IMG/VR virus record: IMGVR_UViG_3300032242_000779
Location: 1 to 31,764 of that record
Strand: one strand, 5' to 3'
From: a virus
DNA length: 31,764 bases
Position 1 is the stretch's first letter. Every line of letters begins with the position of its first letter. Position numbers and translations under genes: made by a program. Under the pieces are notes generated by a model. The model made no database searches. It was not told the DNA's origin and worked only from the letters and a program-made list of their open reading frames with translations. Of the stretch, positions 1 through 31,764 are shown one piece after another.

Positions 1-717
1 AATGCAGCGATTGATCTCATCAAGCAATTTGAGGGTTGCCGCCTTGAGGCTTATCCAGACCCCGGCACGGGCGGGGCTCCGTGGACCATTGGATATGGGC
101 ACACCAAGGGGGTTTCGCGTGGGCTGATTATAACCAAGTGGCAGGCTGACGATTTTCTTCGGGTTGATTTGTTGGTTTTTGAAAAGGGCGTTGATGAGCT
201 TGTTAAGGTTGACCTTAAGCAACACCAATTTGACGCGCTTGTGTCATTTGCCTACAATTGTGGGATTGGAAATCTTCGCTCCTCTACGCTTCTCAAGCTT
301 GTTAATGACAGTAAATTCGATGCGGTTCCAGCCCAGTTTATGAAATGGACACGGGCCGCTGGGCGGGAACTCCCCGGCCTTGTTCGCCGCCGCCGTGCTG
401 AAGCCGCATTGTGGCGGGGGGTGGATGAGACTGCCCAGCTAAACCATCAAGAATCTAGTTCAAAACCCGATGCTCTCCCGCCCGCAAAGACGATGGCTGA
501 TAGCAAGCAGGGTAATGCTGCATTTATCACTGGCGGATTAGCGGTCATGGGTGCTGCGAAAGAAGCTTCTGCACAAGCCAAAGATGCATCTGATATTATT
601 GATGTTTTTACTTCTATTGTACATGGTCCAAATTTCTTAATTCTTCTTTCAATTGGAATTTTAGCAGGGGCTATCTGGTATTGGCGTTATAGGAACATGC
701 AGGAAACGGGCCAGTGA
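1..717 (+). CDS. Endolysin, GH24 lysozyme-type, with C-terminal membrane segment (5' partial)
   Basis: Reading frame 1 is open from the first base, so the true start lies upstream; 238 residues are visible. The N-terminal part has the phage lysozyme (T4/P22 type) pattern: E11 in QFEG, D20 and T29 in WTIGYGHT form the expected E-D-T catalytic set for cutting peptidoglycan. The downstream QFDALVSFAYNCG and LVRRRRAEAALW stretches are typical of the family. After about residue 145 comes a linker and then a hydrophobic segment at residues 212-230 followed by basic residues, predicted to be a membrane anchor. That is unusual for a soluble endolysin. The next gene starts inside its stop codon (GTGA overlap). 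No separate holin is visible. The enzyme class is confident; the role of the membrane tail is inferred. Confidence 0.93.
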   Translation, partial: NAAIDLIKQFEGCRLEAYPDPGTGGAPWTIGYGHTKGVSRGLIITKWQADDFLRVDLLVFEKGVDELVKVDLKQHQFDALVSFAYNCGIGNLRSSTLLKLVNDSKFDAVPAQFMKWTRAAGRELPGLVRRRRAEAALWRGVDETAQLNHQESSSKPDALPPAKTMADSKQGNAAFITGGLAVMGAAKEASAQAKDASDIIDVFTSIVHGPNFLILLSIGILAGAIWYWRYRNMQETGQ

Positions 718-947
718 TTGCGTTTTTGCTTACGCCTATTGGTAAGTATGCCGCTATTGCAATGTTAGTCATTGGGCTAACTAGTTGTGTCATTTACAAA
801 ATACGCAGAGACGCTATTGCTGAAGTTGAAGCAAAGGCTACTGCGGACGCGCTTCGGAGGGTTGAAAATGCGGTACGTTCTGGCGATTCTATTGATCTGT
901 CCTCTGGCAGGCTGCGCCAGCATGACCAGTTCCAGCGTAACGACTAA
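714..947 (+). CDS. Rz-like inner-membrane spanin candidate
   Basis: A 77-residue protein starting at GTG and overlapping the endolysin stop by four bases. It has one N-terminal hydrophobic segment (about residues 10-28) followed by a charged stretch that could form a short helix. A lipoprotein gene is embedded in its 3' half in the +1 frame, the classic Rz/Rz1 arrangement. Spanin pairs fuse the inner and outer membranes at the end of lysis. It is much shorter than lambda Rz (about 150 residues), so its reach across the periplasm would depend on its partner. The assignment rests on position, topology and overlap, not on sequence similarity. Confidence 0.6.
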   Translation: MIAFLLTPIGKYAAIAMLVIGLTSCVIYKIRRDAIAEVEAKATADALRRVENAVRSGDSIDLSSGRLRQHDQFQRND

Positions 948-1065
948 ATCTGCTTGTAGCGTCTGGCGGGATGTTTCTTGGTCCTCCAAAGATACGGATC
1001 AAACAATCCGTGAAATTAAAGTAAATAATGCCCGCAGAGAAGGCTGGTGCGCTGGCCTCAATTAA
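868..1065 (+). CDS. Rz1-like lipoprotein (outer-membrane spanin candidate)
   Basis: A 65-residue protein with a textbook lipoprotein signal: hydrophobic MRYVLAILLICPLAGC with the lipobox LAGC and cleavage before Cys16. The ATG at 868 is chosen over an upstream in-frame start because CGGAGGG lies just upstream and the signal peptide begins there. The mature part has the C...W(R/K)...SWS..DT..T......N pattern often seen in small phage lysis lipoproteins. It overlaps the Rz-like gene in another reading frame and extends past its end. Confidence 0.72.
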   Translation: MRYVLAILLICPLAGCASMTSSSVTTKSACSVWRDVSWSSKDTDQTIREIKVNNARREGWCAGLN

Positions 1066-1096
1066 GTGTTATAGTGGGCCGGTAAGGAGATAGGAA

Positions 1097-1840
1097 TTGA
1101 CTACTGGTCTTTCATACGCTGGGACTGTAACGGGCACGAATAGCTATGTGGACCAGATTGCCACGATGGCTGTAGTGTCGCCGACTGATTCTGCCTATCT
1201 TACTATCTTGCCTCAATGTATCACCTATGCTGAAAATAGGATGTACCGTGATCTGGATTTTCTGTTTACCTCTATCGCCACCACAGCCTACGGTCTCACG
1301 GCAGGGAACCGGATCATCGCCGTTCCTGCGGGCACTCTTGTGGTTCCAGAACAAATCAACGTAATTACCCCCAGCGGCACAAGTAATCCTGACATTGGCA
1401 CCCGTGTTCCATTGTTGCCTACAACTAAAGAATTTCTTGATGCGGTATATGGGTCTGGTGCTGTAGCAAACCGTGGAACCCCGCAATATTTTGTGCCATT
1501 TGACGACTATACGTTTCTGGTCGGTCCCTATCCAGATGCAAACTATACATGTGAAATAGTCGGCACATACCGCCCAGATAGTTTATCAGCTACTAATACT
1601 ACAACATTTATTAGCCTTTACTTGCCAGATGTGTTTATCATGGCATCCATGATCTACATTAGCGCGTATCAAAGAAACTTTGGCCGGGCTAACGATGACC
1701 CCCAGATGGCTATCACTTATGAAAGCCAGTATCAGGCACTTTTGAAGTCGGCGCTTACGGAAGAAAACCGCAAGAAGTTCGAAGCTGCCGCTTGGTCTTC
1801 GCAGTCTCCATCTACCACTGCAACACCGACGCGGGGGTAA
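1097..1840 (+). CDS. Phage head-tail adaptor protein
   Basis: A 247-residue protein that starts at TTG; GGTAAGGAGA lies seven bases upstream, which supports this rare start. It resembles adaptor/connector proteins of short-tailed phages. The conserved features are the YAENRMYRDLDF helix near residues 45-58, a central VPEQINVITP strand region, the TPQYFVPFDDYTFLVGPYPDANYTCEI segment, and the LYLPDVFIMASMIYISAYQR helix. These proteins form a ring beneath the portal that connects the capsid to the tail. It is the first gene of the virion operon and is followed three bases later by the gp10-like gene, matching the adaptor-stabilisation order of P22-like phages. Portal and capsid genes are not in the window. 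Confidence 0.72.
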   Translation: MTTGLSYAGTVTGTNSYVDQIATMAVVSPTDSAYLTILPQCITYAENRMYRDLDFLFTSIATTAYGLTAGNRIIAVPAGTLVVPEQINVITPSGTSNPDIGTRVPLLPTTKEFLDAVYGSGAVANRGTPQYFVPFDDYTFLVGPYPDANYTCEIVGTYRPDSLSATNTTTFISLYLPDVFIMASMIYISAYQRNFGRANDDPQMAITYESQYQALLKSALTEENRKKFEAAAWSSQSPSTTATPTRG

Positions 1841-1843
1841 TCC

Positions 1844-4126
1844 ATGCCCCACAGCGCGTTTAAAATTTTGCCGGGCGTGGACCAGAATAAAACTCCAACC
1901 CTCAATGAAGCTGCAATTTCTGTGAGCCAACTTGTCCGGTTTATACCGGATAGAACCCTTGGTGGGTTGGTCCAAAAACTTGGTGGCTGGACTAAATTTT
2001 TCTATGGGGCGATAGGGTCTTACGTTCGTTGCCTATGGGCATGGGAAGATAGCAACGCAAACTCATATCTTGCTGTTGGTGCCGATGGCCAAGCCCCGCT
2101 TGTGGTTACTGGCGCAAGTGGGAACGGAACTACCGTTACGCTCACATATGCGAAACCGTTTACTTTTGTCACAAACCAAAAAATTATTGTGGCTGGGATA
2201 AACCCATCTGCGTATAACGGAACTTATATCGTCACAGGAACAACAGCAAATTCAGTATCTTACTCTAGTTCCATAACCACCACATATGTCTCTGGCGGAA
2301 CCATTGCTGGTGGCGGCGGATCTCTGTCGGTAATTGTGAGCGGCGGCATTAATGATCTGACGCCACAAGATCTCACCGTAAATGTTGCTGTTAGTTTCTC
2401 CACTACAACTGGGAGCAATGTCGTAACTATTACTGATACAGGCCGGTATGCAGACCCATACGATGTTGTTAACATATTAACTCAAGTATCTGTCGGTGGA
2501 ATAGTATTATTTGGACAGTATCAATGTTATAACTATGGCGGATCGGCTAATACGTATACAATTTATGCAATAGATCCACTTGGAAACCCAGCAAATGCAA
2601 CGTCTACTGTAGTTAATGGCGGGGTTGTGTCGCAATTTAATACAACACTAGCTAGTGATTTTGCTACTGTAACACTAGCAAACCACGGATATGCGGCTGG
2701 AGATACTTTCCCTGTTCTTGTTGCTTCTACAATAGGCGGCATAACTTTTTATGGAAATTACACAGTTATATCTGTATCTAGCACAAGCCAGTTTTTGATT
2801 TCCGGGCCGTCTATTGCAACCTCCACTACTAGTGGTTACGAAAATTCCGGCAACGTCCGTTTTCTATACCATAACGGGATTGGCCCCGGCAGTGCAGCAA
2901 GGGGGTATGGTGCAGGCGGATACGGTTCTGGCGCTTATGGAACCGGGGCCGGTGGACAAAATGGTGCTGGCGTACCGATCAATGCAATAGATTGGACCTT
3001 AGATAACTGGGGCGGATTTCTGTTGGCATCTCCTTATGGTGGGCCAATTTATGAATGGGACCCCAATTCCGGCAATCCTATTGCAACAATTATCCCGCAA
3101 GCCCCTCCCGTCAATAACGGCATGTTCGTTGCCATGCCGCAACGCCAAATCATTGCGTGGGGCTCCACATTCACCGGTATTGTAGACCCTATGCTCATCC
3201 GCTGGTGCGATGTAAACGACTATAACCAATGGATTGCTCTTATCACCAACCAAGCGGGAAGCTACCGAATTCCCAAAGGTTCTAGAATTGTCCAATGTAT
3301 TCAAGGACCCCAACAAGGACTTATTTGGACTGATCTTGGTATATGGGCTATGCAATACGCTGGCCCACCATACGTCTACCAATTCAATGAACTAGGAACT
3401 GGTTGCGGGTTGATTGGCCGCAAGGCAGCTGGATCTGTCAGTGGTGTGGTTTACTGGATGGGGCAAAGCCAGTTTTACCGGCTATCTGGGGATGGTGTGT
3501 CCCCCATTCGGTGCCCTGTCTGGGATGTTGTGTTCCAAGATTTAGATACCAACAAGCTAGATAATATTAGATTTGCTGCGAACTCCCGTTTTGGTGAGGT
3601 TGCTTGGTACTATCCAACCAAGTCAAACGGCGGGGAAAACAGCCATTATGTAAAGTACAATTATGTACTTGATCAATGGGATTTTGGTAAACTTAGCAGA
3701 ACAGCTTGGATTAATGAATCTGTACTTGGGCCGCCAATTGGTGCTGCTGACGATACTTATATTTATCAACATGAAACTTCTCCCGACGCTGACGGGAAGG
3801 CAATGCTGTCATCTTTTCAAACTGGTTATTTTGTTATTACTGAAGCCAATGAAAAGATGTTTATTGACCAGATTTGGCCCGATATGAAGTGGGGCTATTA
3901 TGGTGGTACGCAAGGCGCAAACGTGCTAATCACGTTCTATGTCGCTGATTATGCTGGTCAAACACCTTTGGTGTATGGCCCATATACAATGACACAAGCT
4001 ACTACGTTTTTAACACCAAGGTTTCGGGGCCGACTTGTCTCTGTTAAGATTGAAAGTAATGACATTGGCTCTTGGTGGCGTCTTGGAAACATCCGCTATC
4101 GCTTCCAACCTGACGGTAGATACTAA
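1844..4126 (+). CDS. P22 gp10-like packaged-DNA stabilisation/tail protein
   Basis: A 760-residue virion protein. Its N-terminus (FKILPGVDQNKTPTLNEA, then VRFIPDRTLGGLVQKLGGW) and the following YVRCLWAWED..YLAVGADG resemble the start of gp10-like stopper proteins, which plug the portal channel after packaging. Residues about 85-330 are rich in Thr, Ser and Gly and look like inserted beta-domains (a VTGTTANSVSY-type repeat). A Gly/Tyr-rich stretch sits near residues 356-373. The C-terminal half has regularly spaced Trp/Gly beta segments (IDWTLDNWGGFLLASPYGGPIYEWD) suggesting a beta-propeller. It shares TAATG with the next gene, so translation is probably coupled. The structural role is confident; the gp10 assignment is by position and N-terminal pattern. 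Confidence 0.66.
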   Translation: MPHSAFKILPGVDQNKTPTLNEAAISVSQLVRFIPDRTLGGLVQKLGGWTKFFYGAIGSYVRCLWAWEDSNANSYLAVGADGQAPLVVTGASGNGTTVTLTYAKPFTFVTNQKIIVAGINPSAYNGTYIVTGTTANSVSYSSSITTTYVSGGTIAGGGGSLSVIVSGGINDLTPQDLTVNVAVSFSTTTGSNVVTITDTGRYADPYDVVNILTQVSVGGIVLFGQYQCYNYGGSANTYTIYAIDPLGNPANATSTVVNGGVVSQFNTTLASDFATVTLANHGYAAGDTFPVLVASTIGGITFYGNYTVISVSSTSQFLISGPSIATSTTSGYENSGNVRFLYHNGIGPGSAARGYGAGGYGSGAYGTGAGGQNGAGVPINAIDWTLDNWGGFLLASPYGGPIYEWDPNSGNPIATIIPQAPPVNNGMFVAMPQRQIIAWGSTFTGIVDPMLIRWCDVNDYNQWIALITNQAGSYRIPKGSRIVQCIQGPQQGLIWTDLGIWAMQYAGPPYVYQFNELGTGCGLIGRKAAGSVSGVVYWMGQSQFYRLSGDGVSPIRCPVWDVVFQDLDTNKLDNIRFAANSRFGEVAWYYPTKSNGGENSHYVKYNYVLDQWDFGKLSRTAWINESVLGPPIGAADDTYIYQHETSPDADGKAMLSSFQTGYFVITEANEKMFIDQIWPDMKWGYYGGTQGANVLITFYVADYAGQTPLVYGPYTMTQATTFLTPRFRGRLVSVKIESNDIGSWWRLGNIRYRFQPDGRY

Positions 4127-4482
4127 TGACTGCTAGTCTTTCAGACATCCTTACTACCCAGAAAAACGGCGTTGTTGCGCTCAACAATGTGTCAACATCC
4201 AATTTACGTGGGCAGGGAACGCAAACCTCTGCTACCGTAACGGCTTCAACACTGGTAATCGCTGGAAGCGGGTATCTGGTTAATTATGCTGTAGTCGTAG
4301 CAGGAAGTGCTGCTGGCACAATTAATAACGCATCTACCACGGCACTAGCAGCTGCTGGAAATGTTTTGTGTGCAACGCCCGCAACTGTTGGCGTTTATCA
4401 AACTGGGCAGTTTTTTAATTCTGGTTTGGTGATTGTACCCGGCACTGGGCAGTCTATCAATGTCACATATTCTCCGGGGTAA
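4126..4482 (+). CDS. Small Ala/Thr-rich virion-operon protein, unknown function
   Basis: 118 residues, starting in the TAATG overlap with the preceding gene. It is rich in Ala, Thr, Ser, Val and Gly with alternating beta-strand character and almost no charged residues, as in small capsid-decoration or tail-associated proteins. No catalytic motif or membrane segment is visible. I do not recognise a named family. Being locked between two structural genes makes a virion role likely but unproven. Confidence 0.72.
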   Translation: MTASLSDILTTQKNGVVALNNVSTSNLRGQGTQTSATVTASTLVIAGSGYLVNYAVVVAGSAAGTINNASTTALAAAGNVLCATPATVGVYQTGQFFNSGLVIVPGTGQSINVTYSPG

Positions 4483-4485
4483 ATC

Positions 4486-5046
4486 ATGCCGCTGAAGCAC
4501 GGATCATCGCCCAAAGTCGTCAGTTCTAACATCAGTGAACTGGTTCATAGCGGACGCCCGCAAAAACAAGCAATCGCCATAGCCCTGAGCGAATCACGCA
4601 AAAAGAAGGCTGGGGGCGGTAGCCCATTGCCACCCGCAAAGCCACAGACGCAAGGCGTCAAGCCGCATGTTGGTCCTATCCATAGTGCGGTTGCTGGCCG
4701 CACAGATCACTTGCCAATGCATGTTCCGTCAGGATCGTATGTCATCCCCGCAGACATAATCTCTGCAATGGGGGAGGGCAATACGATGGCTGGTTTTAAG
4801 ATTATGAACGATATTACTAACCAATATGGTGGGCATCCTGCCGGGTATGCCACTGGTGGGTATGCGGGCCAGCTAGTTCCTATTGTTGCGGCGGGCGGTG
4901 AATATGTTATTTCTCCCGAAGTAGTCGCTAATATGGGCAATGGCGACATGGATGCAGGACACGGCGAACTAGATGAGTTTGTGAAGAAAATGCGGGCGAA
5001 GACAGTGGATACGCTTAAGAAGCTACCCGGCCCGAAGCAAAGTTAA
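4486..5046 (+). CDS. DUF6496-like virion-operon protein with a duplicated motif
   Basis: 186 residues. Residues 1-41 ([41 protein letters not shown]) match the small basic DUF6496-type module found in many phages. Further on is an internal duplication: [18 protein letters not shown] (about residues 82-99) and [18 protein letters not shown] (about 137-154), separated by a Gly-rich stretch. Similar GEYVI/GEFV motifs occur in virion proteins with Gly-rich linkers, and related GLIPRQHHADGE-type text occurs in the large protein encoded at 5557-9357. The function is unknown; a minor virion or ejection role is inferred from position. Confidence 0.75.
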
Positions 5047-5059
5047 TGGGGGTATAGGC

Positions 5060-5551
5060 ATGGTTGAAGACTTGGGGGTACGGATTGGGGTGCCGGAAGA
5101 TGTGCATCCTATGATGGAATTGGCATTAAGCGCCTGCGGGGAAAATGGATTTGTAAATCCTGATCCGCAGAAATTATTGGCTGAAATCTGGCCCGCATTA
5201 AATCTTGATAAAGGTTTAATGGGTATCATTGAGGGCGAAAATGGTATTTTGGAAGGTGCAGTCCTTCTCAGGATAGGAACCATGTGGTATAGTCAAAGTC
5301 CTGTATTAGAAGAAAAGGCTATTTTTGTGCATCCTGAACACAGAAGCGCCAAGGGTGGAAGAGCTAGGCGTCTTTGTGAGTTTACTAAACAAGCGTCAGA
5401 TGAATTAGGGTTGCCTTTGATTATTGGAGTACTTTCCAATCATAGGACGGAAGCCAAAGTTCGTCTTTATGAGCGTCAATTTGGTAAACCTAGTGGGGCG
5501 TTTTTCTTGTATAATGCAGAAACGGGTGCCTTCGCGGCCCCATCGGAGTAA
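5060..5551 (+). CDS. GNAT-family N-acetyltransferase
   Basis: 163 residues with a recognisable GNAT core: the acetyl-CoA pyrophosphate-binding motif VHPEHRSAKGGRARRLCEF at about residues 90-108, followed by a LPLIIGVLSNHRTEAKVRLYERQFG region typical of motif B. GNAT enzymes move an acetyl group from acetyl-CoA to an amine. The substrate cannot be read from sequence. Its place between structural genes is often seen in short-tailed phages. It could modify a virion protein or a host target, or be carried into the cell; none of these is shown here. Confidence 0.83.
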   Translation: MVEDLGVRIGVPEDVHPMMELALSACGENGFVNPDPQKLLAEIWPALNLDKGLMGIIEGENGILEGAVLLRIGTMWYSQSPVLEEKAIFVHPEHRSAKGGRARRLCEFTKQASDELGLPLIIGVLSNHRTEAKVRLYERQFGKPSGAFFLYNAETGAFAAPSE

Positions 5552-5556
5552 ATGGA

Positions 5557-8500
5557 ATGGGTGGCAAGACAAGTCAATCTAGCCAGTCGGTTAGTATCCC
5601 GCCAGAAGTTCTGGCGCGGTACAACTCTGTCAATGCCCGCGCAGAACAGGTCGCCCAAACACCGTTCCAGCCCTATACCGATCAGTTTGTCGCCGGTCTG
5701 ACACCTACCCAAACGGCGGGTATTCAGAATACGTCTGCTTCTGCTACACAAGCGCAGCCTTACTATAATGCAGCTACGGGTTTGACTTTGTCTGGAGCGC
5801 AAGATGTCGGCGCTCTGACACAAAATCAAATTGGCTACTATCAGAACCCCTATACGCAGGCAGTTGCCGCGCCTACCCTTCAAGCATTGCAGCAACAGCA
5901 AGGCCAAGAGCGTTCCCAACAACAAGCGCAGGCTATTAAATCTGGTGCTGCGTTTGGTGAGCGTTCCGGCCTTCAGCGGGCGCAGCTGGCCGGTCAGCAG
6001 AACCTTGCTACTGCACAGGCAATTGCCCCGATCTATCAACAAGGCTACCAGCAGGCTGTGCAAACGGCGCAGGGACAGCAGGGTGTTGTTGCCGCTGATC
6101 TGGCCCGCAGGATGCAGGCTGGCCAACAAGTTGCCGGTATTGGTACTGCGGCCCAGCAAGCTGGCCTTCAGGGCGCGCAGGCTCAGATTGCCGCTGGCAC
6201 TGTGGAACAGCAAACGCAGCAGGCCGATCTTACTGCCAAATATCAGCAGTTCCTTCAACAGCGCGGTTACGATTTCCAAACAGCCCAATTTCTTGCCAAC
6301 ATTGCTATGGGCACTGGCGCGCTGTCTGGCTCAACTACGACCACCACGCAACCGCAAGGGTTCTTTTCCGATGAACGCCTGAAGCATGACGCCCGTCGAA
6401 TCGGTGAGACCGATGATGGTTTGCCGATTTACAGCTACAAGTACAACGGCGATAACAAGACCCAAATCGGCCTGATGGCGCAGGACGTTGAAAAGCGTAA
6501 GCCCGAAGCGGTTGGTCTTGCCCCGGCCTCCGATGGCAAGATGTACAAGACGGTTGATTATGACAAGGTTACCCGGACCAACAAGGACTACGGTGGCGGC
6601 GTTATGGGTGACTATGATCCGTCTTCGATGGGCGGCGCAGTAGCCCCCGGCCTTGCTGGCGAAGGATTTGCGGACGGTGGTATGCCGGGAATGCCCAACA
6701 TGGGCGGTATGCCGGGCGTATCAAGTTATGTGCCTGCCGCCAATCTGCCCATTGGTAGGTTGATGATTGCCGACCCCAAGCTGTTGCGACAAAATCAAGC
6801 CGGATTGGGTTCAGCTGTTGAAACCGGTAAAAATATTGCTGGCCTATACGACATGGGCAAGAGCGGTATTGCTTGGGGGAAGAAGCAACTTGCTGCTAAG
6901 GGCGGCTTGATTGTCCCACGTCATGGATATGCCACTGATGGCAGTGTCGATGATAGCGATCCGACGCCGTACAATTATGCGGAAACCAAGGCTGGCGAAG
7001 ATCCTATGAAGGATGTTCTTAGCTCTGGTGCGAAAGCTATGAACAGCTTGCCCAAGCCCGGTGCAGCTCCGGGGCAGGCTCGCGGCATTGGCAATGACAT
7101 TATGGATGCTGCCAATATGGCTAAGGGCGTCGGCGACCTCTACAGCGCCGGTTCCAGCTTCATGAAATTTTTACCGATGGTCCTGCCTTTGGCTGATGGC
7201 GGTAGAACCCCTTTCGCATACGGTGGTCTAATCCCGCGCCAGCATCATGCTGATGGTGAGCGCGTTCTTGCCAATGGCACACAGGATTCAGATTCTGTGG
7301 TTTCGGCGGATGGCGGCGGTGGTGACGAACCAACATATAAAATTGCTCCGCAAAGAAAAGAAGAAATGGAGCCGCACTGGCAGCAGTTCATTAATAGGAC
7401 ATATGCTGGTGAAGGCGGAATGGATGAAAACGGTAAACCCCGTTATAACATTCGCCAAGGCGGGAAAGAAACATTTAACCCCGAAGAAGGACACCCCGGC
7501 CCCGGTAAGCCAATGGGCGGCGAATCATCCGCCGCTGGTGCGGGTCAATTCATTCATGGCACTTGGAACCGCATAACTGGCGGCGCTCCTATGACTCAAG
7601 GCTATCAGGATGCCGCTACCAAAGAATTAGCAATGCAGGATTATAAGGCCCGCACGGGCCGTGACCTTGATGCTGATTTGAAGGAACAAGGACTATCGCC
7701 CCAAATTCTCAAAACGCTTTCCCCTACATGGACTTCGTTTAACCAAGGGTTGTCCCCGCCCGGTATGATTGGACGTTCTGAGCGCGCCCCATCCACATAT
7801 AGCGGTAAGGGTGCTGGTGAAGCGTCTTTGGGTGATGTTGCTAGTGAGTATCTGCCGCAGGGAACGCCTACGTCGGCTAATTTCTGGGTTCCCGCATTGG
7901 CTGGTCTTGGCTCCATGTTAGCTTCCAAAAACCAAACATTGTTGGGTGCAGTAGGTGAGGGGCTTGTTGGCGGGGTATCTGGCTATCAAGCGCAATATAA
8001 ACAAAAAATGGATGCTACTAAAACGGTGTTTGATATTATCCAAAACACTTTTCAAGAAACCCGTGATGCTAAGGGCAACGTAGCGTTTAGGAATAAGAGA
8101 ACTGGAGATCTTGTTGCCCCCCAACAGGTGCAAGCGTCTGTTTCCAAAATGCTTGAAGCCGCTGGCATTGATCCGGCATTCGCTGGAATTTCAAAAACAC
8201 CACCGGGCGGTCTTGTGCCAACTCAAGCGGAAACCTCCATTGAAACTAATAAGAATATTCCTGCGGCAATACCTACAGTATCTACTACTCCTCCCCGTCC
8301 TCAAATTCCTGCGGGGCGTCAACAACCTACGTTAGTGGGTGAGGCGCAACCTGTCCCCGAAAAGATAACAGACAAGCCAGTGGAAGAGTGGAGCCCCACT
8401 GAAATTGACCAACATGTTCGCGAAAATGGGCCGCAATACGGTCTAACTGGCCCCAACAACCCCATCACTCTTCAAAAAAGAGTTGATCAATTAAAGGCGC

Positions 8501-9357
8501 AGGCTGCTTCTTTTGCAGAGGTAAACCCAGCACAATCTAATATTTATGACAGACAAGCTCAAGAAGAACAAAAGCGGTTAGATGAATTGGTTTCCCGTGC
8601 TGCTTCTAGGCAACTAGATGTAAATAAAAAAATATCTGAACAACGTCTTGGCAGCGCCGATGATTTTGCAAAGGCAATTCAAAAGCGTGATGAAGTATAT
8701 ACTGCCGCAAAATCGCAGATGATGGAACTTTCTAGATTGCAAGGCCAAGGCTTGAAATCTGGATATGGCGCAGAAACGCAACGCGACATAAATAGCCTCT
8801 TAAAAACCCTTGGCGTGTCAGATCCAAAATATTACGTTGGTTCTAATGACCCAACTGATTATGATTATGCTGCTAAAATTGCCATGCAGCAGATTGTCAG
8901 CAATCTGGCCGCTGCTGGGTTACAACGTGCTCCCAAAGCTGGCATTGACGTAGAAAAGAAAATTACTCCCGGCGGCAATGTTGATCCCGGCGCTATTTAT
9001 TCCCTTATCGGCCATACTTTAGGCGATATGGAATACGTTAGAGATCGTGATAGGGAATATTTAACAAAGCATAGATATTCTGATCCTACTGCGTTTACGT
9101 TTAATTATAATGATAAAATGGGGGATCGTGGGTATAATAAATCAATTGCCAAGGCATTTAGTCAGCTTGATTTGCCGACAAACGATAAAAATGTCAGTCA
9201 ACTCACAAGAAATCTTTTTCAAAAATATGGCCAATATGGTTATAGACCAAAGGGGGTAGATATAGGGGGAGAAGATCAACAACAATCTGCTCCTACTACA
9301 TCTGTTCCGTCATCTGGTAAAAGCACAACCAATGTTCCTTGGAAGGTGGTGCCCTAA
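5557..9357 (+). CDS. Very large ejection/internal virion protein with embedded S74-like and lysozyme-like domains
   Basis: 1266 residues. Residues 1-260 are Gln/Ala-rich helical repeats. At 271-276 lies SDERLK, the Ser-Lys signature of peptidase S74 intramolecular chaperones, followed by YSYKYNGDNKTQIGLMAQDVEKRKPEAV, which fits the same family. Here it is internal rather than C-terminal. Gly-rich linkers follow (about 345-590). Residues about 604-720 contain FINRTYAGEGG (E619), YNIRQGG, a GHPGPGK loop, SSAAGAGQFIHGTW and LSPTWTSF, the pattern of lambda R-like (GH104-type) lytic transglycosylases. The C-terminal third is helical. The combination fits a protein ejected with the DNA that opens peptidoglycan, as T7 gp16 does. 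It overlaps the next start by TAATG. Confidence 0.78.
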   Translation: MGGKTSQSSQSVSIPPEVLARYNSVNARAEQVAQTPFQPYTDQFVAGLTPTQTAGIQNTSASATQAQPYYNAATGLTLSGAQDVGALTQNQIGYYQNPYTQAVAAPTLQALQQQQGQERSQQQAQAIKSGAAFGERSGLQRAQLAGQQNLATAQAIAPIYQQGYQQAVQTAQGQQGVVAADLARRMQAGQQVAGIGTAAQQAGLQGAQAQIAAGTVEQQTQQADLTAKYQQFLQQRGYDFQTAQFLANIAMGTGALSGSTTTTTQPQGFFSDERLKHDARRIGETDDGLPIYSYKYNGDNKTQIGLMAQDVEKRKPEAVGLAPASDGKMYKTVDYDKVTRTNKDYGGGVMGDYDPSSMGGAVAPGLAGEGFADGGMPGMPNMGGMPGVSSYVPAANLPIGRLMIADPKLLRQNQAGLGSAVETGKNIAGLYDMGKSGIAWGKKQLAAKGGLIVPRHGYATDGSVDDSDPTPYNYAETKAGEDPMKDVLSSGAKAMNSLPKPGAAPGQARGIGNDIMDAANMAKGVGDLYSAGSSFMKFLPMVLPLADGGRTPFAYGGLIPRQHHADGERVLANGTQDSDSVVSADGGGGDEPTYKIAPQRKEEMEPHWQQFINRTYAGEGGMDENGKPRYNIRQGGKETFNPEEGHPGPGKPMGGESSAAGAGQFIHGTWNRITGGAPMTQGYQDAATKELAMQDYKARTGRDLDADLKEQGLSPQILKTLSPTWTSFNQGLSPPGMIGRSERAPSTYSGKGAGEASLGDVASEYLPQGTPTSANFWVPALAGLGSMLASKNQTLLGAVGEGLVGGVSGYQAQYKQKMDATKTVFDIIQNTFQETRDAKGNVAFRNKRTGDLVAPQQVQASVSKMLEAAGIDPAFAGISKTPPGGLVPTQAETSIETNKNIPAAIPTVSTTPPRPQIPAGRQQPTLVGEAQPVPEKITDKPVEEWSPTEIDQHVRENGPQYGLTGPNNPITLQKRVDQLKAQAASFAEVNPAQSNIYDRQAQEEQKRLDELVSRAASRQLDVNKKISEQRLGSADDFAKAIQKRDEVYTAAKSQMMELSRLQGQGLKSGYGAETQRDINSLLKTLGVSDPKYYVGSNDPTDYDYAAKIAMQQIVSNLAAAGLQRAPKAGIDVEKKITPGGNVDPGAIYSLIGHTLGDMEYVRDRDREYLTKHRYSDPTAFTFNYNDKMGDRGYNKSIAKAFSQLDLPTNDKNVSQLTRNLFQKYGQYGYRPKGVDIGGEDQQQSAPTTSVPSSGKSTTNVPWKVVP

Positions 9358-11756
9358 TGCCTACTCTTGAAATTATGGGCCGTAGGGTTGAGGTTGGCGA
9401 TGAATTTACTGCGCTTTCACCGGAAGCGCAGCAAAGTACTGTAAATGAAATAGCATCTCAACTTTCTCCACAAGCCACACAAGCGAACCCGCCTGTTGCT
9501 ATTGGAAAGGGCGAAAACCAAGCAAAGTCGGACAAAGAGCTTCTTGAGAAAAGTGGTTGGTCCCCGACCGCGCAAGCTGTCCAAGCACCATTAATATCTG
9601 GTGCCAATGCACTAGGTCTTTATGCCCCTAGAGCGGCAATTGCGGTTGGCAGATATTTGGCCGGGAACGCACCAACATATTCAGAAGCATTTGAAAAACA
9701 GAAACAGTATGAAGAGGCGCTTGAGCGGCAAAACCCCTATTTATCTGGGGCCGGAACGGTAGCGGGTATTGGTGCGGGCTTTTTGCTGCCTACTGGGTGG
9801 TTTGGCGCGGGTGCAAGACTGGCCGGAGAAGCAGCGGGTGCCGCCAAATTGGGAACTACTGCTACTAGAGCCGCAGAAATTGGTGGCGCAGGCGCAGAAG
9901 CAGCTGGTCTTAGCGGCGTATCATCTGCGCTTGAAACAATGGACCCCAAAGAGGCATTGAAGGGTGCTGCCACGGGCGCGGTTCTTGGCGGAACTCTTCA
10001 TGGTGCGCTTGGTTCACTTCTTCCCGGCAAAGTAAAGCCCGCATCTGACACGGAGTTGCAGGGCGCGCTAGACCGTGCAGTGGGGCCGGGAAAACTTGCT
10101 GTTAATGATGTTCAAGGATACCGTGAGCTTGCAGCTGAACGCGGCGCTACCCCGGACGTTGCGCGGCAAGCTATTTTGCAATCCCAAAATGTGGAAACCC
10201 CCACGCTTAGTATGGTGTCTGGGCGGGCGGCTCCCGCTGCGGCGAAAGAAGTTAGTGAACAAGCAGCGCAAAAAGCTAAAGATACTTTGGCGGCTCAAGC
10301 GGAAAAGATGGCCGGAACAGCGCCAGCTGAAGAAGCTATCGGCGAAACTTTACATCACAAAATAACGGAGGCCAAGCCTGCTGTCCGTGCTGAATATGAA
10401 CAACTTTCCCAGCTGGGTAAGGGGGCCATGTTTGATGAAAGCGTCCCCGGCAATTTTATTAAAACTATAACCCCTATGCTTGCTGATAAGCAAATTCCTT
10501 TTGAATCAGAGGAGCTTGCAAGGGCTGGATACGATAAAGCTTCTAAAGCTATGAAATATGTGGAAGAAGGTATTGCTTCTGATAATCTTCCGTTGAAAGA
10601 TTTAGTAACCGGTGTTGCGCCGCGTGATGTATCAAATTATGAAGCCGTTCGTAAAGTTCTGCGTGGGTTTCGTAATGATGCAACTGGAGAAGATAGAACT
10701 GCAGCTTCTGTGATTCTTGACGGATTTGATAAGGTCTATAACAACGCATTGAAGACCGCCCTTACCAAAGAGGGTGATCCTGATATTGGCAAGAAGATTA
10801 CTGACCAACTTACCAAGGCCCGTGAAGCATCAAAAGATTTTCACCAACGGTTTACTGCGAAGTATGGGACTTCAAGTCCTGAATTCATGCGTGTAGTAAA
10901 CCAAATGGTTGACCAAAGCACTGGCCAAATTGTTAATAATATCCCAGTAGGGTCTGCATCAGCCGCACAAAAAATTCTTACTGGTAGCATTATGAAGCCG
11001 CAACTTGGCGAAGCCATGTATGTACGGTTGGAAAATGCTTTAGGAAAAAACACCCCCGAAATGACTGCTGTAACTCAGCAAATACGAAATCATGTGCTGA
11101 CGCCGGAGGTTGGTAAGGATCTATCTTCTTTGCCAGATCGGATTGATAAGTTTCTGGCGTATAATCCTAAAGTAGCGCAGCGCGTGTTTTCGGGTGTTGG
11201 GGAACAGCCTTCCATACAGGATTTGCGGAAACTCTCTGAGAGCATTAGGATTGTTAATAATAGCAAAGCACCAGCCGAAGAAAAAGTTAGCCGCATCGGT
11301 TCATTGGTTGGTTGGCTTACCAAGGGAACGCTTGTTACGATTGGTGCAGGGCATGGCGTTATCCCCAGTGCGTTGACTTATGCGGCAACCGAAGGGGCGC
11401 AGGCGGGGGCGTCTGCATTGCGGTCCGGGGCTGCGCGGCGCTCTGAATTAGCTGGCGCATCGGTAACTAGACAGGCTCCTGAAATACCAAGTTTGCTCCG
11501 TACACCAGCGGCATATAGATTGCCGGAAGCTGCATTGATTGGCCGCCCCGGTCAGGAAGAAGGCTATCAAGACCCACGTCCATTGGGTACTCCCCGCATG
11601 GGACGCAAAACCGGTGGGCGCGTATCTGACCGCCTAATGCGTGAAGTAGAACGCTCCAAAAAAAGTATCAATTCCGATACCGAATCACTATTAAATACTC
11701 CTGATAGCCATGTGGCACATGCGTTGGCAATCGCTAACAGAAATTTAGAGGGCTAG
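9357..11756 (+). CDS. Second large ejection/internal virion protein
   Basis: 799 residues from the ATG that overlaps the previous stop (TAATG); GGAAGGTGG lies upstream. A TTG six codons earlier is possible but less likely. The N-terminus MPTLEIMGRRVEVGDEFTALSPEAQQSTVNEIASQL resembles a short module that begins many phage internal virion proteins. A long Ala/Gly-rich amphipathic or hydrophobic zone spans about residues 135-230 (GTVAGIGAGFLLPTGWFGAG). The rest is mostly charged helix with likely coiled coils. Such a profile suits ejected proteins that form a conduit across the cell envelope. No enzymatic motif was seen. It lies directly after the lysozyme-bearing protein and before the fibre genes. 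Confidence 0.72.
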   Translation: MPTLEIMGRRVEVGDEFTALSPEAQQSTVNEIASQLSPQATQANPPVAIGKGENQAKSDKELLEKSGWSPTAQAVQAPLISGANALGLYAPRAAIAVGRYLAGNAPTYSEAFEKQKQYEEALERQNPYLSGAGTVAGIGAGFLLPTGWFGAGARLAGEAAGAAKLGTTATRAAEIGGAGAEAAGLSGVSSALETMDPKEALKGAATGAVLGGTLHGALGSLLPGKVKPASDTELQGALDRAVGPGKLAVNDVQGYRELAAERGATPDVARQAILQSQNVETPTLSMVSGRAAPAAAKEVSEQAAQKAKDTLAAQAEKMAGTAPAEEAIGETLHHKITEAKPAVRAEYEQLSQLGKGAMFDESVPGNFIKTITPMLADKQIPFESEELARAGYDKASKAMKYVEEGIASDNLPLKDLVTGVAPRDVSNYEAVRKVLRGFRNDATGEDRTAASVILDGFDKVYNNALKTALTKEGDPDIGKKITDQLTKAREASKDFHQRFTAKYGTSSPEFMRVVNQMVDQSTGQIVNNIPVGSASAAQKILTGSIMKPQLGEAMYVRLENALGKNTPEMTAVTQQIRNHVLTPEVGKDLSSLPDRIDKFLAYNPKVAQRVFSGVGEQPSIQDLRKLSESIRIVNNSKAPAEEKVSRIGSLVGWLTKGTLVTIGAGHGVIPSALTYAATEGAQAGASALRSGAARRSELAGASVTRQAPEIPSLLRTPAAYRLPEAALIGRPGQEEGYQDPRPLGTPRMGRKTGGRVSDRLMREVERSKKSINSDTESLLNTPDSHVAHALAIANRNLEG

Positions 11757-11757
11757 A

Positions 11758-12321
11758 ATGTCTAGTACTTTCAGTACCAACAAGTCCTTGGAATTACCAG
11801 CCAATGGTGATTACGTCGATACATGGAACATCCCCGTCAATGGTGACATGAACATCATTGATAGCGCCTTTGGCGGAACAACCAGCCTCAACGCTACTTC
11901 TGGAAATGCCACGCTCACTAGCACACAGTATCAGCCTCTTATTCTTAAAGTTTCGGGGTCAATTTCCGCAAACGTGACCTACACAATACCAACTGGCGTT
12001 GGCGGGCAGTGGGTTGTTGTTAACGGAACTTCTGGCGGGTACAATGTCATCATCGCATCAGGTGGTGCGGGAACGACTGCTACGGTTGCAAGTGGGTTGA
12101 CGGCGACTGTCATTAGCGATGGAACGAACTGTTCACTGGTTAGTTCTTCTACATCACCGACTGGCGGTGGAACAAATTACGCATTTTATCTTAATGACAT
12201 CACTATCACTACAAGCTATACTATCCCTGTTGGCAAAAATGCAATGACGGCAGGACCCGTGACCATAAATTCTGGAATTGTCGTTACGGTTTCTCCCGGC
12301 TCATATTGGAGTGTCGTCTAG
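11758..12321 (+). CDS. Tail-fibre/virion-surface protein, N-terminal type
   Basis: 187 residues beginning STNKSLELPANGDYVDTWNIPVNGDMNIIDSAFGG, a pattern seen at the start of many phage fibre proteins, where it probably provides attachment to the virion. The remainder is Thr/Ser/Gly-rich beta sequence without charged clusters. GAGGG five bases upstream is the ribosome-binding site. The next gene begins within its stop codon, so this protein and the following ones probably assemble together as a multi-chain fibre. Confidence 0.72.
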   Translation: MSSTFSTNKSLELPANGDYVDTWNIPVNGDMNIIDSAFGGTTSLNATSGNATLTSTQYQPLILKVSGSISANVTYTIPTGVGGQWVVVNGTSGGYNVIIASGGAGTTATVASGLTATVISDGTNCSLVSSSTSPTGGGTNYAFYLNDITITTSYTIPVGKNAMTAGPVTINSGIVVTVSPGSYWSVV

Positions 12322-13118
12322 TGCCCGTCTCAATCAAAGGTTCCGGCGGCGGGTCCGTCACTCTATCGGCGGGCGCGGCTTCTGCTGACACTACGCTGAC
12401 AATTCCCAATGTCACCGGCACGGTCCTTCAGTCCGGCACTGCCGTTACGGTGGCGCAGGGTGGGACGGGGCTTGCAACACTGACTGCGGCCAATAACGCG
12501 CTGTACTCCACTTCGTCGTCCGCGATGACCGCTGGGACGCTTCCTGCGGCTGCTGGCGGGACGGGGCTCACTGCACCCGGCACTTCTGGGAACGTACTTA
12601 CCAGTAACGGAACCGCATGGACAAGCACTGCTCCGGTATCGACCGGCATTACATCAGGCACCGCCGTCGCCTCCACTAGCGGCACCAGCATTGACTTTAC
12701 TGGACTACCTTCAACGGTAAAACAAATTACTGTGATGTTTAATGGTGTTAGCACGAACGGCTCATCTCAGGTTCAAGTTCAAATTGGATCTGGTTCAGTA
12801 TCAACAAGTGGATACAATTGTGCAGTAGGATATGGAACAAGCGCCGGAGCATTTGGTTCAGCAACTACTGGTTTTATTTTAGAAGGAACGGGGTCTGCGC
12901 AAGCAGTTGCGTTGCGTTATGGTTCTTTGATCATAAGCGTTTTAGGATCAAATACTTGGGTTGGTCAGTTGTGCATATATAATACAGCCGCGACTACGTC
13001 CCTTAATGGTTCTGGTTCAACTCCCACTCTTGGTGGTGCCCTTGACCGCATCCGCATCACAACTGTAGGCGGCACCGACACCTTCGACGCTGGCTCCATT
13101 AACATTCTCTACCAATAA
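12321..13118 (+). CDS. Tail-fibre protein with GGTGL repeats
   Basis: 265 residues from a GTG start overlapping the preceding stop (TAGTG); GGAG lies nine bases upstream. An upstream TTG at 12306 is less likely. The sequence VTVAQGGTGLATLTAANNALYSTSSSAMTAGTLPAAAGGTGLTAPGTSGNVLTSNGTAW is the well-known phage fibre repeat built on GGTGL. The C-terminal half is a Ser/Gly-rich beta domain that may bind receptor. Base composition in the repeats is more GC-rich than the C-terminal half, suggesting modular exchange of the tip. Confidence 0.75.
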   Translation: MPVSIKGSGGGSVTLSAGAASADTTLTIPNVTGTVLQSGTAVTVAQGGTGLATLTAANNALYSTSSSAMTAGTLPAAAGGTGLTAPGTSGNVLTSNGTAWTSTAPVSTGITSGTAVASTSGTSIDFTGLPSTVKQITVMFNGVSTNGSSQVQVQIGSGSVSTSGYNCAVGYGTSAGAFGSATTGFILEGTGSAQAVALRYGSLIISVLGSNTWVGQLCIYNTAATTSLNGSGSTPTLGGALDRIRITTVGGTDTFDAGSINILYQ

Positions 13119-13128
13119 GAGGCCCACC

Positions 13129-13329
13129 ATGGAACGTATCGAAGTCAATGTTGAAACCGGCGAAGTCACGGTGATCCAATTCACTGCTGCTGAAGAGGCT
13201 GCGGCGCTTGCCTATGCAGCTTCATTGCTTGTGCCTGTCGAACCGCCCAAGCCCACCATCACAGAGCTTCAGGCTCAACTCGCCGCGCTCTCTGCGCAGA
13301 TTGCTGCACTTGCAGGAGCCGCCACATGA
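13129..13329 (+). CDS. Small coiled-coil protein of the tail-fibre operon
   Basis: 66 residues with a two-part design: an acidic beta start (MERIEVNVETGEVTVIQFT) and an Ala-rich heptad helix (ITELQAQLAALSAQIAAL). GAGG precedes the ATG, and the stop overlaps the following ATG (ATGA). Small proteins of this design between fibre genes often act as fibre assembly chaperones or short fibre caps. I cannot choose between these from sequence. Confidence 0.68.
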   Translation: MERIEVNVETGEVTVIQFTAAEEAAALAYAASLLVPVEPPKPTITELQAQLAALSAQIAALAGAAT

Positions 13330-14258
13330 GCACTCTCAAAGCCATTAACGTCGTCCATCCCTCCGGCTCAGTGACCAACATTGTCAATGACAATTTGGGG
13401 AATATTACTGTTGGGAATAATCTGACGGTGGCGGGGACACTGACCGGCAGCACTGGTGTGATGAACATCGGTAGTGGGCAGGTCTATAAGGACTCCAGCG
13501 GCAATGTGGGGATTGGGACAAGTTCGCCAAGCTACCCGTTGGTTATCTCAAAGAACCAAAACGCTTCAACCGTATTGCAGACAATAAACAACAACGCAGG
13601 CGCTAGTGCTGCTGTAATCTTGCAATCGCAGATTGGCGCTAGTTCTTATGTAAACTATTCAACTTTCGCAGCCTATAACCAGATTGTCGGAAGCGGAATA
13701 ACAACGCAGTATATTGACTTTGACACTCAGATATCCCGCAACAATGCTGGCTCCGAACGTATGCGCATAGACTCCAGCGGCAACTTGCTGGTGGGGTATA
13801 CGACATCCAATGGCTCATACAAGCTGCAAGTTAACAGTCAAATATTTGCAACATCCTCCACCATCGCCACATCTGACGCTCGCTACAAACAGAATGTGCA
13901 AACGCTAAATGGTGCATTGAGCATCGTGAAGGCGCTGCGTCCAGTGTCCTTTGACTGGAAAAAGCATCCTGTTCACGCTTTTGACACTGAGAACACAACT
14001 GTCGGGTTTTTGGCTCAAGAAGTTCAACAAGTTCTTGCTGACAAACCATACCTGAACAGCATCATCAAAAAGAATGAGTGTGTCATTGAGCCGGAAGTTA
14101 AGGACGGGGATGGGGTTGTTACAACAGCGGCTGTTACGGAAGAGTTCCTTGGCATTGCTGAAGGTAACATGATTGCTATCTTGACTGCGGCTATTCAAGA
14201 GCTATCCGCCAAAAACGACGCGCTTGAGGCCCGGCTTGCCGTTCTAGAGACAAAATAA
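13326..14258 (+). CDS. Tail fibre with C-terminal peptidase S74 chaperone domain
   Basis: 310 residues. The N-terminal half is Gly/Ser/Asn-rich beta-structure with the GNVGIGTSSPSYPLVISKN segment common in fibre proteins. The C-terminal part begins at S183 in SDARYKQNV (S183, K188 being the expected Ser-Lys dyad), then ALSIVKALRPVSFDWK, GFLAQEVQQVL and a final coiled coil (LTAAIQELSAKNDALEARLAVLE). This is the S74 intramolecular chaperone, which trimerises the fibre and then cuts itself off. AGGAG precedes the ATG, and TAATG couples it to the next gene. Confidence 0.86.
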   Translation: MSTLKAINVVHPSGSVTNIVNDNLGNITVGNNLTVAGTLTGSTGVMNIGSGQVYKDSSGNVGIGTSSPSYPLVISKNQNASTVLQTINNNAGASAAVILQSQIGASSYVNYSTFAAYNQIVGSGITTQYIDFDTQISRNNAGSERMRIDSSGNLLVGYTTSNGSYKLQVNSQIFATSSTIATSDARYKQNVQTLNGALSIVKALRPVSFDWKKHPVHAFDTENTTVGFLAQEVQQVLADKPYLNSIIKKNECVIEPEVKDGDGVVTTAAVTEEFLGIAEGNMIAILTAAIQELSAKNDALEARLAVLETK

Positions 14259-15268
14259 TGACCGTCACAATCAACGGAGCCACTGGCATTACGACCCCCG
14301 CAGAGTTTCTGCCGGGGGCTTCGTCTGGCACGGTCACTGTGCAGCCAGCTACGGCGGCTGGGACGTGGACGCTTACCTTGCCTACGACGGCTGGAACTGC
14401 TGGACAATCATTGCAAACGGATGGCTCTGGCGTCACTTCTTGGGCAACTCCTGCTGGTGGCGGCAACGTGTCCAGCAGCGGCACACCGACTGCGGCTCAA
14501 ATCGCCGTCTGGACCAATTCCAGCACCATCCAAGGCATCACCAATCTCCCCGTCACTAACCTCAATTCCGGCACTGGCGCGTCGTCCACCACCTTCTGGC
14601 GTGGCGACGGCACATGGGCAACGCCTGCGGGTGGCGGTGGGGGCACCCCGCCAACTCAAACAATTTATAAAACAAGCAGCGGCACTTACACAGTCCCAAC
14701 TGGTGTTACAAGATTGTTTATTCGCATGGTTGGCGGCGGCGGCGGTGGCAGTGCCGGTAACCCCGGAGGGAATGGGGGAAATGGATCGGCAACTACATTT
14801 GGCTCATCTTTTTTAACTTCTAATGGTGGATCAGGTGGAACAATAACTGGCAGCAATGCTGGTGCAGGTGGTACAGCCACAATTGGCGCTGGCGCAACAG
14901 GTATAGCTATTGCTGGTGGTTACGGACAGGCAAACAACTATGCGCTATATCCATCAGGTGGAAACGGCGGAACAACGCCTTTTGGAGGTGCGGGCGGAGG
15001 GGGGCAACCAAACAACGTAACACTTTTTGCTGGCATCGCTGCGGCGGTTAATTCTGGTTCCGGCGGCGGCGGCGGCAATCTTACTGGAACAGGAACATCA
15101 GGTTCTGGCGGCGGTGCGGGCGGGTATTTGGAAGCATATATCTCTAGCCCTTCAGCAAGTTACGCCTATTCTATCGGTGCTGGCGGCAGCGCAGGCACGG
15201 CAAGCGGCGTTGGGGCGGCGGGCGGCGCAGGGGGTTCCGGCCTCATCATCATCACTGAATACTACTAA
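14258..15268 (+). CDS. Tail tip/adhesin with glycine-rich domain
   Basis: 336 residues. The first 130 residues carry fibre-type beta repeats (TLPTTAGTAGQSLQTDGSGVTSWATPAGGG and STTFWRGDGTWATPAGGG). From about residue 145 a YTVPTGVTRLFIRMVGGGGGGS entry leads into a long poly-glycine domain (GGNGGNG, GGAGGGG, GSGGGGGN and others), ending in AGGSGLIIITEYY. This matches glycine-rich tip domains such as those of Gp38-like adhesins, whose Gly-rich helices display receptor-binding loops. Start overlaps the previous stop (TAATG). Loop sequences between glycine runs are the likely host-range determinants. Confidence 0.82.
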   Translation: MTVTINGATGITTPAEFLPGASSGTVTVQPATAAGTWTLTLPTTAGTAGQSLQTDGSGVTSWATPAGGGNVSSSGTPTAAQIAVWTNSSTIQGITNLPVTNLNSGTGASSTTFWRGDGTWATPAGGGGGTPPTQTIYKTSSGTYTVPTGVTRLFIRMVGGGGGGSAGNPGGNGGNGSATTFGSSFLTSNGGSGGTITGSNAGAGGTATIGAGATGIAIAGGYGQANNYALYPSGGNGGTTPFGGAGGGGQPNNVTLFAGIAAAVNSGSGGGGGNLTGTGTSGSGGGAGGYLEAYISSPSASYAYSIGAGGSAGTASGVGAAGGAGGSGLIIITEYY

Positions 15269-15279
15269 GGAGAAATATG

Positions 15280-15648
15280 ATGGCGCACTATGCCAAGGTC
15301 TGCGACGGAAAAGTCATCCAAGTCATCGTCGCCGGTCCTGAGTTCTTCGACACGTTTGTGGACTCATCGCCGGGTTCATGGATACAGACCAGCTACAACA
15401 CCCGTGGCGGGGTCCACTACGGCGCTGACGGGCAACCCGATGGCGGCACTGCCCTGCGCGGCAACTACGCCGGGATTGGCTACACATACGACTCCGCCAA
15501 TGACGTATTCTACGCGCCGCAGCCATATCCATCATGGGTGCTGGATCAGACCACATGGTTATGGGATGCGCCTGTGGCTGTCCCAACCGATGGTCAGCAG
15601 TATGTTTGGGATGAGCCTACGGTGAGTTGGAAGCTAATCGCTGAATAA
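15280..15648 (+). CDS. Conserved small virion-associated protein of marine/environmental phages
   Basis: 122 residues. The ATG at 15280 is seven bases from AAGGAG; a second ATG one codon earlier is also possible. The pattern MAHYAKV..GKVIQVIVAG near the start, WIQTSYN near residue 38, NYAGIGYTYD near 64 and PYPSWVLDQTTWLWDAPVAVPTDGQQYVWDE near the end is strongly recurrent in phages of cyanobacteria and other aquatic bacteria, where it lies near tail genes. Its function is not established. It is the last gene of the structural operon, and its stop codon lies in the A-run of the following terminator. Confidence 0.85.
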   Translation: MAHYAKVCDGKVIQVIVAGPEFFDTFVDSSPGSWIQTSYNTRGGVHYGADGQPDGGTALRGNYAGIGYTYDSANDVFYAPQPYPSWVLDQTTWLWDAPVAVPTDGQQYVWDEPTVSWKLIAE

Positions 15649-15678
15649 AAAACCCCGGCCAGACCGAACTGACCGGGG
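15647..15678 (-). terminator. Intrinsic terminator for the leftward early operon
   Basis: Inverted repeat CCCCGGCCAG (15653-15662) and CTGACCGGGG (15669-15678), a 10-bp stem with one mismatch and a six-base loop. Read on the minus strand it is followed by six Ts, a strong rho-independent terminator. On the plus strand there is no T-tract, so termination of the virion operon here would be weaker. Confidence 0.85.
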
Positions 15679-15815
15679 CAAGTAAGCGTTTCGACAATTC
15701 ACAGAGCTAGACCTACAAGCGCCTACGCATAACTATCGCCGCATGTAAGCCAAGGACTATTCCTTGACCCGCTTACTATGTCAGAATCATTGAAACCATG
15801 CAAGCCATTTGACTC
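15679..15815. other. Convergent intergenic region with a nested hairpin
   Basis: No open frame is convincing. Positions 15745-15776 hold a two-level hairpin: outer GTAAGC/GCTTAC, extended by CAT/ATG with one bulged T, and inner CAAGGA-CTAT-TCCTTG. It lies where the rightward virion and leftward early operons meet. It could act as a processing or attenuation structure, or be a small RNA 3' end. No tRNA features were found. Confidence 0.45.
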
Positions 15816-16028
15816 TTATGGGTTTAAAAATTCACTGCTTGTAGAGCGGCCATATGTGATGTTTGTTTGGCCCCTGATGTCTGTATTTTGCCAGCACCAA
15901 CATTGCCCATCGTTTTGGAAAACAATCCAGATGAGATCATGGTCGCTACCATAATCCACTAGAATATGTGCAAGACCCTTTCCCTTAGGCGTAACAACAG
16001 GGATTGGCGGGTTAAGCTGCAACAACAT
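15816..16028 (-). CDS. Conserved phage protein of unknown function (NPPIPVVTPKG family)
   Basis: 70 residues starting LQLNPPIPVVTPKGKGLAHILVDYGSDHDLIWIVF and ending with QCWCWQNTDIRGQTNITYGR. This compact pattern recurs in many phages and prophages of alphaproteobacteria and others, usually in early operons; I know of no assigned function. It overlaps the end of the GcrA-like gene by 17 bases and has GAAGGAG upstream of its ATG. It is the last gene before the leftward terminator. Confidence 0.85.
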   Translation of the reverse strand: MLLQLNPPIPVVTPKGKGLAHILVDYGSDHDLIWIVFQNDGQCWCWQNTDIRGQTNITYGRSTSSEFLNP

Positions 16029-16482
16029 GGTTTTTCTCCTTCAGCTTTGACGGGTGCGTATAACAAAGTTTGTGATGGGTTTTGCAGTATGATGATGCCC
16101 CGCGCTGTTCTCCACAGAACAAGGATTCGTCATCCACATTTCTTCCGATAATATATCGGCAAGAACTTGGTTGCAGTTTCATCAGCGTGACGCCACTGGT
16201 TGGTTTATTGCTAGGCAAATCACCACCGGCAATTGCTATCTGCAAAAACTCACCAATAACAGACGCCCTTTTTCGTTTAATCTCAGCAACATCAGCCCGG
16301 ATATTTCTAATCCGTTCCATATCTATCCGGTAGTCAATTTTACCAGCAGCGCGGCTTCTCCCAAGAATGCCCATAACTGCATTTCGGGTAATGCCAAGCC
16401 TGCAAGCAATTTGTCCGCCGGATAGGCCCGTCTGCCACATATCAATGATGGCATCCGTATTAGGGTTTATTATAGTTTTCAT
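16012..16482 (-). CDS. gcrA: GcrA-like cell-cycle regulator
   Basis: 156 residues. The N-terminus is a helix-turn-helix of GcrA type: IDMWQTGLSGGQIACRLG-ITRNAVMGILGR (residues 13-42). The C-terminus has the family's SCRYIIG...LFCG......YC..H pattern with C108, C123, C133 and H136/H137. In Caulobacter and relatives GcrA binds sigma-70 holoenzyme and activates promoters carrying methylated GANTC sites. A phage copy could redirect host transcription in S phase or serve phage promoters. The gene lies late in the early operon. The long middle segment (about 50-100) is more basic than in short GcrA proteins. The family call is confident; the role during infection is inferred. Confidence 0.88.
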   Translation of the reverse strand: MKTIINPNTDAIIDMWQTGLSGGQIACRLGITRNAVMGILGRSRAAGKIDYRIDMERIRNIRADVAEIKRKRASVIGEFLQIAIAGGDLPSNKPTSGVTLMKLQPSSCRYIIGRNVDDESLFCGEQRGASSYCKTHHKLCYTHPSKLKEKNHVVAA

Positions 16483-16490
16483 TGGGTTTC

Positions 16491-16772
16491 CTATTCTTCT
16501 TGTGGAGGTTCATCTTTCAAAAAATAGGCGGCAATAGCCATGTAGTTAATGCCGTCTATATAGTTATCAAGATGATATTTGCTTTCTTGCATACGACCAA
16601 GCTTGACGGCAAGCAACATCATGGCAATTTCATAATTGCTGACGTGCTTGCCCAACATAACAGAAGCTATCTTACTGATTCTGTTAAAGTTTTCCTCTAG
16701 ATGTCCATACTCCTCCCCGCGCTGGGTCATTATTTCGGCGCACTGAACCAGCATTTGCTTGGGCGTCATCAT
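16491..16772 (-). CDS. DUF6378-like small phage protein
   Basis: About 93 residues from the ATG at 16772 (a second ATG follows at once). The pattern MLVQCAEIMTQRGEEYGHLEENFNRISKIASVML....NYEIAMMLLAVKLGRMQES..HLDNYIDGINYMAIAAYF matches the DUF6378-type helical phage proteins, which share features of all-alpha nucleotide-pyrophosphohydrolase-like folds, though activity is not shown. Its start lies inside the 3' end of the upstream gene, an overlap of 89 bases. Confidence 0.8.
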   Translation of the reverse strand: MMTPKQMLVQCAEIMTQRGEEYGHLEENFNRISKIASVMLGKHVSNYEIAMMLLAVKLGRMQESKYHLDNYIDGINYMAIAAYFLKDEPPQEE

Positions 16773-17031
16773 TGATCTTCTCTTCCATGTCGATAAATTC
16801 TTGAACTTTCCCAATGTGGGAGGTATTCAAAATTGTCATTCCGCGATCTTCCCAGAAGATGCTGTCATCATAGTTCTTCCGGCGATACCATTGACGGCCT
16901 ATGATAAACTCATCGCCGTTCATCATTTCACAAAATTCATCACATGAATTTACTTCGCTCACATCCATAGTCACATGATGGACCAAGTTGCCGGAAGTGC
17001 TGGGCATGTTCATAGTAATTAGAAATCTCAT
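16684..17031 (-). CDS. Hypothetical early-operon protein
   Basis: 115 residues from the ATG at 17031, chosen because GAAGGAG lies seven bases upstream (inside the preceding gene's 3' end). Acidic, mixed alpha/beta: GDEFIIGRQWYRRKNYDDSIFWEDRGMTIL in the middle and a basic, disordered C-terminus. I do not recognise a family. The last 29 codons overlap the DUF6378-like gene in another frame, so the C-terminal sequence is constrained by two proteins. Confidence 0.7.
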   Translation of the reverse strand: MRFLITMNMPSTSGNLVHHVTMDVSEVNSCDEFCEMMNGDEFIIGRQWYRRKNYDDSIFWEDRGMTILNTSHIGKVQEFIDMEEKINDDAQANAGSVRRNNDPARGGVWTSRGKL

Positions 17032-17032
17032 G

Positions 17033-17491
17033 CTATTCTCCTTCAATGTCAATTCTGACGAATTTGACGTGTTCTGTTGGGCATGTGTAGAAGTTTTCGT
17101 GCTTGCGGGTATTACTAGCCCATTTTTTGATTACCTTCCAGTGTTCTTTGGATTCTGGACCGATAATTGCTGCATGGGTCATCGCAGCATTTAATATAAT
17201 ATAGTGCGGATCATCATCCCATGCCCTTTTTACAGCAGCTTCGTTCGATACTAGAACATCTACATAAGGCCAATCGGCAGCACTTGTAAAGTTTATATTT
17301 CTGCCCTTAACTTCGATGCGCTTCACTGGTTGGTCGGGTTTGTTGGCAAATATATCGCCGTCATCAACGACGCCTCTTTGGGCGGGGACATTTACATCAT
17401 AGCCCTTTATATGCAACCACTGGGCTACTACAAAAACAGCAGGGATGGATCCCCTTAACCTGTCTTGAAATGTAGTCCTATTCTCCGTCAT
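17033..17491 (-). CDS. PD-(D/E)XK-like nuclease candidate
   Basis: 152 residues from the ATG at 17491, which follows a GGGGGA box. The segment GVVDDGDIFANKPDQPVKRIEVKGRNINFTSAADWPYVDVLV shows the spacing of a PD-(D/E)XK core: an Asp in DGDI, then E-V-K on the next strand. The preceding helix (FVVAQWLHIKGYDV) and the hydrophobic VDVLVSNEAAV strand fit the fold. Such enzymes in phages trim or cut DNA during recombination or attack host DNA. It lies directly after an HNH nuclease gene. The activity is a motif-level inference. Confidence 0.62.
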   Translation of the reverse strand: MTENRTTFQDRLRGSIPAVFVVAQWLHIKGYDVNVPAQRGVVDDGDIFANKPDQPVKRIEVKGRNINFTSAADWPYVDVLVSNEAAVKRAWDDDPHYIILNAAMTHAAIIGPESKEHWKVIKKWASNTRKHENFYTCPTEHVKFVRIDIEGE

Positions 17492-17840
17492 GTCCCCCGT
17501 CCCTTCTAACAACAGATCCATCCATCTTTTTCTTCCACATAGAGTTTCGACCGCCCGGCATCTGAGATTTAGGGCGCTTTGCACCAATGTGTTTTTGATG
17601 GATGCGCTTAACCTTTGCTATTAGCGGGATGTCCACTTTGCTAGTATGGGTGCGATGACACTTGCGATGAGCAACCAGCCAATTAGTATCATCGTCCTTA
17701 CCGCCAGCTTCCAATGGGATTTCATGGCTAACGTCCCAATCCTCACCCGGCACCACCTTCATGCGGCATAAATGGCATACGCCACTATGCCGCAAAAAGA
17801 TGTCAGCCCGCATTTTTGCTGTAATACGGACCCGCTTCAT
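17478..17840 (-). CDS. HNH endonuclease
   Basis: 120 residues with a clear HNH module: zinc-ligand pair C22-x2-C25, then WDVSHEIPLEAGG (H39), N53 in TNW, and AHRKCH (C61, H62). HNH enzymes make nicks or double-strand breaks using a metal-bound His. Its place in a recombination operon suggests a role in recombination, or homing. In many phages an HNH gene near terminase aids packaging, but this one is far from terS. It overlaps the upstream stop by one base (TGATG) and the downstream nuclease gene by 14 bases. Confidence 0.86.
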   Translation of the reverse strand: MKRVRITAKMRADIFLRHSGVCHLCRMKVVPGEDWDVSHEIPLEAGGKDDDTNWLVAHRKCHRTHTSKVDIPLIAKVKRIHQKHIGAKRPKSQMPGGRNSMWKKKMDGSVVRRDGGHDGE

Positions 17841-18172
17841 CAGTGTTTCATCATGTGCTTATGAAACTCATCATCAAGCTCTTGGTTTTCGTCATGCTCA
17901 TTTTTTGCCTGCTTCATAGCATCGCAGGCCAGTTGAATGCCCCAAACAAGATTGTAGGTTACGATAGACGCATGGGAGCGGGCTTCGTTTGAGTCGTCTG
18001 AATATTCCATAATAGCATTCAGCATTGCGGTTGAAAGCGTAGACATTTTAATGGCAAAATCATTGCCATCAAGAATCTTTTCAACCTCTAAGAAAAGTTC
18101 AGAAACCTCTTTGGTTTGCCCGTCTTTCATTTTGGCAATTTCTTCCTCAAGGTGCTTAATTTTGTTTTTCAT
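17840..18172 (-). CDS. Hypothetical coiled-coil early protein
   Basis: 110 residues starting with a charged helix (NKIKHLEEEIAKMKDGQTKEVSELFLEVEKIL) likely to form a coiled coil, followed by a helical middle and an acidic/His-rich C-terminus. AGGAG lies seven bases upstream of the ATG. No enzymatic motif is seen and the family is not recognised. It is translationally coupled to the HNH gene, so it may be a small DNA-module accessory factor. Confidence 0.75.
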   Translation of the reverse strand: MKNKIKHLEEEIAKMKDGQTKEVSELFLEVEKILDGNDFAIKMSTLSTAMLNAIMEYSDDSNEARSHASIVTYNLVWGIQLACDAMKQAKNEHDENQELDDEFHKHMMKH

Positions 18173-18181
18173 GGGTATCTC

Positions 18182-18496
18182 CTATAAGCGCATTTCAGCG
18201 CGGTTGTTTGCTTCTGCGGATTGCCATTCTTGAAACCGCATTTTGATATAGTCTACATTTATGCGAAGCCGGTCCGCTTTCTCACGGGCAGCCATCATTT
18301 TCTTCAAATGCTCCATCCAAGCATCTGATGCCTTCACGTTCATTTCTGCGCGGCTTACGGCAATGTCACCGTAAGCCGCCATCATTCTGGACAAAACTGC
18401 GCTCTTGGTTTCCTCCAAAAAGTTAGCGGCAGAATTGGCATCTACCCATTCATCTGCTGCTAATCGATATTGTTCCGACAAGGGCGCGTTTTCCAT
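18182..18496 (-). CDS. Conserved recombination-module helical protein
   Basis: 104 residues: YRLAADEWVDANSAANFLEETKSAVLSRMMAAYGDIAVSRAEMNVKASDAWMEHLKKMMAAREKADRLRINVDYIKMRFQEWQSAEANNRAEMRL. This whole-length helical pattern is recurrent in phages next to ERF/RecT and exonuclease genes. It has no known activity and may be an accessory to strand annealing. A GAGGT ribosome-binding site precedes the ATG. Confidence 0.8.
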   Translation of the reverse strand: MENAPLSEQYRLAADEWVDANSAANFLEETKSAVLSRMMAAYGDIAVSRAEMNVKASDAWMEHLKKMMAAREKADRLRINVDYIKMRFQEWQSAEANNRAEMRL

Positions 18497-18504
18497 AGCT
18501 TACC

Positions 18505-18768
18505 TCAAAAAGGCAGATCATTGTCTTCAAGTTCGGCAGCTGTCTGCCGGCTTGGTGCTGGTTTGTTGCCAGATGCCGTATTCCCATCCTTGCGCTTCAA
18601 GGAAAAGCTGATCCACTTTTCGTTGTTCTTATCTACCTTAATCCAACCACTGACCCAATAATCTACCCCCTCAATGAGAGCGTTGCCGGTCAGATTGGGC
18701 TGCTTGTCATTTTCCTTGCGGGTATTCTTGAACATAGCCCCGGTATTATCACGCTGTTCATATGCCAT
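18505..18768 (-). CDS. Small single-strand-binding-like accessory with SSB-type tail
   Basis: 87 residues. The middle (YWVSGWIKVDKNNEKWISFSLKRKDG) looks like three beta strands of a compact OB-like domain. The protein ends in ELEDNDLPF, which closely resembles the acidic DDDIPF tail that SSB uses to recruit partner enzymes. Its ATG lies inside the 3' end of the YqaJ exonuclease gene (11-base overlap). Together with ERF and exonuclease it suggests a complete annealing system. It is much shorter than bacterial SSB (about 170 residues), so the call is tentative. Confidence 0.62.
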   Translation of the reverse strand: MAYEQRDNTGAMFKNTRKENDKQPNLTGNALIEGVDYWVSGWIKVDKNNEKWISFSLKRKDGNTASGNKPAPSRQTAAELEDNDLPF

Positions 18769-19393
18769 TGTCTTCCCCTTCTACGTTAAAAGCTGCGTCC
18801 AGCAAGGCGATCTTGTCACCTATCTCTTTCAAGAAAAGGTTTACTTCCTTTTCCAGATTCTCAATCATGGCGTCATCACGCATAACACGCTGGATAAATA
18901 TCTGCATTTTCTCAGGCAGACGCGGATCGTATGATATGAAGTCGCACCATTGACGGCCTGTGCAGGCCATCTGCCATTGCATCTGGGCAACGTACTGTGC
19001 TGGTGGAGTACTAGCCAATACCGTATCCAAATGGGTGGACGTATTAGGGCACTTGATTTCAATCAAACCATCATGGTCCACAAGCCCGTCAGGGCTTGCT
19101 CCAGCCATGTCAATAGTAGGGTGGGGGACAAACCCTACCCCCTCTACCAGATTGCCGGTCTTGGCCTCATAAGCCAGCGCCGCCATTGGCTCTGTGTTTG
19201 TCCCCCACGCCATTGCGGCGGTCTGAAAGAACGCAGTACGTTTTCCAGTCAGTCGCTCGCAAATCAATTCGCTCATGTAGTTAGCGCGGCTAGTGCTATA
19301 TCCGCTCTTTGTCTTGGCGATAATGTCAGCTACGCGGGACGCAGTTACACGCCCAAGCCTAGCCGCAAACCATTCATCACTGCGCTGTTCCAT
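18758..19393 (-). CDS. YqaJ-type recombination exonuclease (lambda Exo-like)
   Basis: 211 residues from the ATG at 19393 (a GTG one codon earlier is possible), overlapping the ERF stop (TGATG). Motifs in order: SDEWFAARLGRVTAS (5-19), WGTNTEP with E68, AGASPDG with D102, LIEIKCP with E112 and K114, and a YVAQMQWQMACTG helix. This is the metal-dependent 5'-3' exonuclease core that resects double-strand ends to give 3' single strands. It partners with the ERF annealing protein encoded just upstream. Confidence 0.93.
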   Translation of the reverse strand: MEQRSDEWFAARLGRVTASRVADIIAKTKSGYSTSRANYMSELICERLTGKRTAFFQTAAMAWGTNTEPMAALAYEAKTGNLVEGVGFVPHPTIDMAGASPDGLVDHDGLIEIKCPNTSTHLDTVLASTPPAQYVAQMQWQMACTGRQWCDFISYDPRLPEKMQIFIQRVMRDDAMIENLEKEVNLFLKEIGDKIALLDAAFNVEGEDNGI

Positions 19394-19977
19394 CACTTGG
19401 TTTCCTTCGTTTGGTCGTATTGGGCGGCAAGAGCCTTCAAATCAGCGATAGCTTCAGCATCAAACACCTTGCGCTGCGCTTGTGTCAAGCCCTTCCAAAA
19501 CTCACTGAGGGCAGCAGTTCCCCTCTCAGCAACTTTAGAAGCTTTCAGGGCAAGAGCCCGGTCTTCAACGCTTGGCTCTGTGGGGGCTTTAGCAACTTGC
19601 GCTGCATTGCCATCATCATCGTCGGCTGCAAGATTCGCAATCGACATCAGGGCATACCGGCGGGCATACGAAATACCAGATCCAATGGGGTGGATCTCAT
19701 GCTTAACTGGGAGGAACAAGGTTTCAGCCATGAACTCACCAGATGAGTGCATGAGCATAGTTTCAACTTCAATGCCCCCCTGAACGGTACGGGGGAACTG
19801 AATTACGGACAAACCATTGTCAGCAAATGGCTTACGGATTGCCGCACGAACGGACGACAAGTCTGCATACTTCGCTTTATAAAAATCGTTCTTGCGGTCC
19901 TTTACTGCGTCGTCAATCTGGCCCTGTGCGATAGCTAGGGCGGTAGAAAGCTGGTTGATTGTTTCAGACATTTTCAT
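19393..19977 (-). CDS. erf: ERF-family single-strand annealing protein
   Basis: 194 residues with the ERF signature: FYKAKYADLSSVRAAIRKPFADNGLSVIQFP near residues 32-62 and a strongly conserved GSGISYARRYALMSIANLAADDDDGNAA near 100-127. ERF proteins coat single strands and anneal complementary DNA, promoting phage recombination and genome circularisation. The C-terminal third (about 130-194) is helical and variable. AAGGAA precedes the ATG. It is followed by the YqaJ exonuclease gene with overlapping stop and start codons, the usual synaptase-nuclease pair. Confidence 0.93.
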   Translation of the reverse strand: MKMSETINQLSTALAIAQGQIDDAVKDRKNDFYKAKYADLSSVRAAIRKPFADNGLSVIQFPRTVQGGIEVETMLMHSSGEFMAETLFLPVKHEIHPIGSGISYARRYALMSIANLAADDDDGNAAQVAKAPTEPSVEDRALALKASKVAERGTAALSEFWKGLTQAQRKVFDAEAIADLKALAAQYDQTKETK

Positions 19978-19988
19978 TGGGTTGTTCC

Positions 19989-20342
19989 TTAGTATTCGCC
20001 ATCACGGCGGGCTTGCAGTCTAAAGTCGGTTGCGTCGTCTTCTGCCGCCCACATACCTTCGCGGGCACAATCATCAAAGATGTCGTTCATCAGATTGGTA
20101 TCACGGCATAACATGGTCCATACAGCACATGCAATCGGTTCGTTGTCCTTGTCCTTCACGAAGATCACTTCGGTGCGCTCTTCATTGTCTTCGCCAAGGT
20201 TCACTACGCGCACAAGCTCAAAGGAGTCAATGAAAGGCATATCATCCACATGGTCAATGAGGATGTCTAGCTTGCCATACAGGTAGATGTCTGGCGTGAG
20301 CGCATGTTCGTCTAAGGTGTACTGGATTGGGCTCAGGTTCAT
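19989..20342 (-). CDS. Hypothetical acidic first protein of the early operon
   Basis: 117 residues, very acidic (many D and E) with little hydrophobic core: VNLGEDNEERTEVIFVKDKDNEPIACAVW in the middle. CAGGAG precedes the ATG. It is the first gene after the leftward promoter, a place where phages often keep host-takeover proteins or DNA mimics. Acidity is suggestive only. The family is not recognised. Confidence 0.75.
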   Translation of the reverse strand: MNLSPIQYTLDEHALTPDIYLYGKLDILIDHVDDMPFIDSFELVRVVNLGEDNEERTEVIFVKDKDNEPIACAVWTMLCRDTNLMNDIFDDCAREGMWAAEDDATDFRLQARRDGEY

Positions 20343-20361
20343 TTTGCTCTCCTGTGGTAGG

Positions 20362-20374
20362 ATGCATAATGCAT
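20362..20374. promoter_or_regulatory. 13-bp palindrome, candidate operator
   Basis: ATGCATAATGCAT is a perfect inverted repeat around a central A. It overlaps the proposed -10 of the leftward promoter, so a bound protein would block leftward transcription. Confidence 0.45.
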
Positions 20375-20397
20375 AGCAGAACCATATTTGGAGTCAA
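20370..20397 (-). promoter_or_regulatory. Leftward early promoter
   Basis: On the minus strand TTGACT (20397-20392) is followed after 16 bases by TATGCA (20375-20370), a good -35 with a weak -10. It lies about 30 bases before the first gene of the leftward operon. Confidence 0.5.
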
Positions 20398-20403
20398 CCC
20401 CTC

Positions 20404-20432
20404 TTGACGAAGAATCTGTATCAACGCATAAT
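20404..20432 (+). promoter_or_regulatory. Rightward early promoter
   Basis: TTGACG (20404-20409), exactly 17 bases, then CATAAT (20427-20432): a near-consensus sigma-70 promoter. The expected start of transcription, seven bases further on, falls on the A of the RusA ATG. Confidence 0.72.
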
Positions 20433-20438
20433 GCCCCC

Positions 20439-20798
20439 ATGATCGAAATGTCCATCCCGTTCCCCCCTAGCGTCAACCGTCTCTGGAGGGCTACCAAAAC
20501 TGGTAAGGTGTATCGGTCAAAAGAGTATGTAGATTGGACTAAGGAAGCCCTATGGGAAATCAAAGAACAGGCAAAACGGCGGCGCATATCTGGTCAGTAT
20601 AAACTCACCATTGAAGCCGTCAGACCAGACAAACGTAAACGTGACATTGGAAACTTGGAGAAGGCAATCAACGACGCGCTAGTTCATTCAGGGATCGTAG
20701 ATGACGATCATTTGTGCGAATGGATTGTAGCCAAGTGGGTGCCAGAAGGACCGCCATGCTTGATAACCTTGGAAGCTATCCCACCTACTTCAGTTTAA
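20439..20798 (+). CDS. rusA: RusA-like Holliday junction resolvase
   Basis: 119 residues from the ATG at 20439, where the family pattern SIPFPPSVNRLWR begins. Key acidic region: RPDKRKRDIGNLEKAINDALVHSGIVDDDH, with D69, D79 and D88-D90 at the positions of the RusA catalytic aspartates. RusA dimers cut four-way junctions during phage recombination and remove branches before packaging. There is no Shine-Dalgarno sequence, and the predicted transcript begins at the ATG itself, so translation may be leaderless. It is the first gene of the rightward operon. Confidence 0.88.
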   Translation: MIEMSIPFPPSVNRLWRATKTGKVYRSKEYVDWTKEALWEIKEQAKRRRISGQYKLTIEAVRPDKRKRDIGNLEKAINDALVHSGIVDDDHLCEWIVAKWVPEGPPCLITLEAIPPTSV

Positions 20799-21007
20799 CA
20801 TACCGCCTTCTTCGAATAGGCCACAACCTAAACAGAAAAGTTACGATCAAAGACAGACAGGCTGGGCAGGAGGCCGCAGCCTACATCATGAAGCTTGAAA
20901 GGGCATTGGAAGATATTTCCAGATTGCCTTTAGCAGACGCACATCTGGGTTTAGAAATCGCCACACAGGTCTTGGGGGATAGCGATGGGCAAGCGGTCGA
21001 ACTTTGA
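20756..21007 (+). CDS. Small hypothetical protein overlapping rusA
   Basis: 83 residues from the ATG at 20756 (AGAAGGA six bases upstream). The first 14 codons overlap the rusA 3' end and the last few overlap the methyltransferase start. The second half (AAAYIMKLERALEDISRLPLADAHLGLEIATQVL) is helical and resembles the KLQAALREI helices of the small proteins encoded at 25284-25900. The family is unknown. The overlap chain makes it credible. Confidence 0.6.
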   Translation: MLDNLGSYPTYFSLTYRLLRIGHNLNRKVTIKDRQAGQEAAAYIMKLERALEDISRLPLADAHLGLEIATQVLGDSDGQAVEL

Positions 21008-21518
21008 ACGCATGGAACGGGACTTCTACCCGACTCCTTTATCAGCCATCACGCCATTGGTAAGTCACTTACCAGAAGGTGCGCGGTATTGTGAACCTTG
21101 TGCTGGCGCAGGAGATTTAGTTAGAGGGCTAAAGTTTTTTGGGTTTAATTGCGTATCTGCTTTTGACATAGAGCCAATGGGTGACAACATTTGGCAACAT
21201 GATGCCACACAAATTGCATGGGCCGATTTGCAGGGTGCTGATTACATCATTACAAATCCACCTTGGGACCGCCCCATATTGCATCGAATCATAGAGCGTT
21301 GTGCGCTACTCCAACCAACATGGTTGTTGTTCGATGCTGACTGGGCGCACACACGTCAATCATCAGTTTACATGGAATATTGCCACGCTGTAGTTTCTGT
21401 GGGCCGCGTGAAGTGGATTGAAGATAGCCCTAGCGTTGGTAAAGACAACTGCGCTTGGTATCTGTTTGATAACACTAGGCCCCGTCTATCAACGGCATTC
21501 TATGGAAGGAGTACATAA
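20985..21518 (+). CDS. DNA adenine (N6) methyltransferase-like protein
   Basis: 177 residues. It begins FERMERDFYPTP, a motif common at the start of phage methyltransferases. AdoMet-binding motif I is CEPCAGAGDL (36-45), then an acidic DIEP strand end, and the catalytic NPPW (91-94), typical of N6-adenine or amino-methyltransferases. It is short and has no separate target-recognition domain, so it may have a short or relaxed target, or act on host-type sites such as GANTC. It overlaps the upstream gene by 23 bases. Confidence 0.85.
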   Translation: MGKRSNFERMERDFYPTPLSAITPLVSHLPEGARYCEPCAGAGDLVRGLKFFGFNCVSAFDIEPMGDNIWQHDATQIAWADLQGADYIITNPPWDRPILHRIIERCALLQPTWLLFDADWAHTRQSSVYMEYCHAVVSVGRVKWIEDSPSVGKDNCAWYLFDNTRPRLSTAFYGRST

Positions 21519-21519
21519 C

Positions 21520-22002
21520 ATGGGAAAAGAATACAAAAAAAAACCAATACAAGATCGTTTTATGGCAAAAGTTTTTGTGCCTGATGACCCAGACGCTTGC
21601 TGGGAATGGAAAGCCTCAAAAAACAAATATGGTTATGGACAGTTTAGTGTAAACGGAAAATTTGCTTATGCCCATAGATTATCTTATGAATTATTTTGTG
21701 GAGAAATTACAAAGGAAATGTATGTTTGTCATAAATGCGACAATCGCATTTGTGTAAACCCTAGACATTTATTTTTAGGTACGCCTAAAGATAATGTGTT
21801 GGATATGTTTCAAAAAGGTCGTTCTAATAAAGCCAAAGGCAGCAAACACCCGTTCGCAAAATTAAAAGAAGATGATGTTTTAAAAATACGAAAATTATTA
21901 AAAACACAGTTAAGTCAAACAGAAATAGGTAAAATGTTTGGCGTAGGTCAGGCAAGAATTAGCATGATAAAGTGCGGGAAAAATTGGTGTCATGTCCCAT
22001 AA
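21520..22002 (+). CDS. HNH homing-type endonuclease with C-terminal HTH
   Basis: 160 residues from the ATG at 21520 (AAGGAG eight bases upstream). The N-terminus CWEWKASKNKYGYGQFSVNGKFAYAHRLSYELF leads to the zinc/HNH core: C70-H71-K-C73-D-N75-R-I-C78-V-N80-P-R-H83, then GTPKDN (N92). This is the classic free-standing phage homing nuclease. A C-terminal helix-turn-helix (SQTEIGKMFGVGQARISMI, about 132-150) probably reads DNA. The coding sequence is strikingly AT-rich compared with its neighbours, a sign of recent entry. It sits directly behind the methyltransferase gene. Confidence 0.9.
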   Translation: MGKEYKKKPIQDRFMAKVFVPDDPDACWEWKASKNKYGYGQFSVNGKFAYAHRLSYELFCGEITKEMYVCHKCDNRICVNPRHLFLGTPKDNVLDMFQKGRSNKAKGSKHPFAKLKEDDVLKIRKLLKTQLSQTEIGKMFGVGQARISMIKCGKNWCHVP

Positions 22003-22228
22003 AATTACTATAGACGATCAAGTGGCTGCTCTTGATGATGTGGTCCGCAATCACCGCAGCTACATTAATTTGGTGCGCCGGTACGTCGCCGAAGGGCAGC
22101 GTCCAAAAGAAATCCTTGATGACACAGAAAAAAGATTACCCGCCGTTGAAGCTGCATTAAAGACCCTGAAATGGGTGCAGCAAAATAGGGAAATTATAAT
22201 TACGGCACAAAAGCCTCTTGATAAATGA
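21992..22228 (+). CDS. Conserved small phage protein (IDDQVAALDDVVRNHR family)
   Basis: 78 residues: ITIDDQVAALDDVVRNHRSYINLVRRYVAEGQRPKEILDDTEKRLPAVEAALKTLKWVQQNRE. It is fully helical, with a pattern often met in phage replication modules. The function is unknown. It overlaps the HNH gene by 11 bases; the HNH insertion may therefore have landed at its start. Confidence 0.8.
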   Translation: MSHKITIDDQVAALDDVVRNHRSYINLVRRYVAEGQRPKEILDDTEKRLPAVEAALKTLKWVQQNREIIITAQKPLDK

Positions 22229-22246
22229 CAATACGTCGTATTTAAT
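22218..22246 (+). promoter_or_regulatory. Promoter of the HTH regulator/replication segment
   Basis: TTGATA (22218-22223), exactly 17 bases, then TTTAAT (22241-22246): a good sigma-70 promoter that starts inside the upstream gene's 3' end and points at the small HTH gene. Confidence 0.68.
22230..22242. promoter_or_regulatory. Operator-like palindrome inside the promoter
   Basis: AATACGTCGTATT is a perfect inverted repeat around a central T, placed in the spacer and touching the -10. A protein bound here would occlude RNA polymerase; the 60-residue HTH protein encoded next is the obvious candidate. Confidence 0.55.
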
Positions 22247-22274
22247 GACAGCATGACACCAAAAAGGAGCGAAA

Positions 22275-22457
22275 ATGTCTGATAATCCTAACGGCGAAAA
22301 GCTAAAAAAGATGATTCGCGAACTCCACATGGATCATGCGTTTGCTGCTGATTACCTTGGCGTGTCTGAGCGGACGCTTTTTCGTTGGATGGCTGGGGAC
22401 ACAAAATTCCCCCGTGCCATTTTCCTTGCACTTGAACTTTACAATACGGGGCGATAG
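22275..22457 (+). CDS. Small helix-turn-helix regulator (Cro-like)
   Basis: 60 residues, essentially one HTH domain: LKKMIRELHMDHAFAADYLGVSERTLFRWMAGDTKFPRAIFLALEL. AADYLGVSERTLFRWM is the turn and recognition helix. AAAAGGAGCG precedes the ATG. Single-domain HTH proteins next to replication genes commonly act as Cro-type repressors. A promoter with an internal palindrome lies just upstream, which suggests autoregulation. No CI-type partner is visible. Confidence 0.82.
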   Translation: MSDNPNGEKLKKMIRELHMDHAFAADYLGVSERTLFRWMAGDTKFPRAIFLALELYNTGR

Positions 22458-22460
22458 TAC

Positions 22461-22781
22461 ATGTCTTTTCAAGCGATGGCTTGGGCAGTAAAGCAGCCGC
22501 TCCCATGTTCAGAAAAGATGGTTCTGCTTATGTTGGCAAACTACGCCAATGACGTAAATCAATGCTGGCCATCTGTTGCCCGATTGGCCGCTGATTCGGG
22601 CTTGTCTGCATCGAAGGTAAGGAAGTGTGTTGTTTGGTTGGAGCGGGTTGGCATGGTGCAGCGCGTCATGCAGATGCGGGTTTATGGGCAGACTGCTAAT
22701 GTCTACACATTGGACTTGAGCGTGACTTTTAGATCAGGCAACCTACCCCCACTCCAATGGAGTGCCCCCCCACTCCAATAG
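22461..22781 (+). CDS. HTH replication-initiator-like protein (O-like), probably nonsense-trimmed
   Basis: 106 residues starting MSFQAMAWAVKQPLPCSEKMVLLMLANYANDVNQCWPSVARLAADSGLSASKVRKCVVWLERVGMVQRV, a winged-helix start common to phage replication initiators (HTH_36 type). The C-terminus is translated from two 21-base repeats (PPLQWSA then PPLQ*). In the second copy TGG has become TAG, ending the protein. Without the stop the frame would add only about 14 residues, so the loss may be minor. Such repeats inside initiator genes often serve as the origin that the protein binds. Confidence 0.75.
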   Translation: MSFQAMAWAVKQPLPCSEKMVLLMLANYANDVNQCWPSVARLAADSGLSASKVRKCVVWLERVGMVQRVMQMRVYGQTANVYTLDLSVTFRSGNLPPLQWSAPPLQ

Positions 22782-22785
22782 AGTG
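22750..22785. repeat. Two palindromic iteron-like repeats
   Basis: CACTCCAATGGAGTG (22750-22764) and CACTCCAATAGAGTG (22771-22785) repeat at 21-base spacing with a run of Cs between them. The first is a perfect palindrome around one base; the second has one changed base. They lie in the 3' end of the initiator-like gene and are followed by about 100 AT-rich noncoding bases (22786-22893) with repeated AAGATAC, suitable for a replication origin. Confidence 0.6.
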
Positions 22786-22893
22786 CCATATACTATCACT
22801 TAGAACCTACTAGTAACTTCTAGAATCACTTACCAGTAAGATACCTGAATAAGATACTATAATACCAAAATCCCCGACAACAGGAACAAGACA

Positions 22894-24363
22894 ATGGAAC
22901 TCCGGGACTATCAAACGGACATCATCGACAAAATCCGTGAAGCATTGGCTAGTGGGTACCGCAGGCCAGTCGTCCAAGCCCCCACAGGAAGCGGCAAGAC
23001 GGTCATCGCCGCTGCGCTGGTCAACATGGCCCGCCAGAAGGGCAAGCGGGTGATGTTTGTCGTTCCTGCTCTTAGCCTGATTGACCAGACAGTAGAAAGG
23101 TTCCAGCAGAACGGAATCTTTGATTTGGGCGTGATCCAAGCCACCCATGAAATGACGGACATAAGCCAACCTGTTCAGGTGTGTTCGGTGCAGACATTGA
23201 CGCGCCGAAATTTGCCCAAAGCGGATCTTGTGATCGTAGATGAATGCCATGTGGGGTTCAGCTTGTACGAACGCTGGATGCAGCTTTCAGAATGGGAGAA
23301 TGTGCCATTCATCGGGCTAACAGCAACCCCGTGGGCTAGGGGGATGGGCGCTCCCGGAAAATGGGATCATCTGATTGTCGGCATAACCACTGGTGAGTTG
23401 ATTGACAGGCAGGCTCTATCATCCTTCAAAGTGTTTGCCCCGGCGCATCCTAACTTGAAGGGCGTCAGAATGGTGGCTGGCGATTTTGATTTGAAGGGTT
23501 TGGGACATGCAATGGACAAGGGCCATCTGGTCGCTGACATTGTTTCGACATGGCTAGAACGTGGCAACAATGAGCCTACAATATGTTTTGCTGTCAACCG
23601 GGTCCATGCCAAACACATCCAACAGCAGTTTCTTGATGCCAAGGTTTCAGCAGAATACATGGACGCTTACACTGATCTTCCTGCCCGGCGGGAGATTGTA
23701 GACAAGTTTGCAAAGGGCGATGTGAAGATCATCTGCAACGTCGGCGTACTCACCACAGGGTTTGACGCTGACGTTCGGTGCATCATTCTGGCCCGCCCTA
23801 CCAAGTCGGAGATCCTGTACACGCAAATGATCGGGCGCGGGCTAAGGACTGCGGAAGGCAAGGAAGCTTGCATCATCTTGGATCACTCTAGCACTACGCT
23901 AAACCTTGGCTTTGTCACTGACATCCATCATGACAAGCTTGATGATGGTAAAGCCAAGCGCGTTGAAGGTGCCCCAAAGGAGAAGCTACCCAAGGAATGT
24001 TCTAAGTGCCACTTTCTGAAGCCGCCAAACGTATTGGATTGTCCCGCCTGCGGGCACCGCCCAGCCCCCCAAGACAAGGTACAGGTAGAAAGCGGAGAGC
24101 TATACGAACTTGCCAATAGGCAGACCGCCAAAGCCGACCAGAAGCCATCTGCTGATGCTCAAAGCTGGTACGCGCAACTGATCCTGTACGCTCATCTGCG
24201 GAACTATAAGGCAGGCTGGGCTTATTGGGCATATCAAGACAAATTCAAATCAAAGCCCGCAAGACATTTTTCTGGTGAGCCCGCTAGACAAATGACTCCA
24301 GAAGTGGAATCATGGATTCGTCACCGCAACATCCGCAAAGCTAAATCCAACCAACCTAGATGA
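22894..24363 (+). CDS. SF2 DEAD/DEAH-family DNA helicase
   Basis: 489 residues. N-terminal ELRDYQTDII Q-motif-like start, Walker A APTGSGKT (K35), DECH box (116-119), LTATPWARG motif III, ICFAVNRVHAK motif IV region, GVLTTGFDAD motif V and YTQMIGRGLR motif VI: a full SF2 helicase. A zinc ribbon follows (C369, C372, C383, C386), then a C-terminal helical domain rich in Trp and Tyr. Such helicases unwind the origin or forks in phages without a DnaB-type helicase. It lies between the proposed origin and the primase gene, giving a complete initiator-helicase-primase set. Confidence 0.92.
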   Translation: MELRDYQTDIIDKIREALASGYRRPVVQAPTGSGKTVIAAALVNMARQKGKRVMFVVPALSLIDQTVERFQQNGIFDLGVIQATHEMTDISQPVQVCSVQTLTRRNLPKADLVIVDECHVGFSLYERWMQLSEWENVPFIGLTATPWARGMGAPGKWDHLIVGITTGELIDRQALSSFKVFAPAHPNLKGVRMVAGDFDLKGLGHAMDKGHLVADIVSTWLERGNNEPTICFAVNRVHAKHIQQQFLDAKVSAEYMDAYTDLPARREIVDKFAKGDVKIICNVGVLTTGFDADVRCIILARPTKSEILYTQMIGRGLRTAEGKEACIILDHSSTTLNLGFVTDIHHDKLDDGKAKRVEGAPKEKLPKECSKCHFLKPPNVLDCPACGHRPAPQDKVQVESGELYELANRQTAKADQKPSADAQSWYAQLILYAHLRNYKAGWAYWAYQDKFKSKPARHFSGEPARQMTPEVESWIRHRNIRKAKSNQPR

Positions 24364-24375
24364 AGGAGAGGAAAG

Positions 24376-24753
24376 ATGACTGACATATCTGAACTTAAAG
24401 GCAAGATTATCACAAAGATTGTGAAATCTGATGATAATGAGCAACTTCATTTTCATGTTGGAGATGATGTTTACTACATGTTTCACAGCCAAGATTGTTG
24501 CGAAACTGTTTCCATTGAAGAGATAATTGGCGACCTTGATGATCTTATTGGTTCTCCAATCCTTGAAGCTGAATGCGCCACTAACGATGGCCCTGCAAAA
24601 GATAAGTGGGACGATCTTTGCCTTTGGACTTTCTACAAGATCGGTACAATCAAGGGCCATGTGAGCATCCGCTGGTATGGAGCCAGCAATGGATTTTACG
24701 GCGTTGAAGTTTCATTTCAAAAGAACACTATGGCATGGTGCTACTATGACTGA
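24376..24753 (+). CDS. DUF7448-like phage protein
   Basis: 125 residues: LKGKIITKIVKSDDNEQLHFHVGDDVYYMFHSQDCCETVSIEEIIGDLDDLIGSPILEAE and a late TFYKIGTIKGHVSIRWYGASNGFYGVEVSF. This DCCE...GDLDDLIG...W.G.SNGFY pattern is a widespread phage domain of unknown function. AAGGAGAGG precedes the ATG. It overlaps the next gene by eight bases. Confidence 0.85.
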   Translation: MTDISELKGKIITKIVKSDDNEQLHFHVGDDVYYMFHSQDCCETVSIEEIIGDLDDLIGSPILEAECATNDGPAKDKWDDLCLWTFYKIGTIKGHVSIRWYGASNGFYGVEVSFQKNTMAWCYYD

Positions 24754-24952
24754 ATGGCAAGACATATCAACCGCGCCAAGGGATGGGAAGACCATTCTTG
24801 CTTATGGCGCTTGGCCCATGTTCCCAACCGTTCAAGATGTTTGCTTATGCCATTGGGATGAAGATGACCAGCGGTGGGCGTTCGACGGCGAAGAAATGCT
24901 GGTTACTCACTGGATACCTTTGCCCGCGCCGCCTAAGAAGGGGGATGAGTGA
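24746..24952 (+). CDS. DUF551-like small protein
   Basis: 68 residues from the ATG at 24746: WQDISTAPRDGKTILAYGAW near the start and THWIPLPAPPKK at the end. The W-x-x-I-x-x-APxDG...I...W...THW.PLP.PP frame is characteristic of this common phage family, whose role is unknown. It overlaps the genes on both sides by a few bases, so it is one link of a coupled chain. Confidence 0.85.
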   Translation: MTEWQDISTAPRDGKTILAYGAWPMFPTVQDVCLCHWDEDDQRWAFDGEEMLVTHWIPLPAPPKKGDE

Positions 24953-25242
24953 TGACTGATCTCCTAATGCCAAGACGCAAGTTCCTCACCGGCCTGTTCG
25001 GCCTGATAGCAGCGCCTGCGGTTGTCAAAGCTGCTAACATCATGCCGGTGAAGGTGATTCAGCCAAAATGGTATTTGGCTGACGGTCTGCCGCTTCAAAG
25101 CATGGAACATCCCGTTCGCACAGGCGGTGGCATCCGTCTCAGCGAATTGCGCGAAATTCTTAGGCCGGGTCTACAAAAAATGGTCGATGATATGTATACA
25201 GAACACCCCGGCCAGTGGAAGTCGATGTTTATAGAAACTTAA
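24952..25242 (+). CDS. Small protein with twin-arginine-like signal sequence
   Basis: 96 residues from the ATG at 24952 (TGATG overlap). The N-terminus PRRKFLTGLFGLIAAPAVVKAANIMPVK has the RR-x-F-L motif, a hydrophobic core and an AxA-like end, so it looks like a Tat signal peptide. The mature part (IRLSELREILRPGLQKMVDDMYTEHPGQWKSMF) resembles the region that precedes phage capsid-related sequences in longer relatives. Whether it is exported is not known. Its location in a replication operon is odd. Confidence 0.75.
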   Translation: MTDLLMPRRKFLTGLFGLIAAPAVVKAANIMPVKVIQPKWYLADGLPLQSMEHPVRTGGGIRLSELREILRPGLQKMVDDMYTEHPGQWKSMFIET

Positions 25243-25263
25243 CACATCCGCAAAACGTGTTAA
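25239..25263 (+). promoter_or_regulatory. Hairpin at a gene junction
   Basis: TTAACAC and GTGTTAA form a perfect 7-bp stem with an 11-base loop, including the upstream stop codon and ending 20 bases before the next start. It may stabilise mRNA or tune translation of the following gene; it lacks a T-tract on the plus strand. Confidence 0.35.
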
Positions 25264-25283
25264 AAAAACAGGAGAAAGTTAAC

Positions 25284-25523
25284 ATGAGCGACGATCTTGT
25301 GAAGCGGCTGCGCGATCTATCTTACAATCAAGGTCACGATTTGCCTGACATAGCCGCAGACCGCATTGAGAAGCTGCAGGCGGCGCTACGGGAGATACAT
25401 GAGGTGTACGCCGGGTCTGAAGGCATACCTGAGCCAATGACCGCCGCTGAAGGCTATCTATTGAAGCTGTTGACAGAAATGGTTGGCGTTACCCGCAACG
25501 CACTGGAGGGGAAAGATGACTGA
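25284..25523 (+). CDS. Small helical phage protein, paralog 1 of 3
   Basis: 79 residues from the ATG at 25284 (AGGAG upstream). Frame: SDDLVKRLRDLSYNQGHDLPDIAADRIEKLQAALREI and end RNALEGKDD. This DDLVKRLR...AADRIEKL..ALREI pattern is frequent in phage accessory operons and has no established function. The end overlaps the next paralog start by eight bases. Confidence 0.82.
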   Translation: MSDDLVKRLRDLSYNQGHDLPDIAADRIEKLQAALREIHEVYAGSEGIPEPMTAAEGYLLKLLTEMVGVTRNALEGKDD

Positions 25524-25710
25524 TGATCTTGTGAGGCGGATTGATAGTTTGATGATACTTCTTAATATGGAACGCAAAAAATCTTTATCGTTAGGAACGC
25601 ACATTGAAAAGTTGGAAGCGGCGCTGCGAAAGATAGATAGAAGTTCATGCCTAAACCCGCATGACATTTGCGACATCGCCCGCAAAGCACTGGAGGGGAA
25701 AAATGATTGA
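25516..25710 (+). CDS. Small helical phage protein, paralog 2 of 3
   Basis: 64 residues from the ATG at 25516. TDDLVRRIDSLM, then HIEKLEAALRKI and RKALEGKND repeat the design of the upstream protein with the central part shortened. GGAGGGGAAAG precedes the start, and the same sequence occurs again before paralog 3, so the ends of the genes were duplicated with their ribosome-binding sites. Confidence 0.8.
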   Translation: MTDDLVRRIDSLMILLNMERKKSLSLGTHIEKLEAALRKIDRSSCLNPHDICDIARKALEGKND

Positions 25711-25900
25711 CACTGATTACGCCACCGAATTGGAACATGAAGTGCAAGACCTTACCACCGAACTGCATAGCTGTTTTCACCGCATCGAAGAACTACAGGC
25801 GGCGCTGCGGGAGATATTGAGTCTTGGTAGCTGGGGTGCTAATCCTCTAGCAAGAACCATCGCATTAGAAGCTTTAGAGGAAAAAGATGAAAATTCCTGA
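25703..25900 (+). CDS. Small helical phage protein, paralog 3 of 3
   Basis: 65 residues from the ATG at 25703. The N-terminal ELEHEVQDLTTELHSCFHRIEELQAALREIL is a likely coiled coil, and the C-terminus LEALEEKDENS matches the ALEGKDD ends of the other two. It is the most diverged of the three. Its end overlaps the primase gene by 14 bases. Confidence 0.78.
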   Translation: MIDTDYATELEHEVQDLTTELHSCFHRIEELQAALREILSLGSWGANPLARTIALEALEEKDENS

Positions 25901-26780
25901 AGCTGCGCGTGGCAAGTGGCGTGAGCTTTTACCGTCACTTGGCATAGACACAAGGTTTCTGACGGGAAAACACGTCAGTTGTCCTGTGTGCGGCGGCACA
26001 GATAGGTTTCGATTTGATGATCGGGATGGGTCTGGATCTTTCTTCTGTTCCCAGTGTGGTGCTGGGGATGGGTTTACACTGGCGATGAAGGCCACTGGTA
26101 AGTCCTTCCGTCAGGTGGCTGATTCCATTGCATGTGAACTGGGCATATCCAACACTTTGAACCAGCAACATTCAGCCAAGCCCAAAAACGATCAGCGAAG
26201 GCTCATGCAATCAGTCTGGGACGGGGCTGTAGAGCCGGAAGAGGGTTCCCCGGTATCTCTTTACCTACAGAACCGTTTTGGCTGCCAGTGGCCTTCTAAA
26301 GCCCTTAGAGAGCGGTGCGACAAAATAGCACTGATCGCTAAGATCACTGGATCAGACGACAGGCCAGTGAATTTACATGTGACCTACCTGACCAAAGACG
26401 GCCAGAAGGCTGACGTAACCCCTAACCGGAAGGTCTTGCCGGGAAGCTTGCCAGAGGGGTGTGCGATTAGGCTTGCGCCCGCTGCTGGCATTATGGGGGT
26501 AGCAGAGGGTATTGAAACTGCGATCAGCGCCAGCTTAATGTTTGATATGCCAGTTTGGGCATGTGTTAATGCCAACCTGTTGGCTAAGTGGGTTCCGCCT
26601 GAAATTGCTAGGGTTGTGTATGTATTTGGCGACAATGACCTAAACTATACCGGTCAGGCTGCGGCTTACCGGCTTGCTAATAGGCTTGCTGTTCAATTCA
26701 AGATGGGCGTAGAGATTAGAATACCGGATTTACCGGGAACCGATTGGAATGACATCCATAAACTAAAAAGGGGGCCGTAG
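25887..26780 (+). CDS. DNA primase with zinc ribbon and Toprim domain
   Basis: 297 residues. Zinc ribbon: C32-x2-C35 and C54-x2-C57 with DRFRFDDRDGSGSFFC between, a typical primase DNA-sensing finger. A middle domain follows (about 100-195), then Toprim: E207 in VAEGIETA and D249-x-D251 in FGDND, the metal-binding residues that make RNA primers. It ends with LPGTDWNDIHKL, a helical tail of small phage primases. It has no helicase domain, which fits the separate SF2 helicase upstream. Its last codons lie in the terminator. Confidence 0.93.
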   Translation: MKIPEAARGKWRELLPSLGIDTRFLTGKHVSCPVCGGTDRFRFDDRDGSGSFFCSQCGAGDGFTLAMKATGKSFRQVADSIACELGISNTLNQQHSAKPKNDQRRLMQSVWDGAVEPEEGSPVSLYLQNRFGCQWPSKALRERCDKIALIAKITGSDDRPVNLHVTYLTKDGQKADVTPNRKVLPGSLPEGCAIRLAPAAGIMGVAEGIETAISASLMFDMPVWACVNANLLAKWVPPEIARVVYVFGDNDLNYTGQAAAYRLANRLAVQFKMGVEIRIPDLPGTDWNDIHKLKRGP

Positions 26781-26793
26781 CCCCCTTTCTTTA
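26766..26793. terminator. Bidirectional terminator at the primase stop
   Basis: GGGGGC-CGTA-GCCCCC (26770-26785), flanked by As and Ts on both sides. The primase stop codon lies in its loop/stem. On the minus strand the RNA loop is C(UACG)G, an extra-stable UNCG tetraloop, followed by five Ts. It ends both the rightward replication operon and the leftward gene that converges on it. Confidence 0.88.
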
Positions 26794-27039
26794 TTCCATA
26801 AATGGTTTTCCATGTTCTTTTATTTGTTTCTTTCTGCTTACATCTTGTAAAAACTGCTGGATAAACATTAGGGTCGATCTTGCAGATTCATAATCCATGT
26901 CCACAGATTCGCATTTATCACCTTTTTCGTCAAATCTATGAATCCTAACCGACAAACACGGTTCGTCATCATAATATTTTAAAGTTATGCTGCGGGATGG
27001 CAATAGTATGCAATCTATTTCTAGCGCATGGGATGTCAT
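26791..27039 (-). CDS. Small accessory protein, paralog A of 3
   Basis: 82 residues: TSHALEIDCILLPSRSITLKYYDDEPCLSVRIHR... ending with a helix STLMFIQQFLQDVSRKK. It shares the layout of the two upstream proteins: M-x-x-H-x-L-x-(I/V), a hydrophobic beta meander with acidic loops, then a helix. AAGGAA is upstream of the ATG. Function unknown; most diverged of the trio. Confidence 0.7.
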   Translation of the reverse strand: MTSHALEIDCILLPSRSITLKYYDDEPCLSVRIHRFDEKGDKCESVDMDYESARSTLMFIQQFLQDVSRKKQIKEHGKPFME

Positions 27040-27066
27040 TGGTGTGTTTCCTTTTTGATGATGGTG

Positions 27067-27088
27067 AAAAGGGGCCGTAGCCCCCTTT
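27067..27088. terminator. Second copy of the UACG-loop terminator
   Basis: GGGGC-CGTA-GCCCC (27071-27084) with AAAA before and TTT after; near-identical to the terminator at 26770. On the minus strand it ends paralog B with TTTT. Its position between paralogs A and B shows that gene and terminator were probably duplicated as one unit. Confidence 0.8.
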
Positions 27089-27094
27089 GTTTAA

Positions 27095-27322
27095 TCAGTC
27101 AAAAACTGATGACATCACATGATTTCGGGTTGCGATTTCAAGGAAATTGCGAATTTCCCTTACATCGTCAATTTCGAACATAAGCGAAGCAACTTGTTTG
27201 AAAGATCCATCGGTCAGTTTAGCGGTCCAAGAAACTGCTACAACGCCGGGATCTGCACTGTTGGTTTCAAACGTCATATAATCGCCGTCATCGTCCATGA
27301 CTTCAAGCTGGTGTGATCTCAT
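27095..27322 (-). CDS. Small accessory protein, paralog B of 3
   Basis: 75 residues: RSHQLEVMDDDGDYMTFETNSADPGVVAVSWTAKL and DVREIRNFLEIATRNHV at the C-terminus. The start M-R-S-H-Q-L-E-V-x-D-D-D-G-D-Y-M-T-F aligns with paralog C. GGGAG lies seven bases upstream, and the start overlaps the paralog C stop. Function unknown. Confidence 0.78.
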   Translation of the reverse strand: MRSHQLEVMDDDGDYMTFETNSADPGVVAVSWTAKLTDGSFKQVASLMFEIDDVREIRNFLEIATRNHVMSSVFD

Positions 27323-27543
27323 AGGTTGTCTCCCTCAAATGATTCCAAGCGGTATATATGCGTGTTAAACATGTCCAGAAACGACTGGAGCGCCTTCACT
27401 TCTTTACGGGTGATATATGTGACAATCGAAGCTTCAAGATCATCACATGAACTGACCACTTCGATTTGCTTACTGTCATTGTCAAAGCAAAACGTAATGG
27501 TGTCACCGTCTGCGTCTGTAATTTGAAGATGTTGCGTATGCAT
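27319..27543 (-). CDS. Small accessory protein, paralog C of 3
   Basis: 74 residues from the ATG at 27543 (AAAGGGGG upstream): HTQHLQITDADGDTITFCFDNDSKQIEVVSSCDD and TRKEVKALQSFLDMFNTHI. It shares H-x-L-x-(I/V)-x-D-x-D-G-D-x-(I/M)-T-F with paralog B. Compact beta-then-helix proteins of this kind often bind a partner protein; nothing more can be said. It starts two bases after the upstream stop. Confidence 0.78.
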   Translation of the reverse strand: MHTQHLQITDADGDTITFCFDNDSKQIEVVSSCDDLEASIVTYITRKEVKALQSFLDMFNTHIYRLESFEGDNL

Positions 27544-27544
27544 A

Positions 27545-27838
27545 TTAACCCCCTTTGCTTGAGACTGGTAAAGTGTAACCGATGACTCCAACCCGGTCAA
27601 CAGGAAACCCGCCTGACCGAAACTGTTCCGCTGTGATTGTTTCAACCACCCTATCAGGTATGTCGGCGCGCTTGTAGACCCGTGAGGCCATGATAATGAT
27701 CCTTGACCAACGCGGGTCTGCACTGGCAAGTCCCTCTATTTCATCTGCTTCTGCATCTGACCTACAGACCACCTGTATCATATAAGGATCACCAAACTGA
27801 GGCGTCCTTTCTTTATCTGTCATCCTAACCCATACCAT
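27545..27838 (-). CDS. Hypothetical first protein of the 27-kb leftward operon
   Basis: 97 residues from the ATG at 27838, chosen because AAGGAA lies seven bases upstream with TCGGTCA between; a second start at 27823 lacks a good site. Sequence such as PYMIQVVCRSDAEADEIEGLASADPRWSRIIIMASRVYKRADIPDRVVETITAEQFRSGGFP suggests a small alpha/beta fold. The family is not recognised. Confidence 0.72.
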   Translation of the reverse strand: MVWVRMTDKERTPQFGDPYMIQVVCRSDAEADEIEGLASADPRWSRIIIMASRVYKRADIPDRVVETITAEQFRSGGFPVDRVGVIGYTLPVSSKGG

Positions 27839-27839
27839 T

Positions 27840-27911
27840 GACCGATTCCTTAGATTGACCTATGACCGACCGACCGATGACCGACCGACCAAAGGACCGA
27901 CCAATGACCGA
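27840..27911. repeat. GACC(GA) tetranucleotide repeat cluster
   Basis: The stretch between the divergent genes holds several GACCGACCGACC blocks (27864-27877, 27879-27890, 27895-27902) plus single GACCGA copies. The unit recurs on both sides of genes throughout 27840-28680. Confidence 0.8.
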
Positions 27912-28023
27912 TGAAGCCATTCTTGCGATTTCTGTGCTGATGTTTTTTGTAGCACCGGCTCTATTAATTGGAGCCAGTGCTGTTGTCGCATATGTTGATT
28001 ATATCAAGAAAGCTCCGCGCTAG
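27904..28023 (+). CDS. 39-residue membrane peptide
   Basis: ATG at 27904 with AAAGGA seven bases upstream. The peptide starts MTDEAILAISVLMFFVAP, continues as one hydrophobic helix and ends VDYIKKAPR, so it would be a single-span membrane protein with a basic tail. It reads opposite to its neighbours and overlaps the 28004 gene by 20 bases. The balanced charge pattern at its ends favours a real gene over chance. Function unknown; membrane micro-proteins of phages may act in lysis or exclusion. Confidence 0.55.
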   Translation: MTDEAILAISVLMFFVAPALLIGASAVVAYVDYIKKAPR

Positions 28024-28234
28024 TATCGTACCACGCAGCCTGTTCCAAAACCCCCTTGTCTTCATCGCTGCATGTGGACCATTGGCGGGGCGTCGGTTCG
28101 CGCTCCCATGACCAACGCGCCCAGTCGTCTAGACTTTGCCAAGTCGGGCGGGGTTCGCCCGTGTGATAGGTGGGCTTGCGGACGCAGTCCTCTAAATAGG
28201 CTGCATGACCGGGCGTTATGGTTTCATGTTTCAT
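28004..28234 (-). CDS. Small hypothetical protein (Trp-rich)
   Basis: 76 residues with seven Trp: GEPRPTWQSLDDWARWSWEREPTPRQWSTCSDEDKGVLEQAAWYD. AAGGGAATCGGTC precedes the ATG. The acidic/Trp pattern recurs in small phage proteins, though I cannot name the family. It overlaps the upstream gene's stop by four bases. Confidence 0.72.
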   Translation of the reverse strand: MKHETITPGHAAYLEDCVRKPTYHTGEPRPTWQSLDDWARWSWEREPTPRQWSTCSDEDKGVLEQAAWYDTSAELS

Positions 28235-28452
28235 GACCGATTCCCTTTACGTTTCCTGAGTTGCATTTCACTAGTGAACGCATCCATCTCTGCCAATAGC
28301 TTGGCCACATAAGGGTCGCGCGTGTCGCGTTCACGGTATATGGGCAGAGTGGCTTGTATGTCGCGGACGGCATACTGTAGCTGACCGACCGATAAGCCAC
28401 TGGCGAGTCTAGTATACCAAGCAAGGCTATAGGGTGCTGGTTCCACTTTCAT
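28231..28452 (-). CDS. Small hypothetical helical protein
   Basis: 73 residues from the ATG at 28452 (GGAG, then TCGGTCAG). Sequence PAPYSLAWYTRLASGLSVGQLQYAVRDIQATLPIYRERDTRDPYVAKLLAEMDAFTSEMQLRKRKG is a plausible all-helical protein. An upstream in-frame start is less likely since it would break the overlap chain. The family resembles small conserved phage proteins without function. Confidence 0.76.
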   Translation of the reverse strand: MKVEPAPYSLAWYTRLASGLSVGQLQYAVRDIQATLPIYRERDTRDPYVAKLLAEMDAFTSEMQLRKRKGNRS

Positions 28453-28616
28453 CTGACCGACTCCACACTGACCGACCCATTCCACCCTGCAAGCAACCGT
28501 GCCACCATGACCGCTTGTTTACGTGTAGGATAAGACCCGATGACGTTGTTACGATGGTGCTCCGATATGGTCCACTGAACCGACCGACCGACCGGTTTTC
28601 TAATGATGTATTCCAT
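28449..28616 (-). CDS. 55-residue protein with DUF2188-like core
   Basis: ATG at 28616 preceded by AGGGGCCGGTC; the stop overlaps the next ATG (ATGA). The peptide has MEYIIRKPVGRSVQWTISE and then GSYPTRKQAVMVARLLAGW, a beta-beta-helix layout common in small phage proteins that repeat YxTKxxAV. Codons 8-13 are written by the (ACCG)4 repeat, so slippage there would shift the frame. It lies entirely on the minus strand opposite a longer but unconvincing plus-strand frame. Confidence 0.7.
   Translation of the reverse strand: MEYIIRKPVGRSVQWTISEHHRNNVIGSYPTRKQAVMVARLLAGWNGSVSVESVR
28579..28594. repeat. (ACCG)4 tetranucleotide repeat within a coding region
   Basis: Four perfect ACCG units inside the 28449-28616 gene. 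Because the unit is four bases, a gain or loss would change the reading frame. Four units is short for frequent slippage. Confidence 0.7.
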
Positions 28617-28628
28617 GACCGGCCCCTA

Positions 28629-28709
28629 TTAGATGAAAGCAAGCGCGACGACCGCACCGACCCACGCGAACGCGACCAGTGCAATAGAGAATTCGATGAT
28701 ATCTTGCAT
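28629..28709 (-). CDS. 26-residue membrane micro-peptide
   Basis: ATG at 28709, with GGAG nine bases upstream. It begins MQDIIEFSIALV and continues hydrophobic to the stop, with one WVGAVVALAF helix. It fits tightly between the genes at 28712 and 28616, whose ribosome-binding site follows its stop. Too short for standard gene finders. Coding is supported by spacing and by the absence of any other use for the interval. Confidence 0.5.
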   Translation of the reverse strand: MQDIIEFSIALVAFAWVGAVVALAFI

Positions 28710-28711
28710 GA

Positions 28712-28786
28712 TTAGACTCCGTTTTTAAGCTTGCCACCATTGGCGCTTACATAGGGGCGACGCCACGCGCCCCCTGTAACCGTCAC
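28712..28786 (-). CDS. 24-residue peptide coupled to the Cys-rich protein
   Basis: GTG start overlaps the stop of the upstream gene (GTGA) and the stop lies three bases before the next ATG. The peptide TVTGGAWRRPYVSANGGKLK has a natural-looking composition. The same frame stays open upstream inside the Cys-rich gene without an ATG, so it could also be a relic of a longer C-terminus. Tentative. Confidence 0.35.
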   Translation of the reverse strand: MTVTGGAWRRPYVSANGGKLKNGV

Positions 28787-29469
28787 ATTGCAGCGATAGT
28801 GTCCGCTTTCTTGCTTTGCACGCCGTGAACCGGGAAACCAACAATTGCGTCACGGGTCCGCGCACACAGTCCGCACGATATGCATGCCACGTCGTCACGA
28901 TAAGTAGCAGGACACACAACAACCTTGCGCCCTTGTGGCGTTGCAAGCTTTACGTTGCCGTGAACCGTAGAAGGTAGCACAACGGCCACGGGGGCAATGC
29001 CAAGCGCCGCAAGCTTGTCTGCGTGGCGTAGGTTATTGGCGCTTAGATTGACCGTGAAACCGTTTTTATTGGCGCTTGCAATCGCCTTGCGATTCTTGGC
29101 GCTTTTCAAAACGTCGTAATGGGTATAGGTAAATCCGCGTTTACCATTGTTTGCCGTGACTAGTGAAGCAAGCGCCGCAGTGTCAATTGTCGTCTTATCT
29201 CCGGGTAGGTCTCCGGCCTGATTATGACGCCATAAGACATTTTTAGGCAAGGCGGACACTTGCGCGATAAAATCAGACCACATGGAACCGACTCGCTTTT
29301 CCGTCACTTTGCGCCAGAACATGGCCAGCGGACCCGTTTCAGCATAGCAACCTGAACCTTGCAATGGGCAAGCGCTTGGGCAAGTGTCGAACGTCGTCGT
29401 CGACACTGGAATAGGTCCAGTTTTTGCATTGCGTGATTTTAACGTTAAAGCTACTTGATAAGCTTGCAT
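28783..29469 (-). CDS. Conserved phage protein with two Cys clusters
   Basis: 228 residues from the ATG at 29469 (CAGGAG nine bases upstream). Near the start PVSTTTFDTCPSACPLQGSGCYAETGPLAMFWRKV holds three or four Cys; near the end VVVCPATYRDDVACISCGLC holds four more, followed by IVGFPVHG. The core is alpha/beta (FTYTHYDVLKSAKNRKAIASANKNGFTVNLSANN). Phage proteins with this double Cys pattern are common. The layout recalls the Gp37/Gp68 (DUF5131) group and may bind an iron-sulfur cluster or zinc, but no activity is known. It diverges from the gene at 29647. Confidence 0.83.
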   Translation of the reverse strand: MQAYQVALTLKSRNAKTGPIPVSTTTFDTCPSACPLQGSGCYAETGPLAMFWRKVTEKRVGSMWSDFIAQVSALPKNVLWRHNQAGDLPGDKTTIDTAALASLVTANNGKRGFTYTHYDVLKSAKNRKAIASANKNGFTVNLSANNLRHADKLAALGIAPVAVVLPSTVHGNVKLATPQGRKVVVCPATYRDDVACISCGLCARTRDAIVGFPVHGVQSKKADTIAAM

Positions 29470-29516
29470 TGTGTTGGCTCCTGTTGTTTGCCTATAAAAA
29501 GACAATAGCGCGAATC

Positions 29517-29544
29517 CTTATATGGTTCCAATCGTTTGATTCAA
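29517..29544 (-). promoter_or_regulatory. Leftward promoter of the Cys-rich gene operon
   Basis: On the minus strand TTGAAT (29544-29539), 16 bases, then TATAAG (29522-29517). The next gene start is about 50 bases on. Confidence 0.5.
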
Positions 29545-29577
29545 TGGAAAGCGGCGCAATTATCGGAATAAACGATT
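29530..29577. repeat. Inverted repeat in the divergent intergenic region
   Basis: AATCGTTT (29530-29537) and AAACGATT (29570-29577) are exact inverted copies 32 bases apart, with related GATTAATCG nearby. They flank the centre of the 177-base gap between the divergent genes and may be operator half-sites. Confidence 0.4.
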
Positions 29578-29646
29578 AGACTAAATTGGATTAATCGGCG
29601 ATATTGTTAAGGTAGAAACAAACACAAGCAAAGCAATAGGTGAAAC

Positions 29647-30204
29647 ATGCTACATCATCTAGAAAAGAATCAGGTTCCGGCCTTTTTGCGTGGCGGATAT
29701 AGCGGCAAAGCTTTCAAGGCGCAAGCTTGCACAAGCTTTACTATTCCGGCGGATGCGGGTTTGTGGTCTGGTGGTTCACGCGATGCATACAGTGCGGTAT
29801 CATTGGCGGATGGCCGAATTGCTACTATTCCCGGACAAAACTCCGCGCCTTGGAATTCTATCCGTGCGGATCGTGTTGTGGAAATTAAGCCGGGTTTCTG
29901 CCTGATTCGCCATTCCATGTTTTGCGGAAAAGATATGAGGTTAACATTTTTTGTACATCCAGATGACATTGGTAAACTTGTGCCACATGATTCTTGTGAG
30001 CTTGCGGAATGTGAAAAAATGGTTTTGTATATTATTAGGGCATTTAAATCCTTTGCGCGGGCGGATGAGGCGCGCCGCATGGGGATTGACACTGGCGAAT
30101 TGGAAGCAATCAAAGCGCGTCTTATCAAGCTTGAATTGCTAAACAAGGCCGGGGCGATAACGGTCAAAGGCCGGAATGCAATTTCAGGGTATCGCCCAAA
30201 GTAA
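29647..30204 (+). CDS. Conserved phage protein of unknown function (FLRGGYSGKAFKA family)
   Basis: 185 residues. Start VPAFLRGGYSGKAFKAQACTSFTIPADAGLWSGGSRDAY is a strongly recurrent phage pattern, followed by an alpha/beta domain (ENRI-type DGRIATIPGQNSAPW) and a helical C-terminal part with winged-helix character (ELEAIKARLIKLELLNKAGAITVKGRNA). AGGTGAAAC precedes the ATG. It often accompanies the Cys-rich gene that diverges from it, suggesting a shared job. A terminator follows. Confidence 0.82.
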   Translation: MLHHLEKNQVPAFLRGGYSGKAFKAQACTSFTIPADAGLWSGGSRDAYSAVSLADGRIATIPGQNSAPWNSIRADRVVEIKPGFCLIRHSMFCGKDMRLTFFVHPDDIGKLVPHDSCELAECEKMVLYIIRAFKSFARADEARRMGIDTGELEAIKARLIKLELLNKAGAITVKGRNAISGYRPK

Positions 30205-30229
30205 ACACTAACTTAGCAATAACATAAAG

Positions 30230-30255
30230 CGCCATGGTTCACGCCGTGGCGTTTT
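30230..30255 (+). terminator. Intrinsic terminator before terS
   Basis: CGCCATGG and CCGTGGCG pair (one G-U) around a six-base loop, followed by TTTT. It ends the 29647 gene. It also contains the ATG of a longer possible terS frame, which is why that start is rejected. Confidence 0.82.
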
Positions 30256-30293
30256 GTGCTATATATAGACTCTATCTAGCATGGAGTCGTAAC

Positions 30294-30932
30294 GTGAAAT
30301 CTGTAAAGCAAAAATCGGGTGAAAGCATTGGCGAGTCCACTGACAAGGCGCAAGAAAAGCTAAAGGCGCGTAAAGAGCGCAATGAGGCTCAGGCCATAGA
30401 AGAGTCACAAGCATGGGCGGTCATTAGAGCAAAGTCTCAACAGGCGGCAACAATGGCCAAGCCCCGTATCAAATACAGTGAAGCACTAGCAGATGAAATC
30501 TGCACTAGGCTTTCATGTGGCGAGTCATTAAATCACATGACGACAACGTTAGATCATATGCCAAGCATTGCGGCGATTTATGATTGGCTGGATAAACACC
30601 CCTCTTTTGCTTCAAACTACACACGCGCGCGGGAGAACGCCGCAACAACCCTATTTTCTATGGCAAAAGACGCAGCGGAAGATGACTCAAAGGACGTTAC
30701 GAAAACAGGCGAAGTGAATCACGCCGCCATTGCTAGGTCCAAGTTAAAAGTAGACACTTACTTGCGTATGGCTGGAAAGCTTTCCATCAAATACAGTGAG
30801 AGAACAAACCATGAACCTGCGCAAGTAACGGTCAACAACAACACGTTAAACGTGTCGGCGCGTGATCTGTCATTGGAGCAGCGCGACTCATTGCGTCAAC
30901 TGCTATTGGCGGCAAAGCATGAAGGCTCCTAA
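30294..30932 (+). CDS. terS: Terminase small subunit
   Basis: 212 residues from the GTG at 30294, seven bases after GGAG. A basic, charged N-terminal arm (1-55) precedes the core IKYSEALADEICTRLSCGESLNHMTTTLDHMPSIAAIYDWLDKHPSFASNYTRARENAATTLF, the HTH-like DNA-recognition domain of Sf6 gp1-like small terminases. Then a coiled oligomerisation helix (NHAAIARSKLKVDTYLRMAGKLSIKYSERT) and a C-terminal tail that would contact the large subunit. TerS rings pick the packaging site. The large subunit gene, normally next, is replaced by the repeat region and then noncoding sequence. A GAACAAA repeat copy lies in its 3' part. Confidence 0.88.
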   Translation: MKSVKQKSGESIGESTDKAQEKLKARKERNEAQAIEESQAWAVIRAKSQQAATMAKPRIKYSEALADEICTRLSCGESLNHMTTTLDHMPSIAAIYDWLDKHPSFASNYTRARENAATTLFSMAKDAAEDDSKDVTKTGEVNHAAIARSKLKVDTYLRMAGKLSIKYSERTNHEPAQVTVNNNTLNVSARDLSLEQRDSLRQLLLAAKHEGS

Positions 30933-30948
30933 TGTTTCACGTGAAACA
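30933..30948. promoter_or_regulatory. parS: parS centromere-like site 1
   Basis: TGTTTCACGTGAAACA, a perfect 16-bp palindrome identical to the consensus chromosomal parS recognised by ParB in most bacteria. It follows the terS stop codon directly. Confidence 0.9.
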
Positions 30949-31031
30949 TAGGCCAAGCTTATGTTGGGGCGGTGTTCACGTTCTGTTACTGGTATGTTCT
31001 CCGGCAGAACAAACCATGAACAAACCAAGAA

Positions 31032-31047
31032 TGTTTCACGTGAAACA
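31032..31047. promoter_or_regulatory. parS: parS centromere-like site 2
   Basis: Second perfect copy of the 16-bp palindrome, 99 bases after the first. The following bases (ATGGCCACGTTCATGTTGCCG) resemble those after site 3. Confidence 0.9.
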
Positions 31048-31105
31048 ATGGCCACGTTCATGTTGCCGGAACAAACCGTGAACAAAACCAGAACGCCGCG
31101 CAAAG

Positions 31106-31121
31106 TGTTTCACGTGAAACA
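31106..31121. promoter_or_regulatory. parS: parS centromere-like site 3
   Basis: Third perfect copy, 74 bases after the second. The trailing sequence (ATAGCAACGCTCATGCTGGCG) matches that after site 2 at most positions, showing that a longer unit was duplicated. Confidence 0.9.
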
Positions 31122-31195
31122 ATAGCAACGCTCATGCTGGCGCGTTCCGCATCTGTTCACGTTTTGTTCTGAGTTTGTTCTTGTTTTGTTCAGGT

Positions 31196-31764
31196 ACCCT
31201 TGACGACGACCGGGGTAGCACAAGCTGGGCAAGAGGCCGGGCCGGTCTGGGCCCCTTTTCCCCTCCCTGCAAATCCCCCCACAAACCAGTATTTACAAAC
31301 CAACCTAACCCCCCCCCCCCCCTCCCCACTCCCGCATGTGTGTGTTGTGCCCTGTGCCCCAAGCCTGGAGGCCTGGCTGCCTCTGAATTCCTGTTTGGTA
31401 TTTTTCCTTTCTCAGAGTACTCCCAAAATTTAGTTCACAAGCTCAAAGCTAGGTGACTCCCATTTAAACTCTAAATTTTTGAATTTTCCTATCTTATTGT
31501 TCCTAAAAAATGCAAAGAGTGAAATTCGCAATATTGACCAATCAGCTGCTTTACATACTTCCTCCACGTTTCAAATTACATAAATACTCAACGTAACTTT
31601 TACTGTGAAAATTACAAAAATCCATAATTCATTATAACAAACTAGAGGAAAGAACCAGGAAAAACTCAATACCCTGTTGGAAAAACGCACTCGGGAGAAG
31701 ACCCGAGTAATTTTCATGGGAAGTGCGCAGCCTGTATGCGCATTTCATTGTTTGATTAAAGCGA
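31196..31764. other. Noncoding terminal segment of unlike composition, possible chimera
   Basis: 569 bases without a believable gene, in contrast to the dense coding elsewhere. The first part is GC-rich with a C14 run (31309-31322); from about 31380 it becomes AT-rich and low in open frames, with text such as ATTGACCAATCAGCTG. A small hairpin (ACTCGGG/CCCGAGT, about 31689-31709) lies near the end. It replaces the expected large terminase gene. Foreign (perhaps eukaryotic) DNA joined in assembly, or host DNA, are both possible. Confidence 0.5.

Follow-up and report, generated by a model that had tools for sequence, protein, structure and literature searches.

Perfect chromosomal-type parS sites between the terminase genes of a phage family without ParA and ParB, and their possible use in capture of host ParB

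The window, i.e., the whole stretch of 31,764 nucleotides of viral DNA that was analysed, contains near its end a gene for the small terminase subunit (terS), followed by three copies of the exact 16-bp palindrome TGTTTCACGTGAAACA (Table 1). The terS stop codon TAA occupies positions 30930-30932 and the first copy starts at the next base, which means that the array lies right after terS in the literal sense. The sequence TGTTTCACGTGAAACA is the consensus for chromosomal parS as used in PMC10197239 and all three 16-mers are identical to it, so that the original prediction of three perfect parS sites within 190 bases after terS holds in both coordinates and exactness. No further copies occur elsewhere in the window when up to three mismatches are allowed. 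Dinucleotide shuffles of the window gave on average 0.18 such loose matches and never three in the same shuffle.

Interleaved with the parS sites, and then continuing past them, are GAACA and TGTTC repeats with a spacing of exactly 11 bp, in blocks about 51 bp apart, and the same phasing is found in relatives G010, G020, G021, G029, G048 and G052. Judged from their sequence, these repeats are possible protein-binding sites of the TerS (pac) or origin type; the GC skew displays no clear origin. The window also has a gene matching the GcrA family profile PF07750, as had been predicted, and a GcrA-family gene is present in near-complete relatives as well, G020 among them.

Table 1. Coordinates of the features discussed, in window positions.
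Feature	Position	Strand	Remark
GcrA-family gene	16012..16482	-	PF07750, E 1.7e-17
terS, small terminase subunit	30294..30932	+	PHROG 1482, E 1.8e-22
parS site 1, perfect	30933..30948		from first base after terS stop codon
GAACA repeats (31007, 31018; 31069, 31080)	within 30973..31191		11-bp spacing
parS site 2, perfect	31032..31047		exact motif match
parS site 3, perfect	31106..31121		exact motif match
TGTTC repeats (31154, 31165, 31176, 31187)	within 30973..31191		11-bp spacing
Contig end without similarity to any relative	31319..31764		last ~430 bp

Homology to relatives spans terS and the whole array and extends to about 31318-31330. Three terS relatives identified by protein search all have the array directly after terS, with three exact and one or two one-mismatch parS sites each. 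The array could in principle have been joined to the phage from an unrelated replicon during assembly, which the original prediction had named as its own refutation, but this source is rejected, since the relatives carry the array at the same place. The contig end beyond the homology, which consists of a poly-C run and AT-rich DNA, may well be chimeric or host-foreign, and it probably does not belong to the array region.

Since most contigs had first been found via the motif, relatives were resampled by their large terminase subunit (TerL) alone (alignment A2). This gave 52 loci. Upstream of terL, 33 of them extend over 2.5 kb or more, and 28 of these 33 have one or more exact parS sites no further than 4 kb from terL; one locus (G020, identical to L254) was scored negative solely because of a contig break between its array and terL. 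When the TGTTTCACGTGAAACA palindrome is instead read backwards and one mismatch is allowed, there is no match in 590 kb. Where a terS could be recognised in the locus, 85 of the 86 exact sites fall in the terS-terL interval. The motif is sharply delimited: CACGTG occurs upstream of terL in 102 distinct contexts, of which 86 match parS perfectly, a single one deviates at four positions, the others deviate at six or more and none at one to three, and conservation falls sharply beyond the 16 bp, where just a weak A before and a weak T after the palindrome can be discerned. The number of sites varies from one to five per genome, and their spacing and flanks differ between relatives, from which we conclude that single sites are gained and lost, with the motif and its interval being kept.

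The near-complete genome of G089 (61.1 kb) has all its three sites inside the terS-terL interval. The contig of G020 (57.9 kb), which encodes terS, primase, helicase, methyltransferase, a GcrA-like protein, tail, portal, capsid and terL, is probably near-complete, both from this gene content and because its contig break falls in a poly-C tract just past the array. The TerS proteins of these two phages are only about 30% identical and the parS motif is the same in both, which means that it is the parS sequence that is conserved, and not a TerS-specific site. With several sites that are clustered, conserved and identical to the consensus, the array in the window appears to be made of true parS sites of the chromosomal type that selection has maintained.

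The array is, at the same time, dispensable in parts of the family. Neither the near-complete relative G087 (57.6 kb, with a GcrA gene) nor the sister phage G064 has a parS site, which makes the array a clade trait rather than a universal need; G066 has one imperfect site and the terS-encoding relatives L277, L288 and L297 have none. No exact parS was found in the stretches read of the major capsid protein (MCP) relatives on Bealeia and Megaera plasmids or of the TerL relatives MW202675 and CRP-902. A single one-base variant, TGTTTCACGGGAAACA, recurs, eight times in one orientation and twice in the reverse (L025 at 5013 and 5308; G018, G021, G048, G052, G029, G067 and G093). It is half parS and half similar to a Noc site, and is often located towards terL, just before TTA, a stop codon on the minus strand. 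Apparent tRNA genes, recognised by eye, lie between the parS array and terL in G018, G021, G029, G048 and G052.

The fixed place of the sites beside the terminase genes fits a role in packaging as well as it fits a role in partition. ParB bound beside the packaging start could recruit SMC, as it does at parS (PMC7333895), and thereby individualise concatemers or keep the start open to the terminase, with the 11-bp repeats acting as TerS (pac) sites. The array is strictly confined to terS-terL in this family and clusters also lie near terL in a group with phrog_38 terminases, and phased repeats next to terS are present in the window and in several other members. However, the repeats are absent in G013, which nevertheless has five parS sites, and L277, L288 and L297 manage with terS but no parS. 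The motif moreover does not track the type of TerS, being the same at 30% TerS identity and missing in terS relatives at 41-45% identity. Clusters on other phages adjoin DNA polymerase, head, tail or Zot genes instead, and phi29-like and filamentous phages have no such TerS. We therefore regard packaging or condensation as quite unlikely to be what the sites are mainly for.

The statement that the window encodes neither ParA nor ParB was confirmed by profile searches, in which ParB_N (PF02195) and the ParA profile AAA_31 (PF13614) found no match in the window and were positive in control genomes. The near-complete relatives G020 and G089 have the array and no match to ParA or ParB, ParB_N was found in 0 of 42 TerL-sampled relatives, and ParA in 0 of 14 family records. 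A ParA or ParB of the phage's own, encoded elsewhere in its genome, was rejected on account of the near-complete relatives. Neither the ParA nor the ParB gene that a self-contained phage or plasmid parABS system would have on the same replicon is thus present, and what remains is a phage genome that has parS but no ParB, as in the phi29 type of host-ParB capture.

Similar arrays are found far outside this family. Apart from the window, 61 viral contigs have two exact parS sites within about 100 bp of each other, and a search for pairs of the reversed palindrome at the larger of the two spacings found none. Single exact parS sites in viral contigs amount to at least 120 rows, compared to one reversed palindrome in the whole collection. 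An 18-mer parS is present in 155 records of isolated phages and the reversed 18-mer in none, where these figures are to be read as counts, each single BLAST match having an E-value of about 4; in E. coli genomes the 18-mer gave no match in a BLAST search over 28 Gb, a size at which the E-value limit cannot be reached. Depending on the threshold for shared proteins, the cluster contigs fall into 20 to 33 groups, which include phi29-like phages (DNA polymerase, connector), a T7-like polymerase/SSB context, phages with HK97-type head and portal, phages with phrog_38 terminases and a Zot-encoding filamentous phage. Misfiled chromosome fragments are an unlikely explanation of these contigs: ParA is found in 0 of 58 array contigs, and in many of them terminase, portal, head or tail genes adjoin the parS sites. 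Of the 62 cluster contigs (window included), two have a ParB_N match above the cut-off and two more have one below it. A tyrosine integrase is found in 3 of 58 array contigs, a number to be read with the reservation that its baseline frequency is lacking and that several contigs are short.

Among named phages, the filamentous inovirus bajarodino virus 6 (L249, PQ006135) has six exact parS sites in a genome of 5.9 kb, Gordonia phage Woes has two in the stretch read, Bacillus phage B103 has one together with one TGTTTCACGTGGAACA, SpV4 has one site, and Roseobacter phage DSS3P8, which grows on Ruegeria pomeroyi, has one in the 4.9-kb stretch read. This distribution bears on whether the 16-mer could be the operator of a DNA-binding protein, encoded by the phage or another one of the host, and resemble parS by convergence. 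The phage in the window does encode a GcrA-family protein and other DNA-binding proteins, but the identical, sharp-edged 16-mer is found again in phages with no proteins in common, the reversed palindrome is essentially absent and G087 has GcrA without the motif, which leaves such an operator highly improbable.

As the family keeps its sites in a fixed position and has neither ParA nor ParB, this phage very probably captures host ParB, and we are correspondingly confident that host ParB would bind the phage sites. Bacterial ParB is known to nucleate at parS and to spread from there with CTP, and also to activate ParA and to recruit SMC (PMC7333895, PMC8494293). In the same manner, host ParB would nucleate on the sites between terS and terL, close into a sliding clamp in the presence of CTP and spread over the adjacent phage DNA. 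The infecting genome would then behave as an extra "centromere," which host ParA, and SMC by way of ParB, could position, separate and deliver to daughter cells. The benefit would be that a phage without integrase or partition genes can hold its genome in place and have it inherited if lysis is delayed, and the likely setting would be a deferred or slow infection. To the whole of this reading, that the sites load host ParB in trans mainly for host partition or positioning of the phage genome, we assign a probability of roughly 0.55, in which the binding is the strong part, while positioning or partition as the main use has about an even chance. Against partition stands the absence of the array from G087 and G064. 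Moreover, no gene for lysogeny or plasmid replication was seen among a partial list of families, so that partition is not obviously useful to this phage.

Captured ParB might, alternatively, serve the phage by its absence from elsewhere. Phage copies with one to five sites each would then draw ParB off the chromosomal centromere, disturb segregation or the timing of division and leave a larger cell committed to the phage. Several exact, high-consensus sites per genome, multiplied by the phage copy number, would suit such a decoy, and both P. aeruginosa and C. crescentus tolerate an extra parS solely if it lies no more than ~600 kb from the native locus (PMC7333895). The parS mimics of SGI1, further, destabilise the replicon that supplies ParB (PMC10954446). 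A sponge would, however, hardly be built from one site, as in SpV4 and the stretch read of DSS3P8, nor be confined to one interval instead of scattered over the genome, and we consider the decoy unlikely as the main use. Since mimicry in SGI1 both stabilises the parasite and destabilises the donor of ParB, partition and titration do not exclude each other.

The host of the family is hinted to be alphaproteobacterial by the GcrA-family gene. MCP relatives in genome bins come from mixed MAGs (Telmatospirillum, a betaproteobacterium, Opitutae, Nitrospiraceae), and the bins are therefore not decisive. Three records filed as plasmids, NZ_CP133271 (pBealeia1, 57.5 kb), Ca. Megaera CP113869 and AP017967, all from intracellular alphaproteobacteria, carry capsid genes; the capsid gene on the pBealeia1 and Megaera records is akin to that of this phage family, with at most 49% identity in MCP, and CP113869 has a terminase gene in addition. 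The pBealeia1 and Megaera records are likely to be phage genomes or phage-plasmids.

Of the notion that the array is an isolated oddity, the part that concerns the reality of the array in this family stands and the part that concerns its isolation does not, given the precedent of phi29 and Spo0J and the recurrence of parS clusters on unrelated phages. We tentatively suggest that orphan chromosomal parS is a widespread and repeatedly evolved device, by which unrelated, mostly integrase-less phages (tailed, filamentous and single-stranded) may position, condense or inherit their genomes via host ParB, ParA and SMC, and which in the present, alphaproteobacterial-type family may be linked with both the packaging region and a phage-encoded GcrA. 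In that case, phages in general, and not just phi29 in sporulation, would have the bacterial centromere system as a host factor. One could then test by what means phages that neither integrate nor have plasmid genes survive in slow-growing cells and are passed on to their daughters, and also whether chromosome segregation is exploited or disabled by phages. Named isolates that have the sites are Gordonia phage Woes, Bacillus phage B103 and Roseobacter phage DSS3P8.

The closest known case is phi29, whose genome trapping in spores is reported to involve Spo0J (Meijer et al. 2005, as cited in PMC9437464). Likewise, phi29 is a virulent phage without ParAB and with parS-type sites on its genome; we find four near-perfect TGTTTCACGTGGAACA sites in EU771092. 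The sites of phi29 are dispersed along its genome and its host forms spores, whereas the present family, with genomes of ~58-61 kb and a GcrA gene, has perfect palindromes clustered in terS-terL and no link to sporulation. Phage-plasmids such as P1 and mycobacteriophage RedRock have their own parABS, and thus also parS on a phage genome, but they encode both ParA and ParB, while the present phage and its relatives encode neither. The parS mimics of SGI1 bind the ParB of the IncC plasmid and stabilise SGI1 (PMC10954446), so that here, too, a mobile element without ParB copies the parS of another replicon and uses its partition proteins; in that case a plasmid system is copied by an integrative element, and in ours the chromosomal consensus is found on a phage. 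Unrelated alphaproteobacterial phages carry CtrA sites ("lytic deferment") and some encode GcrA (PMC9437464). They resemble the present family in having binding sites for a host cell-cycle protein, but CtrA sites are operators for a transcription factor, while the sites described here are predicted to bind a DNA segregation CTPase. We found no report of orphan parS clusters on phages beyond phi29 in the open-access journal literature that was searched, so that prior reports are possible. With the precedents of phi29-Spo0J and SGI1-IncC ParB the principle is already known, and what appear to be new are the phage family, the fixed terS-terL position of its sites and the breadth of parS occurrence among phages.
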